Part shown: positions 1-64,000 of the stretch, in pieces
Layout of the letters: every line of letters starts with the position of its first letter
How positions within the stretch are numbered: position 1 is the first letter of the stretch
From: an uncultured Pelagibacteraceae bacterium
GTDB lineage: Bacteria > Pseudomonadota > Alphaproteobacteria > Pelagibacterales > Pelagibacteraceae
Direction: 5' to 3'
Length of the DNA stretch: 64,000 nt
Assembly: GCA_902540235.1 (NCBI GenBank)
Contig: CACBLI010000007.1
Coordinates: 26,450-90,449, forward strand
The notes under the pieces: generated by a model
Told to the model about the DNA's origin: nothing
Databases searched by the model: none
What the model saw: the letters and a program-made list of their open reading frames with translations, nothing else
Translations under genes and position numbers: made by a program

Positions 1-1582
1 TATATGAAAGTTCTTGGTCTTTAGCTAAATGCTGAACCCAATGATGACAAGCAACCTGAAGACAATCAATTCTGTCATCGTGTGGCAATGAATGTATTTC
101 TTTTTGTAATCTACTTATTTGGTAGAAAAGCTGATACTTCAATGCGCTTTCCTGAGGGTACAACATATTAGTACCTTCATAGTCTTTTTTGATTACTGTT
201 TTATCTACAATAATTCTATGCTGAGATATTAGAGGTTCTAATGTATCTAATATCCTTCTATGTTTATTAGAAGTCTGTCTAACCATTTCTGTAGTACAAG
301 GATATTCTTTAATTAAATAAGGTTTTAATAATGCTTCAAACATTCCTTGACCAAAGTTTTCTTCTATTAAAATCTTATTAACTTTATTCTTCTTAGCTAC
401 TTCTACTAATTTAGATAATGTATGTTCTGAATAACCACTATTGAAACCACCAATATCTACTAAATAAATATTACCATTTAAGAATTTAGTGACACAATAA
501 GCCGTTTCGTCAGAACCTTTACCAGAAGGGTCAATTGCCATTACTGTAGATATATAAGGCAACCACTGACCTTGTACTTCCATAGGTCTATAATAAGCGT
601 CTCCTTGTAGTCCTACGTTAGGTAAATCGTTATGTTGTAATTCAGGAGAACTAGCCCAAATAACTTTTTCTGGTGCGTTCTCAGGATTTAAATTCATAAC
701 TGATAAATCTGATAGTTTTAGTGGAAACTTGTTTAGGTCACTCAACGTAGTATCAAGCTGATACTGCATATTAAAACCTAGTCTTCCATAACTAGCTTCT
801 CTTTCTAATAAATCTTTTTCATCAAATCTTGATGGGTCTGTAGGTTTACCAATTAATTCTATATTCCAAGTATTATTAATTATAGGCGCAAGATTAGAAC
901 CATAAGACTTTATTTGTTTCTCACTAGGGTATCTAGCAGTCCAATATCTAATCTTATAACCTCTCTCTTGAAGTTTATTATAAATACTTTGTTCTGTTTG
1001 TGGTGTACCTAAATATATAATTCTAGAAGTGTCAGGTTTAATTACTGCTTCAAATTCTTTAATAGCTTCAGATAACTTGTCTCTCATAAACTGAGTTTGA
1101 GTATTTCCTGAAGTTTCTACATCATCAGCTACAACTAAGTCTGCACGTGAACCTGTAATTTGAGAAGTAATACCTAATGACTTAACTGTTGGTTGTTGCG
1201 AAGCAGAAGCCGTATTTACATCAAAACTAATCTTTGACTGTCTTTGGTCGTCTTTAGGATATAGATGTTGAAGCAATGGCATTTCGTGAAGTAATCTTAA
1301 ACAGAAAGTACTAAAGTCATCGGCTCTATTCTTTGAAGCAGATACAACAAGTATATTAATGTTTGGATTAAGTAAGATACGCCATAAAACATAACTTGCA
1401 GTTATCCAACTCTTTCCTACACCTCTAAAAGCACTAATAATTATTCTACTGTCTCCATTAGCAATATAGTCAGCTATATCGTATTGAACTTTAGTAGGTT
1501 GAGGTAAATTTAAATGCTTCCAAGTGATGTATAGAAAATTCCTAAAGTCAGTTATTTTTGACAGGATTTTTTCGTTTTTCAT
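1..1582 (-). CDS. Terminase large subunit (T7 gp19-like), 3' part cut by window edge
   Basis: ATP-driven DNA packaging motor of the phage. The minus-strand frame opens at ATG 1582 (MKNEKILSKI) and stays open to the left edge, giving 527 codons; T7 gp19 is about 586 residues, so only the C-terminal end is missing. A Walker A motif, FRGVGKS, lies near residues 52-58 and a Walker B-like VVADD follows about 80 residues later. The C-terminal nuclease region begins with AIDPSGKGSDET. The start overlaps the end of the small terminase by 35 bases, as expected for co-translated packaging genes. No frame disruption is visible. The call is firm; the true end cannot be seen. Confidence 0.93.
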   Translation of the reverse strand, partial: MKNEKILSKITDFRNFLYITWKHLNLPQPTKVQYDIADYIANGDSRIIISAFRGVGKSWITASYVLWRILLNPNINILVVSASKNRADDFSTFCLRLLHEMPLLQHLYPKDDQRQSKISFDVNTASASQQPTVKSLGITSQITGSRADLVVADDVETSGNTQTQFMRDKLSEAIKEFEAVIKPDTSRIIYLGTPQTEQSIYNKLQERGYKIRYWTARYPSEKQIKSYGSNLAPIINNTWNIELIGKPTDPSRFDEKDLLEREASYGRLGFNMQYQLDTTLSDLNKFPLKLSDLSVMNLNPENAPEKVIWASSPELQHNDLPNVGLQGDAYYRPMEVQGQWLPYISTVMAIDPSGKGSDETAYCVTKFLNGNIYLVDIGGFNSGYSEHTLSKLVEVAKKNKVNKILIEENFGQGMFEALLKPYLIKEYPCTTEMVRQTSNKHRRILDTLEPLISQHRIIVDKTVIKKDYEGTNMLYPQESALKYQLFYQISRLQKEIHSLPHDDRIDCLQVACHHWVQHLAKDQELSY

Positions 1583-1769
1583 CGAATGGTAATTCTTCTA
1601 ATAGTTTTCCTAGTGGGTTATCTTCTGTTGGAACTGCGTCTATTCCATTGTCTCTTAAAAACTGTCTAGCTACATTTAAATCTGCAGATTTTGCTTTTGG
1701 GTCTTTTACTCTCTTTAATAGTTCTTGTGCTAAAACTCCGTGTAATTCTTTTAATTTACTATCACTCAT
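1548..1769 (-). CDS. Terminase small subunit (T7 gp18-like)
   Basis: A 73-residue helical protein directly upstream of and overlapping the large terminase, the position of gp18 (DNA maturase A) in T7-like phages. The segment SADLNVARQFLRDNGIDAVP is characteristic of small terminases of marine T7-like phages. It recognises phage DNA and regulates the packaging motor. Its ATG overlaps the stop of the upstream 66-residue ORF by four bases, so translation is probably coupled. The family is recognised mainly from position and this short motif. Confidence 0.8.
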   Translation of the reverse strand: MSDSKLKELHGVLAQELLKRVKDPKAKSADLNVARQFLRDNGIDAVPTEDNPLGKLLEELPFDEKRKNPVKNN

Positions 1770-1966
1770 TGATTTCTCTCTATTCTTATAATTTTCATAT
1801 CTTCATCTAATTCTGCTTTTACTTTTGAGCATATATAAAGAGCATTACTATTTCTGGTGCTTATTCTCTTTTTCTCAATACATTTTTTGACACTAGGCAT
1901 ATAGGTCATTTCTATTAATTTTTGTTCTGCACCAACAAACATTAATAAAGCCATAATCTCTACCAT
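1766..1966 (-). CDS. Hypothetical phage protein, 66 aa
   Basis: Small ORF between the Rz-like gene and the small terminase, overlapping the latter by an ATGA junction and abutting the former at base 1966. The N-terminal 20 residues are hydrophobic (MALLMFVG) and the rest is charged with two cysteines. A start at the second Met (residue 5) is equally possible. I do not recognise a family. Its place inside an apparent lysis and packaging cassette suggests a small accessory role only by context. Confidence 0.55.
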   Translation of the reverse strand: MVEIMALLMFVGAEQKLIEMTYMPSVKKCIEKKRISTRNSNALYICSKVKAELDEDMKIIRIERNQ

Positions 1967-2316
1967 TAGTGTCCACTCCCATTTCTAATTAATTTTTCTA
2001 CGTCTTCTTGTAATTTTTCTATCTTCTTAGTTGCTTCATTTAATAAAACTTTTGTATGAATATTTTCATCTAGCATTGCTTGATGTTTCTCTAGAATACC
2101 TGCGTTATGCTCAATCAACATTAGCATTTCTAAATTTCTAGGTGTCTGTTCAGCTTTCTTTAATAAGTCAGCTTCCATCAATTGCTTTGAAGTTTCTAAT
2201 GTATTTAATCTTTCAACAATTCCAAAGTAAGCCCACAAGCCAGAACAAATTACAAAAATCAAAGCTACTAAATTACGAATAGGTAAACTTAGATTTGTTT
2301 CTGAATTTATTTTCAT
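1966..2316 (-). CDS. Membrane-anchored coiled-coil protein, candidate Rz-like inner spanin
   Basis: A 116-residue protein with one N-terminal transmembrane helix at about residues 14-33 (LPIRNLVALIFVICSGLWAYFG). A long, charged, heptad-like helix follows to the C-terminus. This is the architecture of Rz-type inner-membrane spanins. T7 keeps its spanin genes (18.5/18.7) in this same interval next to terminase. The start overlaps the stop of the 77-residue ORF by four bases. The topology is seen; the spanin role is inference, and a structural coiled-coil protein is the alternative. Confidence 0.6.
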   Translation of the reverse strand: MKINSETNLSLPIRNLVALIFVICSGLWAYFGIVERLNTLETSKQLMEADLLKKAEQTPRNLEMLMLIEHNAGILEKHQAMLDENIHTKVLLNEATKKIEKLQEDVEKLIRNGSGH

Positions 2317-2546
2317 ACTTTTGCACCTACTTCTCTACATTCAAACTTAACAACTATTTTGTTTTCGTTTATATGGTTAGTATCCCATTCTTCTAATTCA
2401 GCTAAATTTTGAAAAGTCTTTTGTGCAACACCATAACCTGCATTGATACAGTCATAGTGTGAGTTGAACTGCCAACCTGAAATAGAACTAGATGGACACT
2501 GTCCAGTACTCATACTGCACATATAGAGTATTAGTAAATATTTCAC
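2313..2546 (-). CDS. Small exported-like cysteine-containing phage protein, 77 aa
   Basis: The N-terminus (MKYLLILYMCSMSTGQC) looks like a short signal sequence. The mature part has conserved-looking Cys and aromatic residues (HYDCINAGYG, KFECREVG). It overlaps the Rz-like gene by four bases and abuts the 79-residue membrane protein. LYMC at residues 7-10 is only a poor lipobox, so an outer-membrane spanin (Rz1-like) is possible but weakly supported. Otherwise it is a periplasmic protein of unknown function. Confidence 0.55.
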   Translation of the reverse strand: MKYLLILYMCSMSTGQCPSSSISGWQFNSHYDCINAGYGVAQKTFQNLAELEEWDTNHINENKIVVKFECREVGAKV

Positions 2547-2786
2547 TTATTTAAAATTTAAGAAACCAACAATAGAAGCTACGAGAGTTCCTATAAATAC
2601 TAGAACTGCTACTGCACCTTTACCTTTGGAAACGTCTTGTCTAAGAGATTTAACTTCTCTCTTTAATTCATTAATACTATCATTCAAAGTTTTCATTCTT
2701 TCAGCACATAATTTTTCGTGTGCAGAAAGTCTTACGCCTGTAGCTTGTTCAACAAACTGTTTGGCAGTAATCTTTTTTCTTGCCAT
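2547..2786 (-). CDS. C-terminal transmembrane protein, candidate holin or XhlA-like
   Basis: A 79-residue protein. Residues 1-55 are charged and helical (HEKLCAERMKTLNDSINELK), followed by one hydrophobic helix at about residues 58-76 ending in NFK. A cytoplasmic coiled coil plus C-terminal membrane anchor resembles XhlA-type haemolysin or holin accessory proteins. It sits right after the tail-fibre genes, where T7 has the gene 17.5 holin. Start and stop abut both neighbours (TAATG junction at 2786). The role is inferred from position and topology. Confidence 0.6.
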   Translation of the reverse strand: MARKKITAKQFVEQATGVRLSAHEKLCAERMKTLNDSINELKREVKSLRQDVSKGKGAVAVLVFIGTLVASIVGFLNFK

Positions 2787-4063
2787 TAGTATTGTAAGCT
2801 AACCCCTCTTATTCTAGCTTCTTTACTTCCACTAGCTTGATTAGCAAATTCTATTTTATATTTTAATTGAGTACCTGCAGTCACTGAAAGGTCATTTACT
2901 TTCGCCATTTTAATTCCAGTAGCAAAATCAGGTAAAGTAGTAAGAGTTGCAGTCGTATAGTTTGAACCATTGTCTGCTGATAATTTTAAAATAATATCTG
3001 TATTTAGTGCGTTAGTACCTGCATTGTCTTGATAAGTTATTACTGCACCCATCTTGTTTGTTGATGGAACTGTGATTGCAACTCCCTCAAACGAGCCAGT
3101 TGCACTTACACTTGAAATTTGATTTGTTAAAGGTGTAGTTGGTGCTACGATTGTAGACGCACCATTGTATCTTGCTGAACCTTTTTTATATCTTAATCCA
3201 CCAATTTCACAATTTGGAAATTGTATTCCAGTAGTGCTGTCATTTGTCCAAGCACCACCAAGATATAAATTTGCACCTGTATTGGTATTTGTTGAGCTTG
3301 AAAGAGTTGCTTGTTGTACTCTATTATTGTTCATATAAAGATTTAAGTTAGAACCGTGAGCTTCAACACAAAAATAATACCATTGGTCAAGACTAACAGT
3401 TTCATTTGTTACTGAACCTCTACCTGCTAAATAAGTTTCTCCTTGTGGTCTTAAATAAATTTCATAATTAGAACCATTAAACTTACTCCAAAGTCTGTCA
3501 CTTCCAGTTGAACCGTGAAACCAAACTTGCCAATCAATTGCAAAGTCGCCACTAAAATTAAATGTGTCGCTATCTGTAAATCTTAAAAAATCGTTTGAAG
3601 CACCTGCCCACCTAGTAGTGTAAGTATCTAAACTTCCTGACCGAGTACCACTAACTAAACCACCACCATCTTGATTAACCGAAACTGTGCTACCTGAAAT
3701 TACATCAGAAACACTTGACGTACTAAAATCTAAAGCAAAAACAAAATCGCTATCTGTTGTAGTACCGATTGATGAAACAAACTCACCACTATCTCTTGAA
3801 GCATTGGTTAAATTCGTAATTCCAGAACTATCTTGAAATACATCAAAGGAAGCCGAGTTAGTATTTGAAGCGTTAAGATTTTCTTGCGTGTGTACTCTTA
3901 ACCCTAATGTAGAAATATCATTGACAATTTTATTATCATCAAAACTTTGTGCGTGTTGTGAAACGCTTGAAGAACTTATTCTTGCGTCTGCAAAAGTTCC
4001 TGTCGTAATTTTACTTGCGTCTATACCGTTTATTAAATCGGCAAGATTTCTATTTCTTGACAT
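2786..4063 (-). CDS. LamG/concanavalin-like tail adhesin
   Basis: A 425-residue virion-surface protein in the tail-fibre cluster. Residues about 165-300 read as a laminin-G/concanavalin-type beta-sandwich: FAIDWQVWFHGSTG, LDQWYYFCVEAHG, LNLYMNNNRV and YLGGAW are typical strands of that fold. The C-terminal 100 residues form another beta-rich domain. The N-terminal tail is Ser/Asn-rich and may attach to the fibre. A LamG domain suggests glycan binding on the host surface. The fold call is from motif reading; the host-range role is inference. Confidence 0.7.
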   Translation of the reverse strand: MSRNRNLADLINGIDASKITTGTFADARISSSSVSQHAQSFDDNKIVNDISTLGLRVHTQENLNASNTNSASFDVFQDSSGITNLTNASRDSGEFVSSIGTTTDSDFVFALDFSTSSVSDVISGSTVSVNQDGGGLVSGTRSGSLDTYTTRWAGASNDFLRFTDSDTFNFSGDFAIDWQVWFHGSTGSDRLWSKFNGSNYEIYLRPQGETYLAGRGSVTNETVSLDQWYYFCVEAHGSNLNLYMNNNRVQQATLSSSTNTNTGANLYLGGAWTNDSTTGIQFPNCEIGGLRYKKGSARYNGASTIVAPTTPLTNQISSVSATGSFEGVAITVPSTNKMGAVITYQDNAGTNALNTDIILKLSADNGSNYTTATLTTLPDFATGIKMAKVNDLSVTAGTQLKYKIEFANQASGSKEARIRGVSLQY

Positions 4064-4093
4064 TTACTAACTCTCCTTAATTGTGATAGTTTT

Positions 4094-4345
4094 TTAGATT
4101 ACTAATGTATCTGCTTCAGCTTCTGTTAATGGCTCTCCTGCTATTAACTTTGCTTTTGCATTAGCTTTTAAAGTTTCTGGGTCTATTATATTATCCATTT
4201 CAGATTTTACTTCTGTCCAAGTTGGTGCTTCGCCATCAAACATTTCATCTTTTCTTGAATTGTATTCAGCTTCATCAATTGGTGGTTCGCCAGTATAACC
4301 TTTAAAGTTATTTCTCTTTTGTACTACTATATCAAATTTTGCCAT
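4094..4345 (-). CDS. Small acidic phage protein between tail-fibre genes
   Basis: An 83-residue, glutamate- and aspartate-rich protein (PPIDEAEYNSRKDEMF; C-terminus GEPLTEAEADTLVI) located between two fibre or adhesin genes. The ATG is preceded by a clear AGGAG ribosome site. Small acidic ORFs here often act as fibre-assembly helpers, but I see no diagnostic motif, so function is unknown. Confidence 0.6.
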   Translation of the reverse strand: MAKFDIVVQKRNNFKGYTGEPPIDEAEYNSRKDEMFDGEAPTWTEVKSEMDNIIDPETLKANAKAKLIAGEPLTEAEADTLVI

Positions 4346-4362
4346 TTTATTTTTCTCCTATA

Positions 4363-5067
4363 TTAAAAGTCATATTCAGTCACAATCATTGTGCTTGTAG
4401 TATTAACTAATCTGTTGTCATCACTAGATGTTGGATTTAAAACATTAAATGGTGAGCCAGTTGAAGTTGCGTGACTATGTCTAAACTGAACTGTTTTATT
4501 TCCAGTTGAACTTGCACCAGAAATATAAGCCAAAGCAGTTAAATTATGAAAGTTATTTTGTGCTGTGTAGGCATAAGCACCTCTACCTCTATAAAGTGTA
4601 TTATCATAAAGAAAGTCTAATCCTACAACTCCATTATTATTGCCAAGACCTATTATTTGAACTTCTAATCTAATTTTACTATTTGCTTTTTGTTGATTGT
4701 AAGTAAAATTAAAATAATCATAAGTTGATGATTGAGACATTGATACTCTTGTACTATTTTCAACTGCGTGGACATTTAAAGTTTTTCCACCTGAAGCGTC
4801 TTGAAATTCTAATGCTGAAGCACCAGAATTTACAGCTAATACTTGATTTGCTGTTCCGATTGAAAGTGTGCTGTCATAAATTCCACCAGAACCAGAAGCG
4901 AGTATGTTCCACTTCGTAGCGTCAGTTGGAAGATTTCCTGTTGTTGAGGTCTTTGCAACATAAGAACTGCCGTTGTAATAAACTATGTCATCTAAAACAT
5001 AGGCAGTACTATTGTCGTAAGTACCTTTGAATACAGGTTTTATTTTGCCTATATCTATTGTCGCCAT
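4363..5067 (-). CDS. Tail-fibre-like protein with carbohydrate-binding N-terminal module
   Basis: A 234-residue beta-rich protein. Residues about 12-55 (YDNSTAYVLDDIVYYNGSSY followed by WNILASG) match the aromatic pattern of CBM5/12-like carbohydrate-binding modules common in phage fibres. A fibre-type linker resembling TANQVLAVNSGASALEFQD follows, and the C-terminal 120 residues are a knob-like beta domain. It is adjacent to the main tail fibre and probably forms or decorates the distal part of the adsorption apparatus. The exact role is inference. Confidence 0.68.
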   Translation of the reverse strand: MATIDIGKIKPVFKGTYDNSTAYVLDDIVYYNGSSYVAKTSTTGNLPTDATKWNILASGSGGIYDSTLSIGTANQVLAVNSGASALEFQDASGGKTLNVHAVENSTRVSMSQSSTYDYFNFTYNQQKANSKIRLEVQIIGLGNNNGVVGLDFLYDNTLYRGRGAYAYTAQNNFHNLTALAYISGASSTGNKTVQFRHSHATSTGSPFNVLNPTSSDDNRLVNTTSTMIVTEYDF

Positions 5068-5081
5068 AATTATATTTCTCC

Positions 5082-6833
5082 TTATATTGTTGCGATTAAG
5101 TTCCCAGTAGTTCCGTCAATGCTAAATGTAAATCCACTTGCACTAAACAGTGTATCCGTAAACGAATTGTACTGAGTGTTTGTTATGTTATCTACACCTT
5201 GATTGGTTGTGATAACTTGTAGGTTATTATTAGCAGGTACTGGTGTATTCGCCTGTCCACCCATTCCTGAGTGAGAATTGCAATAGTAGTAAAGCGTTGG
5301 TGCTGAACTTGCTACGACAATCGTCACTTGGGTTGAACTGTTGTGAGTGACACCTGTTGTATATTCTGAACCCCCACCGTGAGTACCATCTGAAGTCGTT
5401 GAAAACTTAAATGGGTGTCCTGATGGGTAATTAAAGATATACGTATTACCTTCTGATAATTCTAATGTTTTTTGTTGTTCACCATTAATAAAATATTTAT
5501 TTTGACCACCAACACTTTGAACAGTGACGGTGTAAATAACAGTTGTTGGTGTAAAACTTTTTATAAATCCATAAACTTCTGCAGAAGACGCATTAGCTAA
5601 TTCAAAAGCAGTTCCACCTGAATTTACTATCAACGCTTTTCCTGCTTGTCCTGATACTGAATTTAATCCAGTACCACCTCTAGCTACTGGTAAAGTTCCT
5701 GAAGTTAAATTACCTGCTGAAAAAGAAGCAAGTGAAAACGTGCCATAAGCAACGACTTGTAAAATATCATTAACCGAAGCACCAGAACTAAGTACAATTG
5801 ACGTACCGTTTGTTGCCGTAAAATCTGAGGTATCAAGTTTGACACCATTTAAATAAATATCTGCAAAAGCAGTTCCTGAAGCGACATCATAAGTTAAAGT
5901 GTTTCCGTTAGCGTCTGCACCAGAAAACGTAGTTTGACTTGCAGTTGCTACAAACTTAAATCTTTGTGAAGTTCCGTTTACTGAAGAACCTGCAAGTTGG
6001 TAGGACGAGCCATCAAATACTTTTAATTTTCCTGCAGTCGTATCAAAGACAAGGTCTCCTGTATCGTTGCTTGAACTTGGTACTCCTGCTTGAACTCTAT
6101 ATCTTTCAGCAAAACTATTTACTCCTGAAATATTGTTTGCAACAGTATTTACATTTGCAATATCAGTACCAACTGCATTTACATTTACAATATTCGTAGC
6201 AACGGTATCAATTTCTGAAGTAGCTTCTTGTAAATCGTTTGCAGTCTCAATAACTTTTGCAATATCATTACCTACTGCATTTACATTGGCTATATTTGTT
6301 GCAACTAAATTAATATTGGCATTGTTGGAAGCTAAAGTTGAAATTCCTGAAATACCTGCAACTAAATTAATATTTGATTTATCACTAGGCGATAACCAAA
6401 CTGTTTCTAAATAATTCTTAGTGACTGCGTCTTGTGCTGACGTTGGGTCAGCTACGTTAATAATTCTTTTATTTAAAGCGTCAAATCTATCACTATTATC
6501 TAGCTTCATTGCACTTTGACTTTCGTCATTTATTTCTTGTGCAATAAAGAAGTTTTGGTCTGCAGATTTATCTAAATCACTTTCTGTTAAAACACTTCCA
6601 TCTTGGAAGTCTACTAATCTAGCGTCTGTAGGTGTTTCTCTCTTAATTAAAACCACAACCCCATTTGCAGGATTGCTATTCATAATTACATTACTTCCTG
6701 ACACTGAGAAAGCAGTTGTTGCTACTCCATCTAAAAATACTTTTACGTGAGTGCTATCTAAGAAAGCAAACGTAATTGCAAACGTAGCGTTTGAGCCGTT
6801 AGCCGTATAGCTAACTCTAGCGTTAAATGACAT
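5082..6833 (-). CDS. Tail fibre (T7 gp17-like N-terminus) with embedded cupredoxin-like domain
   Basis: A 583-residue protein. Residues 1-145 match the T7 tail-fibre attachment domain (FLDSTHVKVFLDG, RETPTDARLVDFQDGSVLTE, DLDKSADQNFF). Residues about 152-240 are degenerate repeats of the type NIANVNAVGxDIANVNTVA, typical of trimeric fibre shafts. Residues about 427-530 form a separate beta domain with His473, Cys518, His521 and Met524 spaced as in type-1 copper proteins (GHPF, then YYYCNSHSGMGG). The C-terminal 50 residues are a short tip. It should bind the host surface. The fibre call is firm; the metal-binding idea is inference from the ligand pattern. Confidence 0.87.
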   Translation of the reverse strand: MSFNARVSYTANGSNATFAITFAFLDSTHVKVFLDGVATTAFSVSGSNVIMNSNPANGVVVLIKRETPTDARLVDFQDGSVLTESDLDKSADQNFFIAQEINDESQSAMKLDNSDRFDALNKRIINVADPTSAQDAVTKNYLETVWLSPSDKSNINLVAGISGISTLASNNANINLVATNIANVNAVGNDIAKVIETANDLQEATSEIDTVATNIVNVNAVGTDIANVNTVANNISGVNSFAERYRVQAGVPSSSNDTGDLVFDTTAGKLKVFDGSSYQLAGSSVNGTSQRFKFVATASQTTFSGADANGNTLTYDVASGTAFADIYLNGVKLDTSDFTATNGTSIVLSSGASVNDILQVVAYGTFSLASFSAGNLTSGTLPVARGGTGLNSVSGQAGKALIVNSGGTAFELANASSAEVYGFIKSFTPTTVIYTVTVQSVGGQNKYFINGEQQKTLELSEGNTYIFNYPSGHPFKFSTTSDGTHGGGSEYTTGVTHNSSTQVTIVVASSAPTLYYYCNSHSGMGGQANTPVPANNNLQVITTNQGVDNITNTQYNSFTDTLFSASGFTFSIDGTTGNLIATI

Positions 6834-6843
6834 ATGTTATTCC

Positions 6844-9800
6844 TTAATTAAGTCCGAATGTAGTTATCGGTTTGAGTTTTAAGATTTGTTTGTTATTTCT
6901 ATTTCTAGAAATTGTTTCACTATTTGCTTTATTGTTGGCTATAGCTTTTTTCAAAGTTAGCTTTTCATTATCTACAAATAAGAAGTCTTTCTTTTCCAAT
7001 TCAAATTTACTTTTTGCTTTTTGTATGTATTGATTTTGGATAAATCTTAATCTTTCGTATTTACTGCCATTATCAGTAATACCTTTACCTATAGTTATTG
7101 GGTCTGACTTATTCTTATAACTATCAAGTTGTATTTCTGCTTCTAATGCTTGACGTAATGTCTTTCCATTAATTGTAATAGTAGAAACCAATTGGTTCAT
7201 TCTATCGTATGCAGAAACTTTACCTTTTTTATATTTAGCATATTCAACTAAATCCATAAACTTAGGTAAGACTGGTAATCCTTTTCCTAATCTAACTATT
7301 TCTTCAGCAATAATATCGCTTCGCTTTTGTGTAGTAGCTAAAGGATTAATAGCGTTCTTAATAAATCTTTTTATTCCACTATCTTTATCTTTGTGTGCTT
7401 CACCTAGTGCATTGTATCTAGGAGAAGAAGGTGTTCCCATTCCTGTCCTATTTTTAACTTGTTCAATAATTCCTGTAGCGTCTCTATAGTATGGGTCATT
7501 AACAAATTTATAAACAATGTTTGGAACATAACTTCCTATCTTTTGAGAAAGGTATCTTTGCATTGCTCTTTCATCTTCAGTATTAAATGCTTCAACTAAA
7601 TCTGCTAAACCTCTTAAATAAGTTTTACTAAAGATATTTCTTTTGACTGCTTCATAACCTGAACCTAAAAATATTTGTGCTTTCTGTCCGAAGTCTAATG
7701 GATTTTTACCACCATTCTGCAACATCATTATTTGCATATCTGCACCAAATCTTTCGATTTCTTCTTCAGTCATTTGGTCATAGACACTTACGAAGTCTAC
7801 CATTATTCCAAGTAATGCACCGTATGGGTCTAGTTGTCCGAATGGTAATTGTCTTCCATCATCAAAGACATATGAATAAGGTTTGAAACCTAAATCAGAT
7901 TTTTTCATTCTGATAATTTCAGCGTCTTTATAAATATCTAAATTCTTTTCTCCTACCTTACCAGTTCGACCTTGTAGTTTACCTTGTTGTGCAAGTATGT
8001 AAGCTACACTTAAAATAATACTTCCAACTGCTAATTGACCTCTTGCTTTTGCAATTGCTACTGGGTCACCACTTTTCCCTAGTATATCTCCATATCTATA
8101 AGCTAAAGCCAAAGGAGACCTGTCTGCTATTGCTTTTGCAATGTTTGTAGGTGTTTTAACGAAAGGAAAGAATTGTTTTAAATAAGGTTGAGAGTTTACT
8201 AAATCTGCAAACTTATCTGTAAATCCAACTAATTCATTAGTAAATGTATTTTCTTCAGCATATCTTAATGCTTCTTCATTTACTCCTCTTAATCCAGTTT
8301 CGTCATATCCTTGTTTGATATATTCATCTACGTATTTTTTAATATCTGTCTTTTTAGTTAAACCTAATTTTTTAGCTTCTCTAACTGCTTGTGCTTTAAG
8401 TTTACCTCTATAATTAATCTGTTTAAAAAATTCATCAGTAGCATTTAAAAATCTTGATGGTGTTCTAACAATAGCACCACCTAAATAATCAGGAACTTCT
8501 TTTGTGACAGAAGTATCAAACTTAGAAGCACCTGCGTCTTTTGATTGTAAAACTAATTCACCATTTCTAAAAGCAACACCTGCATATTTTAAAGAAGCAG
8601 ATAAACTTTCTGCCATTCCTGCATATCTTGCTATTGCTTCTTCTGTATTTAATTTAAATGCTTTTGCTTTATCAAGGTCATTAAATGATATTAATTCTGA
8701 TATTTTACTTCCAATAGCTTCTTCCATTGGTCTCATCATTCCTATTACACCATTAGATACTGCATTAACTAATTGTGTTTTTGGTGATGATAGCAATGCG
8801 TTAATCCATATTTCATTAGCCACATTCCACATTCTGTTTTTAAGAGCAAAGTTAAGAACTTGTCTACCTACTGTTGGATTATCGGCTCTACCTAATCTTT
8901 CAAGAAACATATCAAAACCTTTTTGTCCACCACCGAAATTTTTGTATGCGTTTCTTGCGTTTATAAATTCTTCTTCTACGTATTTAGCTTGTAAAAATTC
9001 TTCTTTAGTTAAATTAAATATTCTTAAATTTCTACCAGTTGCAGTACGAACTCTTTTTGCATTGATTGTCATATTCTCAATCATAAACATCATAAGTTCC
9101 ATATCACCTTTAGTACGGTTTCCTTTTTTGTACTGTCTTATGAATTTTGGAAATGCGTTTAGCAATGAAGTATAAGCAACTTCGTGTGCAAATATTAATG
9201 AGTTTGTATTATCAACATTATCTGCAAACTTAGCAAAATCTTGAAATACTTGGTTTACATCACCACCATAATCATTAATGGCTTTTCTTTTGACTGCTTC
9301 ATCAGTCATTCTTTTTGTTAATTTTGTATTAGTAGCAGTTATAGCGTCATAGAAAGATTTAAATGTTCTAACACCTTCTATAGTTAAACCTTCATTTTTA
9401 CCTGTCTTAGGATTTTTAAGTTTAAAAGTATCTAGATTAATAAATCCTTCAGGAATATTAAATGCTTCTTCTGAAGTAAGCTCACCTTTATTCCATCTTT
9501 CAAAATTATTTTTTAATCCTGATTTAACAGTATCATTTATAATTTTAATTCTTTGAGACTGATTTAATTGTTTTGTTTTAAATTTCTTTGGAAACGCTTC
9601 ATCTAAAGCCGTATTAAGAATATCCATCTTTTGACTAATTGTCTGCGCTTCATTTAATCTATCGCCTACTTCAACAAAAACATTATTAGTCTTATCTAAA
9701 TATGCTTGGTCTTCTTTTGCTTGTTTAGTTTCTATTTTTCTATCTCTAATAGCTTTACCAAATCTAACACCTCTAAATAGTGCTTCTGCTATTGAACCTA

Positions 9801-10593
9801 AACCTAGACCTTCTATTGTGTTCTTAAATCTTGCTTCCCACCATTCGTCATTTACATCAGACTTTAAATATCCAAAATAACTATCAACAGTTTCTGGTGC
9901 ATATTCAGCAAGTAAATCTGTCATTCTTCCTGAATTTTCATCGAATACTGTAAAGTCTGCTAAAGCACCTTTTGCTGACGCTTGACCAAATGCACCTAGA
10001 GTTGATTTAGCTACTGGTGCTTTTGCTATTTTAAATAATTTATCTGCACCTTTAAATCCGATAACAAACTGACCAATACCTTCAACAAAATTACCAGACA
10101 TACTTGTTGTATGGTCATCGTTGTCAGGATTAGTATGGTCGTAAAAGAAACCTTTTATATTGAAAGCGTCATTGACACCTATAGCACCTGTAATTGGTGC
10201 GAGTATTCCGTATGTTGCAACTTTATCTGCTTCTTGTACTGCTTGTTTATATGGAATGTATTCAATCAATCCATTATTAGCGTCTTTACCATATCTAAAG
10301 CCACCAAGAGTAGTCTTGTCTCCTAAAGTGTCACCTAAATCTTCTACTAGACCTACTGCACTATTTATTGCTTTTCTTGACGCTTCATACGGTGCAACTG
10401 CAAAAGTATCAAACGCCCAATTGTTTTTTAATGCAGGTGGTAAATCGGATAATACTCCACCTTCTGTAGGTTTATCTATAACCTTAGCTGATTGGTATTG
10501 TTCTGAATTAAATGTTTCTTGAATTTGTTGTTCTGTAGTTCCGTCAGGAAATGAAACAAGTTCACCATTAGGTGCTTTTCTAATTATTGCCAT
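6844..10593 (-). CDS. Large internal virion protein (T7 gp16-like)
   Basis: At 1249 residues this is the largest gene in the prophage, placed after the gp14- and gp15-like genes exactly as in T7. The N-terminus (APNGELVSFPDGTTEQQI) is a motif seen in internal virion proteins of marine T7-like phages. I do not see the lytic transglycosylase domain that T7 gp16 carries at its N-terminus. Several hydrophobic helices occur around residues 850-870. In T7 this protein is ejected to form the trans-envelope DNA channel. The start overlaps the upstream gene by 14 bases. The frame is intact. Confidence 0.82.
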   Translation of the reverse strand: MAIIRKAPNGELVSFPDGTTEQQIQETFNSEQYQSAKVIDKPTEGGVLSDLPPALKNNWAFDTFAVAPYEASRKAINSAVGLVEDLGDTLGDKTTLGGFRYGKDANNGLIEYIPYKQAVQEADKVATYGILAPITGAIGVNDAFNIKGFFYDHTNPDNDDHTTSMSGNFVEGIGQFVIGFKGADKLFKIAKAPVAKSTLGAFGQASAKGALADFTVFDENSGRMTDLLAEYAPETVDSYFGYLKSDVNDEWWEARFKNTIEGLGLGSIAEALFRGVRFGKAIRDRKIETKQAKEDQAYLDKTNNVFVEVGDRLNEAQTISQKMDILNTALDEAFPKKFKTKQLNQSQRIKIINDTVKSGLKNNFERWNKGELTSEEAFNIPEGFINLDTFKLKNPKTGKNEGLTIEGVRTFKSFYDAITATNTKLTKRMTDEAVKRKAINDYGGDVNQVFQDFAKFADNVDNTNSLIFAHEVAYTSLLNAFPKFIRQYKKGNRTKGDMELMMFMIENMTINAKRVRTATGRNLRIFNLTKEEFLQAKYVEEEFINARNAYKNFGGGQKGFDMFLERLGRADNPTVGRQVLNFALKNRMWNVANEIWINALLSSPKTQLVNAVSNGVIGMMRPMEEAIGSKISELISFNDLDKAKAFKLNTEEAIARYAGMAESLSASLKYAGVAFRNGELVLQSKDAGASKFDTSVTKEVPDYLGGAIVRTPSRFLNATDEFFKQINYRGKLKAQAVREAKKLGLTKKTDIKKYVDEYIKQGYDETGLRGVNEEALRYAEENTFTNELVGFTDKFADLVNSQPYLKQFFPFVKTPTNIAKAIADRSPLALAYRYGDILGKSGDPVAIAKARGQLAVGSIILSVAYILAQQGKLQGRTGKVGEKNLDIYKDAEIIRMKKSDLGFKPYSYVFDDGRQLPFGQLDPYGALLGIMVDFVSVYDQMTEEEIERFGADMQIMMLQNGGKNPLDFGQKAQIFLGSGYEAVKRNIFSKTYLRGLADLVEAFNTEDERAMQRYLSQKIGSYVPNIVYKFVNDPYYRDATGIIEQVKNRTGMGTPSSPRYNALGEAHKDKDSGIKRFIKNAINPLATTQKRSDIIAEEIVRLGKGLPVLPKFMDLVEYAKYKKGKVSAYDRMNQLVSTITINGKTLRQALEAEIQLDSYKNKSDPITIGKGITDNGSKYERLRFIQNQYIQKAKSKFELEKKDFLFVDNEKLTLKKAIANNKANSETISRNRNNKQILKLKPITTFGLN

Positions 10594-12253
10594 TCTCTTT
10601 ACTCATATTTTTTAAAGTTGTGTCTAGGTTTTCAAATACTGCACCACTACTTTGGGTTTCATTAAATTGTAATGCTTTGAATACAAAGTCACCATCAGGT
10701 TTCTTAGCAGTCTTCATTACTTCAATTATGTTTCTAAAATGATTTATAAAAGCTGTTTCAAATTCTTCTGATTGAAATTCACCATCAACCGTATACTTTT
10801 TAACATTTTCTTTATACCATCTTAACATTCTTGTATTGATATAAGTCTTTGCTTGTCCTGCTTGAAGTTTATCTCCGTAGTCAGAACTACTAGCTACAAG
10901 TGCGTCTAAACCTTTAATAGTTTCTGTAAATTCAATATTTCCAAATACAGGTTTGTCTTTAAAGTTTCTATAGTTAGGAATGTCAGAAGTAATTATTGTT
11001 GTGAATGTAGACTTTCTAATATTTCCTTTATAATAATTTTGTCTAGCAAACTCCTCAGCTTCATCAAATTTACCTTCTTCTAAGAGTTTACCTATTTCAA
11101 CCATAATAACAAGACTATCACTATTCCCACCATCAAACTTCTGGTCATTTATAAAAGTATCAATTGCTTTTATTTCTGTATTAGTTCTAGAACTATCGTT
11201 TCGATATTCTATAATATTAAATTCATCATCTTGATTAGTTAAGAAATCATAAGTCGAAAGAAATTCTTTTTTATCTTTTGCTTCTCTTAATTTAATTTCG
11301 TTATTTAAAGTAGCTTCTTCGTTATCCAATAATAATTTTGTAAGTTCTTCTTTTTTCTTTTTAACTTTACCAATGTTTGCAATGGTATCAGTTCCACCTT
11401 GAATAAAGTCTGGTAAGTTTTCTACAATCTCTTTTGCATACTCAAAGTCTGTAGTTGTAGTGACATATGTCTCAATACCTTCAAGTATTCTGTCAGTTAT
11501 ATCTGAAGCGTCATAACCAACTCCTAATAATTCAGTGACTTCTTTTTGTATCTTACTTGCTAAAAATGAATATTTATCAACACCATCATCAAATTCTCCT
11601 AATGGTGATTGGTCAAAATCTTTGAATTTCTCAAATATACCATAAATTCTATTATCTACTTTGTTATCAAAGTCTTTTTCAAATTCTGATAATTGTGAAC
11701 TTCTATGAGTATTTTCTAATATATTTCTATAAGAAGTAGTTTCTTTGAAAAAACCTTTCTCTAATTCTAATGGTGTAAAGAAACCTAAATTATTCTCTTT
11801 AATAAATTTATCTAATTCTGCTTTATAAAATTGACTAAATGCACCGTCTCTTGTGTCTTTAGCTACATTTTTATTTCTATATTCTTTACCAAGTTTATCA
11901 ATAAAACTATCAGCAAATTCATTTAAACTTAATTCTTTATATTTTTCTATATAGTAAGGATTAGCAGTTTTATCTATTGTTCCATTTTTAACTGCGTCTC
12001 TAAATTTATTTTTATTTTCTATAAAGTCTTTTTCTGCTTGTGCTTGATTAATTTCTTTTTGTTTTAATTCTTTTGATAAAACTATTTTAGTTCCTGCGTC
12101 AGATATAAAATTATCTAATGAAGCAGTAAATTCTTTTAGTCCTGCAATTTCAGGTTCTTGTTGTGGTTTATAAAATAAATTAAAGTCTTCAGATAATACT
12201 TGTGGTAATTCTGGTTGCAGATTTAATTCTGGTTTAATTCTTCTTTTAGCCAT
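10580..12253 (-). CDS. Internal virion protein (T7 gp15-like)
   Basis: A protein of about 557 residues, rich in charged helices with little hydrophobic sequence, between gp14- and gp16-like genes. I chose the ATG at 12253 (MAKRRIKPEL): it forms a TAATG junction with the stop of the preceding gene and has a GGAG about ten bases upstream. An in-frame TTG at 12262 would add three residues. In T7, gp15 polymerises into a periplasmic tube during DNA ejection. The assignment rests on gene order, size and composition. Confidence 0.75.
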   Translation of the reverse strand: MAKRRIKPELNLQPELPQVLSEDFNLFYKPQQEPEIAGLKEFTASLDNFISDAGTKIVLSKELKQKEINQAQAEKDFIENKNKFRDAVKNGTIDKTANPYYIEKYKELSLNEFADSFIDKLGKEYRNKNVAKDTRDGAFSQFYKAELDKFIKENNLGFFTPLELEKGFFKETTSYRNILENTHRSSQLSEFEKDFDNKVDNRIYGIFEKFKDFDQSPLGEFDDGVDKYSFLASKIQKEVTELLGVGYDASDITDRILEGIETYVTTTTDFEYAKEIVENLPDFIQGGTDTIANIGKVKKKKEELTKLLLDNEEATLNNEIKLREAKDKKEFLSTYDFLTNQDDEFNIIEYRNDSSRTNTEIKAIDTFINDQKFDGGNSDSLVIMVEIGKLLEEGKFDEAEEFARQNYYKGNIRKSTFTTIITSDIPNYRNFKDKPVFGNIEFTETIKGLDALVASSSDYGDKLQAGQAKTYINTRMLRWYKENVKKYTVDGEFQSEEFETAFINHFRNIIEVMKTAKKPDGDFVFKALQFNETQSSGAVFENLDTTLKNMSKENGNN

Positions 12254-12828
12254 TATGTCCAAACTCCTGATACAGAATTAGTTTGTGCGTTCTTCTGTTT
12301 GTTGGTCATTAGACCTGCGTTCTCTTTTTGAAATTCTAAACTGTAATAAGTATTTGCAACATTCAATGCAGACGAAGCAAATAACAATGCAGGATTAGGT
12401 GGTTGTAAATAAGTTGATTGTGCTTCTTGTCCAAACTGTATCGCTTCTAAGTTTCTTTCAAATTGAGAAACATTAATTCCTAAGTTTCTTTGTAGTGAAG
12501 CATTATAATTACCTTGAACTCTATAATAATCACCCATCAATCTTTCTTGTGAACCTGATAAAGCTAATCCTTCAGAACCTGCTATGAATTTTGCTCTAGC
12601 TACTTTAGAACGAATGTTTGCTTGAAAACCTTTTTCAGAACTTTTTGCAATTGTTTGTCTTATCTTTAATTGTTCTGTTGCATATCTTCTAATTGCATTT
12701 GCTCTAGCAATTTCATTCTGTCTTTTCTGCGCAACGAATTGAGCTTTTTGAGCTTCTTTCGCCTGTTGGTATTGTAAGAAAGACGACCCTGCACTAGCAA
12801 TTAAGAGTGCCGTTGTTGGTTCACACAT
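12253..12828 (-). CDS. Internal virion protein (T7 gp14-like)
   Basis: A 191-residue protein starting MCEPTTALLIASAGSSFLQY, the usual hydrophobic N-terminus of gp14-type core proteins. A long alanine/glutamine-rich helical stretch follows (QAKEAQKAQFVAQKRQNEIA). In T7 gp14 forms the outer-membrane pore of the ejection channel. It overlaps the upstream gp13-like gene by 28 bases and is linked to the gp15-like gene by TAATG. Confidence 0.82.
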   Translation of the reverse strand: MCEPTTALLIASAGSSFLQYQQAKEAQKAQFVAQKRQNEIARANAIRRYATEQLKIRQTIAKSSEKGFQANIRSKVARAKFIAGSEGLALSGSQERLMGDYYRVQGNYNASLQRNLGINVSQFERNLEAIQFGQEAQSTYLQPPNPALLFASSALNVANTYYSLEFQKENAGLMTNKQKNAQTNSVSGVWT

Positions 12829-13283
12829 ATTTTAATAAACTCATAAAATGGTAGTTGTAAAACTCCGTAGTTAATTTTTCGTAAAAATTTAAATCCACAC
12901 CATTTGAGCCAACGTATATGTAGTTCATTTCTACAATCTACGTAGTTCCATAATGTTGGATACTTTTGATTTAAAAAATCTATCACTTTTCTACTTTCTC
13001 GTAAGAAACTAAATCTTATGCGATAGATTTCATCTGAAGCTAATAACCAGATAGCACCTTCTTTAGATACTCCAAACATACCGACAGGTATATTTTCAGT
13101 GTCTACAATTGTGAAACATACTTCAGAAGCAACATACCCTTTTAGTAAAACATTGTATGGTGTCGAACCTGAATTAGCTAATATTTCTTGAATATCTGCA
13201 TATCGAAGTTTGTCTTTTAAGTAATGACAATCTTCGTGAGTAGATAAACGAAAACCATTAAATTCTTTGACTTGCAGTGACAT
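12801..13283 (-). CDS. Internal virion protein gp13-like (DUF2833, GNAT-like fold)
   Basis: A protein of about 160 residues. I prefer the ATG at 13283 (MSLQVKEF) because AAGG lies six bases upstream; an earlier in-frame start at 13304 is also open. The order of elements (N-terminal DCHYLKDKLR, central FTIVDTENIPVGMFGV, C-terminal WLKWCGFKFLRK) resembles T7 gp13/DUF2833, a degenerate acetyltransferase-like protein needed for virion assembly. It lies between tail tube B and the gp14-like gene, as in T7. Confidence 0.75.
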   Translation of the reverse strand: MSLQVKEFNGFRLSTHEDCHYLKDKLRYADIQEILANSGSTPYNVLLKGYVASEVCFTIVDTENIPVGMFGVSKEGAIWLLASDEIYRIRFSFLRESRKVIDFLNQKYPTLWNYVDCRNELHIRWLKWCGFKFLRKINYGVLQLPFYEFIKICVNQQRHS

Positions 13284-15615
13284 AAAAACCTTGCCAACTT
13301 GCATTAATGAAGTTGCTAGGTAAGTGACTATTATTTTTTAATTTGACTGTTAATTTGTCATTTTCAGATTGGACTGCAAAAGTAAAATCTCCATCTTCTA
13401 GATTTACAGTTCCTGTTAGTCCTGAACCGACTACTGTTCCTGTAAATGTAGAATTTGAGGTACTACGTCCTACTGGTGTGACTTCTGTTGTAAAAAATCC
13501 TGTATCATTAAAACTTACAGACCAATTTCTTATCTGTAATCTTCCTTCTTTAACTGAAACTCTACTTCCACCACTATCTGCTACCTGTAAGAATTGTTGT
13601 GAGAATTGAAATTCAAATTCATATTGCTCACCAATAAAAAAGTTTTGTGCAGTTATATCTCCACTTACTACAATACTTGTTCCTGATTGTGATACTGTAG
13701 CTATTTCTTGACCTGCTTTATTTGTAGAACCAGAACGACCAACTACCTTCATTGTATTATTTATTGCATATGGCAACGTGATAGTTGTTTGGTTTGTTCC
13801 TGCGTTATAGCTTTCTGTAATCTGAGTGTTGTTAATTTTTCTATCTAAATGAGTAAGATAACTTTCACCTGTATCTGTAAGTGCAGGAGAAACATCTATA
13901 GTTTCTAAATAAACTCCATCACTTCTTTCGTTTACAATAAATAAAGTATTTTCAATAAAATCAATATTTAAAATTTTATCTGAAGTAGAAGTACCATAAG
14001 TCCATTTATGCCACGCAGATTGAAGTCTTTTATTTTGAGCTACGTAATATTGAAATACATATAAAGCATTATCTTCATCACCTGATAAAGCTATTAAGAT
14101 ATTTTCAGTTGTAGAAGTAGCAAGTTTAAAAACATTAGCAGGAATAAACTTAGGCACATTAGCCGTAATATCGTCAGCTTTTTTCGTATCTGTATCAGAC
14201 GCAACGAAAAACTCTCTAACCCCTGTAAAGTTTCCTTTATTAAAAGTGAAGAAGACATTAGAACCTGAGCCAACTGGTTTAACTTTTCTGTCTGCTTCGA
14301 ACTCAGTCGTGACATTGATTGATATATTTCCTGCAGTTAATGTTGCACCACCAGTCACCATAAATTGAGACTGGTCACTAAATATTAATAATTCTTCATC
14401 AAAAGATACTGCGTGTCTTAATATACTTACTTTTGTGTGAGTACTTGCAACATCAATTGGGTCAGTATCCAAAGTAGAAGTCACTGTTTCAGGAAAGAAC
14501 TCAAAGAACTCTCCACTTCTACTCATAATAACATTTTCATCAGCTAACAAACCTAGTCTGTTTCTATGAAAGAAAATGTCATTTAATTTTTTACCTATAA
14601 AACTTGGGTCAGGTGCAGAACTTAAATCACCACAAACTCTTGTTCCTAAAGAAGGAACATCAAACGTACTACTCGATATAGTATATTGAGAGCCGTCTAT
14701 TTGTGTAAATCTGAAATTACCATCTGCAGTCCTAATTAATAAATGAGGAAACTTAGTATTTTTAATTGTTGTAGCAGTTGAAGGTGCAACAGTTTCTTCC
14801 CATAAATCTCCGTCATATTTTACATAATAATTATCAAAGTTATTAGAAGCGTCTCCTGTCACTTCAACAACCATATTGTTGATTGCAGGTTGAGGTAAAT
14901 CAGAAAAGTTTTGAACTTTATCTTTTACCACTTGTGAAGCGTCATCACCAAAACCATCAGAAGCTGATATATTTAATGTTCCTGAGGATTTAGTTATTGA
15001 AAAACTACTGTCTCCAATGTTTGCTAAAGTAATTCCTGAAGGACTTCCGATTGCACTCTTTAATCCGTCTCGAATTGCTTTGGTATCTGTATTTGATGAA
15101 GTAAACGTAGTCGTAGTTCCATCAATTGTAATTGAGTATGGTGTGCTATCTACACCTTGTAATACTGAATAAACTGCTTGTTCTATTTTTGCAGGACTTG
15201 TTGTTGTGTCCATTTCGCATTGAATATTTTTATTTAATACAAAAGTAAAATCTGCAACAGTCACACAAACGAAATCATTCTTTGGGTCTGAAGAAGTTAG
15301 ATATGCAGTTGCGCCTGTTTGATTTACTACAGTCTTTTGAGTTCCATCTGTTTCGTATGCTTCTATAGAACCATTTTTTATTACAACAATATATCTTTCA
15401 GCTACGTCTCTATTGATGGTATGCAAGAAAGCATTACCAAAAGTTGATGATGATAGTTTTGCGATATAATTAGTTGGTGGTCTTTTTTTGAGACCTTCAA
15501 CAACACTAGAAAAACCATTAAGTTGAGTTGTAGCTTGTGAACTTAGTCTTAATACTTCTGGTTGTTGACTTACTCCTTGAACCAAGTTTGGTATGGTTCT
15601 AGAAACTAAAGGCAT
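13258..15615 (-). CDS. Tail tubular protein B (T7 gp12-like nozzle)
   Basis: A 785-residue protein. The N-terminus (SRTIPNLVQGVSQQPEVLRL) is the hallmark of gp12-type tail nozzle proteins. GLKKRPPTNYIAKL and FFHRNRLGLLADENVIMS are further family motifs. It forms the distal tail tube through which DNA leaves the virion. It follows tail tube A directly, with one base shared at 15615, and overlaps the gp13-like gene. Length matches the family (T7: 794). Confidence 0.95.
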   Translation of the reverse strand: MPLVSRTIPNLVQGVSQQPEVLRLSSQATTQLNGFSSVVEGLKKRPPTNYIAKLSSSTFGNAFLHTINRDVAERYIVVIKNGSIEAYETDGTQKTVVNQTGATAYLTSSDPKNDFVCVTVADFTFVLNKNIQCEMDTTTSPAKIEQAVYSVLQGVDSTPYSITIDGTTTTFTSSNTDTKAIRDGLKSAIGSPSGITLANIGDSSFSITKSSGTLNISASDGFGDDASQVVKDKVQNFSDLPQPAINNMVVEVTGDASNNFDNYYVKYDGDLWEETVAPSTATTIKNTKFPHLLIRTADGNFRFTQIDGSQYTISSSTFDVPSLGTRVCGDLSSAPDPSFIGKKLNDIFFHRNRLGLLADENVIMSRSGEFFEFFPETVTSTLDTDPIDVASTHTKVSILRHAVSFDEELLIFSDQSQFMVTGGATLTAGNISINVTTEFEADRKVKPVGSGSNVFFTFNKGNFTGVREFFVASDTDTKKADDITANVPKFIPANVFKLATSTTENILIALSGDEDNALYVFQYYVAQNKRLQSAWHKWTYGTSTSDKILNIDFIENTLFIVNERSDGVYLETIDVSPALTDTGESYLTHLDRKINNTQITESYNAGTNQTTITLPYAINNTMKVVGRSGSTNKAGQEIATVSQSGTSIVVSGDITAQNFFIGEQYEFEFQFSQQFLQVADSGGSRVSVKEGRLQIRNWSVSFNDTGFFTTEVTPVGRSTSNSTFTGTVVGSGLTGTVNLEDGDFTFAVQSENDKLTVKLKNNSHLPSNFINASWQGFYVTASQRI

Positions 15616-16220
15616 TAGTAAATCCTATTACTTCTTGAAATTGTGTAAGTTTGTTCTGGTGTATCAAATATTGAATAGTCACCAGTATTTGCTTCTGCGC
15701 TTCTCAAAATAGATAACGCTTGTCTTTCATCTTCTTGTGAAAATTTGTGTAAAGTATTTGCGCCTAAAGTTCTGTCGTGAAAAACTCTAGCACTTCTTAT
15801 TGTAATATATCTTTTAGCTTGTTCAGGTATTTCATTAAAAGGTAATAAATAAACTTGAACTACATCTTCAAAATCTCTATCGAATATATCTGTATTCTTT
15901 GCAAGATTATAAAGAAAGCCATCACGTTGAACTAAATCATAGTCACTTCTAGAAATTAGATTTGGGTCTAAGTCTACTCTAACTACATTAGTTGCTACTG
16001 GAATTTTGTTATTAGTATCTCTTGTTAGAGTACTTTTATAATGAGTATTGAAGTGCCAACCTGCAGATTGAACTTCTCTTGAAATTTCTGATAAAACATT
16101 TTTAGCGACTGTTCCGTCTACTGGTAAAGACCCACTTAAACTGTTTAATGGACTTTCCCCAATTGTCGAAAGGATAACATTTACACTTTCTAACTCAGTG
16201 CTTCTTGTTGTTGTTGTCAT
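15615..16220 (-). CDS. Tail tubular protein A (T7 gp11-like gatekeeper)
   Basis: A 201-residue protein opening with ELESVNVILSTIGESPLNSL, the conserved start of gp11-type tail adaptor proteins. It joins portal and nozzle. ARVFHDRTLG and the acidic C-terminal helix fit the family, and the length equals T7 gp11 (about 196). Its ATG overlaps the stop of the 25-residue ORF upstream (TAATG), so it may depend on translation of that ORF. Confidence 0.94.
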   Translation of the reverse strand: MTTTTRSTELESVNVILSTIGESPLNSLSGSLPVDGTVAKNVLSEISREVQSAGWHFNTHYKSTLTRDTNNKIPVATNVVRVDLDPNLISRSDYDLVQRDGFLYNLAKNTDIFDRDFEDVVQVYLLPFNEIPEQAKRYITIRSARVFHDRTLGANTLHKFSQEDERQALSILRSAEANTGDYSIFDTPEQTYTISRSNRIY

Positions 16221-16297
16221 TATGGTAAAAAACTATCAAACCACTGGTCAATCTTTTTACCTATCCATCTTCTAAATTTACAAAACCAACACGGCAT
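16220..16297 (-). CDS. 25-residue micro-ORF coupled to tail tube A
   Basis: An ATG at 16297 follows an AGGAG ribosome site with good spacing. The ORF runs 25 codons and its TAA shares its last base with the ATG of the tail tube A gene. The peptide begins MPCWFCKFRRWIGKK and ends DQWFDSFLP: a CxxC motif, four tryptophans and an amphipathic basic helix. It lies just after the hairpin that follows the capsid gene. It could be a real small protein or a leader that sets translation of gp11. Function unknown. Confidence 0.6.
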   Translation of the reverse strand: MPCWFCKFRRWIGKKIDQWFDSFLP

Positions 16298-16316
16298 AAT
16301 TATCTCCTATAAGACC

Positions 16317-16340
16317 ACTGGCGTAGTCTCCCACGCCAGT
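16317..16340 (-). terminator. Hairpin after the capsid gene, T7 T-phi-like position
   Basis: A perfect 8-bp inverted repeat (ACTGGCGT at 16317-16324, ACGCCAGT at 16333-16340) with an 8-base loop lies directly downstream of the major capsid gene. T7 has its main terminator in the equivalent place, after gene 10. The U-tract on the minus strand is weak (GGTCTTATAGG), so partial termination or an RNA-processing role is also possible. Confidence 0.6.
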
Positions 16341-16353
16341 AGTTATTTATTTA

Positions 16354-17307
16354 TTATGATTTGTTAATTGAAACTGCACATTCTGGTCTTAGAATGTTAT
16401 GTCCAACCATCATTCTTGCTGTCATAAGCGTTCCCATTCTTCTTGGGTCATAAGTACTTTCAAGAGTTAAATCTTTTCTCTTGATTGTTCCTATTGCACC
16501 TCTTTGAAATAGAACTGCTTGAACATCACTAGCGTTCACATTGTAGCTATTATTAGTACCAGTAGTAGAAGCAGACGAAGTGTCTGTAAATGCGTCTACT
16601 GCAGTATTTGATTTAATAACTGGAACACCACCGATTGCAACGACAGTACCTTTGCCGAAATCACCGTTGTTCGCTGAGAAATCTCTTGAAACAAGTTTAT
16701 CAACATTTGCTAATTTGTAGTAAATGTCTGGTGATACAACAATGTATCTTTCAGTTGATGGCACGTCTTTTTCATCTAGAGACTGAATACCTTCAAATAA
16801 AGAAGCGATTAAGCTATCCATATTTGTATCAGCGTCAGCGTCTACAATTTCAAGACCTGCACCAGTATCACCTGCGATATTCGCAGAAGTTCTACTAGCT
16901 TTTACAACTAATTGTAATAAGTTCGAGTCAACTCTTTTTGCGAGTGCCGAACCCATTTCATTTGAAAAAATACTTCTAACGTCAAAATGATTTTTTAACT
17001 CATCTACTTCTGCAACGAAAGCTGAAGATATAAGCATATCATCTATGTTGATTATTTTTTCTGTTTGTTTAACAGTTGACCCTGTTATCTCGTTTCCTGC
17101 AGTATGGTAATCAGCACTGATTTTTCCTGTGACTGGAAAACTTGCGCTTTTTCCTGACTGTATGTTTCTTACAGTAGTCATATTCATCATTTGGTTTTCT
17201 CTACCAAAAGCAGATAATACTTCACCACTGAAGATTTTTAGGAAAAGAGCATTAGCGTCACCTGTTGCTAGGTTTTGACCTAGTCTTGTTGGTGTAGCGT
17301 TTGCCAT
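16354..17307 (-). CDS. Major capsid protein (T7 gp10A-like, HK97 fold)
   Basis: A 317-residue protein with typical gp10 features: LFLKIFSGEVLSAFGRENQM near residue 25, VRNIQSGKSASFPVTGK at about residues 46-62, an E-loop-like acidic segment, and a C-terminus that includes YDPRRMGTLMTARMMVGH. It forms the icosahedral shell. An AGGAG site precedes the ATG. The gene has its own non-coding leader (17308-17427) and is followed by a hairpin, which fits separate high-level expression. Confidence 0.95.
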   Translation of the reverse strand: MANATPTRLGQNLATGDANALFLKIFSGEVLSAFGRENQMMNMTTVRNIQSGKSASFPVTGKISADYHTAGNEITGSTVKQTEKIINIDDMLISSAFVAEVDELKNHFDVRSIFSNEMGSALAKRVDSNLLQLVVKASRTSANIAGDTGAGLEIVDADADTNMDSLIASLFEGIQSLDEKDVPSTERYIVVSPDIYYKLANVDKLVSRDFSANNGDFGKGTVVAIGGVPVIKSNTAVDAFTDTSSASTTGTNNSYNVNASDVQAVLFQRGAIGTIKRKDLTLESTYDPRRMGTLMTARMMVGHNILRPECAVSINKS

Positions 17308-17427
17308 AGTTTATTTTCTCCTTTTTAACTATTTATTATCTACTCATTTACTTTCATTGCTAAGTTGTCACTCGTAAGTGGCTAAGTTAGATTTTAATAA
17401 GTACACCCCTCTTATGAGAAGTGGTGT
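17308..17427 (-). promoter_or_regulatory. Structured leader upstream of capsid gene
   Basis: One of the few non-coding stretches in the phage. On the minus strand it holds a hairpin with ACACC/GGTGT and CTT/AAG arms (about 17402-17425). A second small hairpin, CACT-TACG-AGTG, is flanked by two copies of AACTTAGC (about 17362-17394). AGGAG lies just before the capsid ATG. It is a likely site for a phage promoter and/or terminator, but I recognise no promoter consensus. Confidence 0.4.
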
Positions 17428-17550
17428 TCACTTGTTAAATCTTTTGGACATTACTTTCCAAAATTCTTCTTCAGTTAATCTTTTCTTTCTTTTCTTTGTT
17501 TTGCATTTACACTCTTTGCATTTACATTTCTTTTTATATTTTTGTTCCAA
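17428..17550 (-). CDS. 40-residue Cys/Lys-rich small protein
   Basis: A minus-strand ORF with a TTG start at 17550 (an in-frame stop lies just upstream) that overlaps the 3' end of the 88-residue gene by 17 bases. The peptide contains KKCKCKECKCKTKKRKKRL followed by TEEEFWKVMSKRFNK. The four cysteines (CxCxxCxC) could bind a metal, and the rest is very basic. A GAGG lies about ten bases upstream of the TTG. The start codon is weak, so existence is likely rather than certain. Function unknown. Confidence 0.45.
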   Translation of the reverse strand: MEQKYKKKCKCKECKCKTKKRKKRLTEEEFWKVMSKRFNK

Positions 17551-17800
17551 GTTTCCAAGACCTCAAAGCCCAATATACTGGTGATAGATTTTTTTGACCT
17601 TTTACTTTATCTAACAATGCACCGTGTCGTGCCATAAAAGATTTTCTATTACTGTCTGAACTTCGTTTTATTTTCATATTTGGGTCACCAAATCTGACTG
17701 TCTTGATATTACCTGTTGATTTATCTTTGACGTAAACTTTAAACTTTTTACTTCCTGTATTATCTCTAATAATTTTATTTAAAGGTTTTTTATCTTCCAC
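17534..17800 (-). CDS. Conserved phage protein with FGDPNMxIKR motif
   Basis: An 88-residue basic protein. Residues about 18-60 (FKVYVKDKSTGN, VRFGDPNMKIKRSSDSNRKS, FMARH) match a widespread family of unknown function found in marine T7-like and T4-like phages. In many members the C-terminus ends with a WxC motif, here replaced by YWALRSWKLG. It sits in a cluster of tiny basic genes between holin-like and capsid genes. Role unknown; DNA binding is possible given its charge. Confidence 0.7.
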   Translation of the reverse strand: MEDKKPLNKIIRDNTGSKKFKVYVKDKSTGNIKTVRFGDPNMKIKRSSDSNRKSFMARHGALLDKVKGQKNLSPVYWALRSWKLGTKI

Positions 17801-17945
17801 CTCTATTTGCCTTTTTAAAAGTTCTCTTTTTACTTTTATTCATAGAAGAAAATTTAGGTCTCTTTTTTGAGATACTTGTTTTTTTAAATCTACTTCTAGT
17901 TTCGTGTTCTATCTTATTAAGAAGACTATTCTTCTTTTTTGCCAC
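17790..17945 (-). CDS. 51-residue very basic phage protein
   Basis: The GTG start at 17945 immediately follows the stop of the 49-residue gene, with AGGAAAG upstream. The protein reads MAKKKNSLLNKIEHETRSRF then KKTSISKKRPKFSSMNK and ends FKKANRGGR. About 40 percent of residues are Lys or Arg and there is no hydrophobic core, so it probably binds nucleic acid or is virion-associated. The ending resembles the RGQGR-type tails of small basic proteins in marine phages, which is a weak recollection. It overlaps the next gene by 11 bases. Confidence 0.6.
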   Translation of the reverse strand: MAKKKNSLLNKIEHETRSRFKKTSISKKRPKFSSMNKSKKRTFKKANRGGR

Positions 17946-18095
17946 CTACTTTCCTGCAATTTTAAGTGCCTGTCGGTGTGCAAATTTAAAAGACTTACCT
18001 TTATTCATTAATGAGTTCATCAAAGCCATATGCTTTTTTGAGTGATGAACACTATGTTTTTTCAAGGTAGCTTTTTGTTTATCTGTAAGTGCCAT
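17946..18095 (-). CDS. 49-residue histidine-rich basic phage protein
   Basis: ATG at 18095, stop abutting the next start. It begins MALTDKQKATLKKHSVHHSKKH and continues with MNKGKSFKFAHRQALKIAGK. It resembles small proteins of marine T7-like phages starting with the LTxKQKATLKKHSxHHxxKHM pattern. Its compact helical, His/Lys-rich composition suggests nucleic-acid binding, but the function is not known. It is part of a run of four abutting tiny genes. Confidence 0.65.
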   Translation of the reverse strand: MALTDKQKATLKKHSVHHSKKHMALMNSLMNKGKSFKFAHRQALKIAGK

Positions 18096-18096
18096 A

Positions 18097-18195
18097 TTAG
18101 TACATCTTTAGCTTTTTCTTTTTAGCCATAGCAATTGCAGATTGTTGTTTTTTGCTTTTGCTTTTACCTTTTTTGTTTTTCTTTTTTCCGTACAT
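18097..18195 (-). CDS. 32-residue lysine-rich micro-protein
   Basis: The ATG at 18195 shares its first base with the TAA of the upstream membrane-protein gene (TAATG). The peptide starts MYGKKKNKKGKSKSKK and ends AMAKKKKLKMY. Nearly half of the residues are lysine. Perfect packing between two other ORFs argues for a real gene. Function unknown. Confidence 0.5.
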   Translation of the reverse strand: MYGKKKNKKGKSKSKKQQSAIAMAKKKKLKMY

Positions 18196-18560
18196 TATTT
18201 TTTCCCCTTTATGTTTTTAAGAGTAGACATTCCAAAACTTCCTGAAAATACAATAAGGACTGCCCACCAAAATTCAGTTGGTGCTGATTTAAGTATTTCA
18301 AAACCTTTCATCATATAAGGTTGAGAAAATGGTAGAAAAGTAAAAATAAAAATAGCACTAATTAAAAGAGTTAATATTTCATCTTTAATTGAGTGTTCTT
18401 GTTGTCTTACTTGTTCAACAGAAACAGTTTTTACTGCTTCAATTTCTTTTGCTCTAATTATTTTATCTTTCTCCATTTTATGATTTATTCCATCTATGAC
18501 TTTAGAACCAATCATTCTAGTCAATGGATTTTTCAAAACTGGTAAAATAAAATTAAGCAT
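18195..18560 (-). CDS. Two-helix membrane protein, holin-like
   Basis: A 121-residue protein with an amphipathic basic N-terminal half (residues 20-60) and two predicted membrane helices at about 62-82 (EILTLLISAIFIFTFLPF) and 95-113 (EFWWAVLIVFSGSFGM). Similar proteins with the pattern DE(I/F)...LPF...F..L...P.(E/W)(F/Y)W occur between scaffold and capsid genes of marine phages and are often called holins. A second holin candidate lies at 2547-2786. Which one triggers lysis cannot be told from sequence. Confidence 0.6.
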   Translation of the reverse strand: MLNFILPVLKNPLTRMIGSKVIDGINHKMEKDKIIRAKEIEAVKTVSVEQVRQQEHSIKDEILTLLISAIFIFTFLPFSQPYMMKGFEILKSAPTEFWWAVLIVFSGSFGMSTLKNIKGKK

Positions 18561-18777
18561 TTCTTGCTCTATTCCTTTTTATTGATGATACTCTTAAATT
18601 AGAAGGTGAGTTATTTCTTGGGTTGCTATCTTTGTGGTCTACATCTTTACCTGCAAGTTTAGCTTTACCAAGTCTCTTAGCCATTAAACGTCTAGCTATA
18701 TTTCTGCTAGACCTATTCTTACGTTGTTCTGGTTTTGAGTGATAGTTTTTGTACTCACGTTTATAATTTCTTTCCAT
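18553..18777 (-). CDS. Small HNH-like protein
   Basis: A 74-residue, very basic protein. The C-terminal half has VDHKDSNPRNNSPSNLRVSS, which fits the HNH core (DH...N...N). The N-terminal half is Arg/Lys-rich (EYKNYHSKPEQRKNRSSRN). Similar small proteins sit next to scaffold genes in marine phages and may be trimmed nucleases or structural proteins. The motif is seen; nuclease activity is inference, since the domain is very short. It abuts the scaffold gene at 18777. Confidence 0.6.
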   Translation of the reverse strand: MERNYKREYKNYHSKPEQRKNRSSRNIARRLMAKRLGKAKLAGKDVDHKDSNPRNNSPSNLRVSSIKRNRARNA

Positions 18778-19574
18778 TAGATTACAGAACTTCTCGCTAG
18801 TTTATCTTCTACTTCTTTTCTAAACGCAGGGTCTTTACTGTATCTTGGGTCATTCATTGCTTCAGTGACTTGTGCTACTGATTGAAAAGTATCTGTTGCA
18901 ACATTTTCTGTATCACCTTCAAACAAAGATTGTTGTGGATTATCTGCAGTCATACCTGCACGTGCCATTAGTCCAGTCACGGCTTGTTTAACTTGTTCAG
19001 TACTTCCATTATCTATTGTGTCATTGAAAGCGTCTTTTTCAGATTGTGATAAATTCTTTGCAGACCAATCTAAAAGGTTTGCATAGTTATCTTGTCCACC
19101 GACAACATTATGAATAGTTGCAACATCATTATCTGCTAGTGCTTTTTGACCTGCAATATATCCATCAACTAAATCTCTAGATAAACCCATACCTTCTAAT
19201 TCAGTATAACTTTTATCTGAGAGTTCGTTGTTTTCAGTGTACTCCTCATAATACTTATCAAGTTGTTGTACTTCCTGAGGAACTTCTTCAGTACTTTCTG
19301 CAACTTCTTCTTTCGGTGCAGACATTTTCTTTTCAAGTTCACCATATGCTTTTGCTAAATCTTCTGCAGAAGCAAATTTCTCAGGCAACCAATTAGGTCT
19401 AACTTCTTGGTCTGAGGTTTGTTTTTCTGTTTCTGGTTGAGATATATTTACACTCTCACCATTATTATTAACAACACCTTCATTAACATTAACACCTTGT
19501 TTGGCTAAATCTTCCTGAGATTGTTCTAATGTTTTTTCAGTATTGTCTGGATTTATTTCAACTCTATCAGTCAT
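18777..19574 (-). CDS. Capsid assembly scaffold (T7 gp9-like)
   Basis: A 265-residue, acidic, Gln/Glu-rich protein between portal and capsid genes. LPEKFASAEDLAKAYGELEKKM at about residues 64-85 is a signature of gp9-type scaffolds. The C-terminal helix (YSKDPAFRKEVEDKLARSSV) is the usual capsid-binding end. It guides procapsid assembly and is not in the mature virion. Length is close to T7 gp9 (307). Confidence 0.9.
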   Translation of the reverse strand: MTDRVEINPDNTEKTLEQSQEDLAKQGVNVNEGVVNNNGESVNISQPETEKQTSDQEVRPNWLPEKFASAEDLAKAYGELEKKMSAPKEEVAESTEEVPQEVQQLDKYYEEYTENNELSDKSYTELEGMGLSRDLVDGYIAGQKALADNDVATIHNVVGGQDNYANLLDWSAKNLSQSEKDAFNDTIDNGSTEQVKQAVTGLMARAGMTADNPQQSLFEGDTENVATDTFQSVAQVTEAMNDPRYSKDPAFRKEVEDKLARSSVI

Positions 19575-19577
19575 TTA

Positions 19578-21179
19578 TTATTCTCCTTGTAATGATACTT
19601 GCCCTTCACCATCAATTTGAGGTCTGACATTAGAATTAGCGAGTTGCTTTCCTGCTTCTATTGCTACTCTTGGGTCAGCTAGTGCCTGTTGTGCAAATTG
19701 TTGTTGTTGGGCTTGTTGTTGTTCTTGTTGGATTTGTTCGTTTGATTTAATTAATCCCTGAGTATCAATACCGTTTGCTACTGCAAATTTCTTAATAGCG
19801 TCATCAAGATTAATATGTCTTGCAAGTGTTTCAGCACCTAAAGTACCTGCTAGGTCTGACATAAATTGAAGTAATCTCAACCTGTCACTTGCTCTACCAA
19901 GTGCTTCCATTCCAACAATGATTTTTGTTTTCACAATATCTTTTGGAAGTTCTGGTAAAAGTTTCTGTTGTCTTAACATCGCTAATTTAGTGTTGATGTA
20001 AGGCAACTGAAATTCTGTTGTTAATATTCCGTAAACGCCACCTAAAGCGTCTTGTAATTCGTTAGCTACTAATTGTACTTCTGTAGCCGTCACTCTTTCT
20101 GCTTGTCGTTGAACACTTGCATTTAAAAGAAAAGCAAACTGAAGTCTTTGTTCAATTCTATTCATTGCTTCAAACGTCACTCTAAAATCTCCAAACTTAT
20201 TAGCTTGAAGAACTGAAACGTCACCTGCACTACCTTCTATGATTGCGCCATTAGGTGCTTTAGCAATTGCACTTGCTCTAGTTGTTCCTGATGGATTTAC
20301 CATTAAAAGCATTTTTGCTGAAGCTGATGAACCTTCTAATATTGCTCTTGATAAACCTTCTAAAGATTTAAGGTCACCAAGATACATTTCTGTATGACCT
20401 CTACCGTAGTTAGCACCATCTATTCTGTTAAATCTTAATGCTAAATATGGAAGTTTATCTAAATCAAATTTTGCAGAATTAACAATCTTACCTTTTACTT
20501 CCTGCATTACAGAAAAATTATTTTTTTCTCTTTTAATACAAGTAAATAAATTAATTATTTTTTGTTCTTCTTGAACAACATTACCTATAATTTGTGATAG
20601 TTTTTTTGGTAAAGTGTTAGGTGATAAACTTTCTTTAATAATTATTTTTAAAATTTTACCTTGTGGGTCTCTCTTAACTACATAGTTATCTAATCTATAA
20701 ACTCTTAATCCATCGTCTGTTAATTTTAATAAAGCATTACCAGAAATAATTAGATGTTTTAACGCTTCATATACTGCAACCCTGTCATTGTTTCTTTCAA
20801 TGCTATCCATAACTGCTTTTTCAATTTTTGCTAAACCTTGCTCAATTGTAGCTTTTTGTTGTGGGTCACCTTGAATTTGTCTGTAGACTAAATCATCAAC
20901 ATCTAATCTAAAGAAAGGTGCTTGTGGTGGAAATAAAGCTAACATTAATTTACTAGCTAAATTCATTACACCTCTTGCACCAATAGCTTGATAAGGCGTT
21001 GGATATGTTGTTGCCTGATTACTACCTGCAGGTGGATATAAATATGGAATAGTTAGTTCGGCACTCTCTCTTGCTCTTTCCAGATAAATTTCTCTATCTA
21101 TCTCCATCTTTTGATACTGACTTTCGATAGAAGATTTATCGTCTATGGAAGTAGAAAATCCAAACTCATATCTTTCCAT
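19578..21179 (-). CDS. Portal / head-tail connector (T7 gp8-like)
   Basis: A 533-residue protein, the same length as T7 gp8 (536). Family motifs include RARESAELTIPYLYPPAG near residue 35, NLASKLMLALFPP at about 75-87, and VTATEVQLVANELQDALGG around 365. The C-terminus is glutamine-rich. It forms the dodecameric DNA entry and exit ring. It starts one base after the gp7.3-like gene ends. Confidence 0.95.
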   Translation of the reverse strand: MERYEFGFSTSIDDKSSIESQYQKMEIDREIYLERARESAELTIPYLYPPAGSNQATTYPTPYQAIGARGVMNLASKLMLALFPPQAPFFRLDVDDLVYRQIQGDPQQKATIEQGLAKIEKAVMDSIERNNDRVAVYEALKHLIISGNALLKLTDDGLRVYRLDNYVVKRDPQGKILKIIIKESLSPNTLPKKLSQIIGNVVQEEQKIINLFTCIKREKNNFSVMQEVKGKIVNSAKFDLDKLPYLALRFNRIDGANYGRGHTEMYLGDLKSLEGLSRAILEGSSASAKMLLMVNPSGTTRASAIAKAPNGAIIEGSAGDVSVLQANKFGDFRVTFEAMNRIEQRLQFAFLLNASVQRQAERVTATEVQLVANELQDALGGVYGILTTEFQLPYINTKLAMLRQQKLLPELPKDIVKTKIIVGMEALGRASDRLRLLQFMSDLAGTLGAETLARHINLDDAIKKFAVANGIDTQGLIKSNEQIQQEQQQAQQQQFAQQALADPRVAIEAGKQLANSNVRPQIDGEGQVSLQGE

Positions 21180-21418
21180 TATGCACTTGGTATATTAAGA
21201 CCACTCTTTGTAAGACCAGAAGTTGCTAGAGGTATTCTCAAAGTTCCTCTACCGACCCTTCTTCTTGCTACTCTTGAAGCAACAGTTGTGTCTCTACCTT
21301 CAGCGTCTGCAGAAGTAGGTGCAACTTGTTTAGTTGTTGCGCTTGATACACTTGGTGGTGTAGCAGGAATTGGTTCTGGTGCTGGTGGTGGCGCAGGGGC
21401 TTTTACACTTACACACAT
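21179..21418 (-). CDS. Proline/alanine-rich virion protein (T7 gp7.3-like)
   Basis: A 79-residue protein. Residues 6-25 are Pro/Ala/Glu-rich, and the C-terminus (SRVARRRVGRGTLRIPLATS, then GLTKSGLNIPSA) resembles the end of T7 gp7.3, which also closes with a GGINI-type tail. Like gp7.3, it lies immediately upstream of the portal gene. In T7 this protein is needed for adsorption and tail assembly. The match is short, so the call rests on position plus the C-terminal pattern. Confidence 0.6.
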   Translation of the reverse strand: MCVSVKAPAPPPAPEPIPATPPSVSSATTKQVAPTSADAEGRDTTVASRVARRRVGRGTLRIPLATSGLTKSGLNIPSA

Positions 21419-21419
21419 A

Positions 21420-21599
21420 TTAGTTTTCTCCTTGTATTTTAAATTGTTCGATTAAATGATTTACGACTGACCTTTGACCTGATTTGTAAAAGACTTCTTT
21501 TTCTGTATCTTTTAAATCAGCACATTTGTCAGGAAACAATTGTTCTAAATAATTAATAAGTTCTTCACTTATTAGTGGGGTTTTTATCTTTTTTTGCAT
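21420..21599 (-). CDS. 59-residue conserved phage protein
   Basis: ATG at 21599 with AGGAG nine bases upstream; stop two bases before the next gene. The sequence has LISEELINYLEQLFPDKCAD and then VFYKSGQRSVVNHLIEQF, a pattern (ELxxYLExxFPxK...GQxSVVxxL) I associate with small proteins upstream of portal genes in marine T7-like phages. It overlaps the upstream gene by 35 bases. Function unknown. Confidence 0.65.
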   Translation of the reverse strand: MQKKIKTPLISEELINYLEQLFPDKCADLKDTEKEVFYKSGQRSVVNHLIEQFKIQGEN

Positions 21600-21912
21600 T
21601 AGATACTCCTAAAGTGGAACTTATTTCAGACCTTTTACTTGCAATATGTCCTGCAATGGCTTGATAACCACAACCATCTACATAGTCATCAATGTTATGT
21701 TCACCTGCTTGTGACCTTGCTATTTTTAGCAAAGTCATCAGTTGAGCAACGTCTTCAGGTGTCAAAACTATCATCAGTTTTGTTTTGTTCTGTAAATACG
21801 AAGACCACAATCTAGCAATGTTTTCGTGATTAGCTACTTTATCACCGTGTGTCTTAGCACGACTGTCATTAACTAGCTTCTCGGTTTTCTTCAAAATGTC
21901 TGTAGTGTTCAT
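21565..21912 (-). CDS. DUF6378-like phage protein
   Basis: A protein of about 115 residues. I chose ATG 21912 (MNTTDILKKTEKLV) because GGAG lies eight bases upstream; an earlier in-frame codon at 21960 lacks this. The body (AKTHGDKVANHENIARLWSS, LTPEDVAQLMTLLKIARSQAG, DDYVDGCGY) matches DUF6378, a domain found in many phages between replication and structural genes. Function unknown. It overlaps the exonuclease gene. Confidence 0.75.
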   Translation of the reverse strand: MNTTDILKKTEKLVNDSRAKTHGDKVANHENIARLWSSYLQNKTKLMIVLTPEDVAQLMTLLKIARSQAGEHNIDDYVDGCGYQAIAGHIASKRSEISSTLGVSNAKKDKNPTNK

Positions 21913-22684
21913 ATTTATAACTCCATAATTTAGGTTCTTGTTTTTTGTAATCGTATTCACCTTCTCTTAGTATTCTTGCTAGTCTACTTTGGTGATATGC
22001 GTCTTCAATTGTGTATCCATTTCTTTGATACTCTTGAAGTACGGCTTCCCACATTAAAGATATGTTTTTCTTACCATCAAGTATTCTACTTGCCTTGACT
22101 GCACCGACACCTTTACACCCAATATAACCATCTGACTTGTCGCCAGTTAAAACCTGAGTACAAAAGTTTAAATCAGCTTTTTGCGTATCTACAAATTCAA
22201 TACTGTCGTCTATGATAAAACAATGCCACGCAGGAATTGTTCTCATATCTTTGTCACCAGAAACAATGACACAATTATCTTTGTAGTCACCAGTTGCTAG
22301 TAATCCTAAAGTGTCATCACCTTCTAAGAAAGGATAACTTAATGTTTTGTGAGTTTGTTCTATCCAAAGTCTTAGTGGTTTATATGTAATTGGTTTTCTA
22401 ATACCTTTTCTAAAAGACTTATAATCTAAATCTAATTGCTTTCTGTAATTAGAAACATCAGAAAATGCTATAATGCACATAGCAGAATTTGTAAGTCTCA
22501 TATAATAAGCAATTGCCTGTTTCCAAAATTGCTTACATTTGTCTAAGTCACAATGTAAAGTCCATACATCGTCTTCCCACTCAATAGTTTCTTCTAAAGC
22601 AGAAGTAATCTTATAAGCAAGTAAGTCTCCATCAACTAACATTGTTTTCTTTTTGTTAGCGTGAAACTCATTTAAGTTTTTCAT
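21869..22684 (-). CDS. 5'-3' exonuclease (T7 gp6-like, FEN family)
   Basis: A 271-residue protein with a PIN/FEN nuclease core: MLVDGDLLAYKI at residues 15-26, an EGDDTLGLLA acidic cluster near 120, VSGDKDM near 140, and a helix-hairpin-helix at about 175-195 (GDKSDGYIGCKGVGAVKAS). It degrades host DNA and removes RNA primers in T7-like replication. It lies downstream of DNA polymerase as in T7. The catalytic acidic residues appear intact. Confidence 0.9.
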   Translation of the reverse strand: MKNLNEFHANKKKTMLVDGDLLAYKITSALEETIEWEDDVWTLHCDLDKCKQFWKQAIAYYMRLTNSAMCIIAFSDVSNYRKQLDLDYKSFRKGIRKPITYKPLRLWIEQTHKTLSYPFLEGDDTLGLLATGDYKDNCVIVSGDKDMRTIPAWHCFIIDDSIEFVDTQKADLNFCTQVLTGDKSDGYIGCKGVGAVKASRILDGKKNISLMWEAVLQEYQRNGYTIEDAYHQSRLARILREGEYDYKKQEPKLWSYKYEHYRHFEENREAS

Positions 22685-22928
22685 ATATTCTCCTCATTGA
22701 TTTAATTGTGGCACGTGGAAGTACGTTAGTATCTGCAAACGTAAATTCCTTATCGTCCTTGTTTATTGAATACGAAGCAAAAGTTTTGACTGTCTTTTTG
22801 TCTTTAGAATAAACGTATGCTTCTATTACACATTCTTCAGGTGTAAATTCTTTAAGTTCTTTTTCTGATTGCCAACCACTATTTGCAGTTGGGTCTAGAA
22901 ATACAATTTTATATTTTTTATATTTCAT
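22668..22928 (-). CDS. Hypothetical phage protein between nuclease and exonuclease genes
   Basis: A protein of about 86 residues. ATG 22928 (MKYKKYKIVFLDPTANSGW) is the most plausible start; the open frame extends to 22985 but would overlap its neighbour more. The mixed alpha/beta pattern (EECVIEAYVYSKDKKTVKTF) has no motif I recognise. It sits inside the replication cluster, so a DNA-metabolism role is only a guess. Confidence 0.6.
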   Translation of the reverse strand: MKYKKYKIVFLDPTANSGWQSEKELKEFTPEECVIEAYVYSKDKKTVKTFASYSINKDDKEFTFADTNVLPRATIKSMRRIYEKLK

Positions 22929-23304
22929 ATTGCAGTAATGCTTCCTTTGGAACGCAGTGACCTTTACTTTCCCAGTTATCGCCACCTGATTTAATTGGAA
23001 ATTTCTTCATTAATTTTTTTAGAATTTTTGTTGGAATGAGAACCCAAACTTGGTCTTTACGTTCTTCTTTCCATAAACAAAAAGCAAAATAGATTGCTTT
23101 TGTGTTCATTATTCCTGAAGGTTTTCCGTTGTCTTCTATTTCAACAAAGACATTTCCAGTCTTTTGACAGACCCTATCTGTCTTAACTTCTACTAATTTA
23201 TTATTAAATATTTCTTGAAGTTCGTTTTCTTTCTCTTGTCCGAATTTTAAATCCAAGTCAAAATGAGGTCTTGCTTTAGTGTGTATCACTCCAATTCTGT
23301 CCAA
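22918..23304 (-). CDS. Probable PD-(D/E)XK nuclease
   Basis: A 128-residue protein. The N-terminal part has FGQEKENELQEIFNNK, followed by LVEVKTDRVCQKTGNVFVE. This is the usual layout of a PD-(D/E)XK core: a glutamate in the first helix, then an EVK catalytic strand and a following acidic strand. The start overlaps the DNA polymerase end by 29 bases. It may process replication or recombination intermediates. The fold call is from motif spacing only; endonuclease I is encoded separately at 27371-27802. Confidence 0.55.
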   Translation of the reverse strand: MDRIGVIHTKARPHFDLDLKFGQEKENELQEIFNNKLVEVKTDRVCQKTGNVFVEIEDNGKPSGIMNTKAIYFAFCLWKEERKDQVWVLIPTKILKKLMKKFPIKSGGDNWESKGHCVPKEALLQYEI

Positions 23305-25039
23305 CCTTAATCTCTCCGTCTAATGGACATCTAAAGTTAAAATGCTCTTGTGTTTTTTTGAATATTGATTTTGTGATAGTTTTGAAGTCTTCTAGTTTAT
23401 CTTTATGTACTTCAAACTGTATTTCATCGTGTATATGCAAGACCTGCGCATAATCTTTACCCCACACAAATCCTGCTTTTTCTAGTTCTTGATTTAATAA
23501 TATAGTTCCTTGTTTTACTAATAAGCTACCTGCAGACTGTATTAATGTATTTAAAGAACTATGTTCTGCTCTACACATTAATTTTCTTTTATCTAAACCA
23601 TTAACAAAACCAGTTCTTCTATATTTAGAAACAACTGCGTCTTTTAAAGTTTTAAGTGCAGGTAATTTTTTCTCAAAAGTATCTCTTATTCTTTTGGCTT
23701 CGTCATAAGAGACGTTAAGTATCTCACCGAGTTTTTTATTTCCCCCACCATAAATGTAAGCATAAATAAAAGTTTTAGCTTTAGAACGTGAGGATAATCC
23801 GAGAGATTTTTGATTTTGGGAATGTATATCATCGGTAAGCAATTGTTTTTGAAAATATCCATTATCGTATACGCCCAAATAATGAGAAAGAACCCTAAGC
23901 TCGAGACCAGAAAAATCGACACCACACATAACCATATCGGTAGAAGCAGTAAATAAGGAACGAAGTTCTTTACCATATGGTAAATCGCTTGAACAAACCT
24001 GTGCAAGGTTTGGTGAGTGGTGAGTACACCTGCCAGTGACTGCCCCATTCGTAATAACTTGTCCATAAATTTTTCCTTTTTTAATTTGTTTTAAATATGC
24101 TTGGTCACCTTCTGAAAGTTGTCCAAGTCTTTTCTGTATCATCAAATATTCTGCAATAAGTTTTGCTTCAGGATAATTTAATGATTTTAATATTTTTTCA
24201 CTTACTTCAGGTTTACCACCTGCAGTAAAGTCTTTTGGTTTCCACCCTAAAGTTTTTAATCTAGAAGCAATATGGTCTCTAGAGTTAGGATTGAACGTGA
24301 TAGTTTTTGTAATTTTAACTGGTACTCCTGCTCTAATACCTCTTTTCTTATTATCTCTTTTATAAGTTTTATAACCTTGTACTTCTTCCCAAGACGGAAA
24401 TACTAGAGCCAACTGGTCAGCTAACTCTAGTCTCCGTTTTGTTAGGATAGATAAAAGGTTCTCAGCAGAACTCTCATCAAAACACACACCGAACATTTCT
24501 TGTTGCCTAATCCAGTGTGCGAATTGATGTTCTAAGAGGATAGCTTCTTTAGAATAGTTTGTTTTAATTATAAGGTCGTATAATTTGTGAGTGACTTCTA
24601 CGTCTCTTTCACAATAGTCTTGCATTTCAAGAGACCAAACATCAAATGTTGAATGTTCTTGATAATCACCTTTACGTAATCCTAATCGGTAGCCCCAACT
24701 TTCAAGTGAGTGTCTACCGATTAGTTTTGGTGGTAGGTTTTTAACTTTAAAATCTAATTCTTGTCTATTTGTCCAAATCAATCTTGAACATAAAAGAGTA
24801 TCTAAAATCTCTCCTTTATATTCATAATTAAATATCTTTTTAATTGCAGGTAAATCGAACCCTTGAATATTATGACCTATTAATAATGTTGCTTTCTTTA
24901 GCAACTCTAGACCATCATTCAGATTGTCAGGATTATATGAATATACCTTATTGGTTTCTATATCCTTAAAGACAATACAATGAATAACGTCTAATTTATC
25001 TAGAAACCCATTGGTCTCTAGGTCAATTATTAGCTTCAT
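23276..25039 (-). CDS. Family A DNA polymerase with 3'-5' exonuclease (T7 gp5-like)
   Basis: 587 residues. Exonuclease motifs: DLETNG (Asp6, Glu8), GHNIQGFDLP near 53, and YCERDVEVTHKLYD near 135. Polymerase motifs: VDFSGLELRVLSHY (A), KTFIYAYIYGGG (B), and HIHDEIQFEV (C). NPNSRDHI and YLMIQKRLGQLSEGD match T7 gp5 closely. The protein is about 115 residues shorter than T7 gp5, and the segment where T7 has its thioredoxin-binding loop is clearly reduced, so a different processivity strategy is likely. It replicates phage DNA with the primase-helicase. Confidence 0.95.
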   Translation of the reverse strand: MKLIIDLETNGFLDKLDVIHCIVFKDIETNKVYSYNPDNLNDGLELLKKATLLIGHNIQGFDLPAIKKIFNYEYKGEILDTLLCSRLIWTNRQELDFKVKNLPPKLIGRHSLESWGYRLGLRKGDYQEHSTFDVWSLEMQDYCERDVEVTHKLYDLIIKTNYSKEAILLEHQFAHWIRQQEMFGVCFDESSAENLLSILTKRRLELADQLALVFPSWEEVQGYKTYKRDNKKRGIRAGVPVKITKTITFNPNSRDHIASRLKTLGWKPKDFTAGGKPEVSEKILKSLNYPEAKLIAEYLMIQKRLGQLSEGDQAYLKQIKKGKIYGQVITNGAVTGRCTHHSPNLAQVCSSDLPYGKELRSLFTASTDMVMCGVDFSGLELRVLSHYLGVYDNGYFQKQLLTDDIHSQNQKSLGLSSRSKAKTFIYAYIYGGGNKKLGEILNVSYDEAKRIRDTFEKKLPALKTLKDAVVSKYRRTGFVNGLDKRKLMCRAEHSSLNTLIQSAGSLLVKQGTILLNQELEKAGFVWGKDYAQVLHIHDEIQFEVHKDKLEDFKTITKSIFKKTQEHFNFRCPLDGEIKVGQNWSDTH

Positions 25040-25309
25040 TTAATGTATTAAGTGAACTGTAATTTTTTCTGTACTTGGTAGTATTTCTCCTACGCCTTCA
25101 ATTGCTTTTTTAATTATTGCTCTTGCTTCAGCGTCACCACACATAATTACTGGGTGGACATTGTCGTATTTAATAGCGTTATAAATAGCCATCATAATTG
25201 TACGACAAGTTTGGAAAATTAATTGTTGTTGTTCAGTATCTAACTCTACGTAATCAGGTTTATCTACTAAATAACTTAAAATAAATTTAGTTAAAGTTGC
25301 TTCATTCAT
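25040..25309 (-). CDS. Hypothetical phage protein between helicase and polymerase
   Basis: A protein of about 89 residues. ATG 25309 (MNEATLTKFILSYLVDK) overlaps the helicase stop by eight bases and is the likely start; an upstream in-frame start at 25324 exists. The predicted mix of helices and strands (IFQTCRTIMMAIYNAIKYD) has no signature I know. Tight coupling to helicase and polymerase suggests a replication accessory role, by context only. Confidence 0.6.
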   Translation of the reverse strand: MNEATLTKFILSYLVDKPDYVELDTEQQQLIFQTCRTIMMAIYNAIKYDNVHPVIMCGDAEARAIIKKAIEGVGEILPSTEKITVHLIH

Positions 25310-26912
25310 CGAAGTTGCCTTCAACCAAACGACCTGTATCTTTGTTCCAAATTAAATCACAAGCAACACCAGTGTCACCTGTAAATCTATTTTTTAAAAC
25401 TCTTACAGTCATTATATTGTTTTCTGTTTCCGATTGTTGGTCTCTTTCAAAACCAATCACTGCGTCTGATAATTGTGCAAGTGAATGAGAACCCCTGAGG
25501 TGTGAAAGTGACGTTTGTATACCTTCTTCGTGTCCTGTTTTACTGTCCACTCTTTTCAAGTGTGAAACAACAAACATTCCACAATTAACTTCTTCAACTA
25601 ACTTTCTAAGGTTAGTCATTAAGTTGTCGATATTACGTCTCTCATCACCCTCAGAAATTCCTGATATAACAATGGAGATATGGTCTAAGAAAATATATTT
25701 ACAGTTAAGACCTTGAACCATAAATCTAATTCTATTTAGTAGGTCATCACTGTCTGAACTTCCAAAGTGGTCATAAAAGCATACCTTGTCTTTTATTTTT
25801 TCCCACGCTGAAATTAAATCTTTATCTGAAATCTTTTTTCTAACTTCTGGTATATGTATTGGTTGGTTTACTGCAAGAGAGACTAAACCTCTTACACTTC
25901 TCTTTACGCTTTCTTCTAAAGCAATGTATCCAACTTTATTTCCTTTATTAATTAAATCAAAAGCAAGTTCTCTACAAACTTGTGACTTACCAGTTCCTGA
26001 ACCTGCACATAGTAAAACTAATTCTTTAGGTCTGATACCTGATAGTTTTTTGTTTAATCCATCAAATACATATGGAACACTTTCAACATAATCATCTTTT
26101 AATAATAAATCTTTTGTATCATTACCTTCAATAATACCTTGTGGTGTGTAATGTTTAGCTTCAAAGATTGCGTCTATAATTTTATTACCTTTACCTTTTT
26201 GTAATAATTCACTTGCGTCTTTACCTTGAAGTTTAGCAATGAAACATTTTTTTACTGGTAAAATATTTGCACATTCAACACTAGCTTTCATTCCTGCTTC
26301 ATCAGTGTCAAACATCAGGATTATCTTTTCAAATTTAGATAACCATTCTAATTCTTGTTTTATATATTTTTTAGCTGACGCAGTTCCTGAAGGTATAGAA
26401 CAAACAGGATATTTATTGGAATTTACTTTTGATACACTAAGGCAATCTAATTCACCTTCTGTTAAAACTATTGTTCTTCCACCATCACGCCAATTTTGCT
26501 GACCGAATAAAGTAATTTTATCAGTATCACCAAGCCACTTAAAAGTTTTATCTTGAAATCGTAGCTTTTGCGCTACCTTGTTATAATGCTTGTCATAGTA
26601 ATTAGCGATTTGAACTGGTTTACCTTCATATTCGCCTTGCTGATAATCGAATACTTTACAAGTTTCCTCGTCTATATTTCGTCTATCTAATCTATTGTAA
26701 TTTCCATTTATCATATCAGTATTAATTTTTGTTTGAATTTGTTCTGGTAGAACACCAGTTGTTTTTTGATAATCGTGGCAACCGAAACAATAAGTATGGT
26801 TCTCGTAAACTCCGAGATTGTCTCGGCTACCACAATTTTCACAAGGTGCGTGATGAAGAAACTTTTCTTCAGGATTGGTCTTCAAGTTCCATCTCCTGTA
26901 AATCAGCTTCAT
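25302..26912 (-). CDS. Primase-helicase (T7 gp4-like)
   Basis: 536 residues (T7: 566). The N-terminal zinc finger has Cys24, Cys27, Cys42 and Cys45 (APCENCGS, YCFGCHDY). The TOPRIM primase core shows TEGELD at 151-156 and FDTDEAG at 201-207. The C-terminal RecA-like helicase has Walker A GSGTGKS at 304-310 and Walker B YIFLDHISIV. One protein thus primes and unwinds at the fork. The start overlaps the amidase gene by 44 bases. Confidence 0.95.
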   Translation of the reverse strand: MKLIYRRWNLKTNPEEKFLHHAPCENCGSRDNLGVYENHTYCFGCHDYQKTTGVLPEQIQTKINTDMINGNYNRLDRRNIDEETCKVFDYQQGEYEGKPVQIANYYDKHYNKVAQKLRFQDKTFKWLGDTDKITLFGQQNWRDGGRTIVLTEGELDCLSVSKVNSNKYPVCSIPSGTASAKKYIKQELEWLSKFEKIILMFDTDEAGMKASVECANILPVKKCFIAKLQGKDASELLQKGKGNKIIDAIFEAKHYTPQGIIEGNDTKDLLLKDDYVESVPYVFDGLNKKLSGIRPKELVLLCAGSGTGKSQVCRELAFDLINKGNKVGYIALEESVKRSVRGLVSLAVNQPIHIPEVRKKISDKDLISAWEKIKDKVCFYDHFGSSDSDDLLNRIRFMVQGLNCKYIFLDHISIVISGISEGDERRNIDNLMTNLRKLVEEVNCGMFVVSHLKRVDSKTGHEEGIQTSLSHLRGSHSLAQLSDAVIGFERDQQSETENNIMTVRVLKNRFTGDTGVACDLIWNKDTGRLVEGNFDE

Positions 26913-27369
26913 CAGTCAAGCCATCTTGGAACTTATAACCCTTTACGTCTTCGTTAAGTAAATATTCTCTTACGTTAAAGTTTGGACAAGTCTTTGCTTC
27001 GTCCAACATATAATGACCGACTATTTGTGCGTCTGGGTATTTTAATAATAATTCTTCTAAAGTTTTCTTTAATGCTTCCCATTGTTCAGCAGTAAAATTA
27101 TCTTCTGGTTTTTTCCAATCTTCTTCTAAAGCACCACCAACAAGACATAAGCCATAACTGCAGTGATTATATCCTTTGACGTGAGCTTGAATAGCATTGT
27201 CTTCCCTTCCTTGTTCGACTTCACCATTTCTTCTGATTACTTTTCCATAACCAATTTTAAGCCAACCTCTTTCTCTATGCCATCTGTCTATATCTTTAGC
27301 ACCTATATCCTGACTTGGTCTCGTTTGAGAACAATGGATAACTATATATTTAGTTTCTGGTCTTGCCAT
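26869..27369 (-). CDS. N-acetylmuramoyl-L-alanine amidase (T7 lysozyme gp3.5-like)
   Basis: 166 residues, amidase_2 fold. Zinc ligands and catalytic residues of T7 lysozyme are conserved: His12 (VIHCS), His119 (VGHYMLDE) and Cys128 (TCPNF) as ligands, Tyr41 (GWLKIGYG) and Lys126 as catalytic residues. T7 lysozyme both cleaves peptidoglycan amide bonds and binds T7 RNA polymerase to damp transcription. The second role could apply here because the phage encodes its own RNA polymerase, but that is inference. Confidence 0.93.
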   Translation of the reverse strand: MARPETKYIVIHCSQTRPSQDIGAKDIDRWHRERGWLKIGYGKVIRRNGEVEQGREDNAIQAHVKGYNHCSYGLCLVGGALEEDWKKPEDNFTAEQWEALKKTLEELLLKYPDAQIVGHYMLDEAKTCPNFNVREYLLNEDVKGYKFQDGLTDEADLQEMELEDQS

Positions 27370-27370
27370 T

Positions 27371-27802
27371 TTATTTTCCTTTAATTTCTATTAACCAATC
27401 TTGTGGAAAGGTTTGTTTTGTTGATTGAATACAGTGATAGCGAAATCCAAATAATTCACACCACTTGCCATAAGTAGTTTTGGACTTCTTACCTATTTTA
27501 GTTTTTGAGTTCGAAAAAATAAATCGAATATCTAATTCTGGGTTCTGCAATTTAATAGTCTTCATCTTTTTTCTATCTGCAGAATTAAAAGCACCTTTAG
27601 TTTCTATAATAAAAAAATTCTTTATTGGGAAATCAGGTGTATATGTTTTCTTAATTTCAGGTTGGAAGTAAGTAATCTTCATTCCTTCGTAAGTAAAATT
27701 AATCTTTTGCTTAGTTAGATAATTAAAGACTTCTTCTTCCAAACCTGATTTTAGGACAACACCACTAGAAGTCTTTACTCTCTTGAACTTCTGACGTTTC
27801 AT
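27371..27802 (-). CDS. Endonuclease I, Holliday-junction resolvase (T7 gp3-like)
   Basis: About 143 residues from ATG 27802 (MKRQKFKRVK). With this start the catalytic residues Glu22 (SGLEEE), Asp57 (YTPDF), Glu67 and Lys69 (ETKG) fall exactly two positions from those of T7 (20, 55, 65, 67). The frame is open to 27880, but that would give a long non-homologous extension inside the SSB gene. It resolves branched DNA before packaging and breaks down host DNA. Confidence 0.93.
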   Translation of the reverse strand: MKRQKFKRVKTSSGVVLKSGLEEEVFNYLTKQKINFTYEGMKITYFQPEIKKTYTPDFPIKNFFIIETKGAFNSADRKKMKTIKLQNPELDIRFIFSNSKTKIGKKSKTTYGKWCELFGFRYHCIQSTKQTFPQDWLIEIKGK

Positions 27803-28352
27803 TTGAGATAACTTCTGGTTTGGGTGTTGCTTCATAGCCATCTTCTTTTTCAAAAAGGTTGCTATCTTTTCCCTCAACAAGTTCGATAACTTGTACTGCT
27901 TTTAATCTAGCAGTAATACCTGCGCCTAACATTGGCGTATAGTAAGATACTAAATTATAAGCGACACGCATTTTAGAACCACCCCAAATAATAGTACTCA
28001 ATGGGATTGGGTTTTTCTTTGCGTCAAACAATTGGGGTTTTTGTGAAAACTTTTCTTTAGTCTTCTGGTTTACCCCAGTTGCTTTCATTTTGAATTTGAA
28101 GAAAACGTAATCGCCTTCTTCTGTATAAGGTTTCGGTGCTTTTTTAATCCCTTTACCTTTATGGTTTTGTTCAGCTAATTTAAGACTGTCATCTAAAGCT
28201 GAAGTATATAACTTCAACATTTCAGTTGCGTCTGATTTAGCGACCTTCAAGGTCACCTTATATTCACCTGCTTCGTTAAAACGAACATCAGGTTTATTTA
28301 GGTGAGGATAAATAGCTTCTCCGACAACACTTATGTTTGTTGTTGGTTGCAT
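27765..28352 (-). CDS. Single-stranded DNA-binding protein (T7 gp2.5-like)
   Basis: 195 residues. The OB-fold core (EYKVTLKVAKSDA, DYVFFKFKMKA, KMRVAYNLVSYYTPMLGAGI) matches gp2.5-type SSBs of marine T7-like phages. As in T7, the C-terminus is acidic and ends in phenylalanine (EVQESKDF), the feature used to contact polymerase and helicase. It follows the RNA polymerase genes and has an AGGAG site. Confidence 0.9.
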   Translation of the reverse strand: MQPTTNISVVGEAIYPHLNKPDVRFNEAGEYKVTLKVAKSDATEMLKLYTSALDDSLKLAEQNHKGKGIKKAPKPYTEEGDYVFFKFKMKATGVNQKTKEKFSQKPQLFDAKKNPIPLSTIIWGGSKMRVAYNLVSYYTPMLGAGITARLKAVQVIELVEGKDSNLFEKEDGYEATPKPEVISNETSEVQESKDF

Positions 28353-28422
28353 ATTATACTCCTATAATTTGGCTTCGTTTATGTAGCCATAAGTGGAACT
28401 TTATTTGCACAAGTGCAAAGGT
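28353..28422 (-). promoter_or_regulatory. Spacer between RNA polymerase and SSB with palindrome
   Basis: This 70-base gap contains the 14-mer TTGCACAAGTGCAA at 28405-28418, immediately after the polymerase stop codon. As RNA it would form a 6-bp stem with a CTTG tetraloop. It is the fourth member of the palindrome family found near the attachment site. It could act as operator, terminator or processing site. The SSB ribosome site (AGGAG) lies at the left end. Confidence 0.45.
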
Positions 28423-30093
28423 CTAGACGCAAAAAAAGACACTTTGCTTTACTAAAGCTAAATCCAAGTTTCCTCTTTGAGGAATATTAGGAAATTTCTT
28501 CATATTCTTATAAGAAAGCATTTGTCTCATTTCCATCGCCCAGTTAGCAAGAACATCGTTTTCATATATTTCACAAAATGCTTCTCTTATAGCTTCTGAC
28601 AACATATCTACATCAGGTGCTACACAACCAAAACTATCGTGAATTAAACTAAAGTTAGTCACTCCTTTTTGTTTAGCTTTAACAACTGCTAAATGTAAAA
28701 CACTAGCGTCAAGAGAATGTATAAAGTTAGGACAAATAGATTGTGCAGTTTTTCTTTTATCAATTACATCAGTATCTGATTGTATAGATAATTTAATTAT
28801 ACTGTCTCCCATCTTAGTCTTCACCCTTTTGCTTTCTTTTTTATAACACATCATTTGTACTGGAAATCCTAAAGGTGTTGTCCAAGTCACTGGTAAGTTT
28901 TCTGAAGCAACTAATCGAGATACTTTTTTCAAAAAATCCATAATCTCTTTTGCACCAACTATTACATCATTAATACTTGACCAAACAATTGGTTGAAGAA
29001 AGTTAGTAGCTTTAAATAAATCATTACCGAAGTTATGTTGTACTCCACGTTCTTTTAATTCTTTTTCAACGTGGTCTTGTAGATATTGCCTACAAGAATA
29101 TTGAGTTAAAGAATATGGTAAACACATTACAGGTTTCTTACATAGCTTTCTGTCTACACCATAATCTAACCACTTCTTAGCTAATGGGTCAGGATTTACT
29201 TCTAATTTTTCTATCACTTTTTCAGATACGGTTCTGTAAACATCTTCTGGTTTATTTGATGGAATTAGATTAGTAGCTTTACCACCTATTTCGTCTCTCA
29301 TCATTGCTGAATAATGTTGTAAACCAGAATTACTACAGTCTGATTGTATTGGTAGTGTAGTAATAAAACTAGCGTCAAAGTCTGTTTCTGCAAAGTCTTT
29401 GAGTTCAAAACACCAAGCAAGAAAACAAAAAGATTTATCAGCTTGTGACCAATAAGTATCTTCTAGTGGGTTCTTTGCACAATTTATAAATCGTTGCATA
29501 TTATCTTTAACCCAATCTAATCTTGTTTGAATGTCTTCTTTATCTACTTCTCCAAATAATCCTGCACCTGCGATTGCAAAACTATCAAAACTACTATTTT
29601 CTTTCATTTGTTTTCCATACTTAAATTTAAGTAATGCTCTAGAATAGTCAGCACCTTGTGGAGATAACATTGCAGGTTTTGGATAACCTCTTGACCTAAA
29701 GTCTATTTGGTGAGGAAAGAAGAAAGACCTATCTTTTAATAAATTAGCTTCTTCAAGAATTTGTCTTACCTGTATATATTTAGATTTTGATTTAGCTTGT
29801 TCTTTGTAAATATTAGACGCTTCTCTTTTCCATCTAACTAAACTCTCCTTATTGGTAGCTATATCTATTGGTTTGACTGGAAGTTCCATACTTTGAGGAT
29901 TTACTGGTAGCTTTCCCAAAGTCACATCTTTTTTAATTAATGTTTCTATGACATCTAAAACAGGTTTATTTATAACCCATTCAGTTTCCTGCATAATATT
30001 TATGCTATCGTAAAGGTCTTTCATTTCGTGACCTCTATTTTTAAGTTCTTCTAAGTATCTTCTGTTTGACGCTTTTACTAAATTATAGTGCAT
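28423..30093 (-). CDS. T7-type RNA polymerase, C-terminal (catalytic) part
   Basis: 556 residues from ATG 30093 (MHYNLVKASN), which has GAGG at 30100-30103, six bases upstream. The palm and fingers are complete. Residues equivalent to T7 Asp537, Lys631, Tyr639 and Asp812 are Asp252 (QSDCSNSGLQH), Lys319, Tyr327 (KKPVMCLPY) and Asp486 (LIHDSFG). The N-terminal part of the enzyme is in another frame (30083-31051), ending with TAA 11 bases into this ORF. The frame remains open upstream to 30153. This may be a true split enzyme, a frameshifted gene or an assembly error. Confidence 0.88.
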   Translation of the reverse strand: MHYNLVKASNRRYLEELKNRGHEMKDLYDSINIMQETEWVINKPVLDVIETLIKKDVTLGKLPVNPQSMELPVKPIDIATNKESLVRWKREASNIYKEQAKSKSKYIQVRQILEEANLLKDRSFFFPHQIDFRSRGYPKPAMLSPQGADYSRALLKFKYGKQMKENSSFDSFAIAGAGLFGEVDKEDIQTRLDWVKDNMQRFINCAKNPLEDTYWSQADKSFCFLAWCFELKDFAETDFDASFITTLPIQSDCSNSGLQHYSAMMRDEIGGKATNLIPSNKPEDVYRTVSEKVIEKLEVNPDPLAKKWLDYGVDRKLCKKPVMCLPYSLTQYSCRQYLQDHVEKELKERGVQHNFGNDLFKATNFLQPIVWSSINDVIVGAKEIMDFLKKVSRLVASENLPVTWTTPLGFPVQMMCYKKESKRVKTKMGDSIIKLSIQSDTDVIDKRKTAQSICPNFIHSLDASVLHLAVVKAKQKGVTNFSLIHDSFGCVAPDVDMLSEAIREAFCEIYENDVLANWAMEMRQMLSYKNMKKFPNIPQRGNLDLALVKQSVFFCV

Positions 30094-31051
30094 TTTTAAC
30101 CTCATCTGGTTTGTTTTCGTGATTGTGTTTTCTTCCGTAATATCCACCAACAAAAGGATTATATTCCCATTTTCTAGGTGGCATTAACATTGGAAGGTAT
30201 TTAGGTTGAAGTGCTTCATTCTTGATATTGAAATTCCTAATCTCGTCTATGATTTTTCTAGTAGCTTCAACATAAGTGACTGTCTTGAATTTATTTAGCT
30301 TTCTATTCTGGTGTTTTACTAAACCCAGTTTTTCTAGAAAACCAATCATCTTAACTCCAAGATGAAGTCTCCCTTCCTTGCCCCAATCGTCAAACTCCAG
30401 TTGGTTTTTATTAATCATATAAGTCCAAACTTTATGCTTATATTGATACCTATTTACCTTCTGAGGTATGTTCTTTCCTGCAAGTCTTTTATATATCCTA
30501 TTATAATTTTCTTTATCTCTATCCTTGAACATCGTTATTCTAGCTTCCATCATCAAGCCAGTTCCTATCTTAATAGCTAGTTTATTCATTGTGGTTTCAT
30601 TGCTGATACCATCAATTGTATTCTTCAAAACTATCAACGAACAGGTATCCCAAACTGTATGTTCTTTAGAAAGAAATACACCTTTATCAAAAGCTGATTT
30701 TGGTAGACATTGACACAATAATTTTAGTGCAGTCATTCGATTACCTGCGCCACCATCTTCCATAGTCTTAATATCGCCATTAATTAATAAGGACAGTTTA
30801 GTTATATATTTCTGTTGTAATACTAGACCGTGAAGTGTTGTGCTTTCTTGACCTTTAGCAATAGCGTCTTTTACGGTCTTTCTGAAACGGTCTATACCAC
30901 CTTGTAGCATAGCGTCTTCAAATTCTAATTCTTCTTGAATACGTTTTGTATAATCTGAATTATCTTTAAACTTGCCACCTACGCCTACTTTGACAAGTTC
31001 TTGTAATTGTAATTGTAGGTCTTGTTGTTGTTGATTTAATATATCGGACAT
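30083..31051 (-). CDS. T7-type RNA polymerase, N-terminal part
   Basis: 322 residues matching the promoter-binding N-terminal domain and start of the thumb of T7 RNA polymerase: FEDAMLQGGIDRFRK near 45, LHLGVKMIGFLEKLGLV near 230, and LPMLMPPRKWEYNPFVGGYY near 290, aligning with the T7 segment VVPPKPWTGITGGGYW. It stops with TAA just before the LVKAS segment that continues in the other frame. Together the two parts (about 880 residues) equal T7 RNA polymerase (883). The gene is the first of the prophage after the tRNA junction. Confidence 0.88.
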   Translation of the reverse strand: MSDILNQQQQDLQLQLQELVKVGVGGKFKDNSDYTKRIQEELEFEDAMLQGGIDRFRKTVKDAIAKGQESTTLHGLVLQQKYITKLSLLINGDIKTMEDGGAGNRMTALKLLCQCLPKSAFDKGVFLSKEHTVWDTCSLIVLKNTIDGISNETTMNKLAIKIGTGLMMEARITMFKDRDKENYNRIYKRLAGKNIPQKVNRYQYKHKVWTYMINKNQLEFDDWGKEGRLHLGVKMIGFLEKLGLVKHQNRKLNKFKTVTYVEATRKIIDEIRNFNIKNEALQPKYLPMLMPPRKWEYNPFVGGYYGRKHNHENKPDEVKNAL

Positions 31052-31077
31052 TTAGTGAACATTTCTCCATTTATTTA

Positions 31078-31197
31078 TTGCAGAAGTGCAGGATACAGTA
31101 GTTTTGATACAATTTGATACAAGACTATCGCACAAGTGCAAAGATTGATTTTTTAAAAAAACACAAGCAACACAATAGTAATTCGTCACTTGTGCAA
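31078..31197. promoter_or_regulatory. Attachment-proximal control region with palindromes and tandem repeat
   Basis: Three related dyads lie between the tRNA junction and the RNA polymerase start: TTGCAGAAGTGCAG (31078-31091), TCGCACAAGTGCAA (31128-31141) and, inverted, CGTCACTTGTGCAA (31184-31197). A perfect tandem pair of TTTGATACAA (31103-31112, 31113-31122) lies between them, spaced one helical turn. A fourth dyad follows the polymerase gene at 28405. This arrangement suits repressor operators or integrase arm sites; the binder is unknown. Confidence 0.5.
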
Positions 31198-31217
31198 TGA
31201 AGAAGAAGTGTCGGTAT

Positions 31218-31257
31218 CTCCTAAGACCAACGCGTCTACCAATTCCGCCATCGCCCC
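31218..31257 (-). tRNA. Truncated tRNA-Leu(UAG), 5' part only; prophage attachment junction
   Basis: The minus strand from 31257 reads GGGGCGATGGCGGAATTGG, then a leucine-type D-arm, then anticodon stem TTGGT and loop CTTAGGA. The anticodon UAG is at 31221-31223. After position 31218 the expected pairing strand (ACCAA or GCCAA) is replaced by ATACC, and no variable arm, T-arm or matching acceptor strand follows. The host gene is thus interrupted in the anticodon arm by phage DNA. A functional copy should exist at the other prophage end, outside the window, if the phage restores it. Confidence 0.75.
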
Positions 31258-31271
31258 ACAAATTTAGTGGT

Positions 31272-31300
31272 TTTATATAGTATTGAAACTATTTGTCCAA
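31272..31300 (-). promoter_or_regulatory. Host tRNA-Leu promoter
   Basis: On the minus strand TTGGAC (31295-31300) and TATAAA (31272-31277) are separated by 17 bases, and the -10 box lies 14 bases before the tRNA 5' end. This is a good sigma-70 match. With the tRNA interrupted, transcription from it would continue into the phage RNA polymerase gene. Confidence 0.6.
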
Positions 31301-31345
31301 CGAGAATTATTGTAAATTATAATAAATTTCCTCTATAATATTAAT

Positions 31346-31597
31346 ATGATTGTTTCTCCATGTATAAGTATTTGTAAAACAGATCCAAAATCAGGATATT
31401 GTTATGGTTGTGGAAGAACTAATGAGGAAAAAAAAATTTGGAAACTTGAAGAAACATCAGATCAATGGAAAAAAGATAACTTAGATATTATTAAAAAAAG
31501 ACTATCTGGGTGGCAATTAAAAAGTTTTGAAGAATCCTATACATATAAAATTGAAAATGGTATTTCTTTATTCAAAAAAAATTTAAAAAATGAGTAA
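31346..31597 (+). CDS. DUF1289 protein
   Basis: 83 residues with the DUF1289 cysteine set in the first 25 residues (SPCISICKTDPKSGYCYGCG, four Cys), followed by W-rich helices. The family is widespread in proteobacteria; the cysteines probably bind a metal. Function is not established. It is the first complete host gene beside the prophage and overlaps the next small gene by eight bases. Confidence 0.88.
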   Translation: MIVSPCISICKTDPKSGYCYGCGRTNEEKKIWKLEETSDQWKKDNLDIIKKRLSGWQLKSFEESYTYKIENGISLFKKNLKNE

Positions 31598-31763
31598 AAC
31601 TTCAATAGTAATAATCATATACATTGTAGGACTTATCTTTGGAGCATTGTTTCTTAAAATTTGGAGCGCAGATACAAGTGTTTTTAAAGGACTTTTGGGT
31701 CTCGGTTGGACGGCTTTGCTTTTAATAGGCTTATTTTTTGCTGAGAAACATGAAAAAAATTAA
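31590..31763 (+). CDS. Small two-helix membrane protein
   Basis: 57 residues starting MSKTSIVIIIYIVGLIFGAL, with a second hydrophobic helix near the C-terminus (LGLGWTALLLIGLFFA). Its ATG lies inside the end of the DUF1289 gene and its end overlaps the start of the following exported protein, so the three are probably one transcript. No family recognised. Confidence 0.6.
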   Translation: MSKTSIVIIIYIVGLIFGALFLKIWSADTSVFKGLLGLGWTALLLIGLFFAEKHEKN

Positions 31764-32172
31764 TTTTTTAATATTTTTTTTCTTTATTTCTCTCCCAATA
31801 CAACAACTAAAATCAGAAATAATTATTATGAGTAAGTGTGATGATAAACAAGATGAATTTTTAAAAAATGAGTATGTAATTAATCTTGATGAATTAACAA
31901 TGACGAGAAATTACGTTTACAAAGAACAAACTTTTAAAAAACATAAAAGAACAGATTTAAGCGTAAAAAAAGCTAATACCTACATTACTAATATATATGA
32001 AGAAGATGGAAAGATATTAACTCTCAAACATGGTTACCCTCAATTTTACACTCAAATTTTAATTGAAAAAGGTAAATCAGAAATTTTTATGAAGTCAGTT
32101 TTAAACAATGAGAAAGGCCTATCAAAAATTTCTACATGTAAAAAAGTAGAAAAATTTGAAAAAGAAAGCTAA
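31750..32172 (+). CDS. Hypothetical exported protein, 140 aa
   Basis: From ATG 31750 (MKKINFLIFFFFISLP) there is a clear signal peptide of about 20 residues. The mature part is lysine-rich with beta-type segments (DELTMTRNYVYKEQ, ILTLKHGYPQFYTQ) and two Cys that could form a disulfide. An in-frame TTG lies four codons upstream but is less convincing. No family recognised. It overlaps the preceding gene by 14 bases. Confidence 0.65.
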   Translation: MKKINFLIFFFFISLPIQQLKSEIIIMSKCDDKQDEFLKNEYVINLDELTMTRNYVYKEQTFKKHKRTDLSVKKANTYITNIYEEDGKILTLKHGYPQFYTQILIEKGKSEIFMKSVLNNEKGLSKISTCKKVEKFEKES

Positions 32173-32294
32173 TTTTTTTTTTTATTCTTATTAATGTTTC
32201 TTTTTCTCGAATTAAAACGATTATTTGTAATATTGCTTCTATGTTTAGCATAGGCCTGCTTTTGTGCTTGTTTCATTGCTCGTTTAGATGACAT
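32169..32294 (-). CDS. 41-residue basic protein
   Basis: ATG at 32294, stop overlapping the convergent exported-protein gene by four bases. Sequence MSSKRAMKQAQKQAYAKHRS continues NITNNRFNSRKRNINKNKKKN. It is highly basic, without hydrophobic parts, like a ribosome- or nucleic-acid-associated micro-protein. The A11 run near the end makes the last codons sensitive to sequencing error. No family recognised. Confidence 0.5.
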   Translation of the reverse strand: MSSKRAMKQAQKQAYAKHRSNITNNRFNSRKRNINKNKKKN

Positions 32295-32300
32295 AATATT

Positions 32301-32858
32301 TTAATAATTTGTTTTAAAAGTACCTATTATATTAAATTTTTTATCCGAAATAACAATTTCTCCAGATGATGGTGCATAATTCAAAGCCTCAGAAATTACA
32401 ACATAATGAGTAACTAACACTAAATTTTTTTTGCTTTTAAAGTTTTTGATATACTTTCTCAAATCTAACATTTGAGAGTTTTTGTTTTTGGCAAACTTTG
32501 AGCTATAAAATGAATTCAAGAAATTTTTGGTCTCAAAACTTCCAAAAGCTAAGCTAGAAGTATCTTTACACCTACACCATTCACTTGAGATTACTTTCTC
32601 TATTTTGATTTTATTCTTTCTAAAAAATTCCCCAATATTTTTAGCTTGATTTTTACCTTCATTACTTAAATTTCTTTGGGTTGAACAATCGTTTAAATTG
32701 AAATTATTTGGATCACCACCTCCAGGTGCATATGCGTGTCTTATAAATATTAATTTTCCACCATCCTCAAGTTCACTAACAAAATTTTTATCTAAATCTG
32801 CTTTAACAGAACTAGTTAAGGATATAAATATAAATATAAAAATTTTTATAAATTTCAT
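32301..32858 (-). CDS. Exported histidine phosphatase family protein
   Basis: 185 residues with a signal peptide (residues 1-20). The catalytic RHA motif appears at LIFIRHAYAPGGGDP (about 35-50); the second histidine is in VLVTHYVVISEAL near 150. The residues SEWCRCKDT correspond to the arginine region used to bind phosphate. Such proteins act on periplasmic phosphoesters, but the substrate is unknown. Divergent from the uracil-DNA glycosylase gene with only three bases between start codons. Confidence 0.85.
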   Translation of the reverse strand: MKFIKIFIFIFISLTSSVKADLDKNFVSELEDGGKLIFIRHAYAPGGGDPNNFNLNDCSTQRNLSNEGKNQAKNIGEFFRKNKIKIEKVISSEWCRCKDTSSLAFGSFETKNFLNSFYSSKFAKNKNSQMLDLRKYIKNFKSKKNLVLVTHYVVISEALNYAPSSGEIVISDKKFNIIGTFKTNY

Positions 32859-32861
32859 TTT

Positions 32862-33542
32862 ATGGATATTAGATTAAGCAATTTAAATAAAACAATAATT
32901 AATTGTAAGAAATGTCCAAGATTAGTAAAATTTGTAAATAAAGTAAGTAATGATAAAAGAAAACAAAATAGAGATGAAATTTACTGGGGAAAACCTGTGC
33001 CGGGTTTTGGAAATTTGAATTCAAAATTAGCAATTATTGGTCTGGCACCAGCAGCTCATGGTGGTACGAGAACTGGCAGAGCTTTTACAGGGGATAAATC
33101 TGGTGATTTTTTATTTAAATGTTTATTTCAAGCAGGAATTTCTAATTTACCATTCTCAAAACATTTAAATGATAACTTAAATTTAAAATCTACCTATATT
33201 ACCAATATTCTTAAATGTGTTCCTCCTCAAGATAAACCATTGATCAAAGAGATAACAAACTGTTCTAATTTCTTTGATCAAGAAATTTTATCCTTAAAAA
33301 AACTTAAAGTGGTAGTCACCTTAGGTAAAGTAGCCTTTGATAATTGTATAAAATTATATAAACAAAAATTTAATATTAAAAAAAAATTCATTTTTAAACA
33401 CGGCAAAAAACAATTATTACCAAATGGATTGATAATATTATCGAGTTACCACCCAAGCCCAAGAAATGTTAATACAAAATTAATTTCAACCACAATGATG
33501 GTAAATTTATTCAAAAAAGCAAAAAAACTTGCTAACTTTTAA
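32862..33542 (+). CDS. Uracil-DNA glycosylase family 5 (UdgB-like)
   Basis: 226 residues. The active-site motif GLAPAAHGGTRTGRAFTGD (about 60-78) is diagnostic of family 5 glycosylases, which use no catalytic Asp/Asn at the usual place. Cys15, Cys18 and further cysteines (LKCVPP, NCSNF) fit the [4Fe-4S] cluster ligands. The second motif is SSYHPSPRNVN near 195. It removes uracil and other deaminated bases from DNA. The 3' end overlaps the convergent ybgC gene by 11 bases. Confidence 0.9.
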   Translation: MDIRLSNLNKTIINCKKCPRLVKFVNKVSNDKRKQNRDEIYWGKPVPGFGNLNSKLAIIGLAPAAHGGTRTGRAFTGDKSGDFLFKCLFQAGISNLPFSKHLNDNLNLKSTYITNILKCVPPQDKPLIKEITNCSNFFDQEILSLKKLKVVVTLGKVAFDNCIKLYKQKFNIKKKFIFKHGKKQLLPNGLIILSSYHPSPRNVNTKLISTTMMVNLFKKAKKLANF

Positions 33543-33954
33543 TTGTATCACAAAAATATGGTTTAAATTTTGAATAGATTTCCTCTGGTATTTTTTTTGG
33601 TTTGCCTTTTGTATCTACAAATACCAGCTGAATTTGCGCATCTACAATTTTGTCATTACCTCTTGTAATGATTTGACTCATTGAAAAAGATGTTTTGCTA
33701 ATAGATTTTACAAAAGATCTAATTGTTAACTCATCTTCCAGATAAGCAGACTTTTTGTATTCTATGTTACAAGATCTAACAATAATTAATGACTCAAAAT
33801 CATCTTTTACTTTTTTATTACTATAACCAATTGAATACAAAGCCTCTGTCCTCGCTCGCTCAAGAAACTTTAAATAATTTGCATAATAAACTACTCCTCC
33901 TGAGTCCGTATCTTCATAGTATACTTTTAATTTGTGAAAGAAATTGTCGTGCAT
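33532..33954 (-). CDS. ybgC: YbgC-type acyl-CoA thioesterase
   Basis: 140 residues, hot-dog fold. The motif VYYEDTDSGGVVYYANYLKF (residues 11-30) contains the catalytic Asp and the Tyr-x-Asn typical of YbgC/4-hydroxybenzoyl-CoA thioesterases. LERARTEAL follows. YbgC is normally linked to the Tol-Pal system; no tol genes are seen here. It hydrolyses short acyl-CoA or acyl-ACP thioesters in the cytoplasm. Confidence 0.9.
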   Translation of the reverse strand: MHDNFFHKLKVYYEDTDSGGVVYYANYLKFLERARTEALYSIGYSNKKVKDDFESLIIVRSCNIEYKKSAYLEDELTIRSFVKSISKTSFSMSQIITRGNDKIVDAQIQLVFVDTKGKPKKIPEEIYSKFKPYFCDTIKS

Positions 33955-34011
33955 TATTGGATTATATCAAAAAATTTTATATTTCATACAATCTAAGGTA
34001 TAAGATTTAAC

Positions 34012-34152
34012 ATGAATATTTTTGTGATTTGGTTGGTAATGGTAGTAGCGTGGAATTTTGGCTACCCACAAGCAAGTCCTTTAGAAGATGTTATCGTTGC
34101 AGTTATTCTATCTTTATTTAATCTCTGGTTAAAAAAATACCTAAAATTTTAA
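34012..34152 (+). CDS. 46-residue membrane protein
   Basis: ATG 34012: MNIFVIWLVMVVAWNFGYPQ, then ASPLEDVIVAVILSLFNLWLKKYLKF. Two hydrophobic helices are separated by a Pro turn. It ends one base before the stop of the convergent DUF3047 gene. Small two-helix proteins of this kind are frequent in SAR11 genomes; the role is unknown. Confidence 0.55.
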   Translation: MNIFVIWLVMVVAWNFGYPQASPLEDVIVAVILSLFNLWLKKYLKF

Positions 34153-34803
34153 TTATTTTTCAGAAAAATAAATATTTTGGAAGTATGCAATTGATTTCAT
34201 TTTTGAGTTATCGGTATCAGACATTATAGCAACTCCGTCCAATTCTTTTACATCTAAGTTATGAAATCTTTTAAAATCCTCTTTTACGTTAGCCTTAACA
34301 GTTACCCATTCATTCATATTTTTTTTTGTACTAGCCAACACATTATCTATTGATTTTTTTGTGTAGGGACTTGGCCAATTTAACCCGACATCATTATTAC
34401 TAGAAAAAACGTAATTTATAGCTCTATTAGAAAGAGGAGTGGCGCCTGTTTTTTTAATGACAAAAACTCTAGCTGCATAATCATGTCCTTTTTTTGAATT
34501 TTCTTTAATTCCATTTAAATCTTGTTCAATTTTCCAAGTAATGTTGATAAAGGGAGTTTTATTTAGATCAATAATTATCTCTTTACCAAGACCAGAAGCA
34601 GCGTTATTAGCCTCTGATTTCAAAAAATTTCCATTTTCATTTTTTCCAACAGAATAAATTGTTTTATTATCAGCACCTCTTACTTTTCTAACTTGTAGTT
34701 GTGAGAGTTCGGTTTCTGTAAAATCAAAGACTTTTATTTCAGATGCTAAAGAAAAATTAATTGCAAGAATTGAAATGACAAAAGTTTGTGTAAAAAATTT
34801 CAT
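34153..34803 (-). CDS. DUF3047 exported protein
   Basis: 216 residues with a signal peptide (about 1-21). The mature part shows the DUF3047 layout: INITWKIEQDLNGIKE, GHDYAARVFVI, NRAINYVFSS, and a C-terminal GVAIMSDTDNS segment. It is a periplasmic beta-sandwich protein of unknown role, common in proteobacteria. It stands alone, with convergent and divergent small genes on either side. Confidence 0.85.
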   Translation of the reverse strand: MKFFTQTFVISILAINFSLASEIKVFDFTETELSQLQVRKVRGADNKTIYSVGKNENGNFLKSEANNAASGLGKEIIIDLNKTPFINITWKIEQDLNGIKENSKKGHDYAARVFVIKKTGATPLSNRAINYVFSSNNDVGLNWPSPYTKKSIDNVLASTKKNMNEWVTVKANVKEDFKRFHNLDVKELDGVAIMSDTDNSKMKSIAYFQNIYFSEK

Positions 34804-34877
34804 AAAAAAATTGTTAATACATTATTTTGACAAAATTTAAACATTCAAAATTCAACATTTAGTTCTACATTTAGAAT

Positions 34878-35003
34878 ATGAAGACAATTTCGATATTTTT
34901 ATTACTTATTTACTGGTCAATAATGATTTTTGCGCCAGTTATGTCAAAAGATCTCAAATTTAGTAGAGCAAAGTTAAGCAATGTAAAGGTAGTTAACCTA
35001 TGA
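34878..35003 (+). CDS. 41-residue exported micro-protein
   Basis: ATG 34878: MKTISIFLLLIYWSIMIFAP followed by VMSKDLKFSRAKLSNVKVVNL. A signal peptide or membrane anchor covers residues 3-22, and only about 19 basic residues follow. It lies between two convergently read neighbours in a small intergenic gap. Real but minor, or a fragment; no family recognised. Confidence 0.4.
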   Translation: MKTISIFLLLIYWSIMIFAPVMSKDLKFSRAKLSNVKVVNL

Positions 35004-35011
35004 TACCAAAG

Positions 35012-35764
35012 TTAATACGTTGAACGGCCACCACTGATATCAAACACTGCAGCAGTTGAAAAGGTATTTTCCTCTGATGAAAGCCAACAAATTAACGATG
35101 TAAATTCTTCAACTTCTAAAAATCTTCCTCTTGGAACCTTAGAAAGCATCCTCTGCACATGCTCTTTACTCATTTGGTTTAAAATGCGAGTTTTTGCTCC
35201 AGCCGGCGTTACAGCATTTACTGCAATATTTTTATCAGCAAGTTCCTTTCCTAATGATTTTGTAAGTCCAATAGCTCCAGCTTTTCCGGCGCTATATGCG
35301 CTCGCATTAGCATTTCCATCTTTTCCAGCAACAGATGCTACATTAACAATCCTTCCATAATTGTTTTCAATCATATTAGGCACTACCGCTCTGCAACAAT
35401 TAAAAGTCCCAAATAAATTAACTTCTATGATCTTATTCCACGTTTCTACGTCATATTTCCACAATGGAGCCGTTGGTCCAGTGATGCCAGCGTTATTAAT
35501 TAGTATATCTATTTTTGAATTACTTAAAATTTTTGAGGCGGCCTTTTCAACATCTTTATAAACTGAAACATCAACAATATCTGAAGTCAAATTAACATTG
35601 TCAGCATCTTTTTTTGTTTTATCTAATACTTTGTCGTCAATATCCCATATAACAACTTTAGCACCCGAGTCTAAGAATCTTTTGGTAATATCAAGACCAA
35701 AACCTTGTGCTCCTCCAGTAATAAGAGCAGTTCTGTTTTCAAAGTTATATTGATTTTTTTTCAT
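35012..35764 (-). CDS. Short-chain dehydrogenase/reductase
   Basis: 250 residues, classical SDR. The NAD(P)-binding motif is TGGAQGFG (about 15-22); an acidic residue at the end of beta-2 (WDIDD) suggests NAD preference. NNAG follows near 90; catalytic Ser and YSAGK lie at about 143-160. The C-terminus SGGRSTY is typical. It is read together with the NCS1 permease upstream (nine-base gap), so it may oxidise the imported compound. The substrate is unknown. Confidence 0.88.
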   Translation of the reverse strand: MKKNQYNFENRTALITGGAQGFGLDITKRFLDSGAKVVIWDIDDKVLDKTKKDADNVNLTSDIVDVSVYKDVEKAASKILSNSKIDILINNAGITGPTAPLWKYDVETWNKIIEVNLFGTFNCCRAVVPNMIENNYGRIVNVASVAGKDGNANASAYSAGKAGAIGLTKSLGKELADKNIAVNAVTPAGAKTRILNQMSKEHVQRMLSKVPRGRFLEVEEFTSLICWLSSEENTFSTAAVFDISGGRSTY

Positions 35765-35773
35765 TGAGTTAAA

Positions 35774-37234
35774 TTAATCTTTTGCTAGCAAATAATACAC
35801 GATAGCTGCAATAAATGCTCCCATAATCCATGAATATGATTGTAAAAACATTAAATTAGAATTCCAAATTGTAGATGCTGCAAAAATAAAACCTAAAATT
35901 AACGAATAAACTGCCTTTAAATGCCATCCACCTGAATAGTAATAAATCCCATTTTTATCTAATGAATAAATATCTTTATTATTAAGTTTATTTTTTTTGA
36001 TAAAATAATAATCACAAATCATCAGTCCAAATAATGGACCAAAAAAAGCTCCTAGGGTATCTATTATTGATAAAATTCCAATTTGACTTAAAAAAGTTAA
36101 CCAGAAAACTCCAAGGAAAAAACCAAAAAATCCAATTATATAGCTTGCACCTTTTAACGATATTGATGAAGGAGTAAAATTTATTAATGTATATTGCGAT
36201 GGTATAAAATTTGCGATCAAATTTGTCGATGCAGATGCAATAATAATAAAAATTAGCACTAAAATTGTAACTAAGAGATTGTTCATTTTACCTATTATGT
36301 CAGTTGGGTTAGTAAGAATTCTTGACAAATTTTGTGCATCTTGTTTTATCAAAGCATCTGCACCACTAACAATAAATAAAGCCAAAAAAGAAAAAACAAC
36401 CAAATTAAGTATTAAACTTAGATTTCCCTTTTTTAACTCACCCTTATTTTTTACATGACGGGAAAAATCTCCATAACTTAAAATAATTATAGAAAAATAA
36501 GCAAACACAGTGCCTGCAACAGTAAGTAGAGGTATAAAGTTTTTTTGATCAAAAAAATTATAATAATTTACTGATTGTAAAAATGCTTGAGAAGAAATTT
36601 TTACATCATTTAATAAAACAATTAAAAAAAACATAAAAATTCCTAAATAAACAGCTATTGCTGAAAATTTTATGATTTTTCTATTAAACACCATACCGAC
36701 ACTAAATAAAGATACTTGTATAAGAATTGAAAGTGTAATTGAAATCCAATCAATTATATTTAGACCTAAAAAAAATAATAAAAAGATATCTTGATTAAGC
36801 AAAGATGAATCGATTGAAAAAATTAATATTCGTACCAAATAAACAAATGCTTTTGACAAAAAGTATGTTTGTATTCCAAACATAAAAACGCCAACTAGAG
36901 TTCTTATCAAACCAAAATATTTTGCACCTTTAACACCTAAAGAAGATCTCAATAAAACTACAAAAGGTAATCCAAATTTTTGTGAAGGCTCCCCAATTAA
37001 GTTTGAAAAAAAATAAACTAACAATGAACCTATTAGTGTACCAAAAAAAACAACAAAAGTGTTTAAATCATAGACAACATATAAAGAGGCAATTAAGGAA
37101 AAACCAATTACACTTTGTATATTGACGCCCCAAAAATAAAATAAATCTTTCCAATCCCAGTTTTTATTATTTGGATTGACAGTGACTAAATCCCAATTAA
37201 TGAGTGATTTATCTGAATTTTTAAGTTGACTCAC
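35774..37234 (-). CDS. NCS1-family permease (purine/pyrimidine/hydantoin type)
   Basis: 486 residues with about twelve hydrophobic helices. The N-terminus (WDWKDLFYFWGVNIQSVIGF) and PSQKFGLPFVVLLRSSLGVKG near 75-95 match the NCS1 signature; SYGDFSRHVKN near 235 is another family site. It imports a nucleobase, hydantoin or similar heterocycle with a cation. It probably forms a transcript with the downstream SDR gene. The exact substrate cannot be read from sequence. Confidence 0.85.
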   Translation of the reverse strand: MSQLKNSDKSLINWDLVTVNPNNKNWDWKDLFYFWGVNIQSVIGFSLIASLYVVYDLNTFVVFFGTLIGSLLVYFFSNLIGEPSQKFGLPFVVLLRSSLGVKGAKYFGLIRTLVGVFMFGIQTYFLSKAFVYLVRILIFSIDSSLLNQDIFLLFFLGLNIIDWISITLSILIQVSLFSVGMVFNRKIIKFSAIAVYLGIFMFFLIVLLNDVKISSQAFLQSVNYYNFFDQKNFIPLLTVAGTVFAYFSIIILSYGDFSRHVKNKGELKKGNLSLILNLVVFSFLALFIVSGADALIKQDAQNLSRILTNPTDIIGKMNNLLVTILVLIFIIIASASTNLIANFIPSQYTLINFTPSSISLKGASYIIGFFGFFLGVFWLTFLSQIGILSIIDTLGAFFGPLFGLMICDYYFIKKNKLNNKDIYSLDKNGIYYYSGGWHLKAVYSLILGFIFAASTIWNSNLMFLQSYSWIMGAFIAAIVYYLLAKD

Positions 37235-37259
37235 TTAAACAATATAAAACTTTATTATT

Positions 37260-38594
37260 CTACTGTCCATATAGGAGAGTTGGTAACCAAAGTGCAATTT
37301 TCGGAAAAATGATAATTAATATCAAACCAAAAACTTGTAGAACCATAAATTGCATCATTCCATAATAAATATCTTTAAGATCCCATTCAGGAACAACCCC
37401 CTTTAAAAAATAAGCTGAAAGAGCAACTGGAGGAGATAACCAGGCGGTTTGTAAGTTGACAGCCACTAATATTGCAAACCAAGTTAAATTAAAACCTAAT
37501 GCCTCAATTAGTGGTAATATAATTGGTACAATAATCATTACTATAGGCACCCATTCTAAAGGCCATCCTAATAAAAATATCATTACCATAACCATCGCTA
37601 AAATTAGATACTTATTCATTTCAAGACCCAATAAAAATTCAGTTAATAAAGTTGGTGTTCCAAGTCTTGCAAAAACAGCACCAAAAAAATTTGAAGCTGC
37701 AACCAAAACCATTATCAATGCAGTTATCTCAAGTGTTTTGACTAATGCTTCCTGTAACTTTGGAAAAGTCAACTTTTTATAAGCTAATGAAAGAAGTAAC
37801 GCACCCATAGCCCCACATCCTGCAGCTTCAGTTGGAGTAGCAAAACCAAATAGAATACTTCCTAATGCTGCAAATACTAAAGCAGCGGGTGGAACTAAAC
37901 CTAAAAAAAATTCAATCCACACATCTTTCATGCTCGCAGCTCTCATGTCATCAGGTATAATTGGTCCCAATTTAGGATTAATCATACATCTAATTGTTGT
38001 GTAACCTGCGTATAAACTTGCGAGAAGAATTCCAGGTAGGATTGCAGCAGCAAATAAATCAATTACTGGAATTTCCATTATAGGTCCCATAACAACTAGC
38101 ATAATGCTTGGTGGAATTAATATTCCTAAAGTTCCTCCAGCTGTAATTGTTCCAGCTGCAAGTCTAACATCATACCCAGATCTATTCATAGATTTTGCCG
38201 CCATAATTCCAAGAATTGTTACAGAGGCACCAACAATTCCTGTTGCAGCTGCAAATATTACAGAAACAAATAAAACTGCGTAATATAAAGAACCCTTAAC
38301 TTTTGCTAGCATCATTTGAAATGCTGAAAACAACCGTTCCATCAATCCAGCTTGTTCCATCATAATACCCATAAAAACAAAGAGCGGGACAGCGGCGAGA
38401 GTTTGTTCGGTCATGACCATTGAAAATTGAAGGGTCATTAAATAAAAAACTAATTTTCCAAATCCAAGATAACCAAATACAAAACCTAGAAATATTAAAG
38501 TGAATGAAATAGGAAACCCTATAAATATAGCAAATAACATTGCGCCAACTAAAATGAAACCTAAAATGGCTGGATCAATGAATTCTGCTATCAT
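37260..38594 (-). CDS. TRAP transporter large permease (DctM-type)
   Basis: 444 residues, twelve or more helices. Family markers: GFILVGAMLFAIFIGFPISF at the N-terminus, VTILGIMAAKSMNRSGYD near 130, and GGTLGILIPPSIMLVV near 155. It is the ion-coupled channel part of a tripartite uptake system. Its start overlaps the small permease stop by four bases. Together with the small permease and the binding protein at 39276-40370 it forms a complete transporter. Confidence 0.93.
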   Translation of the reverse strand: MIAEFIDPAILGFILVGAMLFAIFIGFPISFTLIFLGFVFGYLGFGKLVFYLMTLQFSMVMTEQTLAAVPLFVFMGIMMEQAGLMERLFSAFQMMLAKVKGSLYYAVLFVSVIFAAATGIVGASVTILGIMAAKSMNRSGYDVRLAAGTITAGGTLGILIPPSIMLVVMGPIMEIPVIDLFAAAILPGILLASLYAGYTTIRCMINPKLGPIIPDDMRAASMKDVWIEFFLGLVPPAALVFAALGSILFGFATPTEAAGCGAMGALLLSLAYKKLTFPKLQEALVKTLEITALIMVLVAASNFFGAVFARLGTPTLLTEFLLGLEMNKYLILAMVMVMIFLLGWPLEWVPIVMIIVPIILPLIEALGFNLTWFAILVAVNLQTAWLSPPVALSAYFLKGVVPEWDLKDIYYGMMQFMVLQVFGLILIIIFPKIALWLPTLLYGQ

Positions 38595-39205
38595 TTTTTA
38601 TCTCCTGGCCACTCACCTTTTTTAGCTGCCCAATAACTTTTTAATAATTCTGAAAAACCTTGAATTAATAAAAAAATAATTCCAATTAACAAACATGTTT
38701 TGATGGGCCACATATAAGGCATCCAAGTAGTATCCATTCCTCGTTCGCCTCTTCTAATTGACTCTTCAACAAATCCTATAGTCATATAAAGAAAAACAAT
38801 TAGTCCTGGAAAATAAAATAAAAGATATAACCAGAAATCAATGAGACCTTGTGTTTTAGTTTTAAAGTTTCTGTATAAAAAATCTGCTCTTATATGAACT
38901 CCTCTAGAAAGAGCATATCCTGCACCAAGCATAAATAACGCACCATAAAGAAAACGGCTTATGTCGTAAGCCCAAATTGTTGGTGCTAAAAATAATTTTC
39001 TTGCAAGAACTTCATAAGTCATCGCAAAAATTAGTGGCATCAATATCCAACAAACAATACTACCGATCCACTTACTGAATTTATCAATATTAACGATAGA
39101 TTTAGCCATCCATGATGGCATATCAGCTGGCATTTTACCTGATCCACCTCGCCTTTCGGCAATCATTTCATCAGAAATATCTAGTTTACCAGGTTCGTTT
39201 GCCAT
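38591..39205 (-). CDS. TRAP transporter small permease (DctQ-type)
   Basis: 204 residues with four membrane helices and DctQ motifs (YEVLARKLFLAPTIWAYDIS, LGAGYALSRGVHIRADFLY). The cytoplasmic N-terminal extension of about 35 residues is longer than usual. It bridges binding protein and large permease. A strong hairpin terminator lies between it and the binding-protein gene, so it is likely expressed at a lower level than the latter. Confidence 0.92.
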   Translation of the reverse strand: MANEPGKLDISDEMIAERRGGSGKMPADMPSWMAKSIVNIDKFSKWIGSIVCWILMPLIFAMTYEVLARKLFLAPTIWAYDISRFLYGALFMLGAGYALSRGVHIRADFLYRNFKTKTQGLIDFWLYLLFYFPGLIVFLYMTIGFVEESIRRGERGMDTTWMPYMWPIKTCLLIGIIFLLIQGFSELLKSYWAAKKGEWPGDKK

Positions 39206-39217
39206 AAAATTTTAGTT

Positions 39218-39254
39218 AAAAAAAATTAGAGCGGACTTTTAAAGTCCGCTCTAA
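39218..39254 (-). terminator. Intrinsic terminator/attenuator inside the TRAP operon
   Basis: A near-perfect inverted repeat (TTAGAGCGGACTTT, one base, AAAGTCCGCTCTAA; 39226-39254) is followed on the minus strand by eight T residues (39218-39225). It sits between the binding-protein stop and the small permease start. This would end most transcripts after the binding protein and let a fraction continue, giving excess binding protein over permease. Confidence 0.85.
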
Positions 39255-39275
39255 AAAATCAAGATTAATTACTAA

Positions 39276-40370
39276 TTACTTTAAGGTCGCCGCGTGAGCC
39301 ATTCCTAGCTTAGCATTAGACATTTGAGCACCACTCCAGAAAGGAACAGCAACATCAGCAAAATTTTTCATTGAAGTGTAAACTTCGTTAAAAAATTTAT
39401 TATCTTTAGCATTCTTATTTAAAGATGCTTTTGCTGCAGCCATATATTCTGTGAAATAATCTGAAGGTGTATCTTCTAGAATTACTCCATGTTTAGTAGT
39501 TAGCTCTCTTAAAGCTTTACCATTCTCATAGATTCTGTAGCTTAAAGATTTTGCTAATGAAGCATTAGCAGCTACCTCAAGTGACTTTTTCTCATGAGCG
39601 CTCATAGCATTGTATGTTTTTCCAGTAATATAAAAGTCAGCATTTACGACTACTTGGTGTAAACCTTGTAAGTAATAGTGCTTTAATACTTTTTGAAAAC
39701 CAAATGTTAAGTCTGGTTTAGGACAGCACCACTCAGCAGCATCGATAGTACCTGCCTCAAGAGCTGGAAGAATATCTCCACCACCCATTGCGACAGATGC
39801 TATACCAATGTCCTTATAAGTTTGTCCTGGAATTCCTGGAGGAGTTCTGAATTTATATTTTCTAAAGTCAGCCATATCTTTGATTGGTTTTGGAAACCAA
39901 CCTAAAGCTTCTGGGCCAACTGGTTGAATCATAAATCCTTTAATATCTCTTCCCATTTCTTTCCAAAGTTGATCGTATAACTCTTTACCACCACCATATT
40001 GGAACCATGATAAGAATGCGATATTATCAATCCCCACTCCACCACCAGCTACCGGTGAACCAAATAACATAGCAGCAGGATGGTCACCTGACCAATAGTG
40101 GGTCCAAGCGAATCCACAGTCTATTAATCCCTTATCAACAGCATCTAGAGTTTCTTTAACTCCAACAACTGCGCCTGCAGGCAATATTTCAAATTTCAAT
40201 GATCCGCTAGTTAATTCAGTTACAGTATCAGTAAAGTCCTTTAACATTTTAACCTCATCGGCTTTAGTATTAAGAACAGTTTGACACTTTAATGTTTTTG
40301 CAGCATTAGCACTTGACGTAAATCCAAGAACTAAAATTGTTGCAAATAACATTGAAATGATTTTTTTCAT
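39276..40370 (-). CDS. TRAP transporter substrate-binding protein (DctP/TakP family)
   Basis: 364 residues with a clear signal peptide (1-23, ending ANAA). The motif GGGDILPALEAGTIDAAEW near 197-215 and the FRTPPGIPG segment near 170-180 carry the conserved Arg and acidic residues of TakP/FcbT1-type binders of carboxylates and sulfonates. It is first in its operon, with GAGG upstream of the ATG. Facing a GMC dehydrogenase and near xsc, a sulfonate such as isethionate is a reasonable substrate guess, but not shown by sequence. Confidence 0.9.
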   Translation of the reverse strand: MKKIISMLFATILVLGFTSSANAAKTLKCQTVLNTKADEVKMLKDFTDTVTELTSGSLKFEILPAGAVVGVKETLDAVDKGLIDCGFAWTHYWSGDHPAAMLFGSPVAGGGVGIDNIAFLSWFQYGGGKELYDQLWKEMGRDIKGFMIQPVGPEALGWFPKPIKDMADFRKYKFRTPPGIPGQTYKDIGIASVAMGGGDILPALEAGTIDAAEWCCPKPDLTFGFQKVLKHYYLQGLHQVVVNADFYITGKTYNAMSAHEKKSLEVAANASLAKSLSYRIYENGKALRELTTKHGVILEDTPSDYFTEYMAAAKASLNKNAKDNKFFNEVYTSMKNFADVAVPFWSGAQMSNAKLGMAHAATLK

Positions 40371-40502
40371 TATTATTCCTCTTGTTAGTTAAATTTAACA
40401 TGCTGATGTAATCAGAAAAACAAAGCTGACACAAGTGACAATTAATTGATATAGTTGTAGTTATCATTAAATAAGTTTAATTAAAAAATTATTCAACTTG
40501 AG

Positions 40503-42098
40503 ATGGAAAACTTTGATTTTGTAATTATTGGTGCTGGATCTGCAGGATGTGTTCTTGCAAATCGTCTTTCTGAAAATTCTCAAAATAAAGTTTTATTAAT
40601 TGAGGCTGGTGGCAAAGATAACTATCCCTGGATACACATACCTGTTGGATACTTTAAAACAATGCACAATCCATCTGTAGATTGGTGTTATAAAACAGAG
40701 CCTGATGAAACAATGAATAACCGTTCAATTCGTTATCCTAGGGGAAAAACTTTAGGGGGCAGTTCAGCCATAAATGGTCTTTTATATATTAGAGGACAAA
40801 GTAGAGATTATGATGTTTGGCGTCAATTAGGTAACACTGGTTGGGGATGGGATGATGTCCTCCCATATTTTATTAAAGCAGAAAATCAAGAGCGTGGAAA
40901 AGACAATTTTCACGGTGTTGATGGACCCCTGTCTGTATCTGATCAAAGAATTCAACTTCCATTATTAAATGAGTTTCAAAATGCAGCTGAAGAATTTGGA
41001 ATTCCGAAAACAAGAGATTTTAATACTGGTGATAATCATGGATGTGGTTATTTTCAAGTCACTGAAAAAGATGGTTTCAGATGTAGTACAGCTGTTGGAT
41101 ATTTAAATCCTATTAAAAATAGAAATAATCTTAATATAATTACCAATGCACATGTAAAAAAAATAAACTTTGAAAATAAAATAGCTAAAAGTGTCGAATA
41201 CTGGCAAGGAAATGAACTTAAAAAGATATTAGCAAATAAAGAAATTATTCTTTCATCAGGATCAATTGGTTCGCCACAAATTTTACAAGTATCAGGAATT
41301 GGTAACTCCGATAAATTAAAAAATTTAGGTATAGATATGATTCATGATCTAAAAGGGGTTGGAGAAAATCTTCAGGATCATCTCATGTTTAGACCAATTT
41401 ATAAAATTCATGGATTAAAATCCTTAAATAAAAAAGTTAATAGTTTATTTGGTAAACTAATGATTGGTCTTGAGTATGTTTTTAATCGAAGTGGACCAAT
41501 GACGATGGGTGCTAGTCAAATGTGTATGTTCGCTAAAAGTGATCCATCTGTTGAATTACCAGATCTGCAATGGCATGTTCAGCCTATGAGTATGGACACT
41601 CTAGGTGCAACCAAAAACCATGACTTTCATGCCTTTACTCCAACAGTATCAAATATTAGACCAACAAGTAGAGGTTTTGTAAATATTACAAATAAAGATT
41701 CAAGAATTTACGCAAAGGTAAAACTCAATTATCTTTCAACTCAGCATGATAGAATAATTGCTGCAAAAGGATTAAAGCTCACAAGAAAAATTGTTATGGA
41801 GTCTGAAACTTTTAAAAAATATAGACCTGAAGAGTATAGGCCTGGTATAAATATTAATGATGATGAAGAATTGGTTAAAGCTGGCTCAGATTATGCTCAA
41901 ACTATTTTTCATCCTGTTGGTACTTGTAAAATGGGTCAAGACGACATGGCAGTGGTCGATGAAACGCTTAAAGTAAAAGGTTTAAAAAATTTAAGAGTGA
42001 TTGATGCATCAATAATGCCTAATATAACTTCAGGTAATACTAATGCACCAACAATAATGATTGCAGAAAAAGGTGCTGATATGATACTTAGAGGTTAA
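40503..42098 (+). CDS. GMC-family FAD dehydrogenase (choline dehydrogenase-like)
   Basis: 531 residues. FAD-binding GAGSAGCVLANRLSE at 10-24 and EAGG at 36-39; GMC signature 1 GKTLGGSSAINGLLYIRG near 79-96; signature 2 near GSIGSPQILQVSGIG (256-270); catalytic His in TIFHPVGTCKMG and NAPTIMIAEKGA at the C-terminus. It oxidises a primary alcohol to an aldehyde. It is divergent from the TRAP operon. The known isethionate dehydrogenase IseJ is, as I recall, of this family, which makes isethionate one candidate; choline is another, but no bet genes are here. Confidence 0.9.
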   Translation: MENFDFVIIGAGSAGCVLANRLSENSQNKVLLIEAGGKDNYPWIHIPVGYFKTMHNPSVDWCYKTEPDETMNNRSIRYPRGKTLGGSSAINGLLYIRGQSRDYDVWRQLGNTGWGWDDVLPYFIKAENQERGKDNFHGVDGPLSVSDQRIQLPLLNEFQNAAEEFGIPKTRDFNTGDNHGCGYFQVTEKDGFRCSTAVGYLNPIKNRNNLNIITNAHVKKINFENKIAKSVEYWQGNELKKILANKEIILSSGSIGSPQILQVSGIGNSDKLKNLGIDMIHDLKGVGENLQDHLMFRPIYKIHGLKSLNKKVNSLFGKLMIGLEYVFNRSGPMTMGASQMCMFAKSDPSVELPDLQWHVQPMSMDTLGATKNHDFHAFTPTVSNIRPTSRGFVNITNKDSRIYAKVKLNYLSTQHDRIIAAKGLKLTRKIVMESETFKKYRPEEYRPGININDDEELVKAGSDYAQTIFHPVGTCKMGQDDMAVVDETLKVKGLKNLRVIDASIMPNITSGNTNAPTIMIAEKGADMILRG

Positions 42099-42691
42099 TG
42101 CTATCTGATTTTGTTACGCCAGAGCAAATTACTATTTTAACGCAAATTATCTTAATAGATCTTGTGCTTGCTGGTGATAATGCAATCATTATTGGAATGG
42201 TTGCTTCTAAATTTCCATTAGAACAGAGAAAAAAAATTATTTTTTGGGGCATAGGTGGTGCTGTTTTTTTAAGAATTATATTAACTTTATTAACTGCTTA
42301 CTTGTTACAAGTTACGGGTTTAAGATTAATTGGTGGTCTTCTTCTTCTTTATATAGTTTACAAACTTTATATTGATGTTGTGAAAGGTTCAAATCATCAA
42401 GATAATATTAAAGTAGACAATTCTAGCTTTATTAAAGCAATTTGGACTATTCTACTTGCTGATTTTACAATGAGTTTGGATAATGTTTTGGGTGTTGCTG
42501 GGGCAGCCGGAGATCACTACTATTTGCTTGTTTTTGGACTGGTTTTATCAATTGTTTTAATGGCAACTGCTGCAACATTAATTTCCAATTGGATTAAAAA
42601 GTATAAATGGATAGCTTGGGCTGGTTTATTAGCAATTCTTATTGTTGCTATTGAGTTGATTTACACTGATATTAAAATATTATTTTTATAA
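42098..42691 (+). CDS. TerC family membrane protein
   Basis: 197 residues, about six helices. The TerC motif LIDLVLAGDNAIIIGMVASK (about 18-37) and the second repeat DFTMSLDNVLGVAGAAG (near 123-140) carry the conserved Asp-Asn pairs used in metal coordination or transport. The family exports manganese or assists membrane-protein metalation. Its start overlaps the GMC stop by one base and its stop abuts the SDR start. Confidence 0.9.
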   Translation: MLSDFVTPEQITILTQIILIDLVLAGDNAIIIGMVASKFPLEQRKKIIFWGIGGAVFLRIILTLLTAYLLQVTGLRLIGGLLLLYIVYKLYIDVVKGSNHQDNIKVDNSSFIKAIWTILLADFTMSLDNVLGVAGAAGDHYYLLVFGLVLSIVLMATAATLISNWIKKYKWIAWAGLLAILIVAIELIYTDIKILFL

Positions 42692-43458
42692 TGTTCCTTA
42701 AAAATTATAATTTTAGAAATAAAACTGCAGTTGTGACAGGTGCTGGTAAAGGTATTGGTAGAGCATGCGCGATCGCTTTAGCTGAGGCTGGTGCAAATTT
42801 GATCATAATCAGCAGAACTAATAAAGATTTAACCGAAGTTTCTAAGAAAATAAAAAAGTTTAAGTCAAGGTGTAAATCTTATGTTTGTGATATCACAGAT
42901 TATAATGAAATAAAAAAAATCATTAATAAACAGTCAAGAATAGACATCTTAATTAACAATGCTGGAAATAATAGACCAGCACATTTTACCAAAGTCAAAA
43001 AGGAAGATATGGAATATATGGTTAAAATAAATACCATAGCAAGTTTTAACCTGGCTCATCTTTGTGCATTAAAAATGATTAAATCTAAAAATAGAAAAAA
43101 AATAGGTGGATCTATAGTAAATATGTCCTCTCAGATGGGTCATGTTGGTGGGCCTATAAGAAGTGTCTACAATATGAATAAATTTGGTTTAGAGGGTTTA
43201 ACAAAAGGAATGTCAATTGATCTTGCAAAATATAACATTAGAGTAAATACGGTTTGTCCAACGTTTGTTGTGACTCCTATGACTAAAAAATTTTTAAGAG
43301 ATAAGAAATTTAAACGAGATATGTTGAATAATATCCCTTTAGGAAGATTTGCAGAGTTATCTGAAGTAGCATCAGCTGTAGTCTTTTTGGCATCAGATGC
43401 TGCATCCATGATTACAGGCACTTCATTATTGGTTGATGGTGGATGGACGGCAAAATAA
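42691..43458 (+). CDS. Short-chain dehydrogenase/reductase
   Basis: 255 residues, classical SDR: TGAGKGIG near 17-24, NNAG near 90, Ser/Tyr/Lys catalytic set in NMSSQMGHV and YNMNK (about 145-165), and a C-terminal LLVDGGWTAK. The residue after beta-2 is Ser-Arg (IISRTN), which favours NADPH. The catalytic YxxxK is YNMNK. The substrate is unknown. It overlaps the following M23 gene by 16 bases. Confidence 0.88.
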   Translation: MFLKNYNFRNKTAVVTGAGKGIGRACAIALAEAGANLIIISRTNKDLTEVSKKIKKFKSRCKSYVCDITDYNEIKKIINKQSRIDILINNAGNNRPAHFTKVKKEDMEYMVKINTIASFNLAHLCALKMIKSKNRKKIGGSIVNMSSQMGHVGGPIRSVYNMNKFGLEGLTKGMSIDLAKYNIRVNTVCPTFVVTPMTKKFLRDKKFKRDMLNNIPLGRFAELSEVASAVVFLASDAASMITGTSLLVDGGWTAK

Positions 43459-44246
43459 AATTCAGATTATTTTTTTTGATAATCTTTTTAATCTCAACTC
43501 ATTCAAATGCTATAGAATTTGAAGGCAAATTCCTTCAAGGTCATTATATTGTTGGAATTACTAATCCTTCTGCAAGAATTTTAATAGATAAAAAAGAGGT
43601 AAAAGTTTCAAATGATGGTTACTTTGTTTTTGGAATCGATCGAGATAGAAAATTTGATTTAACAATTACAAAGATTCAAAATGGAAAAAAAGAAAAAATA
43701 ATCAAAAAAGTTCTAAAACGAAAATATAATATTCAAAGAATTGATGGACTTGAAGAGAGTAAAGTAACACCACCAGAGTCTGTTTATAAGAGAATTAAGG
43801 ATGAAAATAATAAAATTGGAAAAGCAAGATCAATTAATTCTGACTTACCTTTTTTTAGAAATCAATTTATTATGCCTGTTGAGGGAATTATTAGTGGAGT
43901 TTATGGAAGTCAAAGAATTTTAAATGGTAAACCGAAATGGCCTCACTATGGAATTGACATTGCTGCCAAACAAGGAACAATGATTAAATCCTCCGGATCT
44001 GGTACAGTGACTATGGCTGAAGATGATCTTTATTATACCGGAGGTACAATCATTATGGATCACGGACATGGAATATCAACAATTTATTCTCATCTTGAAA
44101 ATGTAATGGTTTCTGTTGGAGATAAAATAAATCAAGGTGATATAATTGGTACTGTTGGTTCAACTGGTAGATCTACGGGGCCTCATTTAGATTTTAGGAT
44201 TAATTGGTTTCAGACTAGACTCGACCCAATGTCGGTATTAAACTAG
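43443..44246 (+). CDS. Exported M23 family metallopeptidase
   Basis: 267 residues. Signal peptide (about 1-23, ending SNA), then an N-terminal beta domain and a LytM domain at about 145-262. Zinc sites: HYGIDIAA (His, Asp) and GPHLDFRINW. The more common HLH form is HLD here, a variant I associate with alphaproteobacterial M23 proteins. DHGHGISTIYSHL is also present. It probably cuts peptidoglycan cross-links or activates an amidase. Start overlaps the SDR gene. Confidence 0.88.
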   Translation: MDGKIKFRLFFLIIFLISTHSNAIEFEGKFLQGHYIVGITNPSARILIDKKEVKVSNDGYFVFGIDRDRKFDLTITKIQNGKKEKIIKKVLKRKYNIQRIDGLEESKVTPPESVYKRIKDENNKIGKARSINSDLPFFRNQFIMPVEGIISGVYGSQRILNGKPKWPHYGIDIAAKQGTMIKSSGSGTVTMAEDDLYYTGGTIIMDHGHGISTIYSHLENVMVSVGDKINQGDIIGTVGSTGRSTGPHLDFRINWFQTRLDPMSVLN

Positions 44247-44250
44247 ATTT

Positions 44251-45024
44251 ATGAAATCTTTAATTGAAAAAACATCTGATAAATTAGTCAATGCCTTTTT
44301 AAAAAATAAGATCATTGCTCCAATACCATCAAAATTTTGTAAAAAAATAAATGAAGCTCAAAAATTACGAAAATTATGTGAAAGTAAAATTAAACTTCCA
44401 GTCATTGGTTTTAAAGCAGCTGGAACTGGTATTCCTCTTATAAAAAAATTAAAAGAAAAAGAACCTTTTTATGCCTCAGTCTATGAAAAAAATGTTTTAA
44501 AAAATGGTAAAATTGTAAAAATAAATAAGTCGACTTTAGGTATAGAGCTTGAAGTTTGTTATAAAATTAAAAGATCTTTTTTCTCATCTAAAGGCATTAT
44601 CACAATGAAAAATATATCTAAATACATTTCTCATATAGCGCCTTGTATTGAAGTTGTAGGCTATAGGCAGAGAAAAAAAGGCATTACTTCTTTTGGTGAT
44701 TTGTGTAGTGATTTTGGTGCTAACATAAAATTTTTAATTGGACCAAAAAAAAAATATAAAAAATTTAATGTTGGTAATTTAAAAACAAATATTTCTAATA
44801 AAAAAATCAATCAAAGTGTGAGCGGGAATACAAATACTGTTTATGTAAATCCATTAAATTCATTAAGATTTGTTTTGAACAAAGTTAAGAAAGACAAAAA
44901 AAATCTTAATAAAGATTTTTGGGTTTTTACGGGATCGTCTGTTGGTGTTGTACCTATCAAAGGTAAAGGTATTTTCATTGGGAAAATAGATAAATTGGGA
45001 TCGGTTAAGGCAGCTATAAAGTAA
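44251..45024 (+). CDS. 2-keto-4-pentenoate hydratase / FAH-family protein
   Basis: 257 residues with the hydratase layout: VIGFKAAGTGIP near 51, LGIELEVCYKIKRSF near 93 (Glu-x-Glu type metal ligand region), and ending in VFTGSSVGVVPIKGKG. Members hydrate unsaturated keto acids or act as decarboxylases. No aromatic degradation genes are nearby, so the substrate is open. Very lysine-rich, like the neighbouring host genes. Convergent with the glycosyltransferase gene three bases away. Confidence 0.75.
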   Translation: MKSLIEKTSDKLVNAFLKNKIIAPIPSKFCKKINEAQKLRKLCESKIKLPVIGFKAAGTGIPLIKKLKEKEPFYASVYEKNVLKNGKIVKINKSTLGIELEVCYKIKRSFFSSKGIITMKNISKYISHIAPCIEVVGYRQRKKGITSFGDLCSDFGANIKFLIGPKKKYKKFNVGNLKTNISNKKINQSVSGNTNTVYVNPLNSLRFVLNKVKKDKKNLNKDFWVFTGSSVGVVPIKGKGIFIGKIDKLGSVKAAIK

Positions 45025-45027
45025 ATA

Positions 45028-46725
45028 CTATTTATTTAATTCTCTAAAAATCGTAAGTGGCAGACCATCTCTTGAAACAACAACAGCATTTTTTCCACTG
45101 AATGGCTTATAGTCAAAACATGTTTGACGTATATTTGGTGCTCTTGATACTTTTTCCATATCCGTAAGTAACATATTTCCCTTCTCATTAACTAGACCTT
45201 TTACGTGCTCGTTTTCAAATACATCTAAAAAAACTCTATTATTCATAACAATGTGAGTTGCTTGATCTAATACATCGATATTACTGAAAGTTTTTTTAAC
45301 TCCTAAGTATTTATTCAAATAATAAATAAGCGTGTAATCACCTCCTCCGCAATCAGCTATTTTAAAATTTTTTAGTTCCTCTTTACTATATTTTTGTTTA
45401 ATTTTTTTCACTAATTCTTTGTAAGATGAACCCCAATAATCATGTTCGAATTTTCCTATGCTATTTTCAAGTTTTAAATACGAATAGTTTACATAAGTAT
45501 ATTGGTAAGGTGTAAGAATAACAAATCTATAAAATGATAATGAAAATAAAATAAATATAAAAACTGTAATAACTTTTATTTGTGTATAATTTTTAAAATT
45601 TTCAAAAAAATAATTTAAAGCTAAAGCTGAAACTATGCTTAAAAATGGAATTATGAATAAAAATAATCTTAAATTATCATAAATATTTACTCTTAAAATT
45701 AATGCTAAACATATAGGAAAAAAGGCAATAATATTTAATGAAATAAATTTTTTATTAAAATTTTCTATTTCATCGTCAGTGTTTATTTTTTTTAAAAAAA
45801 TCAAAAAAAAAGTACTAATTAATAAAAGAGTGAAATAGAACGGTAATCTGAAAATAATTAAATCTAAAAAATAAGTTCTAGGTGTGTTAAATACCTCATA
45901 GAATTCTCCGTTTATTAAGCCAATTTTTGGTCCATCGATCCAATTAATTGTGTTTTTAATTATTAGCGAGGTAAATTCAATAAAATTACCTTTTTGTAGT
46001 TCTACAATGAAATGTGGCCAACATAAAATTACTAAAAAAATCGTAATTATAAAAACAATTGGGATATGTAAAGAAAGTCTTTTAACTAAAGTTAAATAAT
46101 TCGACTTATATTTTTTAAATAAAAAAATAAAACCAAGTATAATGGCAGGAAAAATTACAATTAAAAATGTTAACCTTACTCCACACCCAAATCCAATACA
46201 CAAAGATGCCAAGATCAAATTTTTAAATATTTTTTCTTCTTTTCTACAGTAAAGATAAAAAAAATAACAAAACCATATAAAACTAAAAAAAACGATAATA
46301 TCTTTTGAATTCATTCCCATGTGGCCAAAAAAGAAGGGATTAAGTAAAGTCAGTAATACTGAAAACAATGCAATCTTTTTATTAAATATTTCTTTAGTTA
46401 ATAAATATAATCCCAAAATACTTAATGATGAAAAAGAGATATTTACCACATGCATAATTAGATCGATATTTTGCACGTAAAACTTTTTATTAATAAAAAG
46501 AAAGATTTGTCCAAAAGCATATGAAATAGTGTCATACAATCCTGGATAAAATTTATTGTTCCTAAACTCAAATTTCTGAAAATCACCCAAGGATGTTAGA
46601 AAATTATATCTAACCAGGCCGTTAATATGGTGAAAATATTCATCCCAAGATAATCCGATTATTAATGCGCACCACCATGCAAAAAAAATCATTAAAATAA
46701 TTAAACTTGAAAGAATCTTATTCAT
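45028..46725 (-). CDS. Membrane glycosyltransferase, GT39/ArnT-like
   Basis: 565 residues, about ten to twelve helices. The N-terminal loop holds LSWDEYFHHINGLVRYN (about 25-41) with an acidic DE pair, as in GT-C lipid-sugar transferases. A later loop has GHMGMNSKDIIVFFSF. The C-terminal 150 residues form a soluble domain. It probably moves a sugar from a polyprenyl carrier onto a lipid or protein in the periplasm. It stands alone upstream of the xsc stop; no glycan cluster is visible. Confidence 0.72.
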   Translation of the reverse strand: MNKILSSLIILMIFFAWWCALIIGLSWDEYFHHINGLVRYNFLTSLGDFQKFEFRNNKFYPGLYDTISYAFGQIFLFINKKFYVQNIDLIMHVVNISFSSLSILGLYLLTKEIFNKKIALFSVLLTLLNPFFFGHMGMNSKDIIVFFSFIWFCYFFYLYCRKEEKIFKNLILASLCIGFGCGVRLTFLIVIFPAIILGFIFLFKKYKSNYLTLVKRLSLHIPIVFIITIFLVILCWPHFIVELQKGNFIEFTSLIIKNTINWIDGPKIGLINGEFYEVFNTPRTYFLDLIIFRLPFYFTLLLISTFFLIFLKKINTDDEIENFNKKFISLNIIAFFPICLALILRVNIYDNLRLFLFIIPFLSIVSALALNYFFENFKNYTQIKVITVFIFILFSLSFYRFVILTPYQYTYVNYSYLKLENSIGKFEHDYWGSSYKELVKKIKQKYSKEELKNFKIADCGGGDYTLIYYLNKYLGVKKTFSNIDVLDQATHIVMNNRVFLDVFENEHVKGLVNEKGNMLLTDMEKVSRAPNIRQTCFDYKPFSGKNAVVVSRDGLPLTIFRELNK

Positions 46726-46764
46726 TAAAAAAGATTACGCTAATTGTTGATTATTTTAAAGATG

Positions 46765-48549
46765 TTAAGAGTTTAAAGAGGGTTGCTTTTTCATATCCTC
46801 TTTTTTAATACCAGCAACTCTTACTGGTTTTTTCATTGCATCTCTTCTGAATGGTTCACCTAATTCCTGATTTAATATTACTTCAATGAATGTGGTTATA
46901 CCTTTCTTTTGATCTTCACAAGACTTCTTGATTGCTGCAGTAGTTTCATCCATAGTTTTAACAGTCACACCCTTTAAACCACATGCATCTGCTACTTTTG
47001 CAAAACTTAATTCTGGATCAAGTTCTGTTCCAACAAAATTATTATCAAACCACAAAGTAGTATTTCTTTTTTCTGCACCCCATTGATAATTTCTAAATAT
47101 AACCATGGTAATTGCTGGCCATTCTTCTCTTGCACACGAACTCATTTCGTTCATACTAATTCCAAAAGCCCCATCACCCGCAAAACCAATTACAGGTGTG
47201 TCAGGACATCCAATTTTTGCACCTAAGATTGAGGGAAAACCATAGCCACATGGACCAAAAAGACCAGGAGCTAAATATTTTCTTGGTTTTTCAAAAGTTG
47301 GATAAGCATTACCAATGGCACAATTATTTCCAATATCACTAGAAATAATTACATCTTCTGGCATACCTGCTTGAATTGCTCTCCATGCTTGTCTTGGCGA
47401 CATCCTATCAGCATCTCTTACTCTTGCTTCTTTATTCCAAACTGTTCCTTCATCATCATCTTCATGATCTAAACTTGATAATTTTTGTAACCATGCTGAT
47501 TTAGTTTGGTGAATTAAATCTCTTCTTTTTTGTCTATCTGTATCTCCAGCCTTTGAGGATAGTTTTTCTAAAATTTGCTTAGCCACTAACTTTGCATCCC
47601 CACTTATTCCAACTGTAACCTTTTTTGTTAATCCAATTCTGTCTGGATTCATATCTACTTGAATTATACTTGCGTTCTTTGGCCAATAGTCAATTCCATA
47701 TCCTGGTAAAGTTGAGAAAGGATTTAATCTTGTTCCAAGTGCTAAAACAACATCTGCTTTTGAAATTAGTTCCATTGCAGCTTTTGATCCATTATAACCT
47801 AACGGTCCAACTGCTAAAGGATGGCTGCCAGGAAAACTATCGTTGTGCTGATAACCAGAACAAACTGGTGAATCAAGTTTCTCAGCTAACTTTTTAGTTT
47901 CTTCGATTGCACCTCCGATTACAACTCCTGCCCCAGATAAAATAACTGGAAATTTTGCTTTTGATAATAGCTCTGCTGCTTTTGAAATTGCATCTTCTCC
48001 TCCACCCTGTCTTTCTAACCTTACAATTGGAGGAAGCTCGATATCAATTACTTGACACCAATAGTCTCTTGGAACATTTATTTGTGCTGGTGCTGAGCCT
48101 CGTATTGCTTTTTCAATAACTCTGTTTAATACCTCTGCCATCCTTGAAGGATCTCTAACCTCTTCTTGATAGCAAACCATATCCTTAAATAAATTCATTT
48201 GCTCTACTTCTTGAAAACCACCTTGACCCATTGTTTTATTTGCAGCTTGTGGAGTCACTAATAGCAAAGGTGTATGATTCCAGTAAGCTGTTTTAATTGG
48301 TGTTACTAATCCTGTTATACCTGGTCCATTTTGTGCAATGACCATAGACATTTTTCCAGTGGCTCTTGTGTAACCATCAGCAATCAAACCACCATTTGTT
48401 TCGTGAGCTACGTCCCAAAATGTTATTCCAGCATCAGGAAAAATATCAGAAATAGGCATGAATGCTGAGCCGATAATTCCGAAAGCGTGCTCAATACCGT
48501 GCATTTGTAAAACTTTTACAAAAGCTTCCTCTGTAGTCATTTTAGTCAT
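46765..48549 (-). CDS. xsc: Sulfoacetaldehyde acetyltransferase
   Basis: About 594 residues, thiamine-diphosphate enzyme. The N-terminus (TTEEAFVKVLQMHGIEHAFG, IIGSAFMPISDIFP) and VAHETNGGLIADGYTRATG with the cofactor-binding Glu are specific for Xsc. The ThDP/Mg site is GFAGDGAFGISMNEM near 460. It converts sulfoacetaldehyde plus phosphate into acetyl phosphate and sulfite. I use ATG 48549, with AAAGG about nine bases upstream; an in-frame TTG lies one codon before. Divergent from suyAB with a 117-base promoter gap. Confidence 0.92.
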   Translation of the reverse strand: MTKMTTEEAFVKVLQMHGIEHAFGIIGSAFMPISDIFPDAGITFWDVAHETNGGLIADGYTRATGKMSMVIAQNGPGITGLVTPIKTAYWNHTPLLLVTPQAANKTMGQGGFQEVEQMNLFKDMVCYQEEVRDPSRMAEVLNRVIEKAIRGSAPAQINVPRDYWCQVIDIELPPIVRLERQGGGEDAISKAAELLSKAKFPVILSGAGVVIGGAIEETKKLAEKLDSPVCSGYQHNDSFPGSHPLAVGPLGYNGSKAAMELISKADVVLALGTRLNPFSTLPGYGIDYWPKNASIIQVDMNPDRIGLTKKVTVGISGDAKLVAKQILEKLSSKAGDTDRQKRRDLIHQTKSAWLQKLSSLDHEDDDEGTVWNKEARVRDADRMSPRQAWRAIQAGMPEDVIISSDIGNNCAIGNAYPTFEKPRKYLAPGLFGPCGYGFPSILGAKIGCPDTPVIGFAGDGAFGISMNEMSSCAREEWPAITMVIFRNYQWGAEKRNTTLWFDNNFVGTELDPELSFAKVADACGLKGVTVKTMDETTAAIKKSCEDQKKGITTFIEVILNQELGEPFRRDAMKKPVRVAGIKKEDMKKQPSLNS

Positions 48550-48666
48550 CAATAGAACCTTTCTAAACTATTAAATGTTATAATCTTTTATAAAACTATT
48601 TGTTAATTGATGCGATTAATATATAAGATTTTCTGAAATTCAAACAAACAAATCGACACTATAAAA
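48550..48666. promoter_or_regulatory. Divergent promoter region between xsc and suyA
   Basis: This 117-base gap lies between divergently read xsc and suyA. It is AT-rich with several -10-like boxes: TTATAACAT on the xsc side, and TTAATATATAAG and ACACTATAAAAATG on the suyA side. No clear -35 or operator stands out. Shared control of the two desulfonation routes is plausible. Confidence 0.4.
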
Positions 48667-48951
48667 ATGGCTACAGACATCATAATTCACGATAAAAAAG
48701 ATAACGTTGGTGTTGTTGTGATTGAAAAAATAACCCCAAAACAAGACTGTAATTGCTGGATAATGGAAGATGATAGCTCAACTAATATTCAATCAATGGA
48801 TGAAATACCTCTAGGACATAAAATTGCGATGATTGATTTAAAAGAGGGAGATACAATCTTAAAATATGGTCATGATATTGGTAAAGTTGTAAAATCAATA
48901 AAAAAAGGTGAGCATGTTCATGTTCATAATGTAAAAACAAAAAAGTGGTAA
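48667..48951 (+). CDS. suyA: Sulfolactate sulfo-lyase small subunit (SAF domain)
   Basis: 94 residues, one SAF domain as in UxaA/SuyA small subunits: DNVGVVVIEKITP, EIPLGHKIAMIDLKEGD, and the typical end KKGEHVHVHNVKTKKW. With SuyB it splits (R)-3-sulfolactate into pyruvate and sulfite. The family also covers altronate and galactarate dehydratases. The sulfonate reading depends on neighbours xsc, apr and sulfite exporters. Followed three bases later by the large subunit. Confidence 0.78.
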   Translation: MATDIIIHDKKDNVGVVVIEKITPKQDCNCWIMEDDSSTNIQSMDEIPLGHKIAMIDLKEGDTILKYGHDIGKVVKSIKKGEHVHVHNVKTKKW

Positions 48952-48954
48952 GAG

Positions 48955-50121
48955 ATGGAAATCCCCAAAAGTTTTTTAGGCTATAAAAGAGAAAACGGAA
49001 GAGCTGGAACAAGAAATCACGTTATAATTTTACCAGTGGATGACATTTCAAATGCATGTGCTGAGGCTGTAGCAAATAATATTAAAGGTACAATTGCTTT
49101 ACCTCATTCATATGGAAGACTTCAATTTGGAGCAGATTTAGAATTACATTTTAGAACTATGATTGGAACCGGCAGCAATCCAAATGTAGCTGCTGTAATA
49201 GTAATTGGCATAGAGCCTAAATGGACTAAAAGAATTGTAGATGGCATAGCCAAAACAGGAAAACCTGTTGAGGGTTTTCATATTGAGCGTACAGGTGACA
49301 TTGGAACAGTAATGAAAGCATCAAAAAAAGCTCAAGAATTTGTGATGTGGGCATCAGAAAAACAGAGAGAAGAATGTCCAATTAGTGATTTGTGGATATC
49401 AGTAAAATGTGGAGAGTCAGATACAACATCTGGCTTAGCTTCAAATCCTACAGTTGGAAATTTAATGGATAAACTAGAGCCTTTAGGTGTTCATTTATGT
49501 TTTGGTGAAACATCTGAGCTGACTGGAGCTGAAAAGGTCTGTGCAAATAGAGGAGCAACAAAAGAGGCCTCAGATAAGTTTATGAAAACTTGGAGTGACT
49601 ATAATGATTTTATTTTAAAAGAAGCAACTAACGATCTTTCTGAAAGCCAACCCACTGCAGGAAATATTGCTGGTGGATTAACAACAATAGAAGAAAAAGC
49701 TTTTGGAAATTTTCAAAAGATTGGAAATTGTAAATTCATAGATGTTTTAGAGCCAGCCGAAGAACCAAAAAAAGGGAAAGGTCTATATTTTATGGATACG
49801 TCCTCAGCTGCAGCAGAATGCGTAACACTTCAAGCTGCCGCTGGATTTAACATTCATTTATTCCCAACAGGTCAAGGAAATATTGTTGGAAATCCAATTG
49901 AACCAGTTCTCAAATTAACTGCAAACCCTCTTACTGTAAAAAGTATGGGCGAACATATTGATTGTGATGTGTCAAAAATTCTTTCTAGAGAAATGAACTT
50001 ATCTGAGGCAGGAGATAAACTCATCGAAACAACTTTAAGAGTTGCAAATGGAAGATTAACCTGCGCAGAAGCTTTAGGTCATAAAGAATTTGTCATGACT
50101 AAACTTTATAGAAGTGCTTAA
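48955..50121 (+). CDS. suyB: Sulfolactate sulfo-lyase large subunit
   Basis: 388 residues, UxaA/GarD-type large subunit: [19 protein letters not shown] at 9-27, [12 protein letters not shown] near 50, [19 protein letters not shown] near 148-166, and a C-terminal part with [17 protein letters not shown] and [12 protein letters not shown]. The Cys and Gly-rich sites bind iron in this family. In this gene context the product should be SuyB. An altronate-type hydratase is the alternative, but no sugar-acid genes are nearby. Confidence 0.78.
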
Positions 50122-50135
50122 TTAATCAATAACTC

Positions 50136-51203
50136 ATGCTATATAAAAATTATTTGGTAGTATTGCCAGGTATAATTTTAGCTTTTGTTCTTTACACGCT
50201 TTCTCAAGGTTTTAATAATATAATCGGAGTTGAACTCTTAGGATATACCAAAAGTCCTATCTCAACTGCAATGATAGCGATACTTCTTGGGATATTTTTT
50301 GGTAATTTTTTTAAGATTAGAGAAAGTTTTCAAAAAGGTCTAGATTTTTCAAGAGAATATATTTTAAAGTTAGGAATTATATGTCTTGGAATCCAGCTAA
50401 AGCCATTTGAGTTTTTAGACTTTGGTAAAATCGCAATACCTTTAATTGTCATATGTATTATAAGCGTGCTTATTGTTATTAAAATCACAATAAAGAAATT
50501 TAAGATCTCAACCAGAATGTCTTACCTAATATCAATTGGTAGTACTGTTTGTGGAACTACTGCTATCATGGCTACAGCACCAGTTATTAAAGCTAGTAAA
50601 AGTGAAGTGTCTTACGCAATAGCAAATATTACTCTATTTGGAATATTATCTATGTTACTATATCCTTATTTCGCTAATTTTTATTTTGAGGGAAATTCTC
50701 TATTTGCAGGTCTTTTTTTAGGAACCTCTATTCATGAAACTTCACAAGTAGCAGCCGCAGGTCTTATTTATGATCAACAATTTAATAGTCCAGAAACACT
50801 AAATATAGCAACAGTCACGAAACTAATAAGGAATACATTTTTAATAATAATGATTCCTCTTTTTGCTTTTCTTTACAATAGAGGTCAAATAAATGAAAAA
50901 AATTACTCTATCAAAAATATTTTTCCTTATTTTGTTTTGGGCTTTGTTGGAATGATTATTTTTAGAAATATTGGTGATCAAGTATTTATTGTCGATGGTA
51001 ATTGGACAAATATGATAGATTTCATCGCAATGTCTTCAAAAATATTTTTAACAATGGCTATGGGCGCTATAGGCTTATCAACTAATTTAAAAGATATTAA
51101 AGGAATGGGATATAGGCCTTTTATTGTAGGTTTTATTGCAATGTTAACTGTTGGTATAATTTCAATATCAACTATAGAAATCTATTTAAAATTTTTTATT
51201 TAG
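50136..51203 (+). CDS. YeiH-family membrane protein, putative sulfate/sulfite exporter
   Basis: 355 residues, about ten helices. UPF0324/YeiH markers: LLGIFFGNFFKIRESFQKGL near 50, LKLGIICLGIQLKPFEF near 77, GSTVCGTTAIMATAPVIKA near 131, and GTSIHETSQVAAAG near 190. Relatives beside sulfonate genes have been proposed as sulfite or sulfate exporters. Here it follows suyAB by 14 bases, supporting that role. The 3' end overlaps the convergent TauE-type gene by eight bases. Confidence 0.82.
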   Translation: MLYKNYLVVLPGIILAFVLYTLSQGFNNIIGVELLGYTKSPISTAMIAILLGIFFGNFFKIRESFQKGLDFSREYILKLGIICLGIQLKPFEFLDFGKIAIPLIVICIISVLIVIKITIKKFKISTRMSYLISIGSTVCGTTAIMATAPVIKASKSEVSYAIANITLFGILSMLLYPYFANFYFEGNSLFAGLFLGTSIHETSQVAAAGLIYDQQFNSPETLNIATVTKLIRNTFLIIMIPLFAFLYNRGQINEKNYSIKNIFPYFVLGFVGMIIFRNIGDQVFIVDGNWTNMIDFIAMSSKIFLTMAMGAIGLSTNLKDIKGMGYRPFIVGFIAMLTVGIISISTIEIYLKFFI

Positions 51204-52290
51204 ACTGCTTAATAGTTTTGTTAAAATATTTTTTTCTAAAATTTGAGATTGATCTCCTTATAAAAGCCGCAGCAATCCCCAAGATAACAGCAAATAAAAT
51301 TGAAAATAAACCATAGAAGAACGGCATATCATTTGAAAACTCTTTAATAAATTTTGAAAAAAAGTTTAAATCCTGGGAACTAATTGAGCTTATTTCTTTT
51401 TGCATTTCCTCAGCAAAAAAAGTGTCATAGGCAATAACTATGCCAACAATTAATAATAAAATTGCTAATAGAGCTTTTAGTCCAGAGCTATCAATTTGTT
51501 CACCAATTTTCTGACCGACCTGAACTCCTACTATTGATCCCACAACTAACAACAATACAAGCATTAAATCTATGGAACCATAATTTATTGAGTGAAGAAA
51601 TGTAACTATTACACTAACAAAAATAGTTACAAATAAAGAGGTTCCAGGCACCAATTTTGTCGGCATCTTTATGATATAAATCATCGCTGGAACTAAAATA
51701 AATGCACCTCCTATTCCCATTATTGCTGCTATAAAACCAACTAATAATCCAATTATTATAGGTGTGAATATACTTTCATATAATTTTGATTTTGGAAATC
51801 TCATCCTAAATGGAAGCCCATGTATCCAGTAATGTACATGTAATTTTTTCTTCTCAACAATATTCTTTTTGGCTTTATCTATTTCTCCAAGACTTTCTAC
51901 CAACATTAAAGTTCCAATTATTGCTAAAATGTACATGTACGCCAAAGAAATAACTGTGTCTATTTTTCCAATGTCTTTGAAATAGGTGAAAGTAAAAATA
52001 CCTAATATTGTACCTATGGTTCCACCAATCACAATTATAAATCCCATTTTATAATCTAAAGTATTTTTTAGATAGTGCGTAGTTGATCCAGACACAGAAG
52101 TTGCCAATATATTATTTGCCTCATTAGCTACAGCATAAGCTGGGGGGACACCCATAAAGATTAAAAAAGGTGTCATTAAGAAACCACCTCCGACACCAAA
52201 AAGACCGGAAAGAACGCCAACAATTGCACTTAACAAAAGAATTTCAACTGGATTAATAAGGACTTGTGCTATTGGTAAAAAAACTTCCAT
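51196..52290 (-). CDS. TauE/SafE (TSUP) family permease, putative sulfite exporter
   Basis: 364 residues with two repeats of the TSUP signature: GVLSGLFGVGGGFLMTPFLI near 25-44 and GFIAAIMGIGGAFILVPAMI near 183-202. About nine helices. Members carry sulfite, sulfoacetate or other small organosulfur anions. Position between desulfonation genes and the apr genes fits removal of toxic sulfite. The direction of transport is inference. Confidence 0.82.
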   Translation of the reverse strand: MEVFLPIAQVLINPVEILLLSAIVGVLSGLFGVGGGFLMTPFLIFMGVPPAYAVANEANNILATSVSGSTTHYLKNTLDYKMGFIIVIGGTIGTILGIFTFTYFKDIGKIDTVISLAYMYILAIIGTLMLVESLGEIDKAKKNIVEKKKLHVHYWIHGLPFRMRFPKSKLYESIFTPIIIGLLVGFIAAIMGIGGAFILVPAMIYIIKMPTKLVPGTSLFVTIFVSVIVTFLHSINYGSIDLMLVLLLVVGSIVGVQVGQKIGEQIDSSGLKALLAILLLIVGIVIAYDTFFAEEMQKEISSISSQDLNFFSKFIKEFSNDMPFFYGLFSILFAVILGIAAAFIRRSISNFRKKYFNKTIKQSK

Positions 52291-52318
52291 CTAAAAAAAA
52301 TAAAAACTTTTATATGTT

Positions 52319-52453
52319 CTATTTAAAAGTTATAAAAGTTCCTATTAAGATAACACCCCAACAAGCAGCTATAGCTGAAAAAATTCCTGTTTTAATAAAA
52401 GTTGATTTATTTTCTGTGATTTTTAGGGGAATTTTTATTTTTGGAAAGTTCAT
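52319..52453 (-). CDS. 44-residue single-helix membrane protein
   Basis: ATG 52453: MNFPKIKIPLKITENKSTF followed by a hydrophobic helix (IKTGIFSAIAACWGVILIGT). It fills the gap between the TauE-like gene and the 116-residue gene, on the same strand. The peptide has a convincing single-pass pattern, whereas the overlapping plus-strand ORF in this gap does not. Role unknown; linkage to the sulfur cluster is only positional. Confidence 0.5.
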   Translation of the reverse strand: MNFPKIKIPLKITENKSTFIKTGIFSAIAACWGVILIGTFITFK

Positions 52454-52517
52454 CTATAGTTCTAATTACACCCAGGGTAAAAATTGTCAAACTATAATTG
52501 AGTTTAAATAAAATTTT

Positions 52518-52868
52518 TTAATAGATTGTTGCTCCAAAGACCTTGATCTGACCATCCTCAACACCTAGAACCATTCTTCCTAAAAATTCACCAGGGATTT
52601 TCTTATTAGTTTGTTTGATAAGAACTGTAATGTGATCTCCCCTTCTTAAAGTACCGAAAGGCTCATAAGTTTCATTTAAGTTGGTGATTAGTTCATTGTT
52701 AGCCCATTGCTTGCCCAATTCTACCTCATTAGCGCCAAATAACATCTGTGTTGAAAAATCTCTTGTAAAACTTCCATAATCCTTAAGATTTGAAGATCTT
52801 ACCAAGTTCTCCCAAAATGGTTTACCAATTGCAAAAATTTCTTCATCAGATTTAGCTAATAAGTCCAT
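52518..52868 (-). CDS. Conserved hypothetical protein downstream of aprA
   Basis: 116 residues. The N-terminal half is helical (LLAKSDEEIFAIGKPFWENL) and the C-terminal half reads as a small beta-barrel (YEPFGTLRRGDHITVLIKQ, IPGEFLGRMVLGVEDGQI). I do not recognise a family. It is 23 bases downstream of aprA on the same strand, so it is likely in the apr transcript and may assist the enzyme. Confidence 0.7.
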   Translation of the reverse strand: MDLLAKSDEEIFAIGKPFWENLVRSSNLKDYGSFTRDFSTQMLFGANEVELGKQWANNELITNLNETYEPFGTLRRGDHITVLIKQTNKKIPGEFLGRMVLGVEDGQIKVFGATIY

Positions 52869-52891
52869 GAATTTTTAATTAAAATATTTAA

Positions 52892-54751
52892 TTAAGAGGC
52901 CTTCTTTTTCTCTTTTTCATCGACAATGTGATAAACAGGAACCTTTTCTAAGGTAAATTTCCCAGTTTTAGGATCTCTCCTTGAAACAGTCAAACAATGC
53001 CAATTTTCATCATCTAATTTCATGTGATCACCCCTATAATAATAGCCAGGCCAACGTGTTTCTTCTCTAAACAGGGTATGCTCTGTTACACATTGAGAGG
53101 TTAAAGCTCTATGTTTCAACTCCCAAGCTCTCATTAATTGATGATAATCCTCAGCACCTACTTTTTCTAAGTCCTCTTGAAGCCAATCTAAAAGTTCTAA
53201 TGCTTTTTTTAGTAAATTTCCGTTGGTCATGTAATTTGATGTGATCCCACCCACATATTCATCCATGATTTTTTGAAGTCTTTGTAGACCTTGAATTGGC
53301 GATATGTAACTTGGAGATACTGTACCACCTGTAATCTCATTTTGAGCAACGGTAAAAGTTTCCAAGGGTTTGTATACTGCAGTCTTAAAATTTTCACACT
53401 GATTATCAGACACTTTAATTCCCTCAGCTTTTTTATCCTCTATATATTTGACTGCTGCTTTAGCCGCTAATCTTCCCTCAGTAAATGATCCTGATGAAAA
53501 TTTATGAGCACTACCACCAACTGTATCTCCCGCACCAAAAAGTCCATCAATAGTTAACATTCTATTATAACCCCAAAAATATTCTGGAGGAGAAAGATCC
53601 TCAGGTCCACTTACCCATGCTCCAGAACATGTAGCATGAGAACCCATTACGTAAGGTTCAGATGTTGTCAGCTCTGGATTTGTATATTTTGGATCAATAT
53701 TTTGTGATGCCCACACAACAGCTTGACCAACTGTCATTCCTAAAAAGTTCTCCCATCCAACTGTTTCTAAATGTGGATCTTGAAAAGCTTCTTTAGTAAC
53801 CATATGGATCGGTCCACCACCTGCAGCTACCTCTTGGATAAATGCATGGTTTCTTAAACAAGTTGGAGTCGGATGATGATCGATATACTCCCCTACTAAT
53901 TCTTTAGTTTGATCATACCATTTTTTCTCGTAATTTTCTCCATTAGCATTTTGTGTATATGTTTTTAAATGTAAAAAATATGCGCCAACGGGTCCATAAC
54001 CGTCTTTAAATCTGCACAATACAATCCTATTTTCCATTTGTGTCATCTTAGCACCTGCAGCAATAGGTAGGGCATAAGCAGATCCATTACTCCATGGTGC
54101 ATACCAAGTTCTTCCCATCCCTTCTCCTACAGCTCTCGGTTTGAAAATATGTGATGCACCGCCTGCAGCAACGATAACTGCTTTTGCTCTAAACACATGA
54201 AAATCACCTGTTCTCATATTGAAACCAACTGCACCACCAATTCTGTTTTCTTGAGACTCGTCCATTAACAAATGCGTAATCATTATTCTATTATAAATTT
54301 TATCAGCAGATTTTTTTGCTGCCTCAGCAACAATTGGTTTATAACTTTCACCATGAATCATTATTTGCCATTTACCTTCTCTAAGATATCTACCAGTTTT
54401 TTCATTTTTCATCATTGGTAGACCCCACTCGTCAAACATGTGGACAGTTGAGTCTACATGACGAGCCATGTCATAACCTAAATCCTCCCTTACCATTCCC
54501 ATTAAATCATTTCTGGCATATCTTACATGGTCTTCTGGTTGATTTTCATCCCATTGCATTCCCATGTAACAATTAATTGCATATAAACCTTGTGCGACTG
54601 CACCACTTCGATCAATGTTTGCTTTTTCAACACAAACAATTTTTAAATCTCTTCCCCAATGCCTGGCTTCAAATGTTGCTCCTGTACCAGCCATTCCGCC
54701 ACCAACAACTAATACATCACATTCCTCGTAGTGTGTTTTATGCTTAGCCAT
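52892..54751 (-). CDS. aprA: Adenylylsulfate reductase, alpha subunit
   Basis: 619 residues, fumarate-reductase-type flavoprotein. FAD-binding VLVVGGGMAGTGATFEARHWG (14-34) and DRSGAVAQGLYAINCYM (47-63) are AprA-specific. The active-site region has MENRIVLCRFKDGYGPVGAY near 236. In aerobic SAR11 the enzyme most likely runs in the sulfite-oxidising direction, making APS from sulfite and AMP. Its start overlaps the aprB stop by one base. No sat gene for the next step is in the window. Confidence 0.95.
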   Translation of the reverse strand: MAKHKTHYEECDVLVVGGGMAGTGATFEARHWGRDLKIVCVEKANIDRSGAVAQGLYAINCYMGMQWDENQPEDHVRYARNDLMGMVREDLGYDMARHVDSTVHMFDEWGLPMMKNEKTGRYLREGKWQIMIHGESYKPIVAEAAKKSADKIYNRIMITHLLMDESQENRIGGAVGFNMRTGDFHVFRAKAVIVAAGGASHIFKPRAVGEGMGRTWYAPWSNGSAYALPIAAGAKMTQMENRIVLCRFKDGYGPVGAYFLHLKTYTQNANGENYEKKWYDQTKELVGEYIDHHPTPTCLRNHAFIQEVAAGGGPIHMVTKEAFQDPHLETVGWENFLGMTVGQAVVWASQNIDPKYTNPELTTSEPYVMGSHATCSGAWVSGPEDLSPPEYFWGYNRMLTIDGLFGAGDTVGGSAHKFSSGSFTEGRLAAKAAVKYIEDKKAEGIKVSDNQCENFKTAVYKPLETFTVAQNEITGGTVSPSYISPIQGLQRLQKIMDEYVGGITSNYMTNGNLLKKALELLDWLQEDLEKVGAEDYHQLMRAWELKHRALTSQCVTEHTLFREETRWPGYYYRGDHMKLDDENWHCLTVSRRDPKTGKFTLEKVPVYHIVDEKEKKKAS

Positions 54752-55221
54752 TAATAGTAGACACCTTTTTTGAAAGATTCTTTTGGAACTGATGGTAATT
54801 CTTTATTGGTATTTAAACCCTCTGGCTCACTATATAGTCTCTGCGAGTTTATTTCTCCCTGATTAGGTGTATCACCTTCAGCAAGCTTAGGTATAAATTT
54901 TCCCCATGGCTTTGTTGTTATTGGTGAAACAAAATTTTTCTCTGTTCCATTTCTAAATTTAATTTTCCAAGATATGGTTCCTTTTTCTTCTTCTCTTCTA
55001 ACTCTAACACTGTGACCCATCGGGGCAAAGTCAGCATACCCTCTTACATCGATCGCATGATTTGGACATGCTTTGACACAAGAATAACATTCCCAACAAA
55101 AATTTGGTTCAATATTTTTTGCTCTTCGAATATTTTCATCAATGTGCATTATGTCTGACGGACATATGTCTACGCAGTGTCCACAGCCATCACATCTTGT
55201 CATGTATACAAAAGTTGACAT
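54751..55221 (-). CDS. aprB: Adenylylsulfate reductase, beta subunit (ferredoxin type)
   Basis: 156 residues. Two [4Fe-4S] motifs: CDGCGHCVDICPSD at 10-23 and CWECYSCVKACPNH at 42-55, as in all AprB. The C-terminal 60-residue tail wraps around AprA in known structures. It passes electrons between the FAD of AprA and the membrane partner encoded just upstream (aprM). Confidence 0.95.
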   Translation of the reverse strand: MSTFVYMTRCDGCGHCVDICPSDIMHIDENIRRAKNIEPNFCWECYSCVKACPNHAIDVRGYADFAPMGHSVRVRREEEKGTISWKIKFRNGTEKNFVSPITTKPWGKFIPKLAEGDTPNQGEINSQRLYSEPEGLNTNKELPSVPKESFKKGVYY

Positions 55222-55254
55222 AATTTTTATTTTACTCCTTTTTCTATTATCATA

Positions 55255-56049
55255 TTAATAATGTTTTGGCTCTTCTCTTTTTATACCCAGGCCAAATTGT
55301 TCAGGGGCATCAGCTGGTGGAGGTAGATTATCTCTAGAACCATCTGCTTCTGCTAAGTTTTTTTGTATTGCTGCTCCAGGTTTATAAAACATATGTGCAA
55401 ATTTTGACCAATAAACACCACCAAATAAAATTAAGTTTGATGCCACAAATAAAGTTAAGAATAAATAAGATAGACCTATTTGCCCATTAAATTGAGCGAA
55501 TGACCAAGCTAACCCAAAAGTTGAGCACGCCAGTAATGCTAAAACAAATAAATCAGCTTTAATGATTCTATACCAAGGATGAGCTTCTGCTGATACGTCT
55601 ACTCTTAAAAAAAACCAAAACCAATACCCACCTAAGCAAGTTAATATTGCTCCTGCATGCCAAATCATTGACCAAGTTTGAGAAGTTGGTTTATCAGCAC
55701 CTGTGTAACAAAAAACTAAAACAGCTGATGACACCCAAAATAAAATTGTTCCATACATTCCTAGAACGTGGGCTAATCTTCTTTTACCAAAACCTAATTC
55801 AGAGGTAGTACCAATATCAACAACTGTTGTTTTGGCAATCACGGAAACTTTTTCTCCAACACCTAGTTCTTTTGTCGCTGATAGTTTTGCTTTTTTTGCG
55901 TTATTAAAAAAATAAGTCAAATTTTTATGATGTATCATTTGAATAATAGTTCCAACTGCAATCAACAAAACCATTGCAATAATAAAAGATTGCATTGCAA
56001 ATGGTGAAATAGTTTCTGATAAAATTGAAAATGGATTGTTACTTAACAT
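55255..56049 (-). CDS. aprM: AprM-like membrane electron-transfer protein
   Basis: 264 residues, about five to six helices. HVLGMYGTILFWVSSAVLVF and MIWHAGAILTCLGGYWFWFF contain histidines suited to bind haem b, like the membrane part of QmoC/HdrE. The C-terminal 40 residues are soluble and Pro-rich. It is upstream of aprBA in one transcript and probably links AprBA to the quinone pool. A near-consensus sigma-70 promoter precedes it. Confidence 0.85.
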   Translation of the reverse strand: MLSNNPFSILSETISPFAMQSFIIAMVLLIAVGTIIQMIHHKNLTYFFNNAKKAKLSATKELGVGEKVSVIAKTTVVDIGTTSELGFGKRRLAHVLGMYGTILFWVSSAVLVFCYTGADKPTSQTWSMIWHAGAILTCLGGYWFWFFLRVDVSAEAHPWYRIIKADLFVLALLACSTFGLAWSFAQFNGQIGLSYLFLTLFVASNLILFGGVYWSKFAHMFYKPGAAIQKNLAEADGSRDNLPPPADAPEQFGLGIKREEPKHY

Positions 56050-56102
56050 TTCCGCCTTTTGTTAAATTTTGAATTAGTTATAAAGTTTTATATATAGTTG
56101 AA

Positions 56103-56131
56103 ATTATAGTTCAACCTCAAACTGCGGTCAA
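56103..56131 (-). promoter_or_regulatory. Near-consensus sigma-70 promoter of the apr operon
   Basis: On the minus strand TTGACC (56126-56131) and a perfect TATAAT (56103-56108) are separated by 17 bases. The -10 box is 53 bases before the aprM ATG. This strong promoter suggests high, probably constitutive, expression of aprM-aprB-aprA. No obvious operator overlaps it. Confidence 0.75.
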
Positions 56132-56149
56132 TTTGTCTTTTATATTAGG

Positions 56150-56548
56150 CTAATTATTTCTTTTATAATGTTGTTTGTTTGGAATGACTGATCGCACTCC
56201 ACCCTGGGGATTGTCAACATCTCCTTCTCTTCGGGGAATCAGATGAAAATGACAATGTAAAATAGATTGACCAGATACAATTCCTATATTTGTACCTAGA
56301 TTAAATCCTTTAACTAACGGATCTTTATTGGTTATTTCTTTTTTAACAATTTTTATAAGATCATTACATGCAAGCAGTTCATCTTTAGATAAGTCAAAAT
56401 AATCCTTTATATGTCTTTTGGGTATAATTAAACAATGGTGTTCTGAAACTGGATATGAATCGTAACTTACGTATGCCAACTCATTTTCATAAACAATTCC
56501 AGTTTTTTTTACATCACAAAATAAACAGGGATTGTTTGGATCTTTCAT
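56150..56548 (-). CDS. HIT-family protein
   Basis: 132 residues with an N-terminal CLFCDVKK and the histidine triad in SILHCHFHLIPRR (HxHxH, near 95-107). LIIPKRHIKDYFDL (about 40-53) is the other family motif. Members hydrolyse nucleoside phosphoramidates or AppppA-type compounds. It lies three bases after the pabC-like gene and may share its transcript. Confidence 0.9.
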   Translation of the reverse strand: MKDPNNPCLFCDVKKTGIVYENELAYVSYDSYPVSEHHCLIIPKRHIKDYFDLSKDELLACNDLIKIVKKEITNKDPLVKGFNLGTNIGIVSGQSILHCHFHLIPRREGDVDNPQGGVRSVIPNKQHYKRNN

Positions 56549-56551
56549 CTA

Positions 56552-57325
56552 TTAAAATTTATAATAATTGCATTTATTTATAACTGATTCATATTGCTTT
56601 GATAGAAACTTAAATTTTTTTAGGTTTTTTCTTTTCCATCTAAGCTCATTTATAGTTTTAACTGAAGTAACACCTTTACCAGAACCTATTAATAATATTT
56701 CATCATAATTTTTTATTTCTTGAAGCAAAATATCTTTTTTAATTATCTTTCTTATTTTTGTTTTAAAAAATTTATAAGTATTTCCCTCATAATAATCCTT
56801 TTTGGGAGTAAAAAATCTTTGATCTTTAACAAATAATAAATTTGAGGTTCCAGTTTCTAATAATTTCTTATTAGATACTAGTGCAATATCTGATTGGGAG
56901 TTATCCATTTTAGATAAATAAGACAATATTTTTTTATATTTAAGGTTTTTAAATTCTGGTTTTTCTCTTTTAAATTTCACTAACTTCAAATTAAAATTTA
57001 ATTTCGGCTTAACTCGTTTCCTTAAAGAGATTGAAATAACCTTCTTATTTATAGCAATTCTCAATAGATGATTGTATTTCCTTTTTTTAGATAAATTTCT
57101 ATTAATTATTTCTAAAATATTTGACTTTAATGATTTCTTTTTTATTTGATATTTTTTCAATGATAAAATTAAATTTTTTAAATGATTATCAAAAAATAAA
57201 ATTTTTGCTGGTTTCCCAAAAATCCACATAGTGGTGAAAATTCCATGATCCCCCCAAAGATCTTGGAATTCTATCTGTTTTAGGTTTTTAAGCTGATAAG
57301 ATTTTTTTAATAAGTAGGTTGCCAT
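56552..57325 (-). CDS. pabC: Class IV aminotransferase, 4-amino-4-deoxychorismate lyase-like
   Basis: 257 residues. Class IV PLP features: ALVSNKKLLETGTSNLLFVK near 145-165 (Glu-x-x-x-SN), YYEGNTYKFF, and LLIGSGKGVTSVKTI near 222. It is divergent from better known PabC, as often in SAR11. The function is supported by its place after pabB and pabA: release of pyruvate from aminodeoxychorismate to give p-aminobenzoate for folate. The start overlaps pabA by 38 bases. Confidence 0.78.
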   Translation of the reverse strand: MATYLLKKSYQLKNLKQIEFQDLWGDHGIFTTMWIFGKPAKILFFDNHLKNLILSLKKYQIKKKSLKSNILEIINRNLSKKRKYNHLLRIAINKKVISISLRKRVKPKLNFNLKLVKFKREKPEFKNLKYKKILSYLSKMDNSQSDIALVSNKKLLETGTSNLLFVKDQRFFTPKKDYYEGNTYKFFKTKIRKIIKKDILLQEIKNYDEILLIGSGKGVTSVKTINELRWKRKNLKKFKFLSKQYESVINKCNYYKF

Positions 57326-57845
57326 TGATAGTTAAAAAAGACTCTGGGTGAAATTGAAATCCATATATTTTTTCCTTTTTATTTTCAAATGCCATTGCAA
57401 CTTTTGAATTTAAACATCTCATAGTTATCTCAAAATTGTTAGATTTGAAAGGTTCTTTTAATTTTAAAGAATGATACCTGCCAACTTTAAATATCTTTCC
57501 TTTTTTGAATAAAGATTTATTAGTGATTACTTTTATATTTGATTGAAATCCATGATAAATTTTTTTTTGTTCAATAATTTTTGCACCCTCGCAAAATAAA
57601 ATGTGTTGAAATCCTAAACAAATCCCTACGATTTTCTTTTTACCTTTATATTTATTATAAATTTGTGAAGTGATTGGATAATTTTTTGGATTACCTGGTC
57701 CGGGTGAGAAAATTATTGTAGATGCTTGCTTAACTTTATTTTCGCTAATTTTATCATAGTTATCGCACTCAACTTTATCAAACAAAGCAAATTGATGAAC
57801 AACATTATGAGTAAAAGAGTCGTTATGATCAATTACATAAATCAT
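57288..57845 (-). CDS. pabA: Aminodeoxychorismate synthase, glutamine amidotransferase
   Basis: 185 residues, class I glutamine amidotransferase. DHNDSFTHNVVHQF at 6-19, FSPGPGNPKNYP near 46, nucleophile Cys in GICLGFQHILF near 76, and His/Glu in GFQFHPESFLT near 165. It supplies ammonia to PabB. ATGA overlap with pabB upstream. It could also serve TrpE, but no trp genes are nearby. Confidence 0.88.
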   Translation of the reverse strand: MIYVIDHNDSFTHNVVHQFALFDKVECDNYDKISENKVKQASTIIFSPGPGNPKNYPITSQIYNKYKGKKKIVGICLGFQHILFCEGAKIIEQKKIYHGFQSNIKVITNKSLFKKGKIFKVGRYHSLKLKEPFKSNNFEITMRCLNSKVAMAFENKKEKIYGFQFHPESFLTINGNLLIKKILSA

Positions 57846-58993
57846 TTAAATAAATCTATTAACGCTTTAGCTTTAAGAAAATTCTCATTAAATTCATGAT
57901 TGGCATTACTATCGACGACAACACCTGAGGCAACTGAAATTTCAGATATATTTTTATAATTTAGAATTGAACGTATAATTATATTAAATCTCATATCACC
58001 ATTAAATTTTATGTAGCCAAAACTACCTGTATAAATATTCCTATTTTCTTTTTCCTGATTATTCAAAAGATTAAGCGTATTTATCTTTGGACACCCAATA
58101 ACTGAACCACCTGGCATCATTGCTTTAATTATATCAAAGTTGTTGATATTTTTTTTTAATTTTCCTTTAATCAAACTAACATAATGAAATAGATCTTTGT
58201 ATTCTTCGACAATTTTTTGTTTAGATAATTTTACAGAGCCTACTTTACAGACTCTCGATAAATCATTTCTTTCCATATCAACTATCATATTGTGTTCCTT
58301 GGTCTCTTTTAAATTTTTTCTAAAATATTTTAGCGCTTTTAATTTATTCAAATTTTTCGTTTTTTTTACAGTCCCAGCTATTGGTTTTGTTGATATATCA
58401 GCACCTTTTTTTGTTATTAAGTTCTCGGGCGAACAACTAATTATTGAGTAATTGTTATCTTTAATCATGAAGGCCTCTGGTGCTAAATTGCTATTAGATA
58501 ATCTTGAAAAAAAATCTAAGGGATTGATTTTTGATTTGGTCTTATATTTGGTGCAAATCTTAATTTGATAGGTTTCACCTTTTTTAATTTTTTTTTTAAA
58601 TTTACTGAATATTTTCGTATAATTTTTTTTATTCATATTGATATGAAAATTTCCAGCGACAAAATTTTGTTTTGGATATTTAAAATTATTACTTAATTTA
58701 ATTTTTTTTTCTGGTTTATAAAAAATTCCTTTTGGAAAATTTAAATTTTTTTGTTTTGGAACCTTGATATTAATCAAATTATTCAACAACTCATATCCAA
58801 AAAAGCCAATGAATAGATCGGTATTTTTTAATTTTTTTCTATTTATTTTATTTAAAAAATTCTTAATATTTTTATTATTTAAAATAATTTTTTTTGAAAA
58901 ATCAGTATAAAGATCAAATCCTTTTTGGGATTTATAAATAATATAAGGTGCTCCCGACTGATGTATCTCTGATAATTGTTTTGTTATATTCAA
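57842..58993 (-). CDS. pabB: Aminodeoxychorismate synthase component I
   Basis: 383 residues, chorismate-binding fold. ISCSPENLITKKGADISTKPIAGT near 185-210, EHNMIVDMERNDLSRV near 228, and the catalytic MMPGGSVIGCPKINTL near 298. Shorter than E. coli PabB (453) because the N-terminal domain is reduced. It makes 4-amino-4-deoxychorismate. First gene of the pabB-pabA-pabC run; the convergent or adjacent MFS gene ends one base upstream. Confidence 0.88.
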   Translation of the reverse strand: MNITKQLSEIHQSGAPYIIYKSQKGFDLYTDFSKKIILNNKNIKNFLNKINRKKLKNTDLFIGFFGYELLNNLINIKVPKQKNLNFPKGIFYKPEKKIKLSNNFKYPKQNFVAGNFHINMNKKNYTKIFSKFKKKIKKGETYQIKICTKYKTKSKINPLDFFSRLSNSNLAPEAFMIKDNNYSIISCSPENLITKKGADISTKPIAGTVKKTKNLNKLKALKYFRKNLKETKEHNMIVDMERNDLSRVCKVGSVKLSKQKIVEEYKDLFHYVSLIKGKLKKNINNFDIIKAMMPGGSVIGCPKINTLNLLNNQEKENRNIYTGSFGYIKFNGDMRFNIIIRSILNYKNISEISVASGVVVDSNANHEFNENFLKAKALIDLFK

Positions 58994-58994
58994 T

Positions 58995-60215
58995 TTATTC
59001 TGTTTTTAGTCTTAAAACTGGTTGTTCTTTTATTGGTAAATGAATTATTGCCGCAAAAACAGATAAGGCAATTGCTAAATACCACGCGTAATCATATGAC
59101 CCATAAAGATCGTGGAACAGACCCCCTAAGAAAGCACCAAAGAACGAGCCAATTTGATGACTTAAAAAAACAAATCCATATAAAAGACCTAAGTACTTTG
59201 TACCAAACATATGTGCAACTATTCCACTTGTTGCTGGAACAGTCGAAAGCCATAAGAACCCAAAACTTGCTCCAAATATAAATGAATTTATATTGCTAGC
59301 CGGTAAAAATATAAAAAATATAATTGTAAGACCTCTTAAACCATAAATTGCACTAAGTATTATTTTTTTACTCATTATTGTTGAGAGATAACCGCTAGTT
59401 AAAGATCCAAAAATATTAAATAAACCTATTAAAGATAAAATTGCTGCTGCTGTCCAACTTTCTAAGCCTCTATCTATTACGTATGTTGGGACGTGAGTTC
59501 CAACTAAAGTTATATGAAAACCACACACAAAAAAACCCGAAACTAAAAGTAAATAACTTTTGGTACCAAGGGCCTCTTTGATCGCTTCAAGAGTGCTTTG
59601 AGTATTAGGTTGTTCAATTGTTTCAGTTAATGATGGAGATCTAACAAAGAATGATATAGCTAAGCCTATAACTAGAGTAATGATAAATGCAACTAAAGTA
59701 TTTTGCCAACCATTCTCGGTTAAAGAGTACTCTGTTAATATAGGAGATAAAAAATATCCAAATGATCCAACAGCGGTGACGATACTCATTGCAATAGTTC
59801 TGTTAGACAAAGGAAAGTGCTTACCTACAACCGACATTGGAATACTTATGGCTGTACCTCCAAGACCTATGCCAACTAAAATGCCAAGATCAATTTGAAA
59901 AAAAATTCCTGTATTTGGCCCAGCATACAAAAAATAAACTCCAGCTATAAAAAAGATGAATGCTAGAGAAATTGCTTTATGACCACCATACTTATCTGCT
60001 ATTACCCCAAAAATAGGTCCTGTCATTCCCCACATTAACATTTGAAGGCCAATTGATAATCCAGATTGAGTTAAAGAGATTCCTAAATCATCTCTAAAGT
60101 CCATAAAGAACATTCCAAATGTTTGTCTCACACCTAAAGAAATGAGCACAACTAGACTAGCTGCAATTAAAGTAATCAATGCTGTTTTATTTCTTATAAA
60201 TTTTTCTGATTGCAT
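58995..60215 (-). CDS. MFS transporter, OFA (oxalate/formate antiporter)-like
   Basis: 406 residues, twelve helices in two halves. Markers: LGVRQTFGMFFMDFRDDLGI near 28, QMLMWGMTGPIFGVIADKYG near 58-77, and IGSFFGAFLGGLFHDLYGSY near 362. The arrangement is typical of the OFA/monocarboxylate branch of MFS. The substrate is probably a small organic anion; no neighbour specifies it. Confidence 0.82.
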   Translation of the reverse strand: MQSEKFIRNKTALITLIAASLVVLISLGVRQTFGMFFMDFRDDLGISLTQSGLSIGLQMLMWGMTGPIFGVIADKYGGHKAISLAFIFFIAGVYFLYAGPNTGIFFQIDLGILVGIGLGGTAISIPMSVVGKHFPLSNRTIAMSIVTAVGSFGYFLSPILTEYSLTENGWQNTLVAFIITLVIGLAISFFVRSPSLTETIEQPNTQSTLEAIKEALGTKSYLLLVSGFFVCGFHITLVGTHVPTYVIDRGLESWTAAAILSLIGLFNIFGSLTSGYLSTIMSKKIILSAIYGLRGLTIIFFIFLPASNINSFIFGASFGFLWLSTVPATSGIVAHMFGTKYLGLLYGFVFLSHQIGSFFGAFLGGLFHDLYGSYDYAWYLAIALSVFAAIIHLPIKEQPVLRLKTE

Positions 60216-60220
60216 TGAAA

Positions 60221-61396
60221 TTACTTTAAATGTCTAAGAGCTTGTTTTAAATCAGCAATAAGGTCACTAGGATCTTCGAGACCTATATGAAGCCTTACTA
60301 AATGCTCGTTCTTTTCTAGGCTCATATATTTCCTACTCCCCGTTTCTCTAAATTCTTGATGTAAAGCTAAACTTTCAAAACCACCCCAGCTATATCCATA
60401 GCCAAACAATCTTAAGGAATTGACAAATTTTGTTACAGAATTTGGGTTTTTTGATTTAATTTTTAATCCCATCAAACCTGAGGCTCCTGAATAATATTTT
60501 TTCCACATTTTATAATTCAATGAATTTTTTTTATAAGGGTAAAGCAATTCTATTTTTTTATTTTTATCTAAAAAAGATGCAACTTTTTTAGCATTCTCGC
60601 TGTGTCTATCAAGTCGCACATCTAAAGTTCTAAGCCCTCTAGTAATTAAATATGCATCATCGGGTCCTAATCTCAAACCAGTAATTTTTTCTGCTAATTT
60701 TACTTTATTAAAAACCTTTTTATTGACTGCTAAGCTACCACCCATGACGTCAGAGTGTCCAGAATAATACTTGGTTGCAGAAACAATTGACATATCAAAA
60801 CCAATTTTAATTGGTTTAAAAAAATATGGTGTAGCCCAAGTATTATCAATAGCTGTGAAAATTTTTTTTCTTTTTGCAATTGAGATTATTTTTTTTAAAT
60901 CCTGAAATTCAAATGTATTACTACCTGGATTTTCAACAAAAATCAGTTTTGTTTTTTTTGTAATGGATTTTTCTAAAGTCTTTAAATTTCGAGGATCATA
61001 AAAAGTTGTATGAATATTAAATTCTTTTAAATAATTTTCTGTTAAAATTCTTGTTGGACTATAAACTGGGTCTGCAACCAACATTTCATCTCCAGGTCTT
61101 ACAACACTAAAAATTGCTAAAAAAACAGAGCCAAAACCAGTTGGTGTAGTAAAAACATGATAGCTTTCCTCAAGTTTTGTTAAAATTTTTTGTAATATAT
61201 AAGTTGTGGAAGTTCCTTGTCTTCCATAATCATAATGTCCACCAAGAGGATTTTTTTGTGCTTTAGCCTGAGTTTTTCTTAAATGCTGCATAGACTTAAA
61301 TATAATTGTAGATGCTCTTACTACTGGCGGATTGACAGATTGATTATGAAAATCTTTAGCTGTGTGCTTTAAAAAAGTCTTGAAAGATTTAGACAT
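60221..61396 (-). CDS. metC: Cystathionine beta-lyase / Cys-Met metabolism PLP enzyme
   Basis: 391 residues. PLP-binding Lys in IVSATKYYSGHSDVMGGSLA near 198-217; YGRQGTSTTYILQ near 58; ATPYF and LGPDDAYLITRGLRTLDVRL near 240. The N-terminus (DFHNQSVNPPVVRASTIIF) is of the MetC type. It cleaves cystathionine to homocysteine, pyruvate and ammonia. Other gamma-family activities cannot be excluded. Six bases upstream of the MFS gene. Confidence 0.85.
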   Translation of the reverse strand: MSKSFKTFLKHTAKDFHNQSVNPPVVRASTIIFKSMQHLRKTQAKAQKNPLGGHYDYGRQGTSTTYILQKILTKLEESYHVFTTPTGFGSVFLAIFSVVRPGDEMLVADPVYSPTRILTENYLKEFNIHTTFYDPRNLKTLEKSITKKTKLIFVENPGSNTFEFQDLKKIISIAKRKKIFTAIDNTWATPYFFKPIKIGFDMSIVSATKYYSGHSDVMGGSLAVNKKVFNKVKLAEKITGLRLGPDDAYLITRGLRTLDVRLDRHSENAKKVASFLDKNKKIELLYPYKKNSLNYKMWKKYYSGASGLMGLKIKSKNPNSVTKFVNSLRLFGYGYSWGGFESLALHQEFRETGSRKYMSLEKNEHLVRLHIGLEDPSDLIADLKQALRHLK

Positions 61397-61472
61397 AAAA
61401 AAAATTGATAACTATAAAAGACAATGCTATATCCCTGACATAATTTCAATTAAATTATAACTAAAGGAAATA

Positions 61473-61556
61473 ATGGGATATCCAAAAAAGCATAGAGGCC
61501 GAAGAAAAATGGGCTCTAAAAAAAGACGAGCTAGAAAGAAAAACAAAAAAAAATAG
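61473..61556 (+). CDS. 27-residue very basic micro-protein
   Basis: ATG 61473 preceded by AAAGGAAA. The peptide is MGYPKKHRGRRKMGSKKRRA then RKKNKKK; about two thirds of residues are basic. KMGSKKRRAR recalls the COX24/AURKAIP1-like tiny ribosome-associated proteins of bacteria, a weak and short match. The ribosome site and exact spacing to the next gene (eight bases) support a real gene. Confidence 0.6.
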   Translation: MGYPKKHRGRRKMGSKKRRARKKNKKK

Positions 61557-61564
61557 TTTTTCCA

Positions 61565-62278
61565 ATGGAACAAATAAAAAAAGTTAAATCCATGAGTATT
61601 TGGATATTTATAGTTCCTTTTGTAGCAGTAAACACTTGCTTAATATTGATAACCCAATTTCATGGTTTATTTCCTAATCGAGCAGACATAATTCATAACA
61701 CATTTCCATATATTGATGGTGGTGCTTCTATAAGCAGGACAGCTAGAGTATTTCCTACTTATCTTATTTTTAAACCTGCTATGTTTTTAACCTCGTATTT
61801 ATTAATCCGATATTGGTATCTAAACAGAGAGATTTTACTGAAAGTTGGTGGGGAACATAAACATATTAAAAAAATAATTTTTTTTGGTGTAGCATCAGCG
61901 GTAGCTCTAACTGTTCACTCAATTTTTTTAGGGGTAAAATTTGACTATGATCTATATAAATTATTTAGACGGGTAATTATGTTATCATTTATAATTTTTG
62001 AAATAGTTGCACAAACATATTTAGTTATAATTTTGTACTCTTTTAAAAATAAAATAATAGATCTTATCAACCCAAATTTTTTAAAAGCTAAGTTAGTTCT
62101 AGTATCAATTTTGATAGTTGTAGCAGCAATAAGTATCCCTATTATAAGCTTGCCAGGAAATGACTTTATGGGTTTTAATTTGAAATTTTTTAAACATGCA
62201 TTAGAATGGGATTATTTCATTGGTGTTATAACCTTTTATTTGTTTACTTTTTTTATGTGGAAAAAAATTAATTTGTAA
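61565..62278 (+). CDS. Six-helix membrane protein, Frag1/DRAM-like
   Basis: 237 residues with six hydrophobic helices. [20 protein letters not shown] at about 49-68 and the C-terminal [19 protein letters not shown] resemble the Frag1/DRAM/Sfk1 (PGAP2-like) family, known mainly from eukaryotes but also present in bacteria. The match is by pattern only. It follows the 27-residue gene by eight bases and overlaps the convergent mnmA end by 11 bases. Function unknown. Confidence 0.5.
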
Positions 62279-63386
62279 TCCAGCCACCACCTAAAACTTT
62301 ATATCCAAAGCTATCTTTTTTATAAAAAACACAAGCTTGACCAGGAGAAATTCCATCTTCAGAAATTTTAAGATTTACTTCCGCTTTTTCTAAATCTTTA
62401 AACGAAATTTTTGCATTAAGAAGCTTTCCAGTTGATCTTACTTTTACTAAAATTTCATCTTTAAATTCATTTTTGTTAGCTAATAAATTTAAATTATTTA
62501 AGTGAATTGTTTTCTTTCCTAATTTGTCTTTAGGTCCAACTATAATTTCATTTTTATCTGCATTAATTTTAAGAACGTATAAAGGGTCTTTATCAGAGAC
62601 CTTTATTCCTTTTCTTTGCCCAATAGTAAAATTAACTATACCATCATGCACACCGATCACTTTTCCATTCAGATCCTTAATATTTCCTTTTTTATAAGCC
62701 TCTGGCTTAAATTTTTGGATAACTGATGCATAATCTCCGTTAGGTACAAAGCAGATATCTTGACTGTCAGGTTTATCCGAAACGTTTAAATCTAATTGCT
62801 TCGCTATCTTCCTAGTTTCATCTTTTAGCATGCCACCAAGTGGAAATCTAAGATAGTTTAACTGATCTTTAGTAGTATTGAATAAAAAATAGCTTTGATC
62901 TCTATTCTCATCTACAGCTCTATACATATTTGTTTCATTTCCTGATGTAATACTTTTAACATAATGACCTGTGATCATTGCATCGGCTTTTAAATCCTTG
63001 GATACTTCAAATAAATCTTTAAATTTTACTGTTTGATTGCATTGAACGCATGGAATAGGTGTTTCACCTTTTAAATAACTATCAACAAAATTATCTATAA
63101 CTCCTTGTTTAAACTTATTTTGATAATAAAGAATTTTATGTTCGATTCCTAATTTATTAGCAACTCTTTTTGCATCCATGATATCTTGACCTGAACAACA
63201 TTGCTTTGAGGACGCAACGTCTTTTCCATCGTCATAAAGTTTTAAAGTAATTCCAATTACTTTATATCCTTCATTTTTCATCATACCTGCGACTGTAGAT
63301 GAATCTACTCCACCCGACATAGCGACAACCACAGTTGTATCTGAAGGTTTTTTATCTAATCCTATAGAATTTAATTCATTATACAT
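62268..63386 (-). CDS. mnmA: tRNA-specific 2-thiouridylase
   Basis: 372 residues. PP-loop [17 protein letters not shown] at 21-37; catalytic Cys in [11 protein letters not shown] near 112 and the second Cys in [14 protein letters not shown] near 207; GQRKGI near 265. It makes the 2-thio group of U34 in tRNA Lys, Glu and Gln. Length and motifs are standard. Confidence 0.95.
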
Positions 63387-63427
63387 TTGGTGGTATTTAT
63401 ACTCATTTCTAATATAAATTAAATTAA

Positions 63428-63604
63428 ATGATTTATGATTTTGAACCAGGTGACAAAGTTTTCAATCCACACAATAAAGACTGGGGTATCGGTCAGGTCC
63501 AGTCAATTATTAAAGATAAAATAACAGTTAATTTTGAGAATGTTGGAAAAAAAGTTATTAATGCTGAAAATATAGAATTAAAAAAAATAAATGACAAAAA
63601 TTGA
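63428..63604 (+). CDS. DUF3553 protein
   Basis: 58 residues starting [20 protein letters not shown]. The GDxVxxPxxxxWGxGxVxS pattern followed by [13 protein letters not shown] is that of DUF3553, a small SH3-like barrel also found fused to UvrD-type helicases. Function unknown. It overlaps the following phosphatase gene by 14 bases. Confidence 0.8.
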
Positions 63605-64000
63605 TATCAAAGTTGTTGTGGAAAATTTGGTTGATACATTCTTGAACGCAGGAAAGATCTCCTTAGATCTAAGGAATAAGGGATTAACCAAAGAAACAAA
63701 ATCAGATAATACCCCTGTTAGCAATGGTGACTTAGAAGTAAATAAAATTATATCTCAAAAGATATCAAAACTTACTCCAGATATTCCTATAATTTCTGAA
63801 GAAACATCAGATAATAAATCAATAAAAAACCTTAAAAATTTTTGGTTAATAGATCCAATAGATGGAACTTATGATTATATAAATAATAAAGATGAATTTA
63901 CTATTAACGCTGGTTTAATAATTGATAAAAGGCCAGTAGCTGGATTAATTTATGCGCCTGCAAAAAATAGAATGTTTTACTCTTATGGGATGAATTATGC
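63591..64000 (+). CDS. cysQ: Inositol monophosphatase-family phosphatase (CysQ-like), 5' part only
   Basis: 136 codons before the window ends. SDNTPVSNGDLEVNKII near 38-54, ISEETSD near 65, and the metal-binding WLIDPIDGTYDYINNKDEFT near 84-103 define the family. The spacing DPIDGT followed by an aromatic residue and EFT...AGLI is closest to CysQ (3'(2'),5'-bisphosphate nucleotidase), which recycles PAP in sulfate assimilation. Without the C-terminus, inositol monophosphatase is possible. Confidence 0.7.
   Translation, partial: MTKIDIKVVVENLVDTFLNAGKISLDLRNKGLTKETKSDNTPVSNGDLEVNKIISQKISKLTPDIPIISEETSDNKSIKNLKNFWLIDPIDGTYDYINNKDEFTINAGLIIDKRPVAGLIYAPAKNRMFYSYGMNY

What the first reader, a model, noticed from the sequence alone, without database searches (positions are those of the whole stretch)
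28423..31051. Phage RNA polymerase split into two overlapping ORFs with a ribosome site at the break
The T7-type RNA polymerase is in two frames: 322 residues (N-domain and thumb start) and 556 residues (catalytic core). All four key catalytic residues are intact. At the break, GAGG (30100-30103) sits six bases before an in-frame ATG (30093) of the second ORF, and the first ORF's TAA falls 11 bases inside it. Three readings compete: a true two-polypeptide enzyme with coupled translation; a +1 frameshift at CTA-TAA-T, formally like the prfB site; or a simple one-base gain in the A5 run (T5 on the plus strand, 30093-30097), by mutation or sequencing error. If real, it either disables lytic growth or is an unusual split single-subunit RNA polymerase.
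Basis: partly seen in the sequence, partly recalled or inferred. Interest (0 to 1): 0.8.

Follow-up and report, generated by a model that had tools for sequence, protein, structure and literature searches.

The report
Two-gene RNA polymerase of ocean phages
A phage genome apparently integrated in what is likely a SAR11 ocean bacterium carries its T7-type RNA polymerase as two separate genes instead of one, as do nearly all of its relatives examined here, and the two proteins are predicted to assemble into one working two-part enzyme.

Summary
In detail: a T7-type RNA polymerase lies in two overlapping frames (322 and 556 residues). It is not an error, a fresh break or a frameshift site. Of 110 distinct junctions, 103 are split; the other 7 are six outgroups fetched on purpose and the HTVC011P record. 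The spacing varies (overlaps of 32 to 1 nt, gaps of 1 to 497 nt, all three relative frames), while the second protein keeps its start and a ribosome-site match. HTVC025P has two other genes between the halves. Both halves are mostly under purifying selection, and catalytic residues are invariant in 96 of 96. Trees put the split rows in one clade with HTVC011P nested. The likely meaning is a natural two-subunit T7-type polymerase cut at about T7 residue 280-293, elsewhere than phage N4 RNAPII (about 452-459). Assembly and activity are untested. Chen et al. 2019 reported the 'fragmented' gene in this group; the junction census, phylogeny and two-subunit reading are what I add. Interest is moderate.

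The parts
30083..31051 (-). N-subunit gene: N-terminal domain of a T7-type RNA polymerase, 322 aa
28423..30093 (-). C-subunit gene: thumb, palm and fingers of the polymerase, 556 aa from the ATG at 30093
30100..30103 (-). Ribosome-binding-type GAGG six bases before the C-subunit ATG
   Evidence: a match of 4 nt or more to AAGGAGGT stands before 103 of 103 split C starts against 11.8% of 4148 internal ATGs
30083..30093 (-). 11-nt overlap of the two genes (N stop TAA inside the start of C)

Best explanation
The prophage carries a T7-type RNA polymerase as two adjacent genes, an N-domain gene (322 aa) and a catalytic gene (556 aa) likely translated from its own start codon and ribosome-binding site, and the two proteins are predicted to associate without a covalent link into one active polymerase. 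Shown by sequence: two genes, a conserved second start with a ribosome-site match, selection on both halves, and the same arrangement in 103 of the 104 distinct junctions that fall in the clade. Inferred: translational coupling where the genes overlap, non-covalent assembly, and transcription of phage genes as in T7. The cut lies at about T7 residue 280-293, between the N-terminal domain and the thumb. Parsimony gives one old split before the common ancestor of the Stopavirus, Fussvirus and Chosvirus relatives, with HTVC011P the one single-frame record found in the clade.
For: 103 distinct split junctions with 11 spacings in all three relative frames (66 in +1, 35 in -1, 2 same frame with a stop between); start codon ATG in 94 and GTG in 9 of 103. 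Match of 5 nt or more to AAGGAGGT in 95 of 103 against 3.3% of 4148 internal ATGs, any frame. HTVC025P has 497 nt with two annotated small genes between the halves. In the HTVC011P full-length search 0 of the 120 listed (of 221) relatives reach 700 aa, and 116 of 120 begin [MV]H[YF]N. Tree of 48 rows: 31 split-labelled rows plus HTVC011P on one side of a branch (95/86), fewest changes 2; tree of 70 rows 100/99. Median dN/dS 0.12 for N (202 pairs) and 0.22 for C (925 pairs). C model matches T7 RNAP (1cez TM 0.88; residues 1-556 on T7 280-883); N model matches T7 residues about 9-260. Records of four split phages name a cultured host; that HTVC025P is an isolate is in Chen et al., for the other three it is recalled. 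Chen et al. found no unsplit polymerase reads for uv-Fonsiphage-EPL. Engineered T7 RNAP keeps function when bisected in any of five regions (PMC4299498, passages), and N4 RNAPII is a natural heterodimer (PMC4496689, passages).
Against: No protein, complex or activity data. HTVC011P is on record as one ORF, so a single chain may also work. The N model is of modest confidence (pLDDT 71; its match to T7 has rmsd over 6), and no complex was modelled. The branch uniting Chosvirus-type and window-type splits has moderate support (95/86), and in that tree 18 of the 31 split rows are metagenome proteins labelled split by size (most also by the MHYN start), not by their DNA. The loci were fetched with mostly split queries and capped at the best 80 of 114 and of 357, which favours close relatives. 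Some pairs reach dN/dS 0.99 (N) and 0.66 (C). The match of the ribosome site was to the general core AAGGAGGT; the host's own 16S end was not read.
Confidence: 0.87

Rival explanations
1. Gene interruption tolerated: the C half alone is an adequate polymerase and the N half is a vestige.
For: Chen et al. 2019 call the gene 'fragmented' and speak of 'gene interruption' (PMC6811365, passages). The catalytic residues checked all lie in the C half.
Against: The N half is mostly under purifying selection (median dN/dS 0.12 over 202 pairs), has 40 invariant columns in 46 sequences, and lies at most 497 nt from C in all 166 split loci that hold both. In T7 this domain takes part in promoter binding (established knowledge).
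Confidence: 0.07
2. Programmed frameshift (prfB-like +1 slip near the N stop) makes one long chain.
For: In the window the N frame ends CTA-TAA-T and the second frame is +1 of it.
Against: The CTATAAT context occurs in 6 of 103 junctions; 35 of 103 would need -1, 2 of 103 stop readthrough, and 10 of 103 have under 3 nt of common open frame; HTVC025P has two genes in between. A start codon with a ribosome-site match before C stands in 103 of 103.
Confidence: 0.03
3. Sequencing or assembly error, or a fresh private mutation in this prophage.
For: The junction lies at a homopolymer run.
Against: Same overlap in independent assemblies L009, L010, L089-L093; five of them differ from the window by 37 to 238 substitutions over 2629 nt without change of length. 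L089 differs by one base and may be the same population, so it counts for little; L010 is cut short and was not counted.
Confidence: 0.005
4. The split arose twice, once in the Chosvirus type and once in the window type (a variant of the main reading, not a rival to two subunits).
For: Single-ORF relatives of 805-811 aa (P0291, P0292, P0294, P0295) score closer to a Chosvirus-type C than the window-type Cs do; the uniting branch is only 95/86.
Against: Both types cut at the same place and typically begin MHYN or MHFN, which none of the nine single-ORF relatives, six single-ORF outgroups or T7 shows there; the tree with those rows included still needs only 2 changes.
Confidence: 0.15

Closest known systems
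Split RNA polymerase genes of HTVC019Pvirus group III pelagiphages (Chen et al. 2019, PMC6811365: HTVC025P, uv-Fonsiphage-EPL and metagenomic relatives)
   Same: Same gene, same kind of phage, integration at tRNA-Leu next to the trigger factor gene, split in all group III genomes but HTVC011P
   Different: There it is reported as a fragmented gene; no start-site, geometry, selection or phylogenetic analysis of the halves was seen in the passages I read
Phage N4 RNAPII (gp15 + gp16)
   Same: A natural two-polypeptide member of the T7-like polymerase family
   Different: N4 is cut after the thumb and DxxGR (PMC4496689; BLASTP puts gp15 up to T7 452 at a weak E of 0.016 and gp16 from T7 459); here the cut is before the thumb at about T7 280-293. 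N4 subunits are 269 + 404 aa; here 322 + 556. Different phage family.
Engineered split T7 RNA polymerase (PMC4299498)
   Same: Two co-expressed pieces of T7 RNA polymerase restore activity
   Different: Man-made; the passages name cuts at 67, 179 and 601, and whether one of its five seams lies near 290 was not legible in the text held
T7 RNA polymerase and the single-chain polymerases of HTVC019P, Eistla, LUZ100
   Same: Same domains and catalytic residues; HTVC019P has the same gene order (integrase, polymerase, ssb, endonuclease, lysozyme)
   Different: One chain of 814-883 aa

Membership tests
T7-like ('single-subunit') RNA polymerase family | Palm/fingers motifs with D537, R627, K631, Y639, H811, D812 (T7 numbering; list of residues recalled) | tested here: met
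   96 of 96 distinct C proteins; PF00940 329 bits
T7-like ('single-subunit') RNA polymerase family | N-terminal domain of the family present | tested here: met
   [not shown]
T7-like ('single-subunit') RNA polymerase family | One polypeptide chain | tested here: not met
   Two genes in 103 of the 104 distinct junctions in the clade, HTVC011P being the exception; one chain by a frameshift is not supported. Judged from genes only; protein data are lacking
N4 RNAPII type | Two polypeptides aligning to non-overlapping parts of T7 RNAP | tested here: met
   N on T7 28-292, C on T7 313-880 by BLASTP
N4 RNAPII type | Cut after the thumb and DxxGR (about T7 452-459) | tested here: not met
   Cut at about T7 280-293
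N4 RNAPII type | Single-stranded DNA-binding cofactor (gp2-like) needed for promoter use | not tested
   No search for gp2 relatives was made
Programmed +1 frameshift of prfB type | Conserved slippery stop context and +1 relation | tested here: not met
   Context and frame vary over 103 junctions
Group III pelagiphages (Stopavirus/Fussvirus type) with split polymerase | Split polymerase followed by ssb, endonuclease and lysozyme; integrase; tRNA-Leu attachment next to trigger factor | tested here: met
   the host half of the tRNA was recognised by eye, ARAGORN reports no tRNA in the window

The most novel reading that the evidence does not exclude
A clade of ocean phages has turned the promoter-binding N-domain of its T7-type polymerase into a detachable, sigma-like subunit: the catalytic subunit is a core that can be held inactive in the lysogen and switched on, or even shared among co-infecting phages, by supply of a matching N subunit.
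Probability: 0.1. Interest if true: 0.8.

Novelty: new variant of a known kind. Interest (0 to 1): 0.52.

Why it matters
T7 RNA polymerase is the textbook single-chain polymerase, and the N4 review says that the origin and advantage of a heterodimeric form 'remain unclear' (PMC4496689, passage). Here is a second natural cut, at another place, kept across many phages related to those of SAR11, in a lineage with single-chain sisters and one single-frame record; so cost and benefit of splitting could be tested side by side. It also means that annotators should not treat these genes as broken.

Tried and rejected
Sequencing error, fresh mutation and prfB-type frameshift were considered and rejected. 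HTVC011P as proof that one chain is ancestral was rejected: it is nested, and metagenomic relatives with 99.4-100% identity in N (L144, L147, L150, L152) are split with a 29-nt overlap. The automatic 'T7 residue 210' for the C start is an alignment slip (two residues stranded in a gap); again strands the first four residues of two C rows. I used the printed block, the structure alignment and BLASTP instead. Three loci held only one half (L020 N only; L103 and L132 C only), each at a contig end by the listing, and were left out of the 173. The palindrome pattern at up to 3 mismatches is at chance level in the window (12 found, 14.06 expected). The protein search with the N half cannot test for single-chain relatives because of its length limit. 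In one search L093 seemed to differ in length; one search showed that my script had picked a start 18 nt further upstream. Paper searches around a split, fragmented or two-ORF polymerase in pelagiphages gave one paper in which I saw the split stated (PMC6811365); the other papers were seen as listings only, so a two-subunit reading elsewhere is not excluded, the more so as the library holds open-licence papers only.

Full report
What is there. On the minus strand the window holds an ORF of 322 aa (31051-30083) matching the N-terminal domain of T7-type RNA polymerases and an overlapping ORF matching the rest (stop at 28423). The second has an ATG at 30093 with GAGG six bases upstream; the overlap is 11 nt. 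Downstream follow ssb (Gp2.5-like), endonuclease, amidase, primase/helicase and DNA polymerase genes, much as in the annotated relatives.

Where it is. The window is part of an unnamed 1.16-Mb genome in 22 contigs; its polymerase pair differs by one base from that of a Pelagibacteraceae contig (L089), so the host is likely SAR11. The prophage seems to run from a complete tRNA-Leu(TAG) and an integrase beside trigger factor and clpP genes to what I read by eye as the 5' half of a tRNA-Leu at about window 31257-31219 (ARAGORN reports no tRNA in the window), about 36.6 kb in all. Chen et al. describe the same site, a tRNA-Leu carried by the phage, and a trigger factor flank for relatives. The polymerase genes are the first phage genes inside that border.

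Relatives. In annotated phage records the same two genes are found in HTVC041P (overlap 32 nt), metagenomic S30-C28 (29 nt), Gjalp and Eyrgjafa (20 nt), Chosvirus KM23-C739 (gap 1 nt) and HTVC025P (gap 497 nt with two annotated small genes between); HTVC011P is recorded as one ORF of 880 aa. Scans of viral contigs kept the best 80 of 114, the best 80 of 357 and 13; the genome contigs gave 11 loci; some loci are the same contigs. 173 loci held both halves (166 split, 7 single), which reduce to 110 distinct 200-nt junctions: 103 split and 7 single (HTVC011P plus six single-ORF outgroups fetched on purpose).

Junctions. Eleven spacings occur: -32 (27), -29 (12), -20 (2), -11 (8), -1 (29), +1 (17), +3 (1), +5 (2), +9 (1), +131 (3), +497 (1). 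Relative frames: +1 in 66, -1 in 35, same frame with a stop between in 2. N stops: TAA 88, TAG 15. The C start is ATG in 94 and GTG in 9. A match of 4 nt or more to AAGGAGGT precedes 103 of 103, of 5 nt or more 95 of 103, against 11.8% and 3.3% of 4148 internal ATGs in the same loci downstream of the start. In 10 of 103 the two frames share under 3 nt of open sequence before the N stop, so that a slip could hardly join them. This pattern is expected of two genes and not of a recoding site.

Not an error. The window's 11-nt overlap recurs in L009, L010 and L089-L093. Over the 2629-nt pair L009, L090, L091, L092 and L093 differ from the window by 45, 50, 68, 37 and 238 substitutions at equal length; L089 differs by 1.

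Where the cut lies. BLASTP puts N on T7 28-292 and C on T7 313-880; the alignment block puts C residues Y3-N4-L5 on T7 L294-A295-L296 (residues counted by me); the structure alignment begins at T7 280. So the cut is at about T7 280-293, before the thumb (domain borders recalled). N4 gp15 aligns up to T7 452 (weak, E 0.016) and gp16 from T7 459, in line with gp15 as N-terminus, thumb and DxxGR and gp16 as palm and fingers (PMC4496689, passages). These are two different natural cuts.

History. In the C-part tree of 70 rows the 62 split representatives and HTVC011P are set off from the seven other rows with 100/99. A search with a Chosvirus-type C showed nearer single-ORF relatives (nine of the 81 newly listed proteins are 805 aa or longer). 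With all nine in, a tree of 48 rows still has the 31 split-labelled rows plus HTVC011P on one side of a branch (95/86) and needs two changes, most simply one split and one return in HTVC011P. Of those 31, 13 are loci with the split seen in DNA and 18 are metagenome proteins chosen from the listings and labelled split because they have the size of the C half (most also begin MHYN; P0287 begins MHLN and P0290 MYNS). HTVC011P is nested beside L144, which is split. A full-length HTVC011P search listed 120 of 221 relatives; none of the 120 reaches 700 aa. Whether the HTVC011P frame is real or a flaw of the record cannot be told here.

In print. Chen et al. [quoted passage not shown] By the passage, group III then held six genomes, so the split was known for five. 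What I add: the census of junctions, exclusion of recoding, the conserved start and ribosome-site match, selection on both halves, the extension to Chosvirus-type phages, the phylogeny, and the comparison with N4.

Mechanism. Most likely one messenger is translated into N, then C from its own start (coupled where the genes overlap), and the two proteins dock as the N-domain and body of T7 RNA polymerase. Translation from the second start and docking are inferred. Why phages keep it split is open: possible gains are dosing of subunits, easier folding, or control of the enzyme in the lysogen.

A possible control element. A palindrome near TTGCACwwGTGCAA (up to 2 mismatches) stands in the window only at 31128-31141 and 31078-31091 before N and at 28405-28418 before ssb, and in L158 once, before the gene ahead of the integrase (9428-9441; 0.35 expected by chance in L158); at up to 3 mismatches the window holds no more than chance. 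Sites of 12 or more of 14 self-complementary bases with a GCA half occur in 15 of 82 distinct N-upstream regions (5 of 1640 letter shuffles) and in 30 of 74 distinct regions after C (3 of 1480), so in a minority of the relatives by this test. A small protein with a weak, below-cut-off winged-helix match is encoded beside the integrase. A repressor that holds the polymerase off in the lysogen is a guess worth testing.

Noticed in passing
window 28405-28418, 31078-31091, 31128-31141; L158 9428-9441: Palindrome near TTGCACwwGTGCAA before the polymerase genes, before ssb and before the integrase operon; it recurs at similar spots and changes in step in several relatives, like a repressor operator.
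   Followed up: partly
window about 31219-31257 and L158 7127-7210: Likely prophage borders: by eye the 5' half of a tRNA-Leu on the polymerase side, a complete tRNA-Leu(TAG) beside the integrase. In the lysogen the host tRNA promoter would point at the polymerase genes.
   Followed up: partly
L006 (HTVC011P) 2953-5595 against L144, L147, L150, L152: HTVC011P, the only single-ORF record seen in the clade, has near-identical metagenomic relatives that are split; its single frame may be a private change or a flaw of the record.
   Followed up: partly
window 28426-28437: At the T7 F882 position the 96 distinct split C proteins and HTVC011P have C, where T7 and the six single-chain outgroups have F; the window ends FFCV.
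   Followed up: no
[not shown]
   Followed up: no
P0291, P0292, P0294, P0295: Single-chain polymerases of 805-811 aa, 41-45% identical to a Chosvirus-type C half: near unsplit relatives, useful for placing the split.
   Followed up: partly
window 1966-2316: 116-aa ORF that by eye has a membrane segment followed by a coiled-coil-like stretch; its only Pfam hit (a poxvirus family, 20.7 bits) is below the 22.3 cut-off and probably chance.
   Followed up: no
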